The notes under the pieces were generated by a model, which was given only the letters and a program-made list of their open reading frames with translations, did no database searches and had not been told where the DNA came from. The translations under genes were made by a program, and so were the position numbers. A stretch of DNA of 64,000 nucleotides from Tautonia plasticadhaerens (GTDB lineage: Bacteria > Planctomycetota > Planctomycetia > Isosphaerales > Isosphaeraceae), in the NCBI RefSeq assembly GCF_007752535.1, contig NZ_CP036426.1, positions 7,440,001-7,504,000 on the forward strand. The letters are read 5' to 3'. Below, in pieces: positions 1 through 64,000 of this stretch (positions are counted from its first letter, which is position 1; every line of letters begins with the position of its first letter).

Positions 1-2691
1 ACCGCCGCCGTCCTCGATGCCGTCCGCAATCGCCCCCCCGCCCGCCCCTCGGCCCTCAACCCGGACGTCCCCAGGGACCTGGAGACCATCTGCCTGAAGT
101 GCCTGGAGAAGGACCCCGCCCGGCGGTACGGCTCGGCCCTGGCCCTCGCCGACGACCTGCTCGCCTGGCTCGACGGCCGGCCGATCGCCGCCCGACGGGC
201 CGGGCCGGTCGAGCGCGCCCGGCTCTGGTGCCGGAGGAGGCCGGCGGTCGCCGCCCTGGCCGCGGCGGTCGTGCTCGCGGTAGTCGTCGGGGTGGCCTCG
301 ACGATCGTCCTCCAGGCCCGGGCCAACGCCCGCCTGGAGGCCCAGTACCAGGCCACCCTCAAGGCCGAGGCCCTGGCCGACGACCGCCTCGACCGCGCCA
401 TGCAGGCCATCGAGGACTACTACACCGGCGTCTCCGCCGACGCGATCCTCGGCCAGCAGGTCCCCGAGGCCGTCCGGGAACGCCTCCTCTCCCGCCCGAT
501 CCGGTTCTACGAGGAGCTGACCCGGGAGCTGGACGCGAAGGCCGACCCCAGCCCCCGGGAGCGCCTGCTCCTGGCCGAGGGCCGCTCCGGCCTCGGACAG
601 ATCCTCCTGATCCTCGGCCGGCCGACCGAGGCGGCGGGCCAGTGCCGGGCGGCGATCGCCGTGCTCGATCGCCTGGCGGCCGACCGGCCCGACGACCCCG
701 AGGCCCGGGCCGCCCTCGCCTCGTCGGAAATCGACCTGGGAAAGATCCTCCACGCCTCCGGCGAGATCCGACTGGCCATCGACGCCTTCGGCCGGGCCGC
801 CTCCCGCCTCGAGGCCCTCCACGCCGAAGCCCCAGGGGAGGGCTCCTACCGCGACCTGCTCGCCGACGCCTGCAAGAACCTCGGCCAGATGCACCTGCTC
901 TCCGGCGACTCCCGCTCCGCCCGGACGATCGTCGGCCGGGCCGTCTCGCTCCGGGAGGCCCAAGCAGCCGAGCACCCCGACGACCCCGAGGCCCGCGCCG
1001 GCCTGGCCGACAGCCGCCTCGCCCTCGGGACCGCCCTCTACCTGGGCGGCCAGCTCGACGCGGCGAAGGCCCCCTACAGCCGGGCGATCGAGGGCTACGA
1101 GGCCCTCGCCGCCGAGTCCCCCGACGTGACCTCCTACCGGTCCGGCCTGGCCCTGGCCTGCAACAACCTCAGCGGCGCCCTCGCCCAGCTCGGCGAGTAC
1201 GAGCCGGCCCGGGCCCTGCTGGAGCGGGCCATCGCCCTCCGGGAGGCCCTGGTGGCCGAGCGCCCCGGCGTCCCCAAGTATCGCGACGACCTGGCGATGA
1301 GCCTCTACAACCTCGGCAGCGACGACTGGGGGGACGGGCGGCTCGAACCCGCCCGAGAGGCGTTCCAGCGATCGATCGACCATTACCTCGCGCTGACGGC
1401 CGAGCACCCCGACGTGCCCGAGTACCGCGCCGGCCTGGGGGACAGCTACACCGGGCTCGGCCGGGCCCTGTCCGGCCTCGGCGAGTCCGGCCCCGCCCGG
1501 GACTCCTACGAGCGGGCCGTCTCCTGCTTCGAGGCCGTCTCGGCGGCCCGGCCCGACGAGGGGGACTTCCTCCTCCGACTGGCCGGGGGCTACGCCGACC
1601 TCGCCTCGGCCTGCCAGGAGGCAGGCGAGCTCGACCGCGCCGAGGAGCTCCTCGACCGGGCCGTCCCCCTCCTGGAAGCCCTCTTCGAGGCCCACCCCGA
1701 GGTGATCGAGTACCGGGCCGGCCTGGCCGACGCCTGCCTGAACCTCGGCAACCTGCTCAACGGGCTCGGCCCGGAGGGCTCGGCCCGGGCCGTCGGGGCG
1801 TATGAGCGGGCGATCGCCCACTCCAAGGCCCTGACCGCCGCCCGGCCCGGCCTGGCGGTCGACCGCCTGGCGACCGCCTGGGGATATGGCGGCCTCGGCC
1901 TGGCGCTCCGAAGATCCGGCGACCCGACCCGCGCCCGGGACGCCTACATCGAGGCGATCTCCCGCCTCGACGCCCTCGCCGACGACCACCTCGACGTCCC
2001 CCTCTACCGGACCGAGGCGGCCAAGACGCGCAAGAACCTCGGCATCCTGCTCGGCTCCCAGGGCGACGACGCCGGCTCCCTCGACCAGTTCCGAGCCGCC
2101 CTCGCCCTCGCCGAGCCCGGCAGCCCCCTCGCCGCCGACCTCGCCGACCTGCTCGCCGTCGCCGAGGCCGCCGTCGCCATCGGCGACCGGATGGGGCCCC
2201 TCCTCCGAGGCGACGCCCTCCCCCGGGATGCCGACGAGGCCCGAGCCGTCGCCAACCTCGCGTATGACCGCGGCCTGTATGCCGCCTCGGCCCGGCTCTG
2301 GGCCGACGCCCTGGCGGCCGACCCCTCGCTGGTCGACGATCCGCACGTCCCCCACCGCTACTTCGCCGCCTGCTCCGCCGCCCTCGCCGGCACCGGCCAA
2401 GGCGAGGACGACCCTCCCCCCGACGACGCCTCGAAGGCCCTCCTCCGCTCCCAGGCCCTCTCCTGGATCCGAGCCGAACTGGACCGCCACGCCCCGCTAC
2501 TCGACGACCCCGAGGCCCGATCGGCCGTCTCCTCGACCCTCTCCTCCTGGCGATCCGACCCCGACTTCTCCGGCCTCCGCGACCCCTCGGCGATCGACGC
2601 CCTCCCCGAGGGCGAGCGCGGCTCGTGGCGCACCTTCTGGCTCGACCTCGACCGCCTCGCCGAGCGTGCCCTCTCCGGCCCGACCCCCTGA
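1..2691 (+). CDS. Ser/Thr protein kinase with C-terminal TPR array (5' end outside window)
   Basis: The reading frame is open from the first base, so the start and most of the kinase domain lie upstream of the window. The first ~55 residues carry the usual end of a planctomycete Hanks-type kinase (PRDLETICLKCLEKDPARRY, then a segment like ALADDL). A single membrane helix follows (about nt 240-320, Ala/Val-rich), then roughly 750 residues of Ala/Leu-rich helical repeats. These recur with a period near 56 residues and share a core like Y-x-x-x-L-A-x-x-x-x-N-L-G, typical of TPR units. The expected layout is a cytoplasmic kinase, one transmembrane helix, and an extracytoplasmic TPR scaffold. The substrate cannot be told from sequence. 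The kinase-TPR assignment is secure; the biological role is not known. Confidence 0.9.
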   Translation, partial: TAAVLDAVRNRPPARPSALNPDVPRDLETICLKCLEKDPARRYGSALALADDLLAWLDGRPIAARRAGPVERARLWCRRRPAVAALAAAVVLAVVVGVASTIVLQARANARLEAQYQATLKAEALADDRLDRAMQAIEDYYTGVSADAILGQQVPEAVRERLLSRPIRFYEELTRELDAKADPSPRERLLLAEGRSGLGQILLILGRPTEAAGQCRAAIAVLDRLAADRPDDPEARAALASSEIDLGKILHASGEIRLAIDAFGRAASRLEALHAEAPGEGSYRDLLADACKNLGQMHLLSGDSRSARTIVGRAVSLREAQAAEHPDDPEARAGLADSRLALGTALYLGGQLDAAKAPYSRAIEGYEALAAESPDVTSYRSGLALACNNLSGALAQLGEYEPARALLERAIALREALVAERPGVPKYRDDLAMSLYNLGSDDWGDGRLEPAREAFQRSIDHYLALTAEHPDVPEYRAGLGDSYTGLGRALSGLGESGPARDSYERAVSCFEAVSAARPDEGDFLLRLAGGYADLASACQEAGELDRAEELLDRAVPLLEALFEAHPEVIEYRAGLADACLNLGNLLNGLGPEGSARAVGAYERAIAHSKALTAARPGLAVDRLATAWGYGGLGLALRRSGDPTRARDAYIEAISRLDALADDHLDVPLYRTEAAKTRKNLGILLGSQGDDAGSLDQFRAALALAEPGSPLAADLADLLAVAEAAVAIGDRMGPLLRGDALPRDADEARAVANLAYDRGLYAASARLWADALAADPSLVDDPHVPHRYFAACSAALAGTGQGEDDPPPDDASKALLRSQALSWIRAELDRHAPLLDDPEARSAVSSTLSSWRSDPDFSGLRDPSAIDALPEGERGSWRTFWLDLDRLAERALSGPTP

Positions 2692-3118
2692 TCCCGGGCC
2701 GCGTCGAATCGCATCACTCGAACCCTCGGCGGGCTCGTAGGCGGCGGCCACGCCCGCCGATCCGCGATCGTGACGAATCGACGCAATCCGGCATGACCCG
2801 ATCCCAAGGCCCCCTCGGCCTCGATCTCCCCGAGCCGGGCCCCGGCCGCGTCCCCCTGCCCTCCTGCGCGATCTCCGCCCCGAAACGTGACTGCCGGGCC
2901 GATTCTCCACGATGATAACGGAAGGGGATCGTCCCCCGCACTCTCCGGCCGCTCTCCCCGGCCGGTCCCAGGGCTCGGCGACTCGGCAACCCGATGAGAA
3001 TGGGCGTTCGACCGACGGACGATAGGGGCATGCCGCTCCGCTTTCCTGATGAGGGATCAGCCTTGCCCCCGTCCCCCGTCCCCCATCCCCAAGGGCCCCC
3101 CGACCCGGCAGGTCGCCC

Positions 3119-3191
3119 GGCGCGAAACGAACCCGATGGCCTGGTGCGCCCGAGCGGAACGAACCCAGCCCGCTTGCCGCAACACCATTCC
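3119..3191 (+). repeat. intergenic direct repeat, copy 1
   Basis: This ~73-bp unit begins GGCGCGAAACGAACCC and contains a second GGAACGAACCCA block, a CCGCAAC block and a CATTCC block. The same order of blocks recurs at 3357-3429. Inside each copy the short word AACGAANCC appears twice about 34 bp apart. The copies are diverged but collinear. Confidence 0.6.
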
Positions 3192-3356
3192 CTGAAAGGA
3201 ATGTCGCCCGATTTTGCCCCCGCCACCGAGGCGCACCGCCCGCGTCCCGGCAGGCCGACCGCCCGACGCCGCCCGGCCGGCCTCCCACGCATCCCCCACC
3301 GGGACGGGTACGGACATGGGCCGCTCAGGAATCCCTCGACGCCTCCCCTCGCTGCC

Positions 3357-3429
3357 GGCGCAAAACGAAGCCAATCCCCGGGGAGTGCCTCGCCGAACGA
3401 ACCCAACCCGGTTTCCGCAACCCGTTCCG
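3357..3429 (+). repeat. intergenic direct repeat, copy 2
   Basis: Second copy of the unit at 3119-3191, starting GGCGCAAAACGAAGCC and continuing through CGAACGAACCCA, CCGCAAC and GTTCC blocks. The start-to-start distance is 238 bp. Role unknown; it may be a dispersed intergenic repeat of this genome. Confidence 0.6.
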
Positions 3430-3488
3430 GGAGAACACCAATCGACCAATTCCGCCCGGCGCGCCGCGGCGCACCGGAGCCGATCCGG

Positions 3489-5516
3489 TCAGCGTCCCGA
3501 GGGCATGGCGTCGTCCAGCCCCGCCCGCTCGGGGCGGGAGAAGTAGCGTCGGATCAGGGCCTCGGGCGGCCTGGGGCCGACGAGGCTGCCGAGGATCCCC
3601 AGTCCGAAGGAGGCGACCAGCCCCCAGAGCAGCGGGTGCAGGCCGAAGAGGTTGATCTCCTCGGTCCGCCAGGACACCCCGATCGCCGCCAGGGGCCGGC
3701 CGAGCATCACCGGGGCGAACAGGACGACGGTGGCCAGGAAGCCGCCGAGCATCGCCAACCAGGCGCCGAGCCGGGTCATCCGCTTCCAGTAGATCCCCAG
3801 GGCGATCGGCGCCAGGAAGGTCGCGGCGAAGCCGGCCCCGGTCATCACGATGAAGTCCTGCAGGAACCTCGGCGGGTTCAGGGCCATCAGGGTCACCAGC
3901 ACGCCGCTGACGGCGGTGGTGGTGTAGCTGATGACCTTCACCGACTTCTCGGACAGGTCGGGGTTGATGCTCCGCTGGACGATGTCCCGCACCACGGCCG
4001 AGCTGATGAGCAGCAAGAAGGAGTCGACGGTGGACATCACCGCCGCGAAGGGGGCGGCGATCAGGATCCCGGCCAGCCACCAGGGGGCGACCCGACTGGC
4101 GAGTTGGGGCATGATCTGGTCGGACCCGGCGGTCAGCTCGGCGGGGTGGATCACCTGCTGGGCGGCCGTGAACAGGAAGATGATCGGCAGGTAGATGCAG
4201 CCGAAGTAGATGGTGACGGTGAACAGGGCGTACCGGAGCGTCTTGCTGTCCTTGAAGGCCATCAGGCGGACCATCGTCCCGGGCTGTCCCGCCCCCGAGA
4301 TCGCCCACATGAAGAAGAAGGAGATGGCCATGCCGATGGGGTGGAACGGGTCCCCCGCCCCCCTGCCCCGTTGCTTCAGGCCGGGCCCGAAGACCAGGTC
4401 GCTGCCGGGCCTCAGGTGGTTGGGATCCTCGGTCAAGGGTGCGGTGCCCGCGCCGGCCAGGCCGGGGTAGCTCTCCAGGATCGGGACCTCGGCGACGACC
4501 CATCGCGAGGCTTCGGGAGAGGCCCCGACCGCCTCGACGACCTGCCGGGCGGTCGCCCCCGGCTCGTCCCCCCGGCCTCGGGGCAGCGTGACCGACACCC
4601 GGACCCGGCCCTGGTCGTCCTCGGCCACGTCGACCGCCGGGGCGTCGATCTCGGGCCCCTCGGCCGGGGCGAGCCGGTGCTCGACCATCACGTCGGCCGG
4701 GGTCAGGCCCCGGTACTCGATGGCGTTGTCCCGGGCCGCGAGGCCGACGACCAGCCGGGGGGGCCGCTCGGCGATCTCCCGGGTCGCCGTCCCCAGCCCG
4801 CCGACCGCCGCCATGGTGAACGGGATCAGCAGCAGCACGCCGACCCCCATGACGATCCCCTGCATCACGTCGGTCCAGACCACCGCCCGGAAGCCGCCGT
4901 AGGCCGTGTAGACCACCACCGTGAACGAGAACAGGAGCAGGCCGATGACGTACCCCGTGTCGGTCCCCGAGATCGCCAGCAGCGGGGAGAGCATCCCCGT
5001 GCCCTCGACCCAGGGGACGATCGAGTCCCGGTACCCGGGCGTGCCTTCGAGCAGCACGTTCAGGATGATCCCGCCGGCCTTGAACTGGGCGATCAGGTTC
5101 GTGAGCGTGAAGAAGACGATCACCCCCGAGGCCAGCAGCCCCAGGCCCGGCGAGGCGAACCGCTCCCGGATCACGTCGGGGATGGTGATGGCCCCTGCCC
5201 GCCGGGCGACCTGGTTGAGCCGCTTGCCCAGCAGGCCCATCGTCACCGGGGGCACGATCATGTAGCTGGCGATCCAGAGGGCCACGACCCATCCATAGGT
5301 GTAGACCAGGGACGGATACCCCGTGAAGCTCCCCCCGCTGGCGCTGGTGGCCGCGAAGGTGAAGGCCAGGGCCCAGACCCCCAGCCCCCGGCTGCCCAGG
5401 AAGTACTCCGCCAGGAACGACTTCGACTGCAACAGCCGGTTGGAGAGGATCGCCAGTCCGAAGACGCCGACCATGTAGCCGAGGAAGACCAGCCCGGTCG
5501 CGATCTCGTGGTTCAT
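3489..5516 (-). CDS. sodium:solute symporter family protein (SSS/SSF, PanF-like context)
   Basis: A 675-residue polytopic membrane protein predicted to import a small organic solute with Na+. The N-terminal half has SSS-family features: a first helix MNHEIATGLVFLGYMVGVF, the segment AFTFAATSASGGSFTGYPSL in the sodium-site region, and regularly spaced hydrophobic helices to the C-terminus. The family is usually 450-600 residues; this protein is longer because of a hydrophilic segment of about 110 residues (near residues 265-380) before the helix starting GMAISFFFMWAISG. The gene starts 7 nt after the stop of a DUF997 gene, the same order as yhdT-panF in enterobacteria, which makes pantothenate a reasonable but unproven substrate. 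No strong Shine-Dalgarno was seen, which fits translational coupling to the upstream gene. Confidence 0.85.
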   Translation of the reverse strand: MNHEIATGLVFLGYMVGVFGLAILSNRLLQSKSFLAEYFLGSRGLGVWALAFTFAATSASGGSFTGYPSLVYTYGWVVALWIASYMIVPPVTMGLLGKRLNQVARRAGAITIPDVIRERFASPGLGLLASGVIVFFTLTNLIAQFKAGGIILNVLLEGTPGYRDSIVPWVEGTGMLSPLLAISGTDTGYVIGLLLFSFTVVVYTAYGGFRAVVWTDVMQGIVMGVGVLLLIPFTMAAVGGLGTATREIAERPPRLVVGLAARDNAIEYRGLTPADVMVEHRLAPAEGPEIDAPAVDVAEDDQGRVRVSVTLPRGRGDEPGATARQVVEAVGASPEASRWVVAEVPILESYPGLAGAGTAPLTEDPNHLRPGSDLVFGPGLKQRGRGAGDPFHPIGMAISFFFMWAISGAGQPGTMVRLMAFKDSKTLRYALFTVTIYFGCIYLPIIFLFTAAQQVIHPAELTAGSDQIMPQLASRVAPWWLAGILIAAPFAAVMSTVDSFLLLISSAVVRDIVQRSINPDLSEKSVKVISYTTTAVSGVLVTLMALNPPRFLQDFIVMTGAGFAATFLAPIALGIYWKRMTRLGAWLAMLGGFLATVVLFAPVMLGRPLAAIGVSWRTEEINLFGLHPLLWGLVASFGLGILGSLVGPRPPEALIRRYFSRPERAGLDDAMPSGR

Positions 5517-5523
5517 CGTCTCG

Positions 5524-5898
5524 TCAGGCTCCCCGGGCCGGGTCGACCATGTGCTCGTCCTCGCCGCGGTCCATCGGCTCGGGGTCGTCCTTCATGTACG
5601 CGAAGCAGAGCCAGGCGCTGAAGCCGACGCAGGCGACCCAGGGCACGACGATCCCCCACAGGGCCCAGTCCGGGATCCCCAGGCCGAAGGGGGTGCCCAG
5701 CGAGTCGGGCGTCCGGTCGAACCGCCCCAGGTCCGGCACCAGCGCCGAGACCTCCCCGGCCACCCGGTCGTGGCGGGTATAGCCGTTCACATAGCAATAC
5801 GAGACCGTCCAGATCATGCAGGCGAGCCAGGCCAGCAGGATGACCAGGGCCTCCCGGCGGGAGTCGAGGTAGACGGGGTCGTCGTCGGGGTCGGCCAT
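5524..5898 (-). CDS. DUF997 (YhdT-like) small membrane protein
   Basis: A 124-residue protein with two membrane helices (ALVILLAWLACMIWTVSYCY and WALWGIVVPWVACVGFSAWL), a Y-V-N-G-Y motif after the first helix and an acidic C-terminus. Length, helix number and position just upstream of an SSS transporter fit DUF997, whose member YhdT precedes PanF. The start chosen is the ATG beginning MADPDDD; an upstream extension in the same frame is proline/arginine-rich and unlike the family. The 7-nt spacing to the symporter gene indicates an operon. It may assist the transporter; the molecular function is unknown. Confidence 0.7.
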   Translation of the reverse strand: MADPDDDPVYLDSRREALVILLAWLACMIWTVSYCYVNGYTRHDRVAGEVSALVPDLGRFDRTPDSLGTPFGLGIPDWALWGIVVPWVACVGFSAWLCFAYMKDDPEPMDRGEDEHMVDPARGA

Positions 5899-6148
5899 CG
5901 TGGGCGCCGCTCGTTCGGGGGTCGGGTCGGGGGGTGGGGCTCGGTGCCGGCCGGGGGAGCGGCCGGCGATGGTCACCCCTTTTCGCACAGGCCGGGGCCC
6001 GACGCAATGCCCCGCCGCGGGCCGCCCCGGCGGCGATCGGCCCGGCTCGATTCGCCGATCGGGCGATCGTGGCCTATGGTCGGGATGGTCGGCCCGGAGA
6101 CGCCGACCCGGGCCGGCCCGGCCCCACCCTCAACGCCGGCGGGGACCC

Positions 6149-9400
<3,252 letters not shown>

Positions 9401-9410
9401 GAAGGCCCGC

Positions 9411-10679
9411 ATGTCCGTCGATCCCGCGACCGCGACCGCGACCGCGACCGCGACCGCGACCGAGGCGACCGTCGCACCCCGGCCGATGCCCTTGGCGGCC
9501 GAGGCCCCGGCCCGGGGGGCCGGCCCGAGGCCCCGGGCGACCGGGGACCTGGCCGGGGCCCGGATCCTCGTCGTCGACGACGAGCCGATCGTCTCCCGGA
9601 TCGTCTGCCGCCACCTCCGGGAGGCCGGCCACCTCGGGCCCAGGCCGCTGGACGACCCCGGCCGGGCCCTCGACGTGATCCTCGGCGGCGAGGCCGACCT
9701 CGTCCTGCTGGACCTGATCATGCCCGGGGTCGGCGGCCTGGACATCCTCTCGGAGATGCAGGCCTCGGGTCGGGGGGAGGGGCTGCCCCCGGTGGTCGTC
9801 CTCAGCGGCGCCGTCGAGCAGCCCACCCGGCTCCGGGCCCTGGAGCTGGGGGCGGCCGACTTCCTCGCCAAGCCGGTCGACCCCAGCGAGCTGACCGTCC
9901 GGGTCCGCAACGTCCTGCTCGCCAAGGCGCACCGGGACTCGCTGCTGGAGCAGACCGCCAGCCTCGAGGCCGCCGTCCGGGAGCGGACCGAGGAGCTGGA
10001 GGCCTCCAGCCGGGACGTGATCCGCTGCCTCGCCCGGGCCGCCGAGTTCCGGGACGACGAGACCGGGAGGCACGTCCTCCGGGTCGGCCGATACACCGGG
10101 ATCATCGCCTCCCACCTCGGCCTCCCCCCGGAGGTCTCGACCCTGCTGGAGGACGCCTCCCAGCTGCACGACGTGGGCAAGATCGGCATCCCGGACGCGA
10201 TCCTCCGCAAGCCCGGCGCCCTCACCGCCGACGAGTTCGAGCTGATGCGCCGGCACGTCCAGTTCGGCCACGGGATCCTCCAGAGCGCGGCCCCCGACCG
10301 CCCGGACCCCGAGGATCTGATGAGCGTCCGCCGGCACACCGAGATCGGCGCCCAAATCCTGGACCGGGGCCACTCCACCCTGCTGAGGCTGGCCTCCCGG
10401 ATCGCCCTGTCGCACCACGAGCGCTGGGACGGCAGCGGCTACCCCCTGGGCCTCCGCGGCGAGGACATCCCGATGGAGGGCCGCATCACCGCCGTGGCCG
10501 ACGTCTTCGACGCCCTGAGCACCCGCCGCCCCTACAAGTCCGCCCTGCCGATCGACCGATGCTTCGAGATCCTCTCGGCGGGCCGGGGGTCGCACTTCGA
10601 CCCCCTCGTCCTGGACGCCTTCTTCCTCGCCCGGGAGGACATCCTCTCGGTCTACCGGGACCTGTCCGACGCCCCATGA
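9411..10679 (+). CDS. response regulator with HD-GYP phosphodiesterase domain
   Basis: A 422-residue protein, probably the output partner of the kinase 10 nt upstream. An Ala/Thr dipeptide-repeat leader (residues ~6-16) is followed by a receiver domain (~48-168; acidic pair D54-D55, phospho-acceptor D99, K152 in FLAKP) and a helical linker. The HD-GYP domain comes next: H251-D252 in LHDVGKIGIP, HHERWDGSGYP with G341-Y342-P343, and a typical AVADVFDALSTRRPYK end. HD-GYP domains hydrolyse cyclic di-GMP, so phosphorylation probably tunes that messenger. Between the HD and GYP motifs an extra stretch repeats the pattern R-R-H-x-x-x-G-x-x-I-L. GAAGG lies 6 nt before the start codon. Confidence 0.93.
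   Translation: MSVDPATATATATATATEATVAPRPMPLAAEAPARGAGPRPRATGDLAGARILVVDDEPIVSRIVCRHLREAGHLGPRPLDDPGRALDVILGGEADLVLLDLIMPGVGGLDILSEMQASGRGEGLPPVVVLSGAVEQPTRLRALELGAADFLAKPVDPSELTVRVRNVLLAKAHRDSLLEQTASLEAAVRERTEELEASSRDVIRCLARAAEFRDDETGRHVLRVGRYTGIIASHLGLPPEVSTLLEDASQLHDVGKIGIPDAILRKPGALTADEFELMRRHVQFGHGILQSAAPDRPDPEDLMSVRRHTEIGAQILDRGHSTLLRLASRIALSHHERWDGSGYPLGLRGEDIPMEGRITAVADVFDALSTRRPYKSALPIDRCFEILSAGRGSHFDPLVLDAFFLAREDILSVYRDLSDAP
9426..9461 (+). repeat. hexanucleotide tandem repeat, (GCGACC)6, in coding sequence
   Basis: Six perfect copies of GCGACC, followed by one imperfect unit, lie just after the start codon of the HD-GYP regulator. They encode alternating Ala and Thr. Because the unit is six bases, copy-number changes keep the reading frame and would only lengthen or shorten the N-terminal leader. 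Confidence 0.9.
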
Positions 10680-10713
10680 CCCGCCCCGGCCAAGCCCCCG
10701 GTCGGCGGCGGCC

Positions 10714-10760
10714 CCGGGAGGGGGATCGCCCGCGACTTGCCGCCCTCATCCCCCTCCCGG
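10714..10760. terminator. bidirectional hairpin between convergent genes
   Basis: CCGGGAGGGGGAT at 10714-10726 pairs exactly with ATCCCCCTCCCGG at 10748-10760, leaving a 21-nt loop. The right arm covers the last codons and stop of the minus-strand S9 peptidase gene. No U-tract is present, as is common in GC-rich genomes. It sits between two converging genes and would serve both. Confidence 0.55.
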
Positions 10761-12986
10761 CCCCAGGTGGAGCTCGAAGAACCGGGCGGCCCGGTCGAGG
10801 ATCGCCCGGCGGTTCTCCACCCTCCGGGTCGAGTGCCGCTCGTCGGGGATCGGCAGCACCTCGAACGGCTTGCCGGCCCGGATCAGGGCGGCGACGAGCC
10901 GGGCGGAATGCCGGAAGTGGACGTTCTCGTCGAGCAGTCCGTGGACGATCAGCAGCGCCCCTTCGAGCCGCCCGGCCTTGTCCAGCACCGACGAGTCGGC
11001 ATAACCCCCGGGGTTGTCGGCGGGAGTGCCCATGTAGCGTTCGGTGTAGCCGGTGTCGTAGCCGTCCCAGTCGGTCACCGGGGCGATCGCCACCCCGGCG
11101 TCGAACACCTCGGGGGCCAGCAGCAGCGCCCGGAGGGTCAGGTAGCCGCCGTAGCTGCCGCCGGTGATGCCCACCCGGTCGGCGTCGGCCTCGGGGTACG
11201 AGGCGGCGGCGAACCGGACGCCGTCGACCTGGTCGCGCACCTCGACCGTCCCCATCCTCCGGGCCAGGGCCGACTCGAACGCCAGCCCCCGGCGGGACGA
11301 CCCCCGATTGTCGCACTTCCAGACGGCGAACCCCCGGGAGGCGAGCAACTGCGCCGTCATGTCGGCCGTCAGGCCCCACGACTCGGTCACCCGCTGGACG
11401 TGGGGCCCCCCGTAGGCGAGCACCACCATCGGCGCCTTCCCCCCCGGACCGGCCCCGACCGGCGGATAGTAGGCCCCGAACAGCGTCTCGCCGTCCCGGT
11501 TCTCGAACTCGGTGAGCCGGGGGGCGACGAGGTCGAGCCCGTCGAGCCTCGGGTCCGTCCCGGCGTCGGACAGCGTGACGAGGGCGTCCCCGGTGCGGTC
11601 GATCAGGGTCGTCACCGGGGGATGCTCGCTCGTCGAGGAGGTGATGACGGCCCGATCCCCGTCCGGGGAGACGACCGCGGCGGAGACGTAGCCGAGCCCC
11701 CCCGTGACCCGCTCGACGTCGCCGCCGTCGAGCGGGACGCGGTAGAGGTCGCGGCGCGTCGGGGACTCCCGGCCGGCGAGGAACCAGACCTCCCTCCTCC
11801 TCGCGTCCAGGTGGACCGTGGCGTCGACCGGCCAGTCGCCCGAGGTCAGCGTCCGGATGGGACGGCCGTTGCGGTCCAGGAGCATCAGGTGTTTGAATCC
11901 CGATCGCTCGGTCGCCCAGAGGATCTCCTTCGTCCCCGGCACCACGGCGAGGTCGTCGTGCAGGTTGACCCAGGAGCCGGACGACTCCTCGATCAGCGTC
12001 GTCCGCTCGTTCGATTCCACGTCGATCCTGACCAGGCGGAGGGTCGCCTGGTCCCTCGGCAAGACCTGGACGAGCAGGTGCCGGGCATCCTCCCAGGTGG
12101 CCCGCGCGAGGTAGACATCCTCCCCCTCCTCGGCGAAGTCGAGCCAGGTCGTAGGGCCCCCGGAGCTGGGGACCACGCCGAGGCGGACCCTCGCGTTGGC
12201 GGCCCCGGCGAAGGGGTATCGGTGCGACTCGGACCCGACCCGGTCCTCGCCCTGGCGGACGATCACGTACTCGGGGATGTGCCGCTCGTCGGCTTCCTGG
12301 TAGGCGATTCGCTCCCCGTCGGGCGACCACCAGTAGCCGGTCGATCGGCCCAGTTCCTCCTGGGCGATGAACTCGGCCAGGCCGCGGGTCAGGCCGTCGG
12401 CCGCGCCCTCGGTGAGCCGGGTCTCCACCCCGGATTCGAGGTCGACGGTGAACAGGTCGCCGTCCCGGACGAAGGCGACCCGGCCGCCGTCGGGCGAGAA
12501 CTTCGGGTCGATCTCGGGCGACTCGGTCTCGGTCAGCCTCCGAAGCGGGCCGGTCCCCCGGAGCAGGTAGAGGTCTCCCTGGAGGGGGAGGACGCTCAGG
12601 TCGTCGCCCGATGCGCGGACGACCTGGGTGATCCCCGAGTCCCTCAGCCGCATCCGCTCCCGACGGAGGGCCTCCTCCCGGGAGACGTTCTCGTCGGTGT
12701 TCCCCTCGTCGGGGGGGCGGGCGATGACCCCCGGCTCGGCCCCCTCGGCTGCGCCGGCCCGCCAAAGCACCCGGGCGGGCGCCCTCCCTTCCGGCAGGAG
12801 GTAGGAGACGGCCGTCCCGTCCGGGGTGAAGGCGATCGACGTCGGGGTGACGGTCCCGGGCGCGGGGTGCTCGGCGGCGAGGTCGAGGTCGACCGTCCTC
12901 CTCGGCCGGGTCGGTCCGGCCGCCATCGCGATCGAGGCGGAGACCACGAGGAGGACCAGGGCGATCGGGGTGAGCATGGGCGTCAT
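10746..12986 (-). CDS. S9 family peptidase (dipeptidyl peptidase IV-like)
   Basis: A 746-residue exported serine peptidase. It opens with a signal peptide (MTPMLTPIALVLLVVSASIA, cleavage near AMAAG), followed by a DPP IV-type beta-propeller (residues ~40-480) and a C-terminal alpha/beta hydrolase domain. The nucleophile is S611 in GGSYGGY; the Asp lies in HGLLDENVHF and the His in DERHSTRR near the end. The segment YDTGYTERYMGTP is typical of the S9B branch. Members cleave dipeptides or short peptides from N-termini outside the cytoplasm. Another ATG three codons later (MLTPIALV) is an equally plausible start. The aldose-epimerase-like gene lies 48 nt upstream on the same strand and could be cotranscribed. 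Confidence 0.9.
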   Translation of the reverse strand: MTPMLTPIALVLLVVSASIAMAAGPTRPRRTVDLDLAAEHPAPGTVTPTSIAFTPDGTAVSYLLPEGRAPARVLWRAGAAEGAEPGVIARPPDEGNTDENVSREEALRRERMRLRDSGITQVVRASGDDLSVLPLQGDLYLLRGTGPLRRLTETESPEIDPKFSPDGGRVAFVRDGDLFTVDLESGVETRLTEGAADGLTRGLAEFIAQEELGRSTGYWWSPDGERIAYQEADERHIPEYVIVRQGEDRVGSESHRYPFAGAANARVRLGVVPSSGGPTTWLDFAEEGEDVYLARATWEDARHLLVQVLPRDQATLRLVRIDVESNERTTLIEESSGSWVNLHDDLAVVPGTKEILWATERSGFKHLMLLDRNGRPIRTLTSGDWPVDATVHLDARRREVWFLAGRESPTRRDLYRVPLDGGDVERVTGGLGYVSAAVVSPDGDRAVITSSTSEHPPVTTLIDRTGDALVTLSDAGTDPRLDGLDLVAPRLTEFENRDGETLFGAYYPPVGAGPGGKAPMVVLAYGGPHVQRVTESWGLTADMTAQLLASRGFAVWKCDNRGSSRRGLAFESALARRMGTVEVRDQVDGVRFAAASYPEADADRVGITGGSYGGYLTLRALLLAPEVFDAGVAIAPVTDWDGYDTGYTERYMGTPADNPGGYADSSVLDKAGRLEGALLIVHGLLDENVHFRHSARLVAALIRAGKPFEVLPIPDERHSTRRVENRRAILDRAARFFELHLGPGGG

Positions 12987-13034
12987 CGTTCGTTCAAGCG
13001 TCGAGGGTGTGGGGGCATCGGGACCCGGACCGCC

Positions 13035-14036
13035 TCAGACTTCCGCCGTCTCCATCGAGATCCGGAGGCTCTCCTGCTGGCCGGGCCTCAGGAGCCGGAG
13101 CCCGGCGTCGACGCCGCGCTGCTGGAGGTTGATGGCGTCGGTCGTCTGGGTGTAGGGCTCGACGGCGATCACGTCGTCGGCATACGGCGGGGTGAAGACG
13201 ACGACCTCCCGGAACGGGGCCGCGTCGAAACCGATCCGGAACTCGGCCCCGAGCGATTCATCCACCAGCCGGCAGACGACGAAGCCCTCGGCGTCGTGCT
13301 CAAGGCCGGTGAGGACGGCGTCGACCCTCAGGCCGCCCATCGGCCTGCCCGATCGGAAGTCGAGGGGGTCGTCGACGGGGAGCGTCTCGCCCGTCGGGAT
13401 CGACTCGTCGAGCGGCCAGTATCGCGAGGCGGGGATGATCACCTTCGTCCGGGACAGGTCCCCCCCCGGGCCGAAGGGGAGCCGGAAGTAGGGATGGAAG
13501 CCGAGGCCGTAGGGGAGGTCCCCCTCCGATTCGTTCGCCACCGTGGCGTCGAGCGTCAGGGACCGGCCGTGCAGGGCATACCGGATGTCGAGGGAGCCGT
13601 CGCTCGGCCAGCGGGGGGAGCCGTCGGGGAAGGCCCGGGGCAGGCGATATCGGCCGGTGAGGAAGGCGCCGTCGGGCCCCCCGCCGTGGTCGATGACCTC
13701 CCAGTCGGCGTCGAGCGCGAACCCGTGGATCGCGTGCGGCGGCTTGGTGAGCGGCAGCTCATAGGAGGTCCCCCCCCAGGAGAACCGGCCGCCCTTGATC
13801 CGGTTCGGGAACGGGAAGAGGACCGGGAAGCCGTGCCGGGCGGGCTTCTCGGGGTGGGCCTCCCAGCCGGGATCGGCCACGACCAGCGACCGGACGTCCC
13901 CGGCCGCCGGCAGCCTCAGGTCGAAGAGGTTGAATCCGTAGGACGGCAGGATCGACGCCGAGGCGCCCGACTCGTCGTCGCTGAGGGTGTAGATCGTGCG
14001 GTCGCGCCGCGATTCGGTGCGGACGTGGCAGGCCAT
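13035..14036 (-). CDS. aldose 1-epimerase family protein (galactose mutarotase fold)
   Basis: A 333-residue protein of the aldose 1-epimerase/LacX type, which interconverts sugar anomers or binds sugar rings on a beta-supersandwich fold. Supporting motifs are GFPVLFPFPNRI, the HAIHGFALDADW block with its catalytic-type His, GLGFHPYFRLPFG, and a late VVFTPPYADDVIAVEPYTQTT segment carrying the conserved Glu. The start chosen is MACHVRTESRRD because GGAGGA lies 7 nt upstream; the frame continues farther upstream but is proline-rich and unconserved in character. The sugar substrate is unknown. It may share a transcript with the S9 peptidase 48 nt downstream. Confidence 0.85.
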   Translation of the reverse strand: MACHVRTESRRDRTIYTLSDDESGASASILPSYGFNLFDLRLPAAGDVRSLVVADPGWEAHPEKPARHGFPVLFPFPNRIKGGRFSWGGTSYELPLTKPPHAIHGFALDADWEVIDHGGGPDGAFLTGRYRLPRAFPDGSPRWPSDGSLDIRYALHGRSLTLDATVANESEGDLPYGLGFHPYFRLPFGPGGDLSRTKVIIPASRYWPLDESIPTGETLPVDDPLDFRSGRPMGGLRVDAVLTGLEHDAEGFVVCRLVDESLGAEFRIGFDAAPFREVVVFTPPYADDVIAVEPYTQTTDAINLQQRGVDAGLRLLRPGQQESLRISMETAEV

Positions 14037-14145
14037 CGGGAGATCCTCCGCTGCGGAGAGGTCAGGGTTCGTTGGGTCCGCCTCGCCCCCGATTCCAACC
14101 GCCCCGGGGGGCGTCGGCAAGGGCATCGGGCAGGCGACCGGGGGC

Positions 14146-14649
14146 TCAGGACGGCTCACCGATCGGGCCCCGGGGATCGGAGGCGAAGCGACCGCGCCAG
14201 TCGTTGAGCAGGTCGACCAGCGTGACGGCGTCGAGGCCGTAGGTGTCCGACAGGTTCACGACCCGAGGCCGGGCCCCGCGGACCCAGGCGGGGATCCGGG
14301 GGCCGTCCGGCTCGGCCAGCCGGTAGACGACCCAGACCCGGCGTCGGGGGAGCGGGAGCAGGTCGAACTCGTCGACCTCGGACCAGCGCACCAGCCGGGC
14401 CCGGAGCGGGGAGCGCTCGACGAACCCCTCCGGCCCGAGCTCGATGTGGCATCGGGAGCGGTCGAGCGACTGGAGGCAGTTGATCGCCCCGAGCAGGAAG
14501 AAGGCCGCCCCCAGGAGCGTCGCCAGCGAGGGGCCGGCGTCGATCGCCTTCAGCAAACAGCTCAGGCCGACCGCCAGGCAGGCGAGGGCCACGGAGACGA
14601 ACTTCCCCCGCTCGGGGAAGAGGCGGACCACGTCGAGGCAACGATCCAT
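14146..14649 (-). CDS. small membrane protein with PH-like C-terminal domain
   Basis: A 167-residue protein with two close membrane helices (residues ~18-34 and ~43-60). A soluble part follows, beginning RCHIELGPEGFVERSP and including RLVRWSEVDEFDLLPL and a late LSDTYGLDAVTLVDLLNDW. This order of a strand-rich segment with W-S-E-V-D-x-F and a terminal helix of the form T-L-x-x-L-L-N-x-W-R resembles bacterial PH-like domains in two-helix membrane proteins. Function is unknown. The gene lies between the aldose-epimerase and sqdX genes on the same strand with gaps near 100 nt, so no clear operon is indicated. Confidence 0.65.
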   Translation of the reverse strand: MDRCLDVVRLFPERGKFVSVALACLAVGLSCLLKAIDAGPSLATLLGAAFFLLGAINCLQSLDRSRCHIELGPEGFVERSPLRARLVRWSEVDEFDLLPLPRRRVWVVYRLAEPDGPRIPAWVRGARPRVVNLSDTYGLDAVTLVDLLNDWRGRFASDPRGPIGEPS

Positions 14650-14732
14650 GACGACGACCCTGTCGATGGGAGATCATCCTGCCGGTGGGGGGGCGTGCCC
14701 GCCTCGACCGTCGCGGCGGGCCCCGGGTCGGC

Positions 14733-15935
14733 TCAGGAGCCCTGGCCGGCCGGGCGGGGTGATGGCGACGGAGACGGTGCGGGGCTGGAGGGCTCGGAGG
14801 AGGCCGAGGTCGGGGCGACGGGGCCGCCGTCGAGCACGGAGCGGTAGTAGGAGCGGAGGGCGTCGGTCGCGGCGGACCAGCTCCAGCGCTCGGCCTCCAG
14901 CCGGGCGTTGCGGTGCAGCGACGCGCGGAGGTCGGCCGAGTCGAGCAACCGCCGGGTGGCCGAGGTCAGGCCCTCGGGGTCGTTGGGGTCGAACAGGCGG
15001 CCGTTGACGCCGTCGGTCACGATGTCGGTGATCCCTCCGGCCCGGGCGGCGATCACCGGGCAGCCGGCGGCCATCGCCTCCAGCAGGACGAGCCCGAGCG
15101 TCTCCGTGCTGGAGGGGAAGACCAGTGCGTCGGCCGAGGCGAACGCGGAGGCGAGGCGTTCGCCCCTCAAGTAGCCGACGAACCGGGCCCGGGTCCCCTC
15201 GAAGTGCTTCTGGAGCTTCTCCCGGGCGGGGCCGTCGCCGACGAGGGCGAGCGTGGCGTCCGGGATCGCCCGCAACACGGGGCGGATGCGGTCGATCTCC
15301 TTCTCCGCCGCCAGGCGGCCGACGTACAGTAAGAGCGGTGCCTTCGGCCGGCCCCCCGAGAGTTCATCCCGCATCTCGTCCGACTTCAGGCCCGGCCGGA
15401 ACAGCTCGGTGTCGACCGCCCGGGGCCAGAGGGCGAGGTTGTGGAACCCCCGGGCGTTCAGCTCGTCGATCATCGCCGTCGAGGTGCACAGGTTCAGCCT
15501 CGCCTTGTTGTGCATCGACCGGATGGCCTTCCAGCACAGCCCCTCCAACGCCCCCAGCTTGTAGTGCTTCAAATATTTCGGGACGTGCGTGTGGTACGAC
15601 GCCACCAGCGGCCGGTCCCGCTTCACCGCGTGCGCCACCCCGCAGGCGCCAAGCACCGCCGGGTTGACGACGTGGATGATGTCCGGCTCGAACTTCACCA
15701 GCCGCTTGCCGACCTTCTTGCCCGCGATCGCCAGCTTCAGTTCCGGATACAGGGCGAATGGCACTGCCGGCACGCCGATCACCCGGGCCCCCTCGAACCG
15801 CTTCGGCGCCCCCGCCGGGGCGATCACCAGCACCTCATCCCCCGCCCTCCGGAGGTGGGTGATCGTGTGCGTCAGGCGCGTGACGATGCCGTCGATCTTG
15901 GGCAGGAACGTCTCGGTGAAGAGGGCGATTCGCAT
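14733..15935 (-). CDS. sqdX: UDP-sulfoquinovose:diacylglycerol sulfoquinovosyltransferase, SqdX-like (GT4)
   Basis: A 400-residue GT4 glycosyltransferase. The N-terminal half follows cyanobacterial SqdX and plant SQD2 closely: MRIALFTETFLPKIDGIVTR, LYPELKLAI, IIHVVNPAVLGACG, ASYHTHVPKYLKHYKLG, LNLCTSTAMIDEL and LWPRAVDTELFRP. The C-terminal Rossmann half has LLYVGRLAAEKEID and the nucleotide-sugar motif SSTETLGLVLLEAMAAGCPV with both glutamates. SqdX moves sulfoquinovose from UDP-sulfoquinovose to diacylglycerol at the membrane, making the sulfolipid SQDG. The UDP-sulfoquinovose synthase gene sqdB lies upstream on the same strand beyond two DUF4058 genes, which supports this over other GT4 roles. 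The last ~30 residues are Ser/Pro-rich and probably disordered. Confidence 0.88.
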   Translation of the reverse strand: MRIALFTETFLPKIDGIVTRLTHTITHLRRAGDEVLVIAPAGAPKRFEGARVIGVPAVPFALYPELKLAIAGKKVGKRLVKFEPDIIHVVNPAVLGACGVAHAVKRDRPLVASYHTHVPKYLKHYKLGALEGLCWKAIRSMHNKARLNLCTSTAMIDELNARGFHNLALWPRAVDTELFRPGLKSDEMRDELSGGRPKAPLLLYVGRLAAEKEIDRIRPVLRAIPDATLALVGDGPAREKLQKHFEGTRARFVGYLRGERLASAFASADALVFPSSTETLGLVLLEAMAAGCPVIAARAGGITDIVTDGVNGRLFDPNDPEGLTSATRRLLDSADLRASLHRNARLEAERWSWSAATDALRSYYRSVLDGGPVAPTSASSEPSSPAPSPSPSPRPAGQGS

Positions 15936-15982
15936 GGGAGTGGGCGGGTTCGAAGGGATCGGCCGTCGTCGTGTTCACGATC

Positions 15983-16750
15983 CTACCGCGCCGCCGGGAC
16001 GAATTGCCTCGCCCAGGCGTCATCTTCCGGGGAGAGGGCCGGCTCGGGGGGGCCGTCGTAGGCGTAGAACTCGTAACCAGCCTCGTCGTAGACCCGGTGA
16101 AGCAGAGCCTGGAGGTCGAGCGTCGCGTCGGGGTGGGGGGCCTTGAGGGGGATGGGGATCACTGGCAATGGGTCGCGGAGGCCGATCGGCCAGAATCCCG
16201 CATCGAGTCGTTCTTCCGCCCTGCCGACCGTGATCGAATAGCAGCACGCGGGGCGGTCCTCGCCGGGCATCGGGGCGCCGACGCGGAGCAGGTCGATCTC
16301 GACCAGGTGCGCCGGGCTCGCGAGGATCTGCCCCCGCTTGGCGAGGTATTGATCGCGATCAGGCCCATTCCGCTTGTTCGACGGGCTCAACAGCTCGATG
16401 ACGGTGACAACCTCCATCGAGGCCCGGTCCCGGATCTCCAGGAACGCCTCCCGCGCCACGTCCACCGCCGTCATCCGGATGCGTGCCGGCGGCTCGATCA
16501 AGGCGACTCCCTCGGCGCGTGCCCCCCGGGCCGGGGTCGACATGATCCCGAGGTCGGCCCGACCGGCGAATCGCCGGGGCTCCTCGGGGACTTCCCGGAC
16601 GTAGAGGTGCTCGTCGACCTTGACGATGAAATTCGGCCGGACCTGGGCCCCGACGATCCCCGCCCCGAGGATGAGGAACCGCTCGTGGAAGTCGTGCCAG
16701 ACGGTGGCCCGCTCCAGGTACGGATTCATGCCGGGGAAGGGTGAGGGCAT
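15983..16750 (-). CDS. DUF4058 family protein, copy 1
   Basis: A 255-residue protein starting MPSPFPGMNPYLE, the hallmark N-terminus of DUF4058, with WHDFHERFL next. Internal conserved blocks include VTVIELLSPSNKR, the YLAKRGQIL / HLVEIDLLR pair, and a proline-rich PVIPIPLKAP near the C-terminus. The V-x-E-L-L-S-P-x-N-K core with E-I-D-L-L-R resembles acidic clusters in restriction-endonuclease-like folds, but no activity is established for the family. The ATG at 16750 is chosen over a GTG three codons upstream because it gives the canonical start. It sits 47 nt upstream of sqdX on the same strand. Its paralogue lies just upstream. Confidence 0.85.
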   Translation of the reverse strand: MPSPFPGMNPYLERATVWHDFHERFLILGAGIVGAQVRPNFIVKVDEHLYVREVPEEPRRFAGRADLGIMSTPARGARAEGVALIEPPARIRMTAVDVAREAFLEIRDRASMEVVTVIELLSPSNKRNGPDRDQYLAKRGQILASPAHLVEIDLLRVGAPMPGEDRPACCYSITVGRAEERLDAGFWPIGLRDPLPVIPIPLKAPHPDATLDLQALLHRVYDEAGYEFYAYDGPPEPALSPEDDAWARQFVPAAR

Positions 16751-16797
16751 CGGATTCACCTCACTTTCGGGGGCGAATACCGCCCGGGTGGCGACCT

Positions 16798-16820
16798 GTG
16801 CCGCTCGCGTCGAGCGGCAC
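16798..16820. terminator. small hairpin upstream of DUF4058 copy 1
   Basis: GTGCCGCT at 16798-16805 pairs with AGCGGCAC at 16813-16820 around a 7-nt loop. It lies between the sqdX remnant and the DUF4058 copy 1 start. It could attenuate read-through from the upstream genes or be the relic of a rearrangement. Confidence 0.35.
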
Positions 16821-16900
16821 CGGCGAATCGTCTACCAGTGCTGATAGTGAGATAATCCGAGCACTGATGGGCAAGCCACCATTGCCATCCGGCCGTCGGT

Positions 16901-16939
16901 CATGGGCAGGAACGTCTCGCTGACGAGGGCGATTCGCAT
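16901..16939 (-). pseudogene. truncated sqdX remnant (first 13 codons)
   Basis: Read on the minus strand this segment begins MRIALVSETFLP, nearly identical to the start of the intact sqdX (MRIALFTETFLP). Similarity to sqdX stops after codon 13. The remnant has the same distance and spacer relation to DUF4058 copy 2 as intact sqdX has to copy 1. It is therefore a broken duplicate, not an independent gene. Confidence 0.8.
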
Positions 16940-16984
16940 GGGTGTGGGCAGCAGATGGGGGAATCGGCCGTCGCCGTCACGATC

Positions 16985-17749
16985 CTACCGCGCGGCCGGG
17001 AGGTAATCCCGGGCCCAGGCGTCGGCTTCCGGCAAGAGGGCGGGCTCGGGGGCTCCGTCGTACAGATAGCCGTCATACCCCGGGCCATCGTACGTCCGGT
17101 GGAGGACCTCCTGGAGGTCGACCGTCGCGTCGCCGTCGGGCGCCTTCAACGGGATCGGGATCACCGGCAACCGCTCTCGGAGCCGGATCGGCCAGAGCCC
17201 GGCCGCCCGTCGGCGTTCGGAGCGGCTGACCAGGACCGAGTAGTCGCACTCGGGCCGATCCTCCATCGGCATCGGACGGCCGCCTCGAAGGAGATCGATC
17301 TCGACCAGGTGGGCGGGGCTCCGCAATCGTTCCCGACGCTTGGCCAGATACGATCCCCGGTCGTCCCCTCCCCGCTTATTCGAGGGGCTGAGCAGCTCGA
17401 CGACCGTGACCAGTTCTCGGCTCCGACGGTCCCGGACCTCCAGGTATCGCTGACGTTCGACCTCCTGGTCGGGGAGCGTCACGGTCGCCGGCGCCTCGAT
17501 CACGGCCGCCACCCTTCCCGCCCCATGGCCGGGAGACTCGGCGACGGCCAGGTCGGCCCGGCCGACCAGTGCCCGACCCCCCTCCGCGAGGTCGTGAATG
17601 TGGATATGTTCCTCAATCTGGACGATGTAACCCGGAGAAACCCCAGGGACGAGCAACCTGCGGAGCGTCGACAGGAATTCCGTGTGGAAATCCTGCCAGA
17701 GGCCCGGCCGCTCGAAGTACGGATTCATGCCCGGGAACGGTGAGGGCAT
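16985..17749 (-). CDS. DUF4058 family protein, copy 2
   Basis: A 254-residue paralogue of the gene at 15983-16750, also beginning MPSPFPGMNPYFE and keeping VTVVELLSPSNKR, SPAHLVEIDLLRGG, LPVIPIPLKAP and a C-terminal DAWARDYLPAAR. The copies differ across the middle (for example the YIVQIEEHIHIHDLAE stretch), so the duplication is not recent. The ATG at 17749 gives the family's standard start; the frame extends upstream but that part is Arg-rich and overlaps the end of sqdB. It starts 97 nt after the sqdB stop on the same strand, consistent with cotranscription. Function unknown. Confidence 0.85.
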   Translation of the reverse strand: MPSPFPGMNPYFERPGLWQDFHTEFLSTLRRLLVPGVSPGYIVQIEEHIHIHDLAEGGRALVGRADLAVAESPGHGAGRVAAVIEAPATVTLPDQEVERQRYLEVRDRRSRELVTVVELLSPSNKRGGDDRGSYLAKRRERLRSPAHLVEIDLLRGGRPMPMEDRPECDYSVLVSRSERRRAAGLWPIRLRERLPVIPIPLKAPDGDATVDLQEVLHRTYDGPGYDGYLYDGAPEPALLPEADAWARDYLPAAR

Positions 17750-17846
17750 GGGTCCTGCCTGATTGAGGGTGACTCCGAACGCTCGAGGCCGCTTCCCTCG
17801 GGTGACGGCGGGCCCCGGTCGATCGGCCCCTGCCGTGGCCTGGCCC

Positions 17847-23453
<5,607 letters not shown>

Positions 23454-23992
23454 CGGCCCGGAGGTCGCGGTCCAGGCGTCGAAGAGTCGGTCGATGGGGC
23501 GGGGAGGGGGCGAGGCCCTCCCCGTCCGGGGCGATCGGGCCGATGACGGGGGCCGGACCGGCAGGATCGCCCGAGACGGAGTACCCGATGACCCGGCCAT
23601 GCGTCGCCCCTCGTCTGATGCGGGGTGAGCAGGACCTGCACGGCCGGGTCTCCCGCCCCGAATCGGGGACGTGTCGGCTCACGACCCGGAGGCCGCCCGC
23701 GTCGTCGAGGTCAGGGGGGCATACCTGCCCTCGATCCGCCCGGCCCGCAGCATCGGCACGACGCCGGGCTGATCGGACGCGGTGGCATGGCCGGTCCGAT
23801 CCGGTTGCCCGGACGGCGATCGGGGACTAGAGTTTGACGATTCGGGCCCAGGGCGACCGGCGGACTGGGGACCGTGCCGATGCTGCCGACTCGGCCCCGA
23901 TCGGGAATGGGAGTGTGAGCGGCGTCTCCGTCGCCCTCGGCGAGCTCCCCTCGACATTGCGGACCCATCCCGACCCCATGCGAGGACGACCC
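23454..23992. other. non-coding region upstream of FG-GAP/DUF4214 gene
   Basis: About 540 bp between two plus-strand genes. Open frames here are Arg/Gly/Pro-rich with no recognisable domain. A short AT-rich stretch (GACTAGAGTTTGACGATTC near 23825) may hold promoter elements for the next gene, but no convincing -35/-10 pair was found. Confidence 0.5.
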
Positions 23993-26830
23993 ATGCTGCC
24001 GAAGACGCGGCGACGCTGCCTTTCCGTCGAGTCGCTGGAGGACCGCGTCGTGATGAGCGCGCCCCGGCCGCTCCCGGGCACCCCGCTGGAGCTGCCGCAG
24101 GGGGGGGCCTGGAGGAACACGACGTTCATCGGTTCTCCCGTGCTCGCCGACCTGGACGGCGACGGGACGGAGGAGATCCTCACCGCCGCGGCCGGGGGAC
24201 GGCTGGTGGCCTATTCGGCCGGGGCCGACGGGCAACTCCGGGAGTTCCGGCGGTACGAGACGGGGGCCGAAGCCAACTTCAAATCGACGCCGGTGGTGGT
24301 GCGGCGGCCCGACGGGTCGAAGATGATCGTCGCCGGGCTCGGCCGGGACGAGTTCGCCTCCCCCGCCCCGTTGGAGGACGGCCGGGTCTTCGCCTGGGAC
24401 GCCGTCAGCGGCCAGGTGCTACCGGGCTGGCCCCGGGGGACCGGCGTCGGCGGCGTGGTCGGCCCGCTCGCCGCGGGAGACCTGACCGGCGACGGCATCG
24501 ACGAGATCGTCGTCACCTCGTTCAACGGCTCGGTCCACGCCTTCCGGCAGGACGGCTCGGTCCTCTGGCTGTACGAGAATGACGACTCGGTCCAGTCCGG
24601 CGCCGCGATCGGCGACATCGACCGCGACGGCTCCCCCGAGGTCGTCTTCGGCGCCGACTCCAGCGAGAGCATCTACTTCCACGCCGGGGGCTTCGTCACG
24701 ATCCTCAACGCCAACGGGGCGACCAAGTCCCGGATCCCGACCGGCGAGGTGATCTGGTCCTCCCCGGTGCTGGCGGACCTCACCGGCGACGGGTTCCTCG
24801 AGATGGTGGTGGGCACGGGCCTGAACTTCTCGCTCACCGACCCGACCGCATCCCCCGAGCGTCGGGCGGAGGCCCGGCTGGCGGCGAACCAGATCCTCGC
24901 CTACGACCACCAGGGCCAGGTCGTGCCCGGCTGGCCCTACCGGACGACCGCCGACCCCTCGGCCAACCGGCAGGTCTACAGCTCCCCCGCCGTGGCCGAC
25001 CTGGACGGCGACGGCATGCTGGAGGTGGCGGCCATGGACCTGGCCGGGTACCTCCACGTGGTCCGCGGCGACGGCCGGCCGATGCCCGGGTTCGACGGCG
25101 GCCGGCAACTGCTGCCGCCGATCGCGGGGACCAACGACACCTACACCTCGCCGATCATCGCCGACGCCGACGGCGACGGCTCGCCCGACCTGATCGTCTC
25201 GGCCCGACAGACGCTGTTCGCCCTGGATGCCTCGGGCGACGAGCTCTGGAGGCTCCCGGCGCCGACGGCCCCGGGCGGCACGCCCGACGGCTTCGTCAAC
25301 GCCGCGGCGGTCGGCCAGGTCGACGGCTCGGGCGGCCTGGAGCTGGTCATCGCCACCAACGCCCTGGGCGTGCCCAACCCGCCCCGGGGGGTGGGGGCCT
25401 ACGAGCTGCCGGAGAGCCCGCTGACGCCCCCCTGGCCGATGCACCGCAGGACGGCCGATTCGACGCCGGTCACTCAGAGCCCGGCGTTCCTCGCCAAGTA
25501 CGTCCGGGCCTCCTTCCGGGCCTTGCTGGGACGGGAGGCGACCGACAACGACATCCGCGTCTTCTCCGGCATGATGATGGCCAACGAGTGGTCGCCGAAG
25601 GTCTTCGCCGAGACCGTCGCCCTGACCCCCGAGGCGAGGACGGTGGTCATCCGCCAGCTCTACCAGAGCTACCTCCAGCGCCCCCCGACCGAGGCCGAGG
25701 TCGCCGCCGGCCAGCAGCAGCTCGAGGCGGGCCGGGCCGTGGATCTGGCCCGGCAACTGGTGCTATCCGACGAGTCCCTGGCCAGGACCGACGGCACGAT
25801 CCCGGGCGTGCTGGGACGGTTCTACGAGACGATCCTCCGCCGGCCGATCACGGCCGGCGAGGTGGCGATCCTGGAGCCGGTGATCCGGTCGGGGATCGTG
25901 CCGATGCCGGAGATCGCCCGCTTGCTGCTGCTCTCCGAGGAATTCGTGCTGCTGGACATCGCGGCGCCGACCGTCATCGCCTACCGGACCGAGTTCCCGG
26001 ACGCCCCCTTCGACGACGCCGCCATCGCCTCCGTGGTGCTGGACCGCAACGGGGCGATCAAGGAGGAGCGGATGAAGGCCACGCTCATCGCCACCGGGGG
26101 GCGGTACGAGCGGGCGACGCCGATCGCCGGGGTGGTCCGGTCGGTCCTCAGCGACCTGGAGCAGCGAGTACCGTCGCCCTCGGAGGTCGGCTTCTGGATC
26201 CGGGAGTTCACCTACGGCCGGACCTCGCCGACGGCCTTCTTCCCGACGGTCATCGACGGCGCGGGGGCCCGGGCCCAGTTCGTCCGGGAGCAGGTCCGGT
26301 CCCTGCTCGGGCGGGAGGCCGACCCGGCGACCGTCGCCTCGCTCTCCAACTACGCGAGCCGGGAGGAGCTGATCATCTCCCTGGCGTCCTCCCCCGAGTA
26401 TTTCGCCCGGGCCGGGGGGGACAACCCGGGGTTCGTCCGGCTCGCCTTCCTCGACCTGTACGGGGTCGACCCGCTGCCCGCATCGGTCCTGAACGAGCAG
26501 GTCGCCGCGCTCAACGGCGGCCGACTGACCCGGGAGGGCATGATCCGGAACCTGGTCTTCAGCGCCCCGTTCTACGAGAAGGACGTCGTCGAGCTGCTCT
26601 TCCGCTTCCTGCCCGAGGAGGGCAAGGGGGTGCTCCGGATCCCGATCGACGCGCCGCCCGGCACCGCCGCCAACAATCCGGATCCGGCGCTGATCCGGTC
26701 GCTCGTCTCCGCCCGGCAGTCGGGCGCGACGATGGCCGACACCCTGGCCACGATCCTCGGCTCTCCGACGTATTTCTACCGCTCGTCGTACGTCCGGGGC
26801 CTCTATCGGAGCACGGGCGTCCGAAACTGA
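23993..26830 (+). CDS. secreted FG-GAP/VCBS beta-propeller protein with DUF4214 repeats
   Basis: A 945-residue protein. The N-terminus (MLPKTRRRCLSVESLEDRVV) has the Arg-rich, E-x-L-E-x-R planctomycete leader found at the start of many exported proteins instead of a classical signal peptide. Residues ~30-480 contain seven FG-GAP/VCBS-like blades with calcium-binding loops such as DLDGDGTEEI, DLTGDGIDEI, DIDRDGSPEV and DADGDGSPDL. Residues ~500-945 contain several DUF4214-type units (YVRASFRALLGREATDND, QLYQSYLQRPPTEAEV, FYETILRRPITAGEV and LAFLDLYGVDPLPASV). The combination suggests a large extracellular or surface adhesive protein. GAGGA sits 7 nt before the chosen ATG; an in-frame ATG five codons upstream is possible. 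The FG-GAP-to-DUF4214 linker runs without a break. Confidence 0.85.
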   Translation: MLPKTRRRCLSVESLEDRVVMSAPRPLPGTPLELPQGGAWRNTTFIGSPVLADLDGDGTEEILTAAAGGRLVAYSAGADGQLREFRRYETGAEANFKSTPVVVRRPDGSKMIVAGLGRDEFASPAPLEDGRVFAWDAVSGQVLPGWPRGTGVGGVVGPLAAGDLTGDGIDEIVVTSFNGSVHAFRQDGSVLWLYENDDSVQSGAAIGDIDRDGSPEVVFGADSSESIYFHAGGFVTILNANGATKSRIPTGEVIWSSPVLADLTGDGFLEMVVGTGLNFSLTDPTASPERRAEARLAANQILAYDHQGQVVPGWPYRTTADPSANRQVYSSPAVADLDGDGMLEVAAMDLAGYLHVVRGDGRPMPGFDGGRQLLPPIAGTNDTYTSPIIADADGDGSPDLIVSARQTLFALDASGDELWRLPAPTAPGGTPDGFVNAAAVGQVDGSGGLELVIATNALGVPNPPRGVGAYELPESPLTPPWPMHRRTADSTPVTQSPAFLAKYVRASFRALLGREATDNDIRVFSGMMMANEWSPKVFAETVALTPEARTVVIRQLYQSYLQRPPTEAEVAAGQQQLEAGRAVDLARQLVLSDESLARTDGTIPGVLGRFYETILRRPITAGEVAILEPVIRSGIVPMPEIARLLLLSEEFVLLDIAAPTVIAYRTEFPDAPFDDAAIASVVLDRNGAIKEERMKATLIATGGRYERATPIAGVVRSVLSDLEQRVPSPSEVGFWIREFTYGRTSPTAFFPTVIDGAGARAQFVREQVRSLLGREADPATVASLSNYASREELIISLASSPEYFARAGGDNPGFVRLAFLDLYGVDPLPASVLNEQVAALNGGRLTREGMIRNLVFSAPFYEKDVVELLFRFLPEEGKGVLRIPIDAPPGTAANNPDPALIRSLVSARQSGATMADTLATILGSPTYFYRSSYVRGLYRSTGVRN

Positions 26831-26940
26831 CGAGCACCCGTCGCCGGACGGCGGGCGAGGGACGGTGGAGGAGGGTCGGGGTCCCGCGCCCGGCATCGGC
26901 CCACCATCACCCGCCCCCCGCCGCCGACGGGTGCCTGGGC

Positions 26941-26988
26941 GCGCTCGACGGGCCGGGGGGACGGTCGTCCCCCCGGCCCGTCGAGCGC
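26941..26988. terminator. perfect 22-bp hairpin between convergent genes
   Basis: Bases 26941-26962 and 26967-26988 are exact reverse complements (starting GCGCTCGACGGGCC on the left), with a 4-nt loop GGTC. It lies between the ends of the DUF4214 gene (+) and the isocitrate dehydrogenase gene (-), so it can terminate both. No T-tract follows on either side. Confidence 0.8.
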
Positions 26989-27013
26989 GGAGCGGTGGCT
27001 CAGGTTGCCGGGA

Positions 27014-28495
27014 TCACTGCCCCTGGTCGAGGGAGAAGCCCGGCTCGCCGTCGAAGTTGCAGAGGTGCTCGGTCTTGATGAAGTCGAGGCCGGCGGCCTC
27101 GATCCGGCCGAGCAGGTCGACCACCTGTCGGTGGGTGATGGGGGCGCCCCCCTCGGCGTCCTGGAAGCGGCAACGCCAGTGGTCGGAGCAGAAGGTCTCG
27201 GGCAGGCCGTCCGGCCAGACCTTCAGTCCGCGGTTGCTGATCATCTTCAGCGTGAGGTCCGGGCCCGCCAGCGGGGCGAGCGCCGAGCCGAGGTCGTCGG
27301 GGGAGCCGGACGACCAGTCGAAGAACACGTCGACGCCCACGAGTTCCTTCTTCGACTTCCTGGCGGCGGTCGCCGCCCCGGCCCCTTTCGCCGTCGCCCG
27401 GCCGGCCTCGGGGACGTCGCCGGAATAGGAGACGGCCTTCAGCTGCTCGGGCTTCTGGCCGAGCCGGGCGATCACGGCCTGGGCGAACTCCCGGGTACCG
27501 ACCTTCTGCTTGCTGACCTTCTCGTCGAAGATGTCGTACGTGTGGATGCCGTCCTCGAGGGTCTTCAGCCAGGCGTTGTGGGCCCGCTCGGCGGCCTCGA
27601 CCTCGCCGATGTGGACGAGCATCAGGACGCTGCCGAGGAACAGGCCCGACGGGTTGGCGAGGTTCTGGCCGGCGCGGCGGGGGGCGGAGCCGTGGATCGC
27701 CTCGAACATGGCGCAGTGGTCGCCGATGTTCGCCGAGCCGGCCAGGCCGACCGAGCCGGCGATCTGGGCGGCCACGTCGGAGAGCACGTCGCCGTAGAGG
27801 TTCGGCATGACGATCACGTCGAAGGCGCCGGGCGTGTCGGCCATCTTGGCGGCGCCGATGTCGATGATCCAGTGCTCGTTCTCGATGGACGGATATTCCG
27901 CCGCGATCTCGTCGAAGACCTTGTGGAACAGCCCGTCGGTCAGCTTCATGATGTTGTCTTTGGTGAAGCAGGTGACCTTCTTCCGGTTGTTCTTCACCGC
28001 GTAATCGAACGCGTAGCGGACGATCTTCTCGCAGCCGGGTCGGCTGATGAGCTTGAGGCACTGCATCACCTGGTCGGTCTGGCGATGCTCGATCCCGGCG
28101 TAGAGATCCTCCTCATTCTCCCGGACGATGACCACGTCCATCCCCGGGTGCTTGGTCCGCACGTACGGCGCGTAGGCGACGCAGGGGCGGATGTTGGCGT
28201 ACAGGCCCAGGGTCTTGCGGACGGTGACGTTGAGGCTCTTGAAGCCGCCGCCCTGGGGGGTGGTGATGGGGGCCTTGAGGAAGACCTTGGTGCGCCGGAG
28301 GGAATCCCAGGCGTCGGGGGTGATGCCGGACGTGTGGCCGGACTTGTAGACCGCCTCGCCGATCTGGATCGTCTCGATCTCCAGCCGGGCGCCGGCCTCC
28401 TGCAGGATCGCCAGCGTCGCCTCCATGATCTCGGGCCCGATCCCGTCTCCGTGGGCCACGGTGATCGGCGTCGCTCCTGCCCCGGTGGTCGCCAT
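27014..28495 (-). CDS. icd: isocitrate dehydrogenase, long Thermus/Rickettsia-type
   Basis: A 493-residue TCA-cycle enzyme oxidising isocitrate to 2-oxoglutarate and CO2. Landmarks are TVAHGDGIGPEIM (dinucleotide side), LNVTVRKTLGLYANIRPC and VIVRENEEDLYAGIEH (substrate arginines), FTKDNIMKLTDGLF (catalytic lysine region), MPNLYGDVLSDVAAQIAG (metal aspartates) and FEAIHGSAPRRAGQNLANPSG. After residue ~340 an Ala/Lys-rich linker leads to a ~120-residue extra C-terminal domain, as in the Thermus enzyme; the usual E. coli enzyme lacks it. The ATG at 28495 is preferred over one three codons upstream because GGGAGG then lies 9 nt before the start instead of touching it. NADP use is likely but not proved here. 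Confidence 0.92.
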   Translation of the reverse strand: MATTGAGATPITVAHGDGIGPEIMEATLAILQEAGARLEIETIQIGEAVYKSGHTSGITPDAWDSLRRTKVFLKAPITTPQGGGFKSLNVTVRKTLGLYANIRPCVAYAPYVRTKHPGMDVVIVRENEEDLYAGIEHRQTDQVMQCLKLISRPGCEKIVRYAFDYAVKNNRKKVTCFTKDNIMKLTDGLFHKVFDEIAAEYPSIENEHWIIDIGAAKMADTPGAFDVIVMPNLYGDVLSDVAAQIAGSVGLAGSANIGDHCAMFEAIHGSAPRRAGQNLANPSGLFLGSVLMLVHIGEVEAAERAHNAWLKTLEDGIHTYDIFDEKVSKQKVGTREFAQAVIARLGQKPEQLKAVSYSGDVPEAGRATAKGAGAATAARKSKKELVGVDVFFDWSSGSPDDLGSALAPLAGPDLTLKMISNRGLKVWPDGLPETFCSDHWRCRFQDAEGGAPITHRQVVDLLGRIEAAGLDFIKTEHLCNFDGEPGFSLDQGQ

Positions 28496-28847
28496 CTCGT
28501 CCATCCTCCCGATCGATCGCGCTCGATCCAGACGTCCGCCGCCCCCGGCCCCCGCCCTCACGGGGGCGTCGCCGGCCGGACGGCCTCGAATTCGAGTCAC
28601 TTCTATCGGAAAAATCCCACCCCGGTCAAGCGGCCCACCCGGCCGGCCCGCGTCGATCGGCCCCGCCGGTCCGATGCGACCCGTGGGTGCCGGTCGCGGG
28701 ATGGGCCGGCCTCCCGGCCGCGGTCCCGGTCGAAATCGGGCCGGATCGGGCTCCCCCATCCGGGCGTCGCGGGTAAGATGGGGCCGAGGCCGCCGGGGAT
28801 GGGGGGACCTCGCCGGGCTCCGATCGACGACCAGGGGAGGGGGCGAC
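28496..28847. other. divergent intergenic region, icd / DacB-like
   Basis: About 350 bp between divergently transcribed genes. A relatively AT-rich stretch at 28588-28620 (TTCGAGTCACTTCTATCGG then AAAAATCCC) is the most likely promoter area. No gene was recognised, and no exact -35/-10 pair could be assigned. Confidence 0.45.
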
Positions 28848-30533
28848 ATGCGACGCAAGGTCGGGGCGTGCGGGTCCTGCATCGGCTGGCTCCTGGCGGC
28901 GTCGATCCCGGCCTGGGCGGGGGACGACGGGTCGTCGGGACCGATCGCCGACCGGGTCGCGGAGATCATCGCGACCCCCGGCTTCGAGGCCGGGCACTGG
29001 GGCGTCCTCGTCGTCGATCGGAGTTCGGGCGAGGTCCTCTTCGAGCACGAGGCCGATCGCCTGTTCATCCCCGCCGAGGTCGCCCAGCTCTTCCCCGCCG
29101 CCTCGGCCCTGGAGGCATTGGGGGTCGACCACCGATTCCAGACCCCCGTCCACCGCCGGGGGGAGGTGGGGCCGGGCGGCACCCTCGACGGCGACCTCAT
29201 CCTGGTCGCCGTCGGGGACCCCAGCCTCGGCGGCCGGACCAGCCCCAAGGACGGCTCGCTGCTCTACCGGGACGTCGACCACACCCGGGCCGGCTCGACC
29301 CAGGGGGCCGCACTCGTCGAGGCCGACCCGCTGGCCGGCCTGGACCACCTGGCCCGCGAGGTCAAGGCCGCCGGCATCTCGGCCGTCTCCGGCGAGGTGA
29401 TCGTCGACGACCGACTCTTCGAGCCGACGCCGGTCGAGGGGGCCGTGCCCTCCCGGATCGTGCCGATCGCGGTGAACGACAACCTCGTCGACGTGGTCGT
29501 CACCCCCGCCGCCGAGCCGGGCAAGCCGGCCGGGGTGGTCACCGTGCCGCCCTCGGACTTCTACGCCGCCGAGTCACGGGTCGAGACCGTGCCCGAGGGG
29601 CAGCCGCCCCGGATCGAGGTGGTCCGTGAGGGGACCCGGCGGTTCTCGGTCCGGGGACAGATCCCGGTGGGCCACCCGCCGGTGGTCCGGGTCTACGAGG
29701 TCGAGCAGCCGGGGGACTTCGCCCGGGCCCTGTTCGTCGAGCAACTCCGGGCCCGGGGGGTCCGGGTCGACGCCTCCCCGCTGGGGGAGAACCCCGGGGA
29801 TCGCCTGCCGTCCTCCCCGGTGGTGGCCCAGTTGCCGAGGGTGGCGCAATACACCTCCCCCCCGCTCCGGGAGTACGTCCGGATGATCCTCAAGGTCGGC
29901 CACCACCTGCACGCGGGGTCGCTCCCCCTGCTGCTGGCCGCCGCCGAGGGGCAGCGATCCCTGGCCGAAGGGCTCCGACGCCAGGGGGCGATCCACGAGC
30001 GGCTCGGCTTGCCCGCCGGCGGGATCAGCCTGGCCGACGGCGCCGGGACGCACCGGTCCGACCTCGTCTCCCCCCGGGCCGTCGTCGCCCTGCTCCGCGC
30101 CATGGACACCCGCCCCGGGGGCCCGGCCTTCGAGGCCGCCTTGCCCGTGATCGGCCGGGAGGGGACGACGCTCGACGTGGTCGCCGCCGACAGCCCCGCC
30201 CGGGGTCACGCCCGGGCCCACTCCGGCACGTCCTGGTCGGTGGACGCGACGACCGGCAGGCCGGTGCTGCTCTGCAAGTCGCTGGCCGGCTACATGGAGA
30301 CGGCCTCGGGCCGCGACCTCGCCTTCGCCTACTTCGTCAACCTCGTCCCCAGCACCGGCGCCGCCGACCGGGGCGTCACCGGCCTGTCGTCGGCCCGGCT
30401 CCTGGGGGCACTCTGCGAGGCCTTCTACGCCGACCAATCCCCGGGTTCCCCCTCCGCCTCCGTCCCGCCCGTCCCCCCCGCCCCCGCCCCCCAGGTGCCT
30501 CCCCCGGCGGGCCCGAACGCGACCGATGAGTGA
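28848..30533 (+). CDS. DacB/PBP4-like (peptidase S13) protein with degenerate active site
   Basis: A 561-residue exported protein with the architecture of D-alanyl-D-alanine carboxypeptidase/endopeptidase PBP4: signal peptide (CIGWLLAASIPAWAG), an N-terminal half with GHWGVLVVDRSSGEVLFEHEA, the inserted PBP4 domains with LILVAVGDPSLGG and IVDDRLFE, and the closing half with ISLADGAGTHRSDLVSP. All three catalytic motifs are altered. The SxxK position reads E77-V-A-Q80 (IPAEVAQLF), the SxN position reads G351-H-H353, and the KTG position reads H458-S-G460 (AHSGTS). The protein should therefore lack normal carboxypeptidase activity; a binding or regulatory role is inferred. GGGGAGGGGG precedes the ATG. 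The C-terminus is Pro-rich. The CbiA-like gene starts about 210 nt downstream. Confidence 0.85.
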   Translation: MRRKVGACGSCIGWLLAASIPAWAGDDGSSGPIADRVAEIIATPGFEAGHWGVLVVDRSSGEVLFEHEADRLFIPAEVAQLFPAASALEALGVDHRFQTPVHRRGEVGPGGTLDGDLILVAVGDPSLGGRTSPKDGSLLYRDVDHTRAGSTQGAALVEADPLAGLDHLAREVKAAGISAVSGEVIVDDRLFEPTPVEGAVPSRIVPIAVNDNLVDVVVTPAAEPGKPAGVVTVPPSDFYAAESRVETVPEGQPPRIEVVREGTRRFSVRGQIPVGHPPVVRVYEVEQPGDFARALFVEQLRARGVRVDASPLGENPGDRLPSSPVVAQLPRVAQYTSPPLREYVRMILKVGHHLHAGSLPLLLAAAEGQRSLAEGLRRQGAIHERLGLPAGGISLADGAGTHRSDLVSPRAVVALLRAMDTRPGGPAFEAALPVIGREGTTLDVVAADSPARGHARAHSGTSWSVDATTGRPVLLCKSLAGYMETASGRDLAFAYFVNLVPSTGAADRGVTGLSSARLLGALCEAFYADQSPGSPSASVPPVPPAPAPQVPPPAGPNATDE

Positions 30534-30564
30534 TTGCGCGAAAAATTGGGTCGAGGCCGCCGTC

Positions 30565-30592
30565 TTGACCGGGTATGAGAACCCCCTATCAT
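30565..30592 (+). promoter_or_regulatory. candidate sigma70-type promoter
   Basis: TTGACC (30565-30570) and TATCAT (30587-30592) are separated by 16 nt. Each matches five of six consensus bases, which is notable in this GC-rich context. It lies just after the DacB-like gene and would start transcription near 30599, giving a leader of about 140 nt before the CbiA-like gene at 30742. Confidence 0.55.
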
Positions 30593-30741
30593 TTTGAGTG
30601 ATCGGGCACCCCGCTGAGGGGCCCCGGCCATCTTCTGGTGGATCGACCCTGTCCTGACGATAACAAGGCCCGTGTCCGATCCGGGGGGCGTCCGATCGAG
30701 CGGGCGTCCGAACCGGTCGGCGTCCCCGGTGCGCATGCACG

Positions 30742-32127
30742 ATGAGTCCACCCACGGCTCGGCTGGCCCTGGCAATCCCCGGTTCCGGACCGGACCCGGC
30801 CCCCGTGGGGATCGCCTTGCTCGCCGCGATGGCCGAGAAGGGGGTGCGGGTCCAGCACTTCCGGTCCTGGGCCTGCCCGATCGGCACCCGGGCGATCGGT
30901 GGCCTGACCGGCCTGCCGGGCCGGCATTTGGACGCCTGGCTGATGACGCCGGAGGTGTGCCGGTCGGTCTTCGATCGGGGCGCCCGGTCGGCGGACCTGG
31001 CGGTCGTCGAGGGGGCCATCGAGGAGATCCCGGCCCCGGCCGGCGGGCCGAGCTACGAGGATCTCTGCGTCTCCACCTGCGGTCGGCCCGGGGCGTTGCT
31101 GCCGCTGGCCGACGCGATCGACGCGCCGATCATCGCGGCCGTCCCCTGCGACCGGCTCGACGCGTTCCACCTGCCTCACCTGGTCCGGGGGGTGGACGGG
31201 ATCGTGCTGGACGGCCTGGAGGACCGCCGCGAGTTCGCCTCGATGCGGAGGATGGTCGAGCTGGTGCTCGATCGCCCGGTGCTCGGCGCCCTGGAGGCCC
31301 TGCCTTCGGCCCGGGAGGCGCTGCGGGTGGCCCGTCGGGACCAGGCACTCGACCCCCGGCTGGCCTCGGCCCTCGCGAGGAGCCTCGGCCGCTTCTCCGA
31401 CCTCGACGCGATGCTCGAGCTGGCGTCCAGCCGTCCCATGCCGCCGTCGGACCCGGCCGCACTGCCGCCCATCGGCCTGCCGTTCAAGGTCGCCTACGCC
31501 CACGACGACGCCTTCGGCGACTACTTCCCCGATACGCTGGAGCTGCTCGAGACGCTCGGCGCCGAGTTGGTCGAGTTCTCTCCCCTGTCCGACGGCGACC
31601 TGCCGCCGGGGGTCGACCTGGTCATGATCGGCTGCGGCTTCCCCGATCGCTTCGCCGAGGAACTGTCGGCCAACGCCTGCCTGATCGCCGCGCTGCGGTC
31701 CTGGGTCTGCCGGGGGAAGCCGCTCTACGCCGAGGGGGGCGGCTGTGCCTATCTCGGCCGCTTCATGAAGCTGGGAGACCGGGACGTGCCCGGCGTCGGC
31801 CTCTTCCCGTTCGACGCGGCGCTCCGGCCCGACCCCGAGCCGCCGGCACCCGTCTACCGGACCCTCTGTCGGTCGGGGCTCCTCGGGCCCGGGGGCACGG
31901 TGGTCCGAGGCTACCACTCCAACCGTTGGCACCTGCGGCCCGCCCCCGAACCCGGGGACTGCCCGGCCCAGTCCGGCTACCTGACCGCCGAGCGGGACGT
32001 GGCCTACCGTCGCAATGCCGTCGGCAGCCTGATCCACCTGCACTTGGCCGCCCTGCCCCAGGTCGTCTCCTCCCTCGCCGGCCTCGGCCGCCGCGGGTTC
32101 GCCTCGCCGACGATCGGCGGACGCTGA
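30742..32127 (+). CDS. CbiA/CobB-like (cobyrinate a,c-diamide synthase fold) protein with altered active sites
   Basis: A 461-residue protein with the two-part CbiA layout: an N-terminal dethiobiotin-synthetase-like ATPase half and a C-terminal class I glutamine amidotransferase half. The collinear order is clear (GVRVQHFRSWACPIGTRAI, LDAWLMTPEVCRSVF, ADLAVVEGAI, RPVLGALEALP, then FKVAYAHDDAFGDYFPDTL, DLVMIGCGFPDRFAEEL and KPLYAEGGGCAYLGR). The P-loop expected near the N-terminus is replaced by AIPGSGPDPAPVG, without Gly-Lys-Thr. The glutaminase nucleophile Cys in YAECGG is Gly332 here, with a Cys only at 335. The His motif reads GYHSNRWH. Normal glutamine-dependent amidation is thus doubtful. 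No other cobalamin gene is nearby. Role unknown. Confidence 0.8.
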   Translation: MSPPTARLALAIPGSGPDPAPVGIALLAAMAEKGVRVQHFRSWACPIGTRAIGGLTGLPGRHLDAWLMTPEVCRSVFDRGARSADLAVVEGAIEEIPAPAGGPSYEDLCVSTCGRPGALLPLADAIDAPIIAAVPCDRLDAFHLPHLVRGVDGIVLDGLEDRREFASMRRMVELVLDRPVLGALEALPSAREALRVARRDQALDPRLASALARSLGRFSDLDAMLELASSRPMPPSDPAALPPIGLPFKVAYAHDDAFGDYFPDTLELLETLGAELVEFSPLSDGDLPPGVDLVMIGCGFPDRFAEELSANACLIAALRSWVCRGKPLYAEGGGCAYLGRFMKLGDRDVPGVGLFPFDAALRPDPEPPAPVYRTLCRSGLLGPGGTVVRGYHSNRWHLRPAPEPGDCPAQSGYLTAERDVAYRRNAVGSLIHLHLAALPQVVSSLAGLGRRGFASPTIGGR

Positions 32128-32185
32128 CGGCCCCGATCCGACTCGCCCGAGTCGTCGATCGCCCTGCCGATCCCGGGCCGGGCGA

Positions 32186-33535
32186 TCAGGACGGCGATTC
32201 GCCCAGCCGGTTGAGGATCCAGAGCAGGATCAAGGGCGGCAGGATCATGTGGCCGTACAGGTAGTAGAACCAGACAGCCGGGTCGTCGTTGACCGTCATC
32301 AGCCAGGCGTTGAAGTACGTCGAGGCCCACCAGGCCTGGGCCCAGGGCAGGTGGGCGTGGTATCGGAAGTAGTCGTAGCCGGTACGGATCACCAGCGCGA
32401 CGACGGCCATCACCAGCGCGGTGGCGATCGCGCCTCCATTGAGTTGCGCCGCGCCGAGGATGCCGATGGCCGGGCCGGTGAACTCCTCATCCCGGCGGAA
32501 TTCCGAGCCGGCGATCCAGGCGGCGGTCCACCGTTCCCGGCCGAAGAGGGGCTTCTCGTTCCAGATCACCCGGGGGATGTAGGTCGAGACGACGCGGATG
32601 TAGCTCGACCCGTAGTCGTGGGGCGACTTGTGCGGGACGGTGTCGAGCATCAGCAGGTAGCCGCCGTATTCGGTCGTCTCCCGGGTCAGCATCTCTCGGG
32701 TCTGGGCGTGCTTGCGCTGCTCGTCGTCCTCGACGCTCAGGCTGACGAGGATCTCGGTCGGGTCGAATCCCGAGGCGAAGGCGATGAAGGAGTCGACCGA
32801 GGCGTCATTCCCCCGGTTCTTGTGGATCCGCCAGCTGATTGACAGGGCCACCACCAGGCAGCCGACGAACGCCGCCACGGCCAGCGTCGCCAGCGACGGG
32901 CGCTTGAACCGGGGCACGTACCAGGCGCAGAGGGCGGTCAGCACGCCGAAGAGGGAGTGCGACCGCTTGCCCAGGTACATCCAGACGAGCGTGTAGAGCA
33001 GCGTCAGCGCCAGGCCGGCCGCCGTGATGGCCGGGCGGGGGCGGTGCGGCTGACGGCCGGTGACGATCAGCAGGACGCCGGCGACCAACTGCATCGTCGG
33101 GAATTGCAGCATCAATCGGGTCCAGGCGCCGACCTCGGTGGGGTCCGCCCCGCCGAATCGCTGGAGGACCAGGGCCATGCTGGCCAGGCCCCAGGCCACC
33201 ATGATCGGCGTGATCAGCACCAGCGGCGCGTCGGCCCAGGTCCTCGGCGGGCGGGGGATCGACCGGGCGATCGTCCGGCCGACGCCGCTGTAGTAGACGG
33301 CCAGGAACAGCAGCAGCGCCCAGAAGGCCCGGGCGTTGGCCGCCGTCACCACGTCGATGCCCCGGACCGAGAGCGCCCAGTCCCGGAAGCTCAGCGCCTG
33401 GAGGATGTAGACGTGGGCGAAGCCGGTCAGGAACAGCCAGATCGGCGCGAACGGGTCGAAATCCCGGCGGAAGATCCGGGCGGCGGCCAGCGTCACGATC
33501 ACGGCGGCCGAGGCGAAGACGTAGGACCGATCCAT
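32186..33535 (-). CDS. polytopic membrane protein, O-antigen polymerase-like
   Basis: A 449-residue membrane protein with about 11-12 hydrophobic helices and a longer central hydrophilic loop containing GYLLMLDTVPHKSPHDYGSS, YIRVVSTYIPRVIWNEKP and a later GPAIGILGAAQLNGG. This arrangement, with the conserved P-x-x-x-W-x-x-K-P block, is typical of oligosaccharide repeat-unit (O-antigen/exopolysaccharide) polymerases. They join lipid-linked repeat units at the outer face of the inner membrane. No glycosyltransferase or flippase is adjacent, so the polymer cannot be named. The gene faces the CbiA-like gene tail to tail. Confidence 0.72.
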   Translation of the reverse strand: MDRSYVFASAAVIVTLAAARIFRRDFDPFAPIWLFLTGFAHVYILQALSFRDWALSVRGIDVVTAANARAFWALLLFLAVYYSGVGRTIARSIPRPPRTWADAPLVLITPIMVAWGLASMALVLQRFGGADPTEVGAWTRLMLQFPTMQLVAGVLLIVTGRQPHRPRPAITAAGLALTLLYTLVWMYLGKRSHSLFGVLTALCAWYVPRFKRPSLATLAVAAFVGCLVVALSISWRIHKNRGNDASVDSFIAFASGFDPTEILVSLSVEDDEQRKHAQTREMLTRETTEYGGYLLMLDTVPHKSPHDYGSSYIRVVSTYIPRVIWNEKPLFGRERWTAAWIAGSEFRRDEEFTGPAIGILGAAQLNGGAIATALVMAVVALVIRTGYDYFRYHAHLPWAQAWWASTYFNAWLMTVNDDPAVWFYYLYGHMILPPLILLWILNRLGESPS

Positions 33536-33736
33536 CGGTGCGCATCCTTGCGAGCGAGGTCCGGGCCGGGGGTCGAGCCCGGGGTCCGGGGTCGACCCGA
33601 CCCCGCCCGCCCCGGCGTCCTGCCCGGGTGCGATCGGCGACTGTCCGGCCCCTCGGGCGGTCCGTCCCTGGTGCGACCCCAGCTTATACCGGGTCGCCGG
33701 CCGGCGGTCTACCCCGGCCCGCCCTCGGGTCGGGGG

Positions 33737-34135
33737 TCAGAAGGGGCTGCCGCAGAGGACCCGGACGCTGGCGTAGGGGGTGAACTCGCCGGTCCGGATG
33801 ATCCCCTTGGCGTCGAGCCCCTTCTCCTTGAACTCGTGCAGCGGCTCCTCGTCGACGTCGATGTCGCTGCCCAGCAGGTCGATGACCTTCTGGTACATCT
33901 CGGGGCTGTAGTCGTGGATCTCGGCGGGTACCGTCACCGCCTCGATCACCAGCTCCTCGGCGATCGCCTTCAGGACGTCGAGGAATCGGGGGATGCCGGG
34001 CGTCAGGGTCAGGTCGATGACGTGACCGTCCGGCGGCAGCGGGTATCCGGCGTCGACGATGAGCAGCTCGTCCAGGTGGCCCAGCTCGGCCAGCAGCGAG
34101 CAGATCGCCGGATTGAGGATGCCGCGCTTCTTCAT
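33737..34135 (-). CDS. rbsD: D-ribose pyranase (RbsD)
   Basis: A 132-residue protein matching RbsD/FucU across its length. It starts MKKRGILNPAICSLLAELGH, with H20 at the position of the E. coli catalytic His, then LLIVDAGYPLP, a mid-protein LTPGIPRFLDVLKAI, and ends FKEKGLDAKGIIRTGEFTPYASV. RbsD interconverts pyranose and furanose forms of ribose so the kinase can use it. No ribokinase or ribose transporter gene lies nearby, so this copy stands apart from the usual rbs operon. The length is typical for the family. Confidence 0.92.
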   Translation of the reverse strand: MKKRGILNPAICSLLAELGHLDELLIVDAGYPLPPDGHVIDLTLTPGIPRFLDVLKAIAEELVIEAVTVPAEIHDYSPEMYQKVIDLLGSDIDVDEEPLHEFKEKGLDAKGIIRTGEFTPYASVRVLCGSPF

Positions 34136-34372
34136 CGATCTCGGTACCTCGCCTGTCGCACGACGGTGGGGGGGGAGTCTCGCGTTGAACCCTTCCAGTG
34201 TAACGGTTCCGCCGGTCGGCCACTATGGCGATCGGGCGAGGGTCGCCCCCGGACCGCCGATCGCTCATGATGGGAGGGGAGGAAGAATCGCCCGGCCGAG
34301 GTATGATTCCCCCGGGTCGCCCGATCGACGCCGCGATGCCGAGGCCCCGACCGGCCCCCTCGGAGGAGTCTG

Positions 34373-36451
34373 ATGCCCATCGACCGATGCAACCGGAAGG
34401 CTCGGGCGTTGCTGGCGGCCCTGCTGCTCGCCCTGCTCGTCGGCCCGGCGCCGGGGACTCAGGACCGGGGGGCATACCTCCCGGCCCGATCGCTGGAGGA
34501 CGCCCGGCTCAGGAGGCTCCGGGAGGCCTCGGCCAGCTGGGAGCTGCGTACGGGCCCCCGGAGGGAGGTCGTCGACGTCGCCTGCCTCGTCCCGGATGCC
34601 GCCACCTTCTACCGGGCAATCGCCACCTGGGACGAATCCCACTGGTTCCCGGTCCTGATCGAGGACGTCGAATACACCTCGAAGTTCCTCCGGGCCTTCC
34701 GGCCCTCCCGGGTCGTCCGGTTCCCGGACCGGGGACGGCCGTCACAGGGGGACGGACTCTGGTCGGCCGCGATCACCGCCGTCGGCCGCTCCTGGACTGC
34801 GACCGACGATTCGGGCCCCGCCGGCGACCGCTTCCCGAGGGAACTCGGGCGGACGCCTCCGGGCGTGGTAGTGTCCAACCCGGCCTCCCCGTCGCTTCCC
34901 GGCGCCGTGGCGCTGGCGGCCGGCCGGTTCCAGCCGCTGATCCGATGGGAGCCGGGTCGGAAATTCGACGAGCTGTTGAGCGACGCCGACGCCCAGAAGC
35001 TCGCCCGCCAGCTCCGTGCGACCCTCTCCTCGACGGCGCCGAACCACGACTTGCTGGGAGACGACTGCGACTTCATCACCCTGGCGCTCGACTACCCCTA
35101 CCGCTACCAGGGCGAGGGGCTGCCGCGGGAGGGGACCGACCTCCCCCCGGTCGCCGGGCCCGGCCCGGCGGCCTTCGACGACCTGATCGGCCGGCACCTG
35201 GACCTCCCCCGGCCCGACTCGGTCCGGATCCGATGGGCCTTCGCCGGCCGGCTGACGGGGGACGAGGTGCGGTCGGCCTACGCGGCGATGTGCAGCCTGT
35301 TCCTGAGGCCCGAGCGTGCGACCCTGATCAACGCCTACGGGGACGGCGCCGGCCCCCCGTTCGGGGACTATCGGCAGTCCCCGGCCGCCGATCGGCTGGA
35401 TGGCCTGATGGAGGTCTCCCGGCGGGACCGGGGCCAGTCCGACCTCTCGGGATGGCACTCCGGATTCGACCCCGTCAACCGGGCCGGGTTGGTGCTGATC
35501 AACTCATCGGGGAACGCCTCCGACTTCAACCTCGGCGGCCCGACCCCGGGGAGGACCTGGGACGTGCCGATCACCGAGCCGGCGGCCGTGTACAAGGTGC
35601 ACAGCCACTCGGCCGCCGACCCCGGGGACGCCGGGACCATCGCCGGCCGATGGCTCGCCAACGGGGCCTACCTCTATTTCGGGTCGGTCCACGAGCCGTT
35701 CCTGTCGGCGTTCCGGACCCCCGAGCTGGTGGTCAACCTGCTTCTCAGGGGGATCCCGTTCGGGGCCGCGGCCCGAATGCTGCCCGAGGAGCTGACCGCG
35801 TTCGGCAACAGTTGGCGGCTCGCCTACCTCGGCGATCCCCTGTTCCGCCTCGACCCGGACCCTCCCGGTCGGCGGCTCCCCCGCTGGGAACCCCTGGCCG
35901 ACTGGCCCGTCTACGACGCCCCCGGGGCCCCCGCAGACCCCAAGGACCCGTTCGCCGTGCTGAGCTGGGCCCTCCGGGTGTCCATCGACGCCTCGCGTCG
36001 CGGCGAACCGGCCCCCGACGCGGTGATCGACGCCCTCCGGGCGGTCGACCCGGCCTCGATGGACGGCCCGATCCGGGCGTATCGCGACCTGCTGCTCGCC
36101 GACGCTTTGTTCCTCCGAGACCGGCTGGACGACCTCCGGGCCGACTTCGGCCGACGCCCCCCCGACTCCCTCTCCCCCGCCGCCCGACGCTGGCTGGAGA
36201 CCGCCCGGGTCGTCTCGCTCCAGCGGGCCCTCGACGCCGGCGAATGGGAGCAAGCCGCCTCGATCTGGTCCGAGGTCGCCGGGTCGTCCCCGCCGGCTGC
36301 GATGCTCCGATCGCTCGCCGATCGCGTCCGCCCTGCCAAGGACCAGACCGATCGGCGTGCCTCCTGGCGGCGTCGACTGACCTCAGCCCGGGGGCAGATC
36401 GCCGACGATCGGCTCATCGAGGTCATCGACGAGGAACTGGCCCGGCCCTGA
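34373..36451 (+). CDS. secreted protein of unknown function, caspase-like (C25/TIGR03790-like) C-terminal half
   Basis: A 692-residue protein with a signal peptide (ALLAALLLALLVGPAPG). The first ~110 residues have a Rossmann-like rhythm (DVACLVPDAATFYRAI, HWFPVLIEDVEYTSKFLRAF, RPSRVVRF). A middle part includes NSSGNASDFNLGG. Residues ~420-500 read AGRWLANGAYLYFGSVHEP, LVVNLLLRGIPFGAA and RLAYLGDPLFRL. This last block resembles the end of gingipain-like/TIGR03790 proteins, where a G-S-x-x-E-P strand and a G-D-P-L motif close a caspase-like domain. A canonical catalytic His-Cys pair was not identified, so it may be inactive or a different family. The terminal ~170 residues are helical. GGAGG lies 6-7 nt before the ATG. 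Confidence 0.55.
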   Translation: MPIDRCNRKARALLAALLLALLVGPAPGTQDRGAYLPARSLEDARLRRLREASASWELRTGPRREVVDVACLVPDAATFYRAIATWDESHWFPVLIEDVEYTSKFLRAFRPSRVVRFPDRGRPSQGDGLWSAAITAVGRSWTATDDSGPAGDRFPRELGRTPPGVVVSNPASPSLPGAVALAAGRFQPLIRWEPGRKFDELLSDADAQKLARQLRATLSSTAPNHDLLGDDCDFITLALDYPYRYQGEGLPREGTDLPPVAGPGPAAFDDLIGRHLDLPRPDSVRIRWAFAGRLTGDEVRSAYAAMCSLFLRPERATLINAYGDGAGPPFGDYRQSPAADRLDGLMEVSRRDRGQSDLSGWHSGFDPVNRAGLVLINSSGNASDFNLGGPTPGRTWDVPITEPAAVYKVHSHSAADPGDAGTIAGRWLANGAYLYFGSVHEPFLSAFRTPELVVNLLLRGIPFGAAARMLPEELTAFGNSWRLAYLGDPLFRLDPDPPGRRLPRWEPLADWPVYDAPGAPADPKDPFAVLSWALRVSIDASRRGEPAPDAVIDALRAVDPASMDGPIRAYRDLLLADALFLRDRLDDLRADFGRRPPDSLSPAARRWLETARVVSLQRALDAGEWEQAASIWSEVAGSSPPAAMLRSLADRVRPAKDQTDRRASWRRRLTSARGQIADDRLIEVIDEELARP

Positions 36452-36471
36452 CCGACGCCCCCGGCGATCGG

Positions 36472-37533
36472 TCAGCCGGCCTCGACCGCCGGCACCTCGA
36501 CCCCGAGTTCGTTGGCCAGTTCGACGAGCTTGCCCCAATGCCCCTCGGAGAGCGGGATGCCTCCCCGGGATCGGGCGTCGAGCGCCTTGCGTTCGGGGTC
36601 GCCGGGCAGGGTGATCGCCTCTACCCCCTCGGCCGTCGGCGTCTGCCGGACGAACCGGACGACGCCGGTCGACTCCCGGAGCATGGCCGCGCTGCCGGAG
36701 AACCGGACGGGGTCGAGCAGCAGGAACAGCAGGTTGTTGCCCCGGGCCGGCGGGGCCCCCTCGTGGCAGGCCCGGCCCCCGGAGAGCCCGCCGGCGAGCA
36801 TGTCCAGCACCAGCGCTAGGCCGAACCCCTTGTACGCCTGCGCGCCACCCATCGGGAGGATCGACCCCGAAGGCTTAGAATAGAGGACGCCCGGGTCGGT
36901 CGTCGGCCTGCCCTCGTGGTCGAGCAGCCAGCCCTCGGGCACGGGCTGATTGTTGATGTGGTAGACCCGGACCTTCCCCTCGGCGGCGACGCTCGTGCCG
37001 AAGTCGAGCACGACGGGGCCGTCGTCGGTCGGCACGGCGGCGCAGAGGGGATTGGTCCCCAGCCTCGGGGCGACCCCTCCCGGGGGCGCCACGCGCTGTC
37101 CGGCGCCGTTATTGTTCACCGTCGCCAGCAGGACCATGCCCAGCTCGGCCGCCCGCTCGGCGTACTCCCCGAGGCGGCCGACGTGGCCGCAGTCCCGGGC
37201 GGCCCCGGCGGCGATCCCCATCGACTGGGCCTTGGGGATCAGGTGGTCGAGCATGCGATGCGCCTGCACCTGGCCGAAGCCCCACTGGCCGTCGGCGACG
37301 ATCATCGCCGGCCCTTCCACCTCGATCCGCAGCGGGACGCCCGGCTTGTAGATGCCGTCCTTGACGAAGCCGACGTACTGCGGCACCCGCATCACCCCGT
37401 GCGAATCGTGCCCCCGGAGATTGGCGCCGACGAGCCCATCGGCCACCACCCTCGACTCCCCCGTCGGCACCCCGGCGGCCTCGAAGATCCGGACGGTGAA
37501 CTCGGTCAGGGCGTCGGCTGGGATCGTCGGCAC
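36472..37533 (-). CDS. Ldh family oxidoreductase (malate/L-lactate/ureidoglycolate dehydrogenase type)
   Basis: A 353-residue NAD(P)-dependent 2-hydroxyacid dehydrogenase of the Ldh2/MDH2 family. Typical blocks are the N-terminal helix FTVRIFEAAGVPTGES, LRGHDSHGVMRVPQYV, AGAARDCGHVGRLGEYAERA, a later APRLGTNPLCAAVPTDDGPV with VLDFGTSVAAEGK, and AYKGFGLALVLDMLAG. The GHDSHG histidine and the AxKGFGL lysine are the expected active-site and cofactor residues. The GTG at 37533 (PTIPADAL) is chosen because family members usually begin a few residues before this helix; another GTG lies at 37593 with an unconserved Pro/Arg-rich extension. The substrate cannot be told from sequence. It converges with the secreted-protein gene, leaving only 20 bp. 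Confidence 0.88.
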   Translation of the reverse strand: MPTIPADALTEFTVRIFEAAGVPTGESRVVADGLVGANLRGHDSHGVMRVPQYVGFVKDGIYKPGVPLRIEVEGPAMIVADGQWGFGQVQAHRMLDHLIPKAQSMGIAAGAARDCGHVGRLGEYAERAAELGMVLLATVNNNGAGQRVAPPGGVAPRLGTNPLCAAVPTDDGPVVLDFGTSVAAEGKVRVYHINNQPVPEGWLLDHEGRPTTDPGVLYSKPSGSILPMGGAQAYKGFGLALVLDMLAGGLSGGRACHEGAPPARGNNLLFLLLDPVRFSGSAAMLRESTGVVRFVRQTPTAEGVEAITLPGDPERKALDARSRGGIPLSEGHWGKLVELANELGVEVPAVEAG

Positions 37534-37643
37534 GGCACGGCTCCGGTGGTGGGCCCGCGGGGGAGGGTCGGGGCCTTCGATGATACGAGGCACCCCCGGG
37601 ATTGCAACCGCACGAACCGGCCGGGCCGAGGGGCCCTCGACGG

Positions 37644-38447
37644 TCAGGCGAGCTCACCCCGCAGGACGGTCACGGCCGACCCCGCCAGCTCGACCCGGTC
37701 GCCGAGCACCCGGACCCGGACCGTCCCCCGACGGGCGGAGACCTGCTCGCCGGTCATGGTGCCGAGGCCGAGGCGTTCGCTCCAGAATGGGGCGAGGGCG
37801 CAGTGGGCGGAGCCCGTGACCGGATCCTCATCGACCCCGGCGGCGGGGGCGAAGAACCGGGAGACGAAGTCGACGCCGGGGCGGTCGGACCGGGCGGTGA
37901 CGATCACCCCTCGGGTCGGGATCGCTCGGAGCCGGCCGAAATCGGGGGAGAGGCCGAGGACCTCCTCCTCGGTGTCGACCTGGACCAGCACGTCCATCCG
38001 GTTCCCGCCGACGAACCGGGGGACCAGGCCGATCGCCTCGACCAGCCCCCGGGGGGGCTCCCGCTCGGCGACCGGCTCCGAGGGGAAGTCCAGCGCGATG
38101 AGGCCCCCCGGGCGCCGTGCCCGGAGCCTCCCCGATCGGGTCGAGAAGGTGATCGGCTCCCCCTCGGGCCGGTGGCCGTCCTCCCAGAGGACGTGGGCGG
38201 CGGCCAGGGTGGCATGGCCGCAGAGGTCGACCTCGACGGTCGGCGTGAACCACCGGAGCCGGTAGGAGTCCGGCTCATCGGGCCGGGGCTCGGGATGCAG
38301 GAACGCCGTCTCCGAGAGGTTCATCTCCCGGGCGACCGCCCGCATCCAACCCTCGTCCGCCGGGGACCGGAGCACGCAGACGGCCGCCGGGTTGCCGGAG
38401 AAGGGTCGATCGGCGAAGGCGTCGACTTGGACTATTCGCTGTCCCAT
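37644..38447 (-). CDS. PhzF family epimerase/isomerase
   Basis: A 267-residue protein of the PhzF fold, two similar halves related to diaminopimelate epimerase. The N-terminus RIVQVDAFADRPFSGNPAAV and NLSETAFL are diagnostic; E46 matches the catalytic acid of PhzF (E45). The second half has GVIVTARSDRPGVDFVSRFF and DEDPVTGSAHCALAPFW. Most family members outside phenazine clusters have no known substrate, and no phenazine genes occur here. The gene lies about 110 nt upstream of the Ldh gene on the same strand and downstream of the peroxiredoxin-kinase gene. Confidence 0.92.
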   Translation of the reverse strand: MGQRIVQVDAFADRPFSGNPAAVCVLRSPADEGWMRAVAREMNLSETAFLHPEPRPDEPDSYRLRWFTPTVEVDLCGHATLAAAHVLWEDGHRPEGEPITFSTRSGRLRARRPGGLIALDFPSEPVAEREPPRGLVEAIGLVPRFVGGNRMDVLVQVDTEEEVLGLSPDFGRLRAIPTRGVIVTARSDRPGVDFVSRFFAPAAGVDEDPVTGSAHCALAPFWSERLGLGTMTGEQVSARRGTVRVRVLGDRVELAGSAVTVLRGELA

Positions 38448-38577
38448 CGCGGAGTTCCTCGGGATGAATCGGGGGTCGCCCGGACCGATCGGGTGGGGCG
38501 CGGGAGCCCGTCGTCTGGATTCCGGAGGATTCCGGGCCGGGCCGGGTTCGCCGGAAGGCCGATCGACTCGGCCGGCC

Positions 38578-39963
38578 TCAGCGGGTTCCCGTCGAACCGG
38601 GGGCGTCCGCCAGGAGGTCGGCGATCTCCCTCATGGTGATCGCCCTGCGGTCGGGCTCCGGCTCGAGTGCCCCGCGGATGATCGGGGAGAAGGGGGCCGG
38701 CACCTGCTCGGCCGGCGCCCTGGGCCGGGTGTTCCGGATCTGCTCGAAGACCTGGAGGACGTTGCCGGCGCCGATGGCGCGATGGCCGGTGAGCAGCTCG
38801 AAGAGGATCGACCCCATCGCGAAGACGTCGGAGGCGGGCGAGGACGGCTCCCCGCGGGTCTGCTCGGGGGCCATGTACCCGGGGGTGCCGGTGATGCCGG
38901 CCGAGGAGAGATCCCGGCTGTCGATCGTCTCGAAGGGGTCGTCGGGGGCGCCGACCCGGTGGGCGAGGCCGAAGTCGACGATCTTGGCGAGGTCGCCGAC
39001 GTCGACCAGGATGTTCTGCGGCTTCAAGTCGCCGTGGACCACCCCCGCCTCGTGGGCCGCCGCCATCCCCGAGGCGACCTGCCGGGCGATCCCGACCGAC
39101 CGTCCGACCGTCAGGCCCCCCGAGGCGATCAGGTGGTCCAGGCGGGGGCCGGCCACGTACTCCATGGCGATGATCGGCAGCCCCTCGCTGTCATCCACCG
39201 CGTAGACGGTGCAGATGTTCGGGTGGTTCAGGGCCGCCGCGGCCCGGGCCTCGTCGAGCAGGGCCCGGGGCCGGGCGCCGGGCCTCGGGCGCAGCACCTT
39301 CAGGGCGACCGGGCGCTTGAGGGTCTCGTCCCGGGCCAGGAAGACGGCCGCGAAGGTCCCCGATCCCAGCTTGCGATCGATCCGGTAGTGGGCCACCACC
39401 CGGCCGGGGCCGAGGATCTTGGTCGGGTCGATCGTCGCGTCCCCCGGCCCCCAGCCCGAGGCGCACATCCCGCCGCTGGTCAGCGCCCCGAGGACCCGGA
39501 GCACCTCGTCCGCCCTCCGGCCGACCCCCATGCTGTGCACCACCTGGTACTGCACGAGCCCCGCCGGGTCGATCAGGAACAGCCCCCTCAGGGAGACCCC
39601 CGGGGGATCCTGGTAGACCCCGAAGGCCCGGCTCACCCGACCGTCCTCGTCGCTGGCCAGCGGGAAGGGGAGCCGTCCCAGTCCCCCCTCCGTCGGATCG
39701 ACCCGCATCCACTGGCGGTGCGAGTCCAGCGGGTCGCAGCTGACGCCGAGCACGCCGCAGCCGATGGCCTCGAACTCGTCGATCCGATCGGCCAGCGCCG
39801 TCAGCTCGGTCGGGCAGACCAGCGAGAAGTCCCTCGGGTAGAAGACCAGCGCCAGCCACCTCCCCCGGAAGTCGACCGACCGGGACCGCCCCTCCCCCCG
39901 ATCGGCCGACACGCTCGCCAGGTCGAACTCCGGGGCCGGGCGGCCGATCATCGGCTCGGGCAC
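38578..39963 (-). CDS. peroxiredoxin-Ser/Thr protein kinase fusion
   Basis: A 461-residue protein joining an AhpC-type 2-Cys peroxiredoxin (residues 1-~175) to a Hanks-type kinase (~190-460). The peroxiredoxin part keeps the peroxidatic cysteine C50 in DFSLVCPTEL, SCDPLDSHRQW, DEDGRVSRAFGVY, GLFLIDPAGLVQYQVV and a candidate resolving cysteine C167 in GMCASGWGPGD. The kinase part has the glycine loop KLGSGTFAAVF, K222 in VALKVL, H-G-D-L-K-P-Q-N at 310-317, D330-F-G, GTPGYMAPEQ and SDVFAMGSILFELLTG. HGD instead of HRD makes it a non-RD kinase, so activation-loop phosphorylation may be unnecessary. Both halves look catalytically complete. Coupling of peroxide state to kinase activity is inferred from the fusion. 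There is no membrane helix. Confidence 0.93.
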   Translation of the reverse strand: MPEPMIGRPAPEFDLASVSADRGEGRSRSVDFRGRWLALVFYPRDFSLVCPTELTALADRIDEFEAIGCGVLGVSCDPLDSHRQWMRVDPTEGGLGRLPFPLASDEDGRVSRAFGVYQDPPGVSLRGLFLIDPAGLVQYQVVHSMGVGRRADEVLRVLGALTSGGMCASGWGPGDATIDPTKILGPGRVVAHYRIDRKLGSGTFAAVFLARDETLKRPVALKVLRPRPGARPRALLDEARAAAALNHPNICTVYAVDDSEGLPIIAMEYVAGPRLDHLIASGGLTVGRSVGIARQVASGMAAAHEAGVVHGDLKPQNILVDVGDLAKIVDFGLAHRVGAPDDPFETIDSRDLSSAGITGTPGYMAPEQTRGEPSSPASDVFAMGSILFELLTGHRAIGAGNVLQVFEQIRNTRPRAPAEQVPAPFSPIIRGALEPEPDRRAITMREIADLLADAPGSTGTR

Positions 39964-40300
39964 GAGCGTCGCTCCGCGGGACTCTCAAGGGCCAGTCGGC
40001 GGAGTCTCGTCCCCTGCCCCTCCCCCGACCCTCATCATCTTATCATAGCCGTCGACCCCCAGCCCGCCCGGCCGACATACCCGCCAGGACCGGCTTCTGC
40101 GGGGCGAGCCACTTGACCGGACGAACCCGATTACGATATCATGCACCATTGCACTCGTCGTCGGGGGCCCGGGGTTGGACTTCGCCCGACCGGATGACGA
40201 TAGAGAGGGTATGATGGTCCTGGTTCGAGGCCGCCGGCCCGGCGGAGCCCCTGTGGCCAGGGCGTGTTGATCGCAAACCGTACGCTCCCCGGAGAGGACC
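39964..40300. other. divergent intergenic region, peroxiredoxin-kinase / Calx-beta gene
   Basis: 337 bp of regulatory DNA. On the plus side it holds a good promoter (40113-40142). On the minus side a TATGAT word (40042-40047) could be the -10 of the peroxiredoxin-kinase gene, though no -35 was found. No gene was seen. Confidence 0.5.
40113..40142 (+). promoter_or_regulatory. candidate sigma70-type promoter for Calx-beta gene
   Basis: TTGACC (40113-40118), an 18-nt spacer and TATCAT (40137-40142). Both hexamers are identical to those of the candidate promoter at 30565-30592. Transcription would start near 40149, with a ~150-nt leader before the gene at 40301. The word TTACGATATC overlapping the -10 also occurs in the candidate sqdB promoter. 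Confidence 0.55.
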
Positions 40301-43300
40301 ATGAGCAGCCTCCCCCTTGGCCGTCGCCGCGCGGGGCTCCGGCCCCGAGTTTCAAAGAGTCGTCCTTCGGTCGAGGCGCTGGAGCAGAAGCAGCTGCTGG
40401 CGACCTTCACCGTCACGAGCAACGCCAGCTCGGGGACGGGGACGCTCCGGCAGGCGATCGTCGACGCCAACGCCGCCGCCGGCGCCGACCTGATCGATTT
40501 CAACCTCCCGACCGGCCAGCGGACGATCGTCCTGGATCAGGCCGACGGGCAACTGCCGGAGATCGTCGACCCGGTGACGATCTCCGGGTCGGTGGCCGTG
40601 GGCACCGGCCTGCCGAGCATCGAACTCAGCGGCCAGAACGTCAGCGGGGACGGCCTGAGGCTCTCGGCGGGCAGTTCCGTCGTCCGGGGGCTGGCGATCA
40701 ACCGCTTCAGCGGCGCCGGCATCCGGATCAGCTCCCGGGGCGGCAACCTCGTCGAGTCGGTCCACCTGGGGACCGACGTCGCGGGCAACAACGACCTGGG
40801 CAACACGGGCCCGGGGCTGTTCATCGGCTCGGCCAACAACACCATCGGCGGCGTCGGCAACTCGGGCCGGGTGCTCAGCTCCGGCAACAGCGGCGACGGC
40901 ATCCAGTTCCTGGGGGTCGACGCCTCCGGGAACGTCGTCACGAACACTTACATCGGCATGGACCGGGCCGGTGGCCGGGCCATCCCCAATGAGGGACAGG
41001 GGCTGCTGCTCAGCGGCGCCTCGGCGAATACGATCGGCGGCACGACCACGGCCACGAGGAATGTGATCTCGGGCAACTCCCTCAGCGGCGTGGCGATGAT
41101 CCCCGGATCGAACAACAACGTGATCCAGGGCAACCTGATCGGCGTCGCCGCCGACGGGACCTCCGACCTGGGTAATCTCAATCACGGCGTCTTCATCGAC
41201 GGGGCGAACGATAACACCATCGGCGGCAACTTCGCCGGCGCCGGCAACCTCATCGCCAACAACGGCGGCACGGACTCCCAGTTCAACGGCGTCACGGTCG
41301 AGGCGGGCACGGGCAACACGATCCTCACCAACCGGATCGTCGACAACGCCGGGCTGGGGATCGACCTGGGGGGCGACGGCCAGACTCCGAATGACGATTT
41401 CGACGCCGACACCGGGCCGAACGGCCTCCAGAACTACCCCGTCCTCTTCGGCGCATTCTCCAACAGCACCGAGACGAACATCCAGGGGCTCTTGCAGAGC
41501 ACCCCGAACACCGTCTTCACCCTCCAGTTCTTCGAGAATATCGCCGCGGACGTCAGCGGCTTCGGCGAGGGCCGTCGGCTCCTAGGCGAGACGACCATCA
41601 CGACCGATGCCAACGGGCTGTTCCTGTACAGCCTCGACTTCAACCCGCCGGCCTCGGTGGGGAGCTTCATCACCGCGACCGCCACCTCTCCGACGGGCGA
41701 CACCTCCGAGTTCTCGGCCGCCGTCGAGGTCCAGGATGGGTTCTTCCGGTTCGTCGATGTCGCCCTGAGCGTGAATGACACCCCGGATCCGCTGCGAACG
41801 GGCGAGGTGCTGACGTACGACATCACGCTCGACAACCGGTTCTTCGCGGCCTCGAACGTGATCCTGTCGATCTCGCTGCCCGACTCGGTCCAATTCGACG
41901 ACACCGACCTCTCGATCCCGCCGGTCGCCAACGCCCAGGTCATCCGATCGGGCAATGACCTGACGATCATCATCCCCCAACTGGGGGACTTCTCAAGCCT
42001 CTCGATCACCCTGGACGTGGTGCCGAGCCTTCCGGAACTGCTGGTCTCCCAGTTCAGCGTGGCCAACGCCGACGACACCCAGCCCGGCAACAACTCGGCC
42101 ACGACCATCACCCAGGTCACGCTGAGCCCCGACACCTCGGTCCTCAACTTCCGGACCCGCAATTACTCCATCTCCGAGTCCGGCGACCTCGCCACGATCG
42201 AGGTGGTCCGCTCCAACAATGCGGCCGGCACTGTCAGCGTCGATTACCAGACCTTCGACGACACGGCCACCGCCGGCGACGACTACGTCGCCTCCTCCGG
42301 CACCCTCACCTTCGGCCCCAACGAGCTGACGAAGACCTTCACCATCCCGATCCTCAACAACGAGGTCGTCGACGCCAACCGGACCGTCCGCCTCGGCCTG
42401 AGCAATGCCACCGGCACGGGGATCGTCGGCGTCCCGTCCCTGGCCACGCTGACGATCTTCGACGACGACCCGGTGCCCGCCCAGCCCCAGTTCCTGCAGT
42501 TCTCCCAGGCGAGCTCGACCGTCCAGGAGAACGGCGGCGAGGCCAAGATCGTCGTCCGGCGGACCGGGGGCATCGACGGGGTCGTCTCGATCCCCTACTC
42601 CACCGCCCCCGGCTCCGCCGTCCCCGGGGAGGACTTCACCCCCGTCAGCGGCATGCTGACCTTCCTGAGCGGGGAGACGGAGAAGACGATCGTCGTCCCG
42701 GTGATCGACAATGCCGAGGTCGACGGCAACCGCGACTTCCTCGTCAGCCTCGGTCAGGGGACCGGCGCCGCGGCCGGGACGCCGAGCCAGGCCCGCATCA
42801 CGATCGTCGATGACGAGTCGCCGCCCGCCGGCTCCTTCGAGTTCTCCATGGCCGGCTACACCGTCTCCGAGGCCGACGGCCGGGCGACGATCACCGTGAC
42901 CCGGAGCGGCGGATCGGGCCCGGCCTCCGTCTCCTATGCCACCGTCCCCGGCACCGCCCGGCCGGGCGAGCGCTACCAGCCGGCCTCCGGCACCCTGGAG
43001 TTCGGCCCCGGGGAGACGGTGAAGACCTTCACCGTCGACCTGATCGACACGCCGGGCTTCGTCGGCCCCCAGACCGTGATCCTCGAGCTGACCCCCGGGG
43101 ACGGCGCCTCCCTCGGGGCCATCGGCCGGGCGATCCTGACGATCACCGACGACGAGGCCGCCCCCCAGGGAGTCTTCCAGTTCGACACCTCGTCGATCGT
43201 CGTCGACGAGGCGGCCGGGGTGGCCCGCCTGACCGTCATCCGGGCGGGCGGCGCCTTCGACGCGGCGAGCATCGGCGTGGCCACGGCCGTCGGCAACGCC

Positions 43301-44215
43301 GTCGCGGGGACCGATTACGAATCGATCGCCGTCCGGCTGACCTTCGCCCCCGGCGAGACCTCGAAGACCGTCGAGATCCCGATCCTCGACAACGATGACT
43401 TCGACGGCGACCGCGCCTTCGGCGTCTTCCTCGGCTACCCCGAGGGGAACGCGGCGATCGGCGACCCCGGCTCGGCGGTCGTGCTCATCCGGGACAACGA
43501 CCCCGACCCGATCGTGCCTTTCGTGACCGACGTCCGATCGATCGGCTTCGGCGGGTCGATCTCGACCGTGGCCATCTTCTTCAACAAGGCGATGGCCCCG
43601 GAGTCGGCCCTCTCCCCGGGCAACTACGTCGCGGTCGCCCACGGACGGGACGGGGTGCTCGGCACCGCCGACGACCGCTCGATCCCGATCGCCGGGGTGG
43701 GCCGGTCGGACGACGGGCTGGCCGTGGCCCTCTCGCTCGCCTCGGCGGTCCCCCAGGGGGAGTTCCTCACCGTGGCCGTCAACGGCCTTGCCGGCGGACT
43801 CACCGACGCCTCGGGCAGCCTGCTCGACGGCGACGGGGACGGCGTGGCCGGGGGCAACTTCTCGACGTCCCTGGTCCGGGCCTCCGGCCGCTTCAGCTAC
43901 CGGGACACCGACGGCGACCTGATCACCTACGCCGCCACCGGCGGCGGCGTGGTCGAGGTCACCCGGGGTGCCCCCGGCACCGGCGACGTCGTCCGGGTCC
44001 TCGACGCCGTCCCCGGCCGGACGGTCCTCCGGGGCCAGGTCGTCCGCCAGCGGGGCGGAGACGGGCTGGCGCTGATCCGCCGGCTCGAGGGAATCGACCC
44101 CTTCGGTCGGGTCCGATCCGCCCTCCGCACCCCTCCCTTCGTCGACCTCAGCCAGATCGCCCCGGCCGCGGTCGACGCGATCCTCGCCTCCCAGGCCCGC
44201 CGCACTCGGCGCTGA
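40301..44215 (+). CDS. large secreted beta-helix / Calx-beta repeat protein
   Basis: A 1304-residue protein. The N-terminus is Arg-rich and contains VEALEQKQLLATF, a variant of the planctomycete E-x-L-E-x-x leader. Residues ~35-370 are a right-handed parallel beta-helix (TGTLRQAIVDANAAAGADLI, many NxIGG turns). Residues ~385-480 resemble a CHU/cadherin-like stretch (STPNTVFTLQFFEN), and ~485-600 a DUF11-type segment. Four Calx-beta domains follow (~610-1070), each ending near an acidic D-D-D/E or D-N-D calcium site. A Big-like domain (~1075-1190, FFNKAMAPESALSPGNYV) and a C-terminal tail complete it. It is likely an extracellular calcium-binding structural or adhesive protein. GGAGAGGACC precedes the ATG. 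It ends at a hairpin terminator. Confidence 0.88.
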   Translation: MSSLPLGRRRAGLRPRVSKSRPSVEALEQKQLLATFTVTSNASSGTGTLRQAIVDANAAAGADLIDFNLPTGQRTIVLDQADGQLPEIVDPVTISGSVAVGTGLPSIELSGQNVSGDGLRLSAGSSVVRGLAINRFSGAGIRISSRGGNLVESVHLGTDVAGNNDLGNTGPGLFIGSANNTIGGVGNSGRVLSSGNSGDGIQFLGVDASGNVVTNTYIGMDRAGGRAIPNEGQGLLLSGASANTIGGTTTATRNVISGNSLSGVAMIPGSNNNVIQGNLIGVAADGTSDLGNLNHGVFIDGANDNTIGGNFAGAGNLIANNGGTDSQFNGVTVEAGTGNTILTNRIVDNAGLGIDLGGDGQTPNDDFDADTGPNGLQNYPVLFGAFSNSTETNIQGLLQSTPNTVFTLQFFENIAADVSGFGEGRRLLGETTITTDANGLFLYSLDFNPPASVGSFITATATSPTGDTSEFSAAVEVQDGFFRFVDVALSVNDTPDPLRTGEVLTYDITLDNRFFAASNVILSISLPDSVQFDDTDLSIPPVANAQVIRSGNDLTIIIPQLGDFSSLSITLDVVPSLPELLVSQFSVANADDTQPGNNSATTITQVTLSPDTSVLNFRTRNYSISESGDLATIEVVRSNNAAGTVSVDYQTFDDTATAGDDYVASSGTLTFGPNELTKTFTIPILNNEVVDANRTVRLGLSNATGTGIVGVPSLATLTIFDDDPVPAQPQFLQFSQASSTVQENGGEAKIVVRRTGGIDGVVSIPYSTAPGSAVPGEDFTPVSGMLTFLSGETEKTIVVPVIDNAEVDGNRDFLVSLGQGTGAAAGTPSQARITIVDDESPPAGSFEFSMAGYTVSEADGRATITVTRSGGSGPASVSYATVPGTARPGERYQPASGTLEFGPGETVKTFTVDLIDTPGFVGPQTVILELTPGDGASLGAIGRAILTITDDEAAPQGVFQFDTSSIVVDEAAGVARLTVIRAGGAFDAASIGVATAVGNAVAGTDYESIAVRLTFAPGETSKTVEIPILDNDDFDGDRAFGVFLGYPEGNAAIGDPGSAVVLIRDNDPDPIVPFVTDVRSIGFGGSISTVAIFFNKAMAPESALSPGNYVAVAHGRDGVLGTADDRSIPIAGVGRSDDGLAVALSLASAVPQGEFLTVAVNGLAGGLTDASGSLLDGDGDGVAGGNFSTSLVRASGRFSYRDTDGDLITYAATGGGVVEVTRGAPGTGDVVRVLDAVPGRTVLRGQVVRQRGGDGLALIRRLEGIDPFGRVRSALRTPPFVDLSQIAPAAVDAILASQARRTRR

Positions 44216-44223
44216 TCTCCTCT

Positions 44224-44269
44224 CCCCGCCCACCCGCTCCCCCGTCTTCGGGAGGGCGGATGGGCGGGG
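44224..44269 (+). terminator. GC-rich hairpin after Calx-beta gene
   Basis: A CCCCGCCCACCCGCTCCC arm pairs with GGGAGGGCGGATGGGCGGGG, with a small mismatch and bulge, around a CCGTCTTC loop. It begins within 10 nt of the stop codon at 44215. No T-tract follows. Confidence 0.55.
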
Positions 44270-44509
44270 CCCGGGTGAGGGAGCCTCGGACGACACGAAG
44301 GGCCCCGCACCCCACGCCCGCCCCCATCTGCGGCGGAGTGGGTCGCCGGGGCCGGGTGAGGGGGACTGCTACTGCTGCACTCACCCCGATCCCTCCGTCG
44401 CCCCATGTGCTGCCCGGACGGCCGACCGATCCCGCCCGCTTGACGCCTCGCCCTGCGCGGTCCCATGATCGATCTCGACTCCGAGACGCGATCGACGGGA
44501 GAGCCACGC

Positions 44510-46456
44510 ATGACCTCCGGCGCGATAGGCCGGGCGATGATCGGCCTCTTGGCCCTCGCCATGGCGACCTCGACGGCGACGGCAGGAGTCGGCGATCCCC
44601 AGGTGTCGACCGACCACCCGTGGTACCCGGGTGAACTCGCCTGCTCGACGTTCGACCGGCTTTTCGCCTCGCAAGCCGTCGCATTCGAGCGCCTGATGGG
44701 TCGTCCGCCCGGCTCGGACGAGGATCGTTCGCTCGCCTCCTGGCTGTGGCGGTCCACGCACTACTGGCACGGCCAGCCTGCGGACCTCGACCTCTGGGGC
44801 TTCGGCTTCGGCACCGGCCCGGACCCGACGATCCGGGAATACTGGACCGGCCTGTTCGCCTTCGGCTTCGGCCTCTGCGGCACGACTCACGCCCAGTGGT
44901 GCGCCGAGATCGAGGAGCTGCTCGGCCACGCCCGGGGGCGGGTCGTCGGCGTCCGGGGCCACAATAGCTTCGAAGCCTGGTTGACGGGCGGCCCTTACGG
45001 GGGAGGCCGCTGGGCCCTGCTCGACCACGACATCTGCACCGTCGTCTTCGACCCCGAAGGCCGCCGCCTGCTGTCGATCCCCGAGATCCGGGCCGACCTC
45101 GACACCCTGGCCGACCCGTCCCACCTCCCCGACCGCCAGCGGGGCTGGCCCCTGGGGGGCCTGCACCCCGACGACCCGGAGGCCTACGACCGCTACACCA
45201 CGGCCGAGTACCTCGCCGGCTACGCCTCGGCGCCGCCGATGGTCCACCTCCGACGCGGCGAGGTCCTGCGCCGCTACCCCGAGCCCGGCCTCGACGACGG
45301 CCGGACCTTCGCCTTCTGGGGCCTCAACGACCGGAACGGCGACCTCCCCGGGCCGGAGCGCAGCCGGACGTTCGTCAACCAGCCCGACCGCGTCTTCCGG
45401 AACCCCGAGGGCTCCGGCTACCGACCCGGCCAGGCCCGGTTCGCCAACGCCGTCTACCGCTACGCCCCCGACTTCGGCTCCGGGGACTACCGAGAGGGGG
45501 TCGTCGCCGAGGACGAGTCCTCCGTCACCTTCTCCTTCTCCACCCCCTATGTCATCGCCGCCTCGCCGCCCGACGACGAGCCCTGGGGCGTCCTCGACGA
45601 CGGCTGCCGCAACGGGCTGGTCGTCCGAGGGTGGGTCGATTGCCCCGTCTCCGTCTCGATCGACGACGGCCGGACCTGGCTCGACGCCGGGCGGCTCGAC
45701 GCCGGGGCCCTCGACCTGACGGACCTCGTCAAGGGGCGTCAGCACTACCTGATCCGGTTCGGGGCGGGGGCCGAGGCCCTCGCCGACGCGGGGCTCTCCT
45801 GGATGACCGTCTGCCAGGCGAACTCCTCCGTCCTCCCCCGGCTCACCGACGACGGGAGCGCGGTGACCTTCCTCGCCTCGGGCCGCGCCGTCACCTCCGC
45901 CGGGCCGGTGGTCGAGCATGCCCGGACGCACCTGGTCTCGGGGAGCTTCGACTCCCCCCGGGCCACCCTCTCCCTCTCCACCCCGAGTGGTGAGAAGGCC
46001 GTCGCCGTGCACGCCTCGGCCCACGTCCGTTCGGGCAACCCTCCCGACCCGGAGGTCACCTACGCGATCGACTGTTCTACCGACGGCGGCATCTCCTGGC
46101 GCCCGCTCGCCTCCGACTGGGCCATCCCGCGACGCGGCGAGGAGCCCGACGATTTCTGGTCGCAGAGCTTCTGCTGGGGATCGGCCCCGATCGGGGCCGA
46201 CGACGCCTCCTCCGTGCTCGTCCGCTTCTCCAACACCGGCGGCAAGCCCTACGCGCGATGCGAGGCCCAGCTCGTTTACCAGATCCCTTCGCCCGACTGG
46301 ACCCGGGTCACCTTCGCCTGGTCCGACGACTCCGGCGACCGCTCGCATGCCGAGGTCGTCCCGGGTGGCGAGCAGGCGACCTGGGTCGTTCCCACCGGCT
46401 CCGGCGTCCAAACGCGCTGGGTCGAGTTCGAGCCCGTCGCCGGGACGCGGGAATAG
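44510..46456 (+). CDS. secreted transglutaminase-like protein
   Basis: A 648-residue exported protein (signal peptide MIGLLALAMATSTATAG). Residues ~115-180 fit a transglutaminase-like cysteine-protease core: C123 in GLCGTTHAQW, H151 in RGHNSFEAW and D172 in WALLDHD give the Cys-His-Asp triad in the right order and spacing. The rest contains beta-rich segments with tryptophan and S-x-D-x-G-x-x-W repeats (VSIDDGRTWLDAG, IDCSTDGGISWRPLA) like sialidase-type Asp boxes. The enzyme may cleave or crosslink peptides outside the cell; no substrate can be given. The ATG at 44510 is preferred over 44465 because GGAGA lies just upstream and the signal peptide begins there. Its last 181 bp overlap a convergent gene. 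Confidence 0.75.
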   Translation: MTSGAIGRAMIGLLALAMATSTATAGVGDPQVSTDHPWYPGELACSTFDRLFASQAVAFERLMGRPPGSDEDRSLASWLWRSTHYWHGQPADLDLWGFGFGTGPDPTIREYWTGLFAFGFGLCGTTHAQWCAEIEELLGHARGRVVGVRGHNSFEAWLTGGPYGGGRWALLDHDICTVVFDPEGRRLLSIPEIRADLDTLADPSHLPDRQRGWPLGGLHPDDPEAYDRYTTAEYLAGYASAPPMVHLRRGEVLRRYPEPGLDDGRTFAFWGLNDRNGDLPGPERSRTFVNQPDRVFRNPEGSGYRPGQARFANAVYRYAPDFGSGDYREGVVAEDESSVTFSFSTPYVIAASPPDDEPWGVLDDGCRNGLVVRGWVDCPVSVSIDDGRTWLDAGRLDAGALDLTDLVKGRQHYLIRFGAGAEALADAGLSWMTVCQANSSVLPRLTDDGSAVTFLASGRAVTSAGPVVEHARTHLVSGSFDSPRATLSLSTPSGEKAVAVHASAHVRSGNPPDPEVTYAIDCSTDGGISWRPLASDWAIPRRGEEPDDFWSQSFCWGSAPIGADDASSVLVRFSNTGGKPYARCEAQLVYQIPSPDWTRVTFAWSDDSGDRSHAEVVPGGEQATWVVPTGSGVQTRWVEFEPVAGTRE

Positions 46457-46866
46457 ACGCGGCGGATCACGTGGATCGCCGACGCACAGGCCCCCAGGAT
46501 CAGGCCGGCCCCGAATCCGAGGGAGATGCCGAACAGCCCGCCCAGCCAGATCAACGCGACGAGGCCGTCGAGCCGGACGGGCCCCCCTCCCTGGAACACG
46601 ACGGAGGCCGCCAACGGGGCGGCCACGCCGACGACCCCTCCGGCGGTGACGCTCCCGAAGACGCCACTCCCGCCCCGCCTCCGCCCCCGGATGAACCCGA
46701 AGCCGATCGCGCCGAAATACATCGACACCGTCACGACCACCTCGAGGGGGGCCCCTCGGAGCCGAATCATCCCGGCCATCACCACGCCCAGCACCGCGAC
46801 GCCGATCATGAGCCGACCAATCGTCCACCGCCGTCGGCCCGGGTGTTGCTCGGCGGCCGATCGCAT
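46276..46866 (-). CDS. hypothetical membrane protein
   Basis: A 196-residue protein with an Arg-rich start (RRRWTIGRLMIGVAVLGVV), a style frequent in planctomycete membrane proteins, and four hydrophobic helices up to residue ~135. The last ~60 residues are hydrophilic and lie antisense to the end of the transglutaminase-like gene, so this tail's composition is constrained by the other strand. GGAGG lies 8 nt before the chosen ATG. No family was recognised. The helices support a real gene; the exact C-terminus is less certain. Confidence 0.55.
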   Translation of the reverse strand: MRSAAEQHPGRRRWTIGRLMIGVAVLGVVMAGMIRLRGAPLEVVVTVSMYFGAIGFGFIRGRRRGGSGVFGSVTAGGVVGVAAPLAASVVFQGGGPVRLDGLVALIWLGGLFGISLGFGAGLILGACASAIHVIRRVYSRVPATGSNSTQRVWTPEPVGTTQVACSPPGTTSACERSPESSDQAKVTRVQSGEGIW

Positions 46867-46919
46867 CGCATGATCCTCCAGAGAATCCCCCGACCGATCG
46901 TGCCGAGGCCAGTCGACCG

Positions 46920-47621
46920 ATGTCCAACGATACCCGAGGCGAGGTCGCATCGCTCTGGACCTTCCTCCCCTATGCGTCCCCGATGCTGGCGTACGTGCTG
47001 CTCACCCAGGCCGAGGCGTACATCCCGGAAGGCCGCCAGGAGGCGTGGTATCCGATCGCCTATGCGATCAAGGTGGCGATCGTCCTGGTGATCATGCTGC
47101 TCGGACGGTCGGCGTTCCGGGACCTGAGGCCGGTGCCGGGGCCGGGGGGGTGGGCCCTGGCGGTGGGCATCGGGCTGGGGGTGACGGCCCTCTGGGTGGG
47201 GCTCGACGGGATTTACCCCCCCCTGCCCTTCCTGGGGGGGACTCGGGAGGGGTACGACCCGAGCGTGCTCTCCCCGGCGGCGCGATGGGCCTTCATCGCG
47301 GTCCGGATGGTCGGCCTGGTCGCGCTGGTGCCGGTCTTCGAGGAGCTATTCTGGCGGTCGTTCCTGATGCGGGTGGTGATCGATACCGACGACTTCCGAC
47401 GCGTGCCGATCGGCACGGTCACGCCGCTGGCCGCGGCGATCACGTCGGTCGGCTTCATGCTCGTGCACCCGGAATGGCTGCCCGCCCTGCTGACCGGCCT
47501 GGCCTGGGCCTGGCTGTTGCACCGGACCAGGAGCGTCTCGGCCTGCGTCGTCAGCCACCTCGTCGCGAACCTGGCGCTGGGCGTCTATGTGCTGGCGACC
47601 GGGGCCTATCGCTTCTGGTAA
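46920..47621 (+). CDS. CPBP-family intramembrane protease (CAAX protease-related)
   Basis: A 233-residue protein with about seven membrane helices. The catalytic motifs of the CPBP (Abi/Rce1-like) family are present in order: EELFWRSFL (EExxxR), GFMLVHPEWLPAL (the FxxxH region) and VVSHLVANLALG (HxxxN). The sequence style, including DFRRVPIGTVTPLAAAI, resembles the CAAX protease-related subgroup often seen with exosortase/PEP-CTERM systems, but no exosortase is in this window. It would cleave membrane-bound substrates, perhaps in protein sorting. The gene starts 53 nt beyond the divergent hypothetical membrane gene and has no obvious Shine-Dalgarno. Confidence 0.85.
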   Translation: MSNDTRGEVASLWTFLPYASPMLAYVLLTQAEAYIPEGRQEAWYPIAYAIKVAIVLVIMLLGRSAFRDLRPVPGPGGWALAVGIGLGVTALWVGLDGIYPPLPFLGGTREGYDPSVLSPAARWAFIAVRMVGLVALVPVFEELFWRSFLMRVVIDTDDFRRVPIGTVTPLAAAITSVGFMLVHPEWLPALLTGLAWAWLLHRTRSVSACVVSHLVANLALGVYVLATGAYRFW

Positions 47622-47830
47622 CGGAGAGGAAGAGGGCGGGGCACGTCGCCCGAAGGCGTTTCCCCCCCGGCACGACGGGCGATCCGACCCTTCCCGCAAG
47701 ACCATGCAATCGGCATAATGGATCGATCGGGCGAGCACGCGACCGATCGGGACCGGGCCCTCCTTCGGCCTCGTCCCTCGACGGCTCCCGATCTCCCTTC
47801 CCCCCTTCCCGAGCCGGAGGACGAACACCG

Positions 47831-49033
47831 ATGAGACGCACCATCGCGACGCGAGGCGGGCTGCCGGCCGTCGCCCTTTCCGTGCTGATGGCCGGCTGCG
47901 GAGGGGGCTCCGGTGGCGGCGACGAGACTCCGGTCGTCGACATGAGGGATCCCTCCTTCTCCGGCCCCGGCGGCGGCGCCCCGGCCCCGGCGGCCGCCCC
48001 ACCGGCCCAGGCCGCCCCCGTCCCGGGTGCCCCGGCCGGCTTCGCACCGGCCGGCCCCGCGGGAGGGATGGTCGCGGAGAACGCCCCGCGGGGCGGCACT
48101 CCGATCGGCGGGCCGGCCGCCGCGGTGGCCGGATCGGGGGGGCCGGTCGCCGGGGGCGCCTCGGCGCCGGTCGCCCCCACGCCGACCGGCGGCGGGGCCG
48201 CCGCCGGCGACCTCGCGTTGAACGAGATGCTCTCGGCGGCGAACGCCGCCAACGACCCCGGGGCCGCCCGAGGTCAATCGGACTCCTCGGGGGCTCCCTC
48301 GCAGGGCTCCGGCCCCCCTGGCAGGCCCGGTGACCCCGGCTCGTCGGGCATGATGGCCATGATGGCCGGCCAGGGGGGCATGATGGGCCCCAACTCCTCC
48401 GGCTCGGCGATCCCCGGGATGGCACCGGGGATGGCACCCGGGCCCGGCCGGGGGGGCAGCGAGTACGGGGAATACGGCATGCAAGGCCCCTCGGCCGGCC
48501 AGGCCGGGCAATTCGGGCCCGGCGGGCAGGGCGGCTTCGAGGGCGGGTTCGGCGGCCAGCCCGGCATGCTCGGCCCGGGAGCCGGAGGCGCGGCCGAGCC
48601 CGCCGACTTCGAGTCCCCCCAGGGGGCCGTCGAGGCGTTCCTCGCCGCGATCGAGGCCAAGGATATCCAGCGCCTCCAGGAGGCCACCGCCCTGCGGGCC
48701 CCCCAGCAGGCCGAGACCGCCGCCCGCCGCAAGGCCTTCCAGGCGATCCGGGAGATGAGCCTCACCCCCGAGGAGTTCGACACCATCGCCGAGAACATGG
48801 ACGGCTTCGAGATCGCCCGGATGGGCCGGGCGACCGAGGTCGGGATGCTCAGCTTCATCCTCCAGAAGGAGGGGGAATTCGGCAGCACGCTCCTGCGCAC
48901 CATCGACGTCCGCAAGGAACGGAGCGGCTGGAAGGTCCTCGACGTGTCCGGCATCTCCGAGATCAAGGCGCTCGGCGGCCGGGCGAGGGAGCAGGCCAAG
49001 AATAAGAACCAGGGCGGCTCCGGCAACAATTGA
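47831..49033 (+). CDS. Gly/Pro/Met-rich lipoprotein with conserved C-terminal domain
   Basis: A 400-residue putative lipoprotein. The signal peptide ends at C23 in VLMAGC, followed by glycines and an acidic residue. Residues ~35-255 are low-complexity (Ala, Pro, Gly, with Met-Met-Ala-Gly-Gln stretches) and probably disordered. The last ~140 residues form an ordered domain beginning SPQGAVEAFLAAIEAKDIQR and containing MSLTPEEFDTIAENMDGFEI and RSGWKVLDVSGI. That pattern of a helix pair followed by a strand ending G-W-K-V resembles NTF2/SnoaL-like or DUF4878-type domains, though the match is not certain. The GGAGG in CCGGAGGACGAACACCG precedes the ATG. Function is unknown. Confidence 0.75.
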   Translation: MRRTIATRGGLPAVALSVLMAGCGGGSGGGDETPVVDMRDPSFSGPGGGAPAPAAAPPAQAAPVPGAPAGFAPAGPAGGMVAENAPRGGTPIGGPAAAVAGSGGPVAGGASAPVAPTPTGGGAAAGDLALNEMLSAANAANDPGAARGQSDSSGAPSQGSGPPGRPGDPGSSGMMAMMAGQGGMMGPNSSGSAIPGMAPGMAPGPGRGGSEYGEYGMQGPSAGQAGQFGPGGQGGFEGGFGGQPGMLGPGAGGAAEPADFESPQGAVEAFLAAIEAKDIQRLQEATALRAPQQAETAARRKAFQAIREMSLTPEEFDTIAENMDGFEIARMGRATEVGMLSFILQKEGEFGSTLLRTIDVRKERSGWKVLDVSGISEIKALGGRAREQAKNKNQGGSGNN

Positions 49034-49360
49034 GCGAGCCTCGACGGCCAGGCAACGCGGGAAGGCGGCGGCACCCCGGCGAAGTTTCCCGGTCACGCCG
49101 TTTGAAACAATGACGCGATCGCCTTGAGCGAATTGCCCCCCGGCCTCCGGGAAAAACCGAGGGTCGGGGGCATTTTTCCTCAAGTTCTCGCCTTGAACCG
49201 CGAGCGAATCCGCCGAATCTGGCAGTTGGCACCAGGGCTGCAAGAGGCCCGGCCATCACCTCTTGCCATTCCGACGCAGGATGCGATGGAATCGGTTCTC
49301 GGAGCCCGGCCGGGCATGCCCCGGGCCGACGTTCCCCGGCGCCCCAAGGAAGGAGTGGTC
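49034..49360. other. intergenic region with candidate sigma54 promoter
   Basis: 327 bp between two plus-strand genes, less GC-rich than its surroundings, with a complementary pair CCCCCCGGCCTCCGG / GGTCGGGGGC around 49136-49170. It holds the sigma54-like element listed separately. No gene was seen. Confidence 0.5.
49227..49242 (+). promoter_or_regulatory. candidate sigma54 (RpoN) promoter
   Basis: TGGCACCAGGGCTGCA has the invariant GG (49228-49229) and GC (49240-49241) dinucleotides separated by exactly 10 nt, as required for -24/-12 elements; the only clear departure is C for T in TTGCA. Transcription would start near 49253, about 108 nt before the small membrane protein gene at 49361. Confidence 0.45.
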
Positions 49361-49681
49361 ATGGACTGGACCTCGTCCCGCCCCGGCATCGTCTTCGATC
49401 TACTGGTCATCCTGTTCCAGGTCTTCGGCGTCCTGGCCCTGGTGCTCTCCCGGCTCTTCGCCACCCCCCGATGGTCCGAGCGCGGGCAGTGGGCCTTCAT
49501 GGTGGCGGTGGTGGGCCTCGGCGTGGCCGGGGCCCTGAGCGGCAACCAGGATTCGGAGTTCGGGCTCTTCGCCGGGCTGACGATGACGACCCTGCTCATC
49601 GGCATGACCGTCGGCGGCGGCCGTGACGCCGCCGACACCCCGGCCGTCTGGGCGGCGCCGGAGGGTCAACCCGGCTCGTGA
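49361..49681 (+). CDS. small membrane protein
   Basis: A 106-residue protein with three hydrophobic helices (IVFDLLVILFQVFGVLALVL, WAFMVAVVGLGVAGALSG and FGLFAGLTMTTLLIGMTVGG) and a short polar C-terminus. AAGGAGTGGTC directly precedes the ATG, a good ribosome-binding site. No family was recognised. A sigma54-like element lies ~120 nt upstream. It stands alone between intergenic gaps of over 300 bp on both sides. Confidence 0.65.
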   Translation: MDWTSSRPGIVFDLLVILFQVFGVLALVLSRLFATPRWSERGQWAFMVAVVGLGVAGALSGNQDSEFGLFAGLTMTTLLIGMTVGGGRDAADTPAVWAAPEGQPGS

Positions 49682-50024
49682 TCGGGCCGGATCCGGGCCG
49701 ACCTGCCCGACAGGTTTGACTGACCGATCCCATCCTCATCGGGGCCGCCAGGCCCCGGCGTTTTTCCCGCCGACGCGGTCCTCCGCGACCCGATTCAAGG
49801 CACCAGCGTTCGCTCGTCGGCCCGGAGCCGACCCGCCAGGGAGAGACCCCGGACCATCCGGCCCGGGGGGACTTCCCGGTCGCGGGTCTCCTCGGGGCCC
49901 GAAGCCCGGCTCGGGGCCGGGACCCGGCCATCCGGGACGGCGGGCGGAACGGACCGGGCGTCGCCCCCGCAAGGTGCCCGGTCTGGTGTTCGATCGGCCA
50001 TCGGCGGGAAAGGATGGACAGGAC
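49682..50024. other. intergenic region upstream of BON protein
   Basis: 343 bp with no gene recognised. The sequence is GC-rich; nothing stands out apart from a GCCCCGGCGTTTTT stretch near 49752 that could be a weak terminator for the small membrane protein gene. Confidence 0.4.
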
Positions 50025-50774
50025 ATGATCGCGATGCAGAAACGGATTTCGATCGCATCGGGCGTGCTGGCCGCGATCGTCGCCGCGGCGTCCCCGGCCC
50101 TGGCCGGGGATCGGGCCTCCAACCAGCAGACCGCCGACGCCGTGGCCGCGGCCCTGCGCTCCGTCCCGGCGCTCTGGGGCCAGCAGGTCTCGATCGAGGC
50201 CAAGGACAGCGTCGTCACGCTCTCCGGCACCGTCGCCGATGCCGGCCAGCGCGACGCGGCCATCGAGCGGGCCCGCTACCTCCCCGGCGTCTCGGCCATC
50301 GTCGACGCGATCCGCGTCGGCAACGACGCCAACGCCCAGCCCACCCAGTACCAGGTCGCCATGGGCGGCCACGGCCACGGCGGGATGGGCGGCACCGTCT
50401 ACGACGGCGGCGCGACGATCGGCGGCGCCCCGATGATGGGCGGCACCGTGGTCGGCGACGCCGGCATGTCCGGCCCGCTGCCCGAGGGCCCGGCCGGGTT
50501 CGGCGGCGCCACCCAGGCGTCGTCCCCCGGCTACCCCAACTACGCGTGGCCCAGCTACGCCCCGCACCCCAACTTTTCGGCCGTCGGCTACCCGACGGCC
50601 TATCCCTGGCAGGCGTGGCCGAACATCGGCCCGTTCTACCCGTACCCGGAGGTCCCCCTCGACTGGCGCGCGGTGACGCTGCGGTGGGATGACGGCATCT
50701 GGTTCCTCGACTTCAAGAAGCACTACACCCGGCCGTTCTTCACGCCCTACCCGTTCGGCTTGTTCGCGTACTGA
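50025..50774 (+). CDS. secreted BON-domain protein with Gly/Met/His- and Tyr/Pro-rich tail
   Basis: A 249-residue exported protein: signal peptide (ISIASGVLAAIVAAASPALAG), a BON domain at residues ~35-105 (TADAVAAALRSVPALWGQQV, DSVVTLSGTVADAGQRDAAI, PGVSAIVDAIRVG), then a Gly/Met/His-rich linker and a Tyr/Trp/Pro-rich end (YPNYAWPSYAPHPNF, FTPYPFGLFAY). BON domains bind phospholipid or peptidoglycan-associated structures in the envelope, so an envelope role is likely. A second in-frame ATG three codons later (MQKRIS) is an alternative start. The aromatic C-terminus is unlike most BON proteins. Confidence 0.78.
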   Translation: MIAMQKRISIASGVLAAIVAAASPALAGDRASNQQTADAVAAALRSVPALWGQQVSIEAKDSVVTLSGTVADAGQRDAAIERARYLPGVSAIVDAIRVGNDANAQPTQYQVAMGGHGHGGMGGTVYDGGATIGGAPMMGGTVVGDAGMSGPLPEGPAGFGGATQASSPGYPNYAWPSYAPHPNFSAVGYPTAYPWQAWPNIGPFYPYPEVPLDWRAVTLRWDDGIWFLDFKKHYTRPFFTPYPFGLFAY

Positions 50775-51107
50775 GATCGGACCACCGGTCCCCGACCCGG
50801 GTCGGGTGCGGCTCGCCGAGGGGCGTTTTCCCGACGCCCCCGGCGGCCCCCGCCCCCGGGGACCGGCCCGATCTGCCGACCGGGGCCCCGTGCAATGGCG
50901 GGGGGAGGCACTTCCGAACGCCCGGGGCCGGGTTGTCGCTTCGGCGGCATCCCGGCCCCGGGTCGTTTCAATTGATCGGGGACGACGGGCCGATCCGGCG
51001 CCCGAGGCCCCGTCTCCCGTCCCGCGAGCGGGCTGCGTCCCTGAGACGCGGAGGCCCCCGCCCGATCAGGCCCGACGCCCGGTCCCCGGGCGGTCGGACG
51101 AGTCGGC
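50775..51107. other. non-coding region between convergent genes
   Basis: 333 bp between the ends of the BON gene (+) and the small lipoprotein gene (-). No gene or clear hairpin was recognised; the sequence is very GC-rich. Confidence 0.4.
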
Positions 51108-51332
51108 TCAGTTCGCCGGCGGCTCGATCTCCAACTCGGTCGATTCCTCCTCCATGATGGGGGCTTCGGCCGCGTCGTCGATCTCGGCGGCGTCGACCGG
51201 CGGGCCTTCCATCCCGCCGCCGACCGGGGCCTCGTCGACGGGGGGGACGGCCTCGTCGCCGCCGCAGCCGGGGAAAATGACCAGGGCGCCGAGCAGCGCG
51301 ACGAGCGAGATGGTCGAGATGAGCGTCTTCAC
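51108..51332 (-). CDS. small acidic lipoprotein
   Basis: A 74-residue protein with a lipoprotein signal peptide (TLISTISLVALLGALVIFPGC, acceptor C23) and a mature part of about 50 residues rich in Glu, Asp, Pro and Ala. The start is GTG at 51332, with AGAGGG upstream. The size and composition resemble the short acidic lipoproteins frequent in planctomycetes. Function unknown. Confidence 0.65.
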   Translation of the reverse strand: MKTLISTISLVALLGALVIFPGCGGDEAVPPVDEAPVGGGMEGPPVDAAEIDDAAEAPIMEEESTELEIEPPAN

Positions 51333-51483
51333 GGGGTGTCCCTCTCAAGCGGTGCCGATGCGGGGAAAGGCCGCCGTTCTCGACCGGCCGGCCCGCCCCC
51401 CGCGGGGCTTGTAGCTTGGCGACCGGCCGGGGCTTCCGCAAGGAGGGAGCCCGAGGTTTTTCGGATCGCCGACGAGGCCGACG

Positions 51484-52641
51484 TCAGAGGACCCCGGCGG
51501 TCATCTCAGTCAAGGCCCGGAGCAGCGTCTCGATCTCCTCGGCCGAGTTGAACGGGCCGGGGCTGAGCCGGAGGGTGCCGTCGGGGAAGGTGCCCAGCGC
51601 CTGGTGGATGTACGGGGCGCAGTGCAGCCCGGCACGGACGGCGATGCCGTGCGACGAGTCCAGCGCCATCGCCAGGTCCTGCGAGGGGAAGGCCTCCGGG
51701 TCCGGAGGGATGAGCGACAGGGCCCCGACGTGGGTCGCCGGGTCCCAACGGCCCGCCACGCGCCAGCCGTCGCCGTTCCCCTCGACCCAGTCGATCACCT
51801 TCTGGAGCAGGCCCACCTCATGGGCCCGGTTCGCCTCCGGGCCCCGATCGGCCACCCAGCGGACCCCCTCGGCCAGCCCGGCGACCCCCAGCACGTTGGG
51901 CGTCCCCCCCTCGAGGCGATACGGCAGTTCCTCGGGCTGGACCGGGTGCTTCGAGTCGCCCCCGGTCCCTCCCTCTCGCCAGACCCGGAGGTCGGCCCGG
52001 GGCCCGACATACAGGGCCCCGGTGCCGGTCGGGCCGTAGAGGGCCTTGTGCCCGGGGAAGGCGAGCAGGTCGATCGGCGTGGCCCTCAGGTCGATCGGCA
52101 CGACGCCGGCCGACTGGGCCGCGTCGACCAGCAGCAGCGCCCCGGCCTCCCGGACGATCGGGGCGATCGCCTCGATCGGTTGCACGGTCCCCAGCACGTT
52201 GGCCGCGTGCGTCAGGGCGACGAGCCGGGTCTTCGGCGAGAGCGCCGCCCGCAGCTCGTCCGGGTCGAGGTAGCCGTCATGCGAGGCCAGCCGGGTCAGG
52301 GAGATCATCCCCCCCAGCTCCATCGCCACCAGCGGCCGGCTGATCGAGTTGTGCTCCAGGTCAGAGGTGATCACGTGGTCGCCGGGGTTGATCGCCCCCT
52401 TCATGGCGATGTTCAGCGCGTCGGTGCCATTGAGCGTGAAGACCCAGCGCTCGGGGGCTTCCCCGTTGAAGAACCGATTGAGCGTGTGCCGGGCCTGGTC
52501 GAGCGTCCGCTCGGCCTCGGTCGCCATCCGGTGCCCCGAACGGCCCGGGTTGGCCAGGTGCGATCGGGCGAAGCGGTCGAGCGCCTGGTAGACCGGCTCG
52601 GGCTTGGGGAAGCTGGTGGCGGCGTTGTCGAGGTAGATCAT
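51484..52641 (-). CDS. class V aminotransferase / cysteine desulfurase family protein
   Basis: A 385-residue PLP enzyme of the NifS/SufS-like group. MIYLDNAATSFPKP is the standard start. HVITSDLEHNSISRPL holds the conserved His, LLLVDAAQSAGVVPIDL the PLP-binding Asp, K199 in FPGHKALYGPTG forms the Schiff base, and C341 in GLHCAPYIHQALG is at the catalytic cysteine position. It would take sulfur from cysteine as a persulfide for delivery to acceptors. It is the last gene of a minus-strand cluster with a ThiF-type activator (64 nt upstream) and a CysO-like carrier, so supply of sulfur to that carrier is a reasonable inference. This subgroup is distinct from IscS/SufS housekeeping enzymes. Confidence 0.9.
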   Translation of the reverse strand: MIYLDNAATSFPKPEPVYQALDRFARSHLANPGRSGHRMATEAERTLDQARHTLNRFFNGEAPERWVFTLNGTDALNIAMKGAINPGDHVITSDLEHNSISRPLVAMELGGMISLTRLASHDGYLDPDELRAALSPKTRLVALTHAANVLGTVQPIEAIAPIVREAGALLLVDAAQSAGVVPIDLRATPIDLLAFPGHKALYGPTGTGALYVGPRADLRVWREGGTGGDSKHPVQPEELPYRLEGGTPNVLGVAGLAEGVRWVADRGPEANRAHEVGLLQKVIDWVEGNGDGWRVAGRWDPATHVGALSLIPPDPEAFPSQDLAMALDSSHGIAVRAGLHCAPYIHQALGTFPDGTLRLSPGPFNSAEEIETLLRALTEMTAGVL

Positions 52642-52705
52642 CGGATGGGTCCAGGGGGAGGGTCCGGGCGAGGGCGGGGCTGGCCCGGAAGGGGCCGGGC
52701 GTCGA

Positions 52706-53770
52706 TCAATTGCCCACGAACTGGGCGTACAGGGTCCTCGCCTTCGACACGTCGTTGGTCCCCTTGATGATCGCCCTGCCGTCGGGGAAGACGGTGAATT
52801 CGTGCCCCTCCGCGGCGAACCGGAGCATGTAGCTGTTGTGGCGCACCTGCCCCAGCGGGGCGAGCCTCCCGGCCAGCTCGGCGAAGTCCAGCGGCTGGTC
52901 GCGTCGGGCGGCCACCTGCACGGCGTTGCGGCCGCAGAGGGCGGTGGTGTGCGACCCCATCCGGCCGTCGAGCCACTCGAAGTCGCGTCGGCCGCAGCAG
53001 GGGCAATCCACCTTCCCCTTCAGCGAGGCGATCTTCAGGCGGCGGAAGGACCAGTCCCAGAGGTCCACCATGATCAGCTCCCGGTTGAGCGAATCGCGCC
53101 TGCCGCCGAGGATCTTGATGGCCTCGACCGCCTCGAACGAGGCGACCACCGCCACCGCCGGACCGAGCACGCCGGCCGTCTCGCAGGTGGGGGTCATGCC
53201 GGGCGGCGGGCTGGTCTCGATGACGCACCGGATGCAGGGCGTCTCACCCGGCAGGATCGTCATCGTCTGCCCCTCGCTGCCGATCACGCCGCCGAAGATC
53301 CAGGGCTTGCCCAGCTTCACGGCCGCGTCGTTGATCAGGTAGCGGGTCTCGAAGTTGTCGGTGCCGTCGAGGATCAGGTCGGCGTCGCCGACGAGGTCGA
53401 GGATGTTCGTGTGGTCGATGTCCGTGACGACCGGCTCGACCGTCACCTGGCTGTTGATCGCCCTCAGCTTCCTGGCGGCGGCCTCGGCCTTGGGCAGGTT
53501 GTCGGCGACGTCCGTCTCGTCGAAGAGGATCTGGCGCTGGAGGTTGTGCGTCTCGATGAAGTCGCGGTCGACGACCCGGACGAATCCGACCCCGGCCCGG
53601 ACCAAGTGGTTCGCCAGCACCGTGCCCAGGGCGCCGCAGCCGCAGATGGTCACGCGGCTGTCCATGAGTTTGCGCTGGCCGTCCTCCCCCAGGTTCTGGA
53701 AGCGGATCTGGCGGCTGTAGCGGTCCAGCTCGGCGGGGACGTCGGCGAAGGGGACGGAACCGATAGCCAT
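52706..53770 (-). CDS. ThiF/MoeB-type adenylyltransferase with C-terminal extension
   Basis: A 354-residue E1-like enzyme that adenylates the C-terminus of a ubiquitin-like sulfur carrier. Motifs: RYSRQIRFQNLGEDGQRKL, ATP-binding GCGALGTVLANHLVRAG, VDRDFIETHNLQRQILF, DLILDGTDNFETRYLIND, and two zinc-type cysteine pairs (CIRC near residue 180 and CPCC near residue 255). After the E1 domain (~1-245) the last ~95 residues contain CGRNAVQVAARR and MLRFAAEGHEFTVFPDGRAI, a small domain also found appended to some MoeB/ThiF proteins. Its likely partner is the CysO-like carrier encoded ~590 nt upstream in the same direction. Confidence 0.92.
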   Translation of the reverse strand: MAIGSVPFADVPAELDRYSRQIRFQNLGEDGQRKLMDSRVTICGCGALGTVLANHLVRAGVGFVRVVDRDFIETHNLQRQILFDETDVADNLPKAEAAARKLRAINSQVTVEPVVTDIDHTNILDLVGDADLILDGTDNFETRYLINDAAVKLGKPWIFGGVIGSEGQTMTILPGETPCIRCVIETSPPPGMTPTCETAGVLGPAVAVVASFEAVEAIKILGGRRDSLNRELIMVDLWDWSFRRLKIASLKGKVDCPCCGRRDFEWLDGRMGSHTTALCGRNAVQVAARRDQPLDFAELAGRLAPLGQVRHNSYMLRFAAEGHEFTVFPDGRAIIKGTNDVSKARTLYAQFVGN

Positions 53771-53845
53771 GATTGATTCTCGATGGGCGACGCCCCCCGG
53801 GTCCGTCCCGGCCCGGGGCGGTCGGCGGGGGGGCGGGGGGCACGG

Positions 53846-54322
53846 TCAGGACATCGGCCGCCCCGGCGACGTCCGGGGCGACCTGGGGGCGAGGGCGTGC
53901 GCGGCCAGCGCGATCAGGCCCGCGGCCGAGGCCGCGGCGATCGTCAGCACGAGGTGCCCGGTGGCGAAGAACGAGACGACCTCGTCGAGGAATCCGGCGA
54001 CCTCTCCCGGGGCCAAGGTCGGCGGCGAGCCGACGAACCGGTCGTACGCGACGACGAGCCATCGGGTGGTCGGCAGGTCGGTCGGGCGGGCCCTCCACGC
54101 GCCGTAGTAGGCCCAGCCGGCCGAGGCGAATCCCAGGGCGAAGGCCCGCGACCGGCCCCGAAGGGCGATCCCCGACGCCGTGGCCACGGCCAGGATCGCC
54201 AGGGTCATCCCCGACAGCGCCCTCGCCTGGAGTTCGGCCGCCAGCGCGACGAACGCGCAGCCGATCGCCGACGCGGCCACGGCCGCGAGCAACCTCCGGA
54301 GGGAATAGCGGGGTGCGGTCAT
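53846..54322 (-). CDS. hypothetical membrane protein within sulfur-carrier cluster
   Basis: A 158-residue protein with an Arg-led first helix (YSLRRLLAAVAASAIGCAFV) and three further hydrophobic stretches, ending in a basic, Pro/Ser-rich tail. It is located between the carrier and activator genes, 41 nt after the carrier stop and 75 nt before the activator start, on the same strand. No family was recognised. The opening style S-L-R-R-L-L is common in planctomycete membrane proteins. A connection with sulfur transfer is only suggested by position. Confidence 0.6.
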   Translation of the reverse strand: MTAPRYSLRRLLAAVAASAIGCAFVALAAELQARALSGMTLAILAVATASGIALRGRSRAFALGFASAGWAYYGAWRARPTDLPTTRWLVVAYDRFVGSPPTLAPGEVAGFLDEVVSFFATGHLVLTIAAASAAGLIALAAHALAPRSPRTSPGRPMS

Positions 54323-54363
54323 CGGGCGATCGGCCCTCGGGCGAGGCGAGCGGGGAATCGGCC

Positions 54364-54636
54364 TCAGCCGCCGGCGATGGCGGGGATGATGCCGACCTCG
54401 TCGGTCTCCTTCACGGGGGTCTTCAGCTCGTCCATGAACCGGATGTCCTCGTCGTTCAGGTAAACGTTCACGTACTGATGCAATTGCCCCTCGCCCGCGA
54501 ACAGCCGCTTCTGGAGGTCCGGGTGCAGCCGGACGAGGTCGGCGAGGACCTCGCCGACGGTGGAGCCGGCGGCCTCGACCGTCGCCTGGCCCCCGGTGTT
54601 CGGGCGTAACGGGGTGGGGATGCTGACCTTGGCCAT
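54364..54636 (-). CDS. CysO/MoaD/ThiS-type sulfur carrier protein
   Basis: A 90-residue ubiquitin-fold protein ending in Gly-Gly (IIPAIAGG), the tail that is adenylated and thiocarboxylated. The start KVSIPTPLRPNTGGQATVEA and the later QYVNVYLNDEDIRFMDEL match mycobacterial CysO (VSIPTILRPHTGGQ..., NIYVNDEDVRF) better than MoaD or ThiS. CysO carries sulfide for cysteine synthesis with a PLP synthase. Here the neighbouring PLP enzyme 148 nt upstream is threonine-synthase-like, and a ThiF-type activator lies downstream; no JAMM peptidase (Mec) gene was seen. The start is the ATG at 54636. Confidence 0.88.
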   Translation of the reverse strand: MAKVSIPTPLRPNTGGQATVEAAGSTVGEVLADLVRLHPDLQKRLFAGEGQLHQYVNVYLNDEDIRFMDELKTPVKETDEVGIIPAIAGG

Positions 54637-54784
54637 GATCGGGCGTCGCCTCGCTGCGAAGGGGGGGGATCGGGGAGGATGCCGGGGCGGGGGTCGGCCT
54701 CGGGGGGCGGGCGTCGGATGCCGGACCGAGCCGGGCCCGACCGGCACCCGCCATCCCGAGACCGGCGCCCCGGACCGGACCGGC

Positions 54785-56059
54785 TCAGGCGCCGGCGGGG
54801 GCCAGCTCGGCCTCGGCCGGGGCGGAGGTGCCGATGAGCGTCTCGAACTCGGCGAGCGTGGGATTGATCACCGGGGGGCGGGCGATGCGGTCGATCACCG
54901 CCTCCTGGGTCTTCAGGCCGTTGCCGGTGATGCAGACGACGGTGGTGCCGTCCCGGTCGATCTTGCCCTGCTCGATGAGCTTCTTCGTGACGGCCAGGGT
55001 GACGCCGCCGGCGGTCTCGGCCCAGATCCCCTCGGTCTCGGCCAGCAGCTTCATGGCGTCGACGATCGCCTCGTCGTCCACGTCCTCGCCCCAGCCGCCG
55101 GTCTCCTTCATCAGCTTCGAGGCGAAGAAGCCGTCGGCCGGGTCGCCGATGGCCAGGCTCTTGGCGATCGTCCGAGGGTCCCGGACCGGCTTCACCCGCG
55201 GGGCGTCGGTCTTGATCGTGTTGGTGATCGGGTTGCAGCCGGTGGCCTGGGCGCCGAACATCCGGGTCCGGACCGGGTCGATCCAGCCCAGGCCCTCCAG
55301 CTCTTTGAACGCCTTGTAGAGCTTGCCGATCAGGCTGCCACCGGCCATCGGCGCGACGACGTGGTCGGGGGCCCGCCAGCCGAGGTCCTCGGCGATCTCG
55401 AAGCCCATCGACTTCGACCCCTCGGCGTAGAACGGCCGGAGGTTGACGTTCACGAAGCCCCAGCCGAAGCGGAAGGCGATCTGCGAGCAGAGGCGGTTGA
55501 CCTTGTCGTAATTCCCGCTGATCGCCACCACCTTCGCGCCGTAGATGGTGGCGCCGAGCACCTTGCCCTGCTCCAGGTCGTCCGGGATCAGGACGTACGC
55601 CTCCAGGCCCGCCGCCGCGGCGTTGGCGGCCACCGACCCGGCGAGGTTGCCCGTCGAGGCGCACCCGACGGTGTCGAAGCCCAGCTCCACGGCCTTCGAC
55701 AGCGCCACCGCGACCACCCGGTCCTTGAACGAGAGGGTCGGGTAGTTCACCGCGTCGTTCTTGATGTACAGCTCGCGGACGCCCAGTGCCTCGGCCAGGC
55801 GGGTCGCCTTCACCAGCGGGGTGCAGCCGACCTGCAGCCCGACGGTCGGCTCGCCGTCGATCGGCAGCAGCTCCTTGTAGCGCCACATCGTCCGGTGGCG
55901 ACGCTCGACCGCCTCGCGGCTCAGGGACCGGCCGATCGCCTCGTAGTCGTAATCGACCTCAAGCGGGCCGAAGTCCTCGGTGCAGAAATTCAGGGCTTCC
56001 TTGGGATAGAGCTTCCCGCAGAGTCGACACTTCAGGCCGCGGACGAATTCGGAGCTCAC
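54785..56059 (-). CDS. thrC: threonine synthase (PLP fold-type II)
   Basis: A 424-residue enzyme predicted to convert O-phosphohomoserine to threonine. An N-terminal zinc-ribbon-like segment (LKCRLCGKLYP) is followed by GCTPLVKATRL, the PLP lysine in NYPTLSFKDRVVAVAL, the phosphate-binding VGCASTGNLAGSVAANAA, AISGNYDKVNRLC and VVAPMAGGSLIGKLYKAFKE. The start is GTG at 56059 (SSEFVRGLKC), with GGGAGGA 6 nt upstream; the frame continues farther upstream without conservation. Because it heads a cluster with a CysO-like carrier and activator, a role in cysteine formation using a phosphorylated acceptor is possible and would not be distinguishable by motif alone. Confidence 0.88.
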   Translation of the reverse strand: MSSEFVRGLKCRLCGKLYPKEALNFCTEDFGPLEVDYDYEAIGRSLSREAVERRHRTMWRYKELLPIDGEPTVGLQVGCTPLVKATRLAEALGVRELYIKNDAVNYPTLSFKDRVVAVALSKAVELGFDTVGCASTGNLAGSVAANAAAAGLEAYVLIPDDLEQGKVLGATIYGAKVVAISGNYDKVNRLCSQIAFRFGWGFVNVNLRPFYAEGSKSMGFEIAEDLGWRAPDHVVAPMAGGSLIGKLYKAFKELEGLGWIDPVRTRMFGAQATGCNPITNTIKTDAPRVKPVRDPRTIAKSLAIGDPADGFFASKLMKETGGWGEDVDDEAIVDAMKLLAETEGIWAETAGGVTLAVTKKLIEQGKIDRDGTTVVCITGNGLKTQEAVIDRIARPPVINPTLAEFETLIGTSAPAEAELAPAGA

Positions 56060-56539
56060 CGATGGTCCTCCCGGGTCGGCTCGGCCGCCTGCCCGATCGA
56101 GCTGGCCCCCGACCTCGTGTCGGGGGGGCGGATCGCGGCGTCGGGCCGGCAAGGGTCGGGCGCCTGGCTCGTCCCCCGGGAACGTCCCCGAGGGCGACAC
56201 CGGGCGCCGTGGTCCGGTCCGATCCGGCGGCATGCTTATCGCCGAGTGGGGCGAGGGGGGAGGCGAAGAGGAGGGAAGATGCGAGGGGGCCGGCCGATTC
56301 GCCCGTCGGGGCGAACCGAGCGGTCGAGAGGCCATCTCATCTCCCCCAATAATCAGCCGATGCATCGGCGGTTCATGTCGACCGCGTCGCAATCGGTTGG
56401 GCGGGAATTAGCACCAGCATCCGCCCCGTTGGCGGATCGGTTGCTGTGGCGTCACAGGGCCCGTCCCTCAGCCACTCTGGATAAGATGCGCGCCGGATTG
56501 AGAATGTTGGAGAAGGATAACCCGGCGCGAGGCCCCGAG
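56060..56539. other. 480-bp upstream region of thrC with inverted repeats
   Basis: The gap lies between thrC (starts at 56059, minus) and the acyltransferase gene (ends at 56540, minus). The section 56340-56520 is clearly more AT-rich than its surroundings. It contains a perfect palindrome GCCGATGCATCGGC (56356-56369), a hairpin ATCCGCC / GGCGGAT (56419-56437) and a short CTGTG / CACAG pair. These may be operator or leader elements for thrC. No known riboswitch was recognised and no gene was found. Confidence 0.5.
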
Positions 56540-57652
56540 TCAAGGGCTCGGGACGCCGACGACCCGCCCCGGATGCCTCCGGGCCCCCGCCGAGGCGGCC
56601 CGATCGGCCCCGTCCCCCTCCGGCTTCGGCCAGGCGAACAGGTAGCGGAACCCGACCGCCTCGCAGGCCGCCACCAGCACCAGGGGGAGCACCAGGCCGG
56701 CCACGGTCCCCAGGGCGATGTGGGTCCCCAACGCCGAGATCCCGAGCACCTTGTGCAGGGCGATCCGGGTCGCCACCGACCCGTGCCCGCCGGCCACGTA
56801 GATCTGCAGCGAGTTCCTGCCGAAGTACCGCAGGGCCTCCACCCCGGGCAGGCGGTCGATCAGCATCGCCACGCCGAACATCCCGGCCGTCCCCAGCAGC
56901 GCCGGGACCAGGTCGAGGGCCGGCACCTCGTCCAGCCCCAGGGCCACCGCCCCCTTCATCAACGCGAAGCTCGACGGCACGACCAGCAGCAGGAGCCGGG
57001 GGGTCAGCCGATTTCCGATGGCCCTCACGTGCTCCGCCAGCACCAGTCCCATGCCGAAATAGACGGCGAAGAGGGCGACCTGCACCAGCATCGACGGCGC
57101 CGCCTCCCAGAACGGCACCACCCCATGCAGCAACGCCCCGGCCGCCAGGAACCCCCGGGCACTCCCGCCCATTGCGGCCCAGAGCCCGTAGCCGGCCATC
57201 ACCACGAACAGGACGTACAGGAACCAGACCCCCTGCATCGGGTCGACCAGCATCTTCAGGGGGGTAAGGGGGTCGGCCTGATTGTTGGCCAGGCCCGAGG
57301 CGGCCGAGAGGCCGACCCAGCCGATCAGCGACCAGACCAGGTAGGGATAGGCCAGCGTCCGGGTCTTGTCGCCCAGGAACCGGGGCAACCCCCTCCGGAG
57401 CGACCGGGCCGCGAACAGGCCCGAGGCCAGGAACATGGCCGGCATCCGGAAGGTGTAGAGCAGGTCGTACGCCGCCCAGAGCCACTGCTTGCCCGACTCG
57501 GAGACGAACGAAGCGAACGCCAGGCCCCCCAGGACATGCCCGAGCACGACCAGCGCGATCGAGAGCCCCCGGAAGGTGTCCAGCCAGGTGACCCGATCCG
57601 CCCGGGTGGCGGGCTCGGGCGGTGCGGGGACGGGCGCCGAGGCGGTGCTCAT
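56540..57652 (-). CDS. acyltransferase family 3 membrane protein
   Basis: A 370-residue polytopic protein of the acyltransferase_3 family, which O-acylates sugars or lipids at the membrane. It opens with VTWLDTFRGLSIALVVLGHV, where the R-G-x-x-I-x-x-V-x-x-x-H pattern gives the conserved Arg and His. TFRMPAMFLASGLFAARSLRR, YPYLVWSLIGW and GVWFLYVLFVVMAGYGLW follow, with about ten helices in all. The C-terminus is polar and Arg/Ala-rich. The acceptor is unknown, and no polysaccharide genes adjoin it. The ATG at 57652 is used. Confidence 0.85.
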   Translation of the reverse strand: MSTASAPVPAPPEPATRADRVTWLDTFRGLSIALVVLGHVLGGLAFASFVSESGKQWLWAAYDLLYTFRMPAMFLASGLFAARSLRRGLPRFLGDKTRTLAYPYLVWSLIGWVGLSAASGLANNQADPLTPLKMLVDPMQGVWFLYVLFVVMAGYGLWAAMGGSARGFLAAGALLHGVVPFWEAAPSMLVQVALFAVYFGMGLVLAEHVRAIGNRLTPRLLLLVVPSSFALMKGAVALGLDEVPALDLVPALLGTAGMFGVAMLIDRLPGVEALRYFGRNSLQIYVAGGHGSVATRIALHKVLGISALGTHIALGTVAGLVLPLVLVAACEAVGFRYLFAWPKPEGDGADRAASAGARRHPGRVVGVPSP

Positions 57653-57918
57653 CGGGGTGACCTCCGTGTCGGTCGATCGGGCGAGGCGAGGTCCGACTGT
57701 CCTCCGTCCCGGTGTCGGGTCGGAGGCGGCCGGGCGAGCGTCGGGGTTTGAGGGTCCGGGGGTCCGGACGCCGCCGGGCGGACGGTTATCGCGACGATGC
57801 CCGGATCCGTCAAGGCCATTGGCGTCCCGATCTCCCCCGGGCGTCTTCCCGATCCCCCGGCCCCGCTCGGTCGTACAATAGGGCGAGGCACGCCCATTCG
57901 ATCACGGGAGACGCGGGC

Positions 57919-60900
57919 ATGGCGACGACCGAGAGGATGCAGGCCGCCCCGGGGCCCCGGGCCGTCGAGGAGCGGACCCGGGAGATCGGCCGGGAGTTGT
58001 TCCGCCGCATCGGCGGGGGGGCGTCCCCGCTCGATCGGGCCTGGTGGGACGACCAGCTCATGGGCCTGACCATGGACGACCCCGAGGTCAAGGTCCAGCT
58101 CTTCCGGTTCATCGACGCCCTGCCGACGCTGGTCGAGCCCGCCTCGGTGCGCCGGCACCTCAACGAGTACCTCGCCGAGGCGGGGGTCCGGGTGCCGGCC
58201 CTGCTCTCGATGCCCCTGGCGATGGCCCCCCCCGGGCCCGTCGGCGACCGGATGCTCGCCGGGATGGCCCGCGCCGCCGCGACGAGGATGGCCCGCCGGT
58301 TCATCACCGGGAGCACCCCCCAGGAAGCCTTCCGGACCGTCCTGGGGCTCCGCCGCAAGCGGGTCGCCTTCACCGCCGACCTGCTCGGCGAGGCGGTCAT
58401 CACCGAGGCCGAGGCCGACGCCTACCGGCACACCTGCATCGAGCTGATCCGGGGGCTGGCCGGGCCGCTCGCCGAGGAGCCCGAGATCCGGCTGATCGAC
58501 CGCGACGAGCACGGCCCGATCCCCCGGGCCAACCTCTCGCTCAAGCTCACCAGCCTCACCGCCCGGTTCGACCCGACCGCCGCCGAGGCCACCGCCGACC
58601 GGGTCCTGGACCGCCTCCGCCCGATCCTCCGGGAGGCGATCGCCCGGTGGGCGTTCGTCAACGTCGACATGGAGCAATACGCGTACAAGGACCTCACCTA
58701 CGCCATCTTCCGCCGCGTCCTGGACGAGGCCGAGTTCCGCGCCTACCCCCACTTCGGGATCGTCTGCCAGGCCTACCTGCGGGACGCCGAGGCCGACCTG
58801 CGGATGCTCCTCGGATGGGCCGAGGGCCGGGGGACCCCCGTCACGGTCCGGCTGGTCAAGGGGGCGTACTGGGACTACGAGGTCCTGCACGCCCGGCAGG
58901 TCGGCTGGCCGATCCCGGTCTGGGCCCGGAAGTGGGAGACGGACGCCTGCTACGAACGCTGCTCCGACTTCCTGCTCGACCACCGCCGGTGGCTCCGGCC
59001 CGCCTTCGGCTCGCACAACCTCCGGAGCCTCGCCCACGCCATGGCCGGGGCCGAGGTCCGGGGGATCCCGACCGACTCCTACGAGGTCCAGATCCTCCAC
59101 GGCATGGGGGACCCCATCCGGCGCGCCCTGGTCGGCCGGGGGCACCGGGTCCGCGTCTATTCCCCCTACGGCGCGATGCTGCCCGGCATGGCGTACCTCG
59201 TCCGCCGACTGCTGGAGAACACCTCGAACGAGTCCTTCCTCAAGGCCAGCGCCCAGGGCGACGCCCCGATCGGCGAACTCCTCAAGAGCCCCCAGGAGGT
59301 CGGCACCATGCGAGCCCTCGCGACCCGAGCCCGTCCCGAGGCCGAACCCGGCGTCCTCCCCCCGTTCGCCAACCAGCCCCCCGTCGACTTCTCCCGGGCG
59401 GAGAACCGGGACCGGATGCGTGCCGCCCTGGAGGAGGTCCGCTCCCGGCTCGGGAGGGAGTACCCCCTGCTGATCGGCCCGGACGAGGTCCGCACCGGGG
59501 ATTCCCTCGTCTCCGAGAGCCCCAGCGATGCCTCCCTCATCGTCGGCCGATCGGCCAAGGCCACCCGCGACCATGCCGACAGGGCCTTGAGCGGCGCCGA
59601 GGCCGCCTACCCGTCCTGGTCGGGCCGGCCCGACCGGGAGCGGGCCGACGTGCTGTTGAAGGCCGCCGCCATCATGCGGGCCCGCCTCTTCGAGCTGGCC
59701 GCCTGGGAGGTCTTCGAGTGTGCCAAGCCCTGGCAGGAGGCCACGGCCGACGTCGACGAGGCGATCGACTTCTGCGAGTTCTACGCCCGACGGATGATCG
59801 ACCTGGCCGACCCCCGTCGCCGGGACGTCGCCGGGGAGACCAACCGCCTCTCCTACTTCGGCCGGGGCCCCGCCGTCGTCATCCCGCCCTGGAACTTCCC
59901 CCTGGCGATCCCCTGCGGCATGACCGCGGCCGCGCTGGTCGCCGGCTGCCCGGTCGTGCTCAAGCCCGCCGAGCAGTCGCCGGTCATGGCCTGGCACCTG
60001 GTCTCGATCCTCCGGGAGGCCGGGGCGCCGCCGGAGGTCGTCCAGTACCTCCCCGGGGTCGGCGAGGAGGTCGGCGCCGCCCTGGTCGAGGACCCCAGGG
60101 CCGCCGTCGTCGCCTTCACCGGCTCCAGGGCCGTCGGCCTGTCGATCAACCGCTCCGCCGCCGAGACCAGGCCCGGCCAGCGGCACGTCAAGCGGGTGAT
60201 CGCCGAGATGGGGGGCAAGAACGCCATCATCGTCGACGACGACGCCGACCTGGACGAGGCCGTCGTCGGCGTCCTCGCCAGCGCCCTCGGCTACGCCGGC
60301 CAGAAGTGCTCGGCCTGCTCCCGGGCGATCGTCCTCGACGGGGTCTATGACGCCTTCGTCTCCCGGCTGGCCGAGGCCGTCCCCTCCTGGACCGTCGGCC
60401 CCGCCGACGACCCCGACTCGGCCGTGCCCCCGGTCATCGACGCCGAGGCCCGGGACCGGATCGAGCGGGCCAAGGCCGACGCCCGATCCGAGGGCCGGGT
60501 CGTGGCCGACGTCGACGTCGACCCCCTCCGGGACCGGGGCCACTACGTCGGCCCGCTCATCGTCGCCGATGTCGACCCGAAGGCCCGGGTCGCCCGGGAG
60601 GAGATCTTCGGCCCCGTGCTCGCAGTCATCCGGGCGAACGACCTCGACGACGCGCTGCGGATCGCCAACGGCGTCGAGTACGCCCTGACCGGCGGCCTCT
60701 ACTCCCGGAGCCCGGCGCACATCGAGCGGGTCCGGGGTTCCTTCCTCGTCGGCAACCTCTACATCAACCGCCCCTGCACCGGGGCCCTGGTCGACCGCCA
60801 GCCCTTCGGCGGCTTCCGGATGTCCGGCATCGGCACCAAGGCCGGCGGCCCCGACTACCTGCTCGAATTCCTCCTGGCCCGATGCGTCACCGAGAACACC

Positions 60901-60972
60901 ATGAGGCGGGGCTTCGCCCCCGACGTCGACGAACTGGCCGAGGTCGAGGTCCGGGGCGACGTCGGCATCTGA
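57919..60972 (+). CDS. putA: bifunctional proline dehydrogenase / L-glutamate gamma-semialdehyde dehydrogenase
   Basis: A 1017-residue two-step catabolic enzyme oxidising proline to glutamate. The N-terminal ~480 residues form the FAD-dependent proline dehydrogenase barrel (ANLSLKLTSLTARFDPT, VNVDMEQYAYKDLTY, VRLVKGAYWDYEV, FGSHNLRSLAHAM, YEVQILHGMGDPIRRAL). The C-terminal part is an NAD-dependent aldehyde dehydrogenase with GPAVVIPPWNFPLAIPCGM, general base E763 in AEMGGKNAIIVDDDAD, nucleophile C797 in AGQKCSACSRAIV and PFGGFRMSGIGTKAGGPDYL. There is no N-terminal DNA-binding ribbon-helix-helix, so it is the short non-repressor form. GGGAGACGCGGGC precedes the ATG. The gene stands alone and ends at a hairpin. 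Confidence 0.95.
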   Translation: MATTERMQAAPGPRAVEERTREIGRELFRRIGGGASPLDRAWWDDQLMGLTMDDPEVKVQLFRFIDALPTLVEPASVRRHLNEYLAEAGVRVPALLSMPLAMAPPGPVGDRMLAGMARAAATRMARRFITGSTPQEAFRTVLGLRRKRVAFTADLLGEAVITEAEADAYRHTCIELIRGLAGPLAEEPEIRLIDRDEHGPIPRANLSLKLTSLTARFDPTAAEATADRVLDRLRPILREAIARWAFVNVDMEQYAYKDLTYAIFRRVLDEAEFRAYPHFGIVCQAYLRDAEADLRMLLGWAEGRGTPVTVRLVKGAYWDYEVLHARQVGWPIPVWARKWETDACYERCSDFLLDHRRWLRPAFGSHNLRSLAHAMAGAEVRGIPTDSYEVQILHGMGDPIRRALVGRGHRVRVYSPYGAMLPGMAYLVRRLLENTSNESFLKASAQGDAPIGELLKSPQEVGTMRALATRARPEAEPGVLPPFANQPPVDFSRAENRDRMRAALEEVRSRLGREYPLLIGPDEVRTGDSLVSESPSDASLIVGRSAKATRDHADRALSGAEAAYPSWSGRPDRERADVLLKAAAIMRARLFELAAWEVFECAKPWQEATADVDEAIDFCEFYARRMIDLADPRRRDVAGETNRLSYFGRGPAVVIPPWNFPLAIPCGMTAAALVAGCPVVLKPAEQSPVMAWHLVSILREAGAPPEVVQYLPGVGEEVGAALVEDPRAAVVAFTGSRAVGLSINRSAAETRPGQRHVKRVIAEMGGKNAIIVDDDADLDEAVVGVLASALGYAGQKCSACSRAIVLDGVYDAFVSRLAEAVPSWTVGPADDPDSAVPPVIDAEARDRIERAKADARSEGRVVADVDVDPLRDRGHYVGPLIVADVDPKARVAREEIFGPVLAVIRANDLDDALRIANGVEYALTGGLYSRSPAHIERVRGSFLVGNLYINRPCTGALVDRQPFGGFRMSGIGTKAGGPDYLLEFLLARCVTENTMRRGFAPDVDELAEVEVRGDVGI

Positions 60973-60983
60973 ACAGATGGGGC

Positions 60984-61011
60984 GGGCCGGGGGGTGGTGC
61001 TCCCCCGGCCC
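60984..61011. terminator. hairpin between convergent putA and YbaK-like genes
   Basis: GGGCCGGGGG (60984-60993) pairs with CCCCCGGCCC (61002-61011) around an 8-nt loop, 12 nt beyond the putA stop and 13 nt beyond the end of the minus-strand gene. It can act in both directions. Confidence 0.65.
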
Positions 61012-61023
61012 CCTCGGTCCCGA

Positions 61024-61521
61024 TCAGCCGGCCCGGCGGCCCATGGGCCGCACCCGACGGGGGGCGATCGGCCGGGCGAACCGGGCCCGCAGTGGGGACT
61101 CGATCGCCTCGAAGTCCCGGTAGCGGAGCCTCAGGTCCTCGTGCCTCAGGTTGGCCTCGACCACGATCTCGGCCCAGGCCGCCAGGCTGGCGTCCACCAC
61201 CGTCTCCAGGCCGTAGAGGCGGCCGAACGGGGGGATGGCCCCCCGCTCGCAATCGACGAAGATGCCGGCCAGCTCGTCCTCGGTCGCCAGGCGGACCCAA
61301 CCCGCCCCCAGCACCCCCCCCAGGCGCTCCAGGTCGACCCGGTGCGTGCTCGGCAGCACCGCCAGCACGAACCGGCCGTCCGCCCGGACCAGGACCGACT
61401 TGGCCACCTGGTCCCCCGGGACGTGGACGCTATGCGCCCGCCGAGAGGCCGTCGACTCGGGCCGGTGGAGCATCGCCTCGTACCGCACCCGATTCTCTTG
61501 CAGGTAACCCCGGATGCACAT
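61024..61521 (-). CDS. YbaK/EbsC-type aminoacyl-tRNA deacylase domain protein
   Basis: A 165-residue stand-alone editing-domain protein. The fold features are visible: YEAMLHRPESTASRRAHSVHVPGDQVAKSVLV (A-x-x-x-H-V-x-G-x-x-x-A-K-S-V, where the lysine is the conserved YbaK/ProX residue), FVLAVLPSTHRVDLERL, RLATEDELAGIFVDCERGAIPPF (the G-x-I-P-P-F motif) and a final hydrophobic strand. Such proteins clear mischarged tRNAs (Cys-tRNAPro, Ala-tRNAPro and others). The start is the ATG at 61521, with GGGAGGG upstream. It runs convergent to putA and divergent from rnpB. Confidence 0.88.
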   Translation of the reverse strand: MCIRGYLQENRVRYEAMLHRPESTASRRAHSVHVPGDQVAKSVLVRADGRFVLAVLPSTHRVDLERLGGVLGAGWVRLATEDELAGIFVDCERGAIPPFGRLYGLETVVDASLAAWAEIVVEANLRHEDLRLRYRDFEAIESPLRARFARPIAPRRVRPMGRRAG

Positions 61522-61730
61522 CGCACGACCCTCCCAATCGTTGTGATTGCCTTCAGCAGTATAGCTGATCTGGGGAGTCTGGGTAACATTTTTCGTGCCA
61601 GGATGTCGGATCAGGCCGCCGCGAGCATGGTCGGAGGATCGGGTCGAGGAGATGATGCCGAGCGGGGGGATCCGGGACGGCCGGGGAGCTTCGGTGGCGA
61701 TGGGGGGCAGATTCCCCTTGCTCGGACCCG

Positions 61731-61736
61731 TAGAAT
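61731..61736 (+). promoter_or_regulatory. -10 element of rnpB
   Basis: TAGAAT (five of six consensus bases) is placed 5 bases before the first paired nucleotide of RNase P RNA, as expected for a -10 box. A -35 with normal spacing was not convincing (TTCCCC or TTGCTC lie too close). Confidence 0.45.
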
Positions 61737-61741
61737 GAGGG

Positions 61742-62199
61742 CGTGGTTCGTGGCGGGCGGATGACCGCCCCGGGGCCCGCGTCCGAGCGATCGGGCGTCG
61801 GGAGCATCCCGGGGAGGAAAGTCCGGACTCCGAAGGGCGCGATGGTGGGTAACGCCCACCGCCCGGCCTGGTGACGGGACGGGTAGGGAAAGTGCAACAG
61901 AGAGTAAACCGCCTCCCCGGCCTTCGGGCCGGGGCGGTAAGGGTGAAACGGTGAGGTAAGAGCTCACCAGCAGGCCGGGCGACCGGCCTGGCTCGGCAAA
62001 CCCCATCGGGAGCAAGACCAAATAAGGGGGCAGCGGACCGGTCGGGCAACCGCCCGGTCCCGCGGGTCGGCCCGGCCCGCCACCGACCCCCGGGTAGGTC
62101 GCTCGAGGCGTCGGGCAACCGGCGTCCCAGAGAAATGGTCATCCGGGCGCCTTCGGGCGCCCGACAGAATCCGGCTTATCGCCCGTCACGAATCCCACC
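61742..62199 (+). ncRNA. rnpB: RNase P RNA, bacterial type A
   Basis: The catalytic RNA of RNase P, which matures tRNA 5' ends. Nearly all universal segments are present in order: GAGGAAAGTCCGGACTCC (CR-I), AGGGTGAAACGGTGAGGTAAG (CR-II/III area), AGCTCACCAGC, CCCATCGGGAGCAAGACCAAATAAG, GTAGGTCGCTCGAGGC, CCCAGAGAAATGGTCATC and ACAGAATCCGGCTTAT (CR-V). The ends pair to form P1: CGTGGTTCGTGGCGGGCG near 61742 with CGCCCGTCACGAATCCCAC near 62180-62198. At about 458 nt it is somewhat longer than most type A RNAs, the extra length being in GC-rich side stems. The exact termini are inferred from P1 pairing. Confidence 0.95.
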
Positions 62200-62310
62200 C
62201 CCGCCATCCCGACCCGCGGGCCGAACCCGCTCCCGGCCCGCCCGACGACTCCGGTCCGCGCGATCGACGGACGGACCGTCCGCCCCCCGTGAAATCCGAT
62301 GAATCCTGTC

Positions 62311-62339
62311 TTGCCGTACGGCGGCCGGCGCACTATGAT
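62311..62339 (+). promoter_or_regulatory. candidate sigma70-type promoter
   Basis: TTGCCG (62311-62316) and TATGAT (62334-62339) with an ideal 17-nt spacer. Transcription would start near 62346, about 73 nt before the small gene at 62419. The -10 matches five of six consensus bases, the -35 four of six. Confidence 0.55.
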
Positions 62340-62418
62340 GGATGCATCAGGGATCGATGATCCTGGACCAACGATCGGTCCTCCCCCGATCCGTCCCGAT
62401 CAGCAAGGAGCGAGGCGG

Positions 62419-62757
62419 ATGAGTGCCGCAGCCCCGAGCGCCGTCGATCGCATCGCCCGCCCGGCCGCGGACGCGCCGGCCGAGGCTCCCGAGTTGTTTC
62501 TGCTCGGGTCGATCGTTGACTCCTGGGTCGAGCCCGCCGGATCCTGCGACTGGGATTCCAGGCTGGTCCTCCAGGTCGTCCCTCGGGGCAGGCCCCGGGA
62601 ACTGCTGACGGTGGAGGCCGATGCGGTCCTCGTCCCGGACCTCGGCTGGCTGGCCGACCTGGGGGAGAACCTCTGCCACGGCAGCCCCGTGCGGGTCAAG
62701 GCCCGCCGATCCCGGTCGGGCGACCTCGAGGTCACCGAGTTGGATCTGGATCGCTGA
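62419..62757 (+). CDS. hypothetical protein
   Basis: A 112-residue soluble protein. After an Ala/Pro-rich N-terminus (residues 1-27) come alternating strands: LFLLGSIVDSWVEP, RLVLQVVPRGRP, LLTVEADAVLVPDLGWLADL, a short NLCHGSPVRVKARRSRSG and a final LEVTELDLD. The G-S-I-V-D-x-W start, evenly spaced beta strands and R-V-x-A-x-R near the end suggest a small beta-barrel, perhaps OB-like, but no family was recognised. AAGGAGCGAGG precedes the ATG, and a good promoter lies ~80 nt upstream. It lies between rnpB and sdhC, with no operon partner. Confidence 0.6.
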   Translation: MSAAAPSAVDRIARPAADAPAEAPELFLLGSIVDSWVEPAGSCDWDSRLVLQVVPRGRPRELLTVEADAVLVPDLGWLADLGENLCHGSPVRVKARRSRSGDLEVTELDLDR

Positions 62758-63221
62758 GCGGCCCCCTCCGCCTCGGGGCGCCCCTTCCCGGCCGATCGGC
62801 CTTCGACCCCGGCTCCCCCTCGGCCCCCGCCTCGGTCGTCCCCAGGGGATCCCTCGCCGATCGGCCGGGGGATTCAAGGCCGCCGTCGGGCCCCCCCGGC
62901 GGCCGGGACGACCAACCGTCCCGTCGCGCCGGCCGGACCGACCGAACCGGAGAGGACGCTTGACGCCCGATCCGAGGGACCTACAACGAGCGGTGGGCCG
63001 GGCCGGCCCCCCGCCCCCCGGCCCGCCGCCGACGAGCAATGGCAATCGCGCCCCCGTCGGTTTATGATGACGAGGGATGTCGTCCCCCGTCCCGGCCGAC
63101 CCCGCCCGCCTCGCTCCCGGGCCGACGACGGTCCCGAGCACTCCCCTCCCCGGACGACCGCCCCGGCCCTCGGGCCGCCCGGCGGCCGGCGACGGGGCTT
63201 CCTCCTCACTGGGATCCTGGA
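62758..63221. other. intergenic region upstream of sdhC
   Basis: 464 bp, very GC-rich, with no gene recognised. A TATGAT word at 63063-63068, in TTTATGATGACG, may be the -10 for sdhC, giving a leader of about 150 nt; no matching -35 was found. Confidence 0.45.
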
Positions 63222-64000
63222 ATGCTCCGCTCATCGATCGCCAAGAAGGCCGTGGTGGCCGTCACCGGCCTGCTGATGTTCGGCTTCGTCATCGGCCACA
63301 TGGTCGGCAACCTGCAGATCTTCCTCGGCCGGGAGACGATCAACAAGTACGCCGAGTTCCTGCATTCGATGCCCGAACTGCTCTGGGTCGTCCGATTCTC
63401 CCTGCTGGCGGCCGTCGCGCTGCACATCGGCTTCACCGTCTGGCTCTACCGCGAGAACCGCGCCTCCAGGCCCCAACGCTACGTGATGGAGCGGACGACC
63501 CGGGCCTCCACGGCCTCGCGGTCGATGATCCTCTCCGGCCTGCTCGTGCTGTCGTTCCTCGTCTACCACCTACTCCACTTCACCGTCCAGGTGACCAACC
63601 CGGACTACCAGCAGTACTACGAGCACGAGGGCCGACCGGTCACGCTGGTCCGCTACGAGCCCCCCGCCCAGATCGGCCCCGGCCAGGCCGAGGCGGACGC
63701 CGTCGCCGCCTCCGAGGCCGCCGCCGACACCCCGGCCGAGGACGGGATCGCGACCGAGGCCGCCGCCGCCATCCGGGAGATCCCGGCCGACTCCGTCGGC
63801 GCCGAGGCGAGGCGCGAGTACCGCCGGGACGTCTACCGCATGGTCATCCTCGGCTTCCGCTCCCCGCTGATCTCGCTGGCCTACATCGTCTCCATGGTCC
63901 TGCTCGGCCTGCACCTGAGCCACGGCGCCGGCGCCATGTTCCAGACCCTCGGCCTGACCTCGCCGAAATATCGCAAGGCGATGTTCCTGCTCGGCCCGGT
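63222..64000 (+). CDS. sdhC: succinate dehydrogenase cytochrome b subunit (3' end outside window)
   Basis: The first 259 residues of a b558-type SdhC, the membrane anchor that binds heme and quinone in complex II. It starts MLRSSIAKKAVVAVTGLLMF. FVIGHMVGNLQIFLGRETIN carries the first heme-type His, SLLAAVALHIGFTVWLY the second, LVYHLLHFTVQVTNPDY the third, and LISLAYIVSMVLLGLHLSHGAGAMFQTLGL the later ones, as in five-helix B. subtilis/Bacteroides-type subunits. Between helices three and four is an Ala/Glu-rich insertion of about 55 residues (near 145-200) absent from typical members. sdhA and sdhB are expected just downstream. The gene runs off the end of the window. Confidence 0.9.
   Translation, partial: MLRSSIAKKAVVAVTGLLMFGFVIGHMVGNLQIFLGRETINKYAEFLHSMPELLWVVRFSLLAAVALHIGFTVWLYRENRASRPQRYVMERTTRASTASRSMILSGLLVLSFLVYHLLHFTVQVTNPDYQQYYEHEGRPVTLVRYEPPAQIGPGQAEADAVAASEAAADTPAEDGIATEAAAAIREIPADSVGAEARREYRRDVYRMVILGFRSPLISLAYIVSMVLLGLHLSHGAGAMFQTLGLTSPKYRKAMFLLGP

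Follow-up and report, generated by a model that had tools for sequence, protein, structure and literature searches.

The window analysed here is a stretch of 64,000 nucleotides from Tautonia plasticadhaerens (contig NZ_CP036426.1, positions 7,440,001 to 7,504,000). On its minus strand lies a gene encoding an AhpC-type peroxiredoxin followed by a Ser/Thr kinase in one polypeptide. The original prediction of a single uninterrupted frame at 38578-39963 was confirmed with correct coordinates, and the residue numbers given with it (C50 in VCPTEL, C167, K222, HGDLKPQN at 310-317 and D330-F-G) all proved right. The GTG start is supported by an equivalent start residue in homologues. The neighbouring genes in the window code for a Calx-beta protein, a malate/lactate dehydrogenase and a protein resembling PhzF; a 1304-amino-acid protein with four Calx-beta stretches is encoded on the plus strand at 40301-44215, divergently from the fusion gene. 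The features of the gene are as follows.

38578..39963, minus strand: peroxiredoxin-Ser/Thr kinase fusion gene, 461 amino acids, GTG start at 39963, TGA stop ending at 38578
39418..39951, minus strand: AhpC/Prx1-type 2-Cys peroxiredoxin domain, residues 5-182 (Pfam PF00578, PDB match, fold match)
39814..39816, minus strand: peroxidatic Cys C50, codon TGC; TGA (selenocysteine, Sec) at the equivalent position in L044 and L045
39463..39465, minus strand: resolving Cys C167, kept in 45 of 45 fusions
39397..39462, minus strand: tight junction of near-fixed length, residues 168-189, at the site of the C-terminal FF/YF-type tail of the nearest standalone peroxiredoxins
38614..39396, minus strand: PknB-like Ser/Thr kinase domain, residues 190-450 (Pfam PF00069, PknB fold match)
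39298..39300, minus strand: catalytic Lys K222 (VALK), 45 of 45
39013..39036, minus strand: catalytic loop HGDLKPQN, residues 310-317, non-RD; HGD in 45 of 45 fusions
38968..38976, minus strand: DFG motif, residues 330-332; Asp in 45 of 45, whole DFG in 44 of 45
38926..38928, minus strand: activation-loop Thr T346, 44 of 45; candidate autophosphorylation or docking site

Two catalytic halves and their junction

The predicted order of an AhpC-type peroxiredoxin and then a complete kinase is borne out by Pfam, in which AhpC-TSA (PF00578) covers residues 6-139 (E 6e-32) and Pkinase (PF00069) covers residues 193-441 (E 1e-41). All Pfam matches in the protein are of AhpC-TSA/Redoxin or kinase type, with no other input domain. 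In a sequence search of solved structures, residues 4-182 match plant and human 2-Cys peroxiredoxins (BAS1, E 2e-40) and residues 186-450 match PknB.

The peroxiredoxin half has P43, S47, C50 and R126, the active-site residues of typical 2-Cys peroxiredoxins, and in PDB alignments C167 falls on their resolving-Cys segment. With these enzymes (AhpC/Prx1; PDB 5zte, 6j13, 4mh2) the fusions share the fold, the PxxxS/TxxC centre, the active-site Arg, a resolving Cys in the C-terminal segment and, in many cases, a GGLG-like loop. Unlike them, the fusions have Ser in place of Thr in the peroxidatic motif (44/45), lack the FF/YF-type C-terminal tail and carry a kinase. The peroxiredoxin half scores 105.4 bits against the AhpC equivalog TIGR03137, far below its cut-off of 272. 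The top peroxiredoxin model in NCBIfam is PrxU (NF040737), at 136.7 bits against a cut-off of 270. PrxU is characterised by Sec at the peroxidatic position, and two fusion members resemble it in having a Sec codon there, but the window protein differs from PrxU in its Cys codon (TGC), in the added kinase and in scoring below the cut-off.

The kinase half contains the Hanks-type set of Gly loop, Lys/Glu pair, HxDxKxxN, DFG and APE/SPE. It shares the kinase fold and catalytic residues with PknB-like bacterial kinases and differs from them in being non-RD (HGD), in lacking PASTA repeats and in having a redox domain at its N-terminal side. The protein ends 11 residues after the kinase domain, and the model NF033483 for PASTA kinases, which have a membrane segment besides their PASTA repeats, gives 194.6 bits against a threshold of 450. 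The Arg that precedes the catalytic Asp in RD kinases is replaced by Gly in all 45 fusions, whereas HRD is found in 15/15 of the nearest unfused kinases compared, a count that speaks for those 15 only, as they were picked by similarity. This difference suggests changed regulation. The original prediction had remarked that non-RD kinases often do not need loop phosphorylation. The non-RD assignment stands, but the remark has become uncertain because 44 of the 45 fusions keep T346; the conservation of this residue in an activation loop that is otherwise hypervariable, ranging from 16 to 76 residues between the DFG Asp and the Pro of APE, suggests that ordinary activation-loop phosphorylation may still be in operation. 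Kinase residue C251 was considered as a relay target and is not favoured: it is present in at least 90% of a 39-sequence alignment, yet missing in several members.

Some individual genes deviate from the common plan. One fusion (L055 in G219, 2053-3363, minus strand) lacks the stretch of the activation loop from DFG to T346 (IMDYTGFGSLVGTP), possibly an inactive kinase or an assembly gap. Another (L059 in G155, 7557-9041, minus strand) has TAG at codon 230, just past the catalytic Lys region, and is a probable recent pseudogene or sequencing error. A third (L110 in G422, 7951-10467) encodes a peroxiredoxin-kinase-kinase protein of 839 amino acids, in which the second kinase is of RD type (HRDVKP).

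A structure model based on 39 fusions as alignment has a mean pLDDT of 86 and a pTM of 0.62. Both halves are modelled as standard folds: the peroxiredoxin half as the thioredoxin-like peroxiredoxin fold (Z 27.7 against Prx3, rmsd 1.6 over 163 residues) and the kinase half as PknB (Z 30.4, rmsd 2.1 over 251 residues). Confidence is low in the activation loop and falls below pLDDT 50 at residues 166-176, which include C167 and the junction; because of this and the pTM value, no contact of C50 or C167 with the kinase can be read from the monomer model.

The spacing between the halves is almost fixed. The peroxidatic and resolving positions are 117 residues apart in 45/45 fusions, and the distance from the resolving Cys to the Gly loop is 33 residues in 41/45 and 34 in 4/45, so the length of the tether is constrained. 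In the standalone peroxiredoxins nearest the fused clade (L114, L116, L120), TIKP or SIDP is followed by an FF/YF-type tail, and the kinase of the fusion begins where this tail would begin.

Distribution and origin of the fusion

The original prediction called for a search of planctomycete proteomes for the same domain order, and 45 homologous fusions were found within the Planctomycetota, spread over 25 genera in 9 families. With the same junction in 45 genomes and nothing found in its favour, an assembly error or frameshift that joined two separate genes can be regarded as already refuted. All four genomes available for the genus have a full-length fusion, as do 17/45 of the family and order and 42/397 of the class, and three more members lie outside the class (G422, G439, G499). 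The search beyond Planctomycetota was one pattern scan of genome contigs, and a search of plasmids gave single-domain matches and no fusion. In the window's own genome (9.4 Mb, 6 contigs) there is one fusion, and no second, among 115 matches, the rest being mainly kinases with a few separate peroxiredoxins. Two of its kinase genes (G000:C4:43858-44877 and C4:73988-75007) have identical match scores, apparently from a recent duplication.

All 45 fusions retain the peroxidatic position (43 Cys, 2 TGA), the resolving Cys and R126 in the first half, and the Gly-loop glycines, K222, E238, HGD and D330 in the second. Values of dN/dS are 0.04-0.25 in both halves (Nei-Gojobori, ten pairs), indicating similar purifying selection on the two. 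In both domain trees all fused members fall on one side of a branch (SH-aLRT 99 for the peroxiredoxin and 100 for the kinase), and their groupings broadly match between the trees. This is consistent with one ancestral fusion, at the level of support that quick trees with modest outgroups provide. The patchy distribution points to frequent loss or transfer, and the fusion must be dispensable because many relatives live without it (28/45 family genomes).

In a comparison of gene neighbourhoods, no neighbour gene is conserved across families, and thus the protein looks self-contained, with no adjacent partner implied. Recurrent neighbours, which include sulfatases and type-IV-pilin-like, paralogue-rich families, vary in distance and strand and were rejected as conserved partners.

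Peroxidatic TGA codons and probable selenocysteine

In two fusion genes, L044 (G332) and L045 (G308), the sole premature in-frame stop is a TGA lying exactly at the peroxidatic codon (FSLV-TGA-PTEL). Both genomes have tRNA-Sec (anticodon tca) and SelB, and peroxiredoxins with Sec form an established family of selenoproteins (PMC13188914). The two genes thus very probably encode selenocysteine peroxiredoxin kinases. Sequencing error or nonsense mutation is a very unlikely origin of these codons. Such an origin would agree with the draft state of both genomes (86% and 79% complete), with the fact that SelB alone is common among the fusion genomes (21/45, among them the genome of the window, whose fusion has TGC at this codon), and with a SECIS-like stem-loop past the TGA that is significant in one of the two (z -3.4 in L045, -0.3 in L044); but it would have to place a lone premature stop, in two genera, at the peroxidatic codon among about 455, each time in a genome equipped with both tRNA-Sec and SelB. 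Sec at this position makes sense only if the residue does redox chemistry, and its coding in two members is therefore good sequence evidence for such chemistry in the fusion family.

TGA codons in own-genome standalone peroxiredoxins were rejected as Sec codons, being ordinary terminal or upstream stops. A standalone AhpC-type peroxiredoxin of G422 (L112), whose genome has SelB, has TGA at the peroxidatic codon (FTFV-TGA-ATEF) and is a probable selenoprotein. The window's genome has tRNA-Sec and SelB (G000:C1:6016686-6016781 and C1:2123100-2124998) and probably decodes selenocysteine, though its fusion uses Cys. The open literature searched yielded no example of a kinase-linked Sec peroxiredoxin.

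Proposed peroxide gating of the kinase and comparison with known systems

How is a peroxide signal transferred from a peroxiredoxin to a kinase? This is still an open question because the partners are usually separate proteins and their contacts transient. We favour, with reasonable though far from full confidence, the explanation that the fusion is a soluble one-protein peroxide sensor kinase. An outline of the proposed process is as follows: C50, or Sec in some relatives, would react with peroxide, and the resulting sulfenic acid would be resolved by C167, probably that of a partner subunit as in other typical 2-Cys peroxiredoxins. Resolution would need local unfolding of the C-terminal segment bearing C167. 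This unfolding, with an accompanying decamer-dimer change, would shift the kinase domains relative to their former place and change how active they are or how they reach substrates, and thioredoxin-type reduction would reset the system. A change of 2-Cys peroxiredoxins from decamer to disulfide dimer is described in PMC8230665. The movement should reach the kinase because the latter starts about 25 residues past C167, at the site of the standalone tail. The first steps, oxidation of C50 and resolution by C167, follow established 2-Cys peroxiredoxin chemistry, and the coupling goes beyond it; for the fusion protein itself we infer the disulfide chemistry, the oligomeric state, the coupling and its direction, activation of the kinase on oxidation being a guess.

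The original prediction of a direct peroxide-to-phosphorylation link is upheld in part, by the anatomy, both catalytic centres and wide conservation, and its coupling, direction and substrates are still conjectural. It gains strength from the Sec codons at the peroxidatic position of two members and from HGD in 45/45 fusions as against HRD in 15/15 unfused kinases. Whether the attached peroxiredoxin acts in cis as the switch of these planctomycete kinases, with Sec as the residue that meets peroxide in some members, so as to constitute a selenium-dependent peroxide receptor kinase, seems to us evenly balanced.

Signalling in the reverse direction is an unlikely alternative: the kinase, answering to some other cue, might autophosphorylate the peroxiredoxin domain or tail and tune its peroxidase activity, hyperoxidation or oligomeric state. 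Both active sites are equally conserved, the fusion is the sole AhpC-type match found in 7/21 fusion genomes, and modulation of Prx2 activity by phosphorylation is reported in PMC7912311. Against this, no further input domain exists to cue the kinase, which is non-RD, and the peroxiredoxin is the sole obvious sensor. Where it is the only AhpC-type match, the fusion could also be mainly a peroxidase, which would speak against the sensor kinase. The conserved T346 and the dispensability of the fusion weigh on the same side.

It is also improbable that the two halves act independently, the peroxiredoxin oligomerising, protecting or detoxifying locally and clustering the kinases without redox switching. 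The 2-Cys peroxiredoxins form rings, and clustering can activate PknB-like kinases. A pure scaffold, however, would need neither peroxidatic and resolving positions in 45/45 members nor Sec at the former, and a loose bifunctional fusion would need no fixed tether length.

Returning to the sensor kinase, we regard the fusion, from its sequence, as a strong candidate for a one-protein switch from peroxide to phosphorylation. With peroxiredoxin and kinase covalently joined at a fixed spacing, the question of signal transfer is open to direct study in a single purified protein, and the Sec-coding members offer an apparently canonical kinase with a selenium input residue. The original remark that no characterised example was known to its author agrees with the open literature searched, in which we found no description of a peroxiredoxin joined to a canonical Ser/Thr kinase, Sec-coding members included. 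The text of a survey of planctomycete Ser/Thr kinase domains (PMC11032199) does not contain AhpC, redoxin or TSA; its supplementary table may list the architecture, which is probably visible in domain databases.

Redox domain-kinase fusions and kinase-fold selenoproteins are already known, however. Mycobacterium PknG (rubredoxin-kinase-TPR) likewise has a redox-responsive domain N-terminal to a Ser/Thr kinase, and PMC6069109 cites an enhancement of its activity by oxidation of the rubredoxin domain. PknG relies on a metal-binding rubredoxin and has TPR, neither of which Pfam finds in the window protein, whereas the fusion has a thiol or selenol peroxidase domain that is itself expected to react with peroxide. 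SELO proteins combine a kinase fold with Sec or Cys, and a redox link has been proposed for them (PMC3281104); their Sec lies close to the C-terminus and they do not conserve the Asp of HRD, whereas the Sec of the fusions is in a separate peroxiredoxin domain and the kinase is canonical, the window protein having the catalytic Asp and lacking the C-terminal Cxx[CU] motif. Another precedent is yeast Tsa1-PKA, in which a peroxiredoxin modulates a kinase upon H2O2 and oxidation of PKA depends on Tsa1 (PMC7392609): two proteins there, one chain in the fusion.
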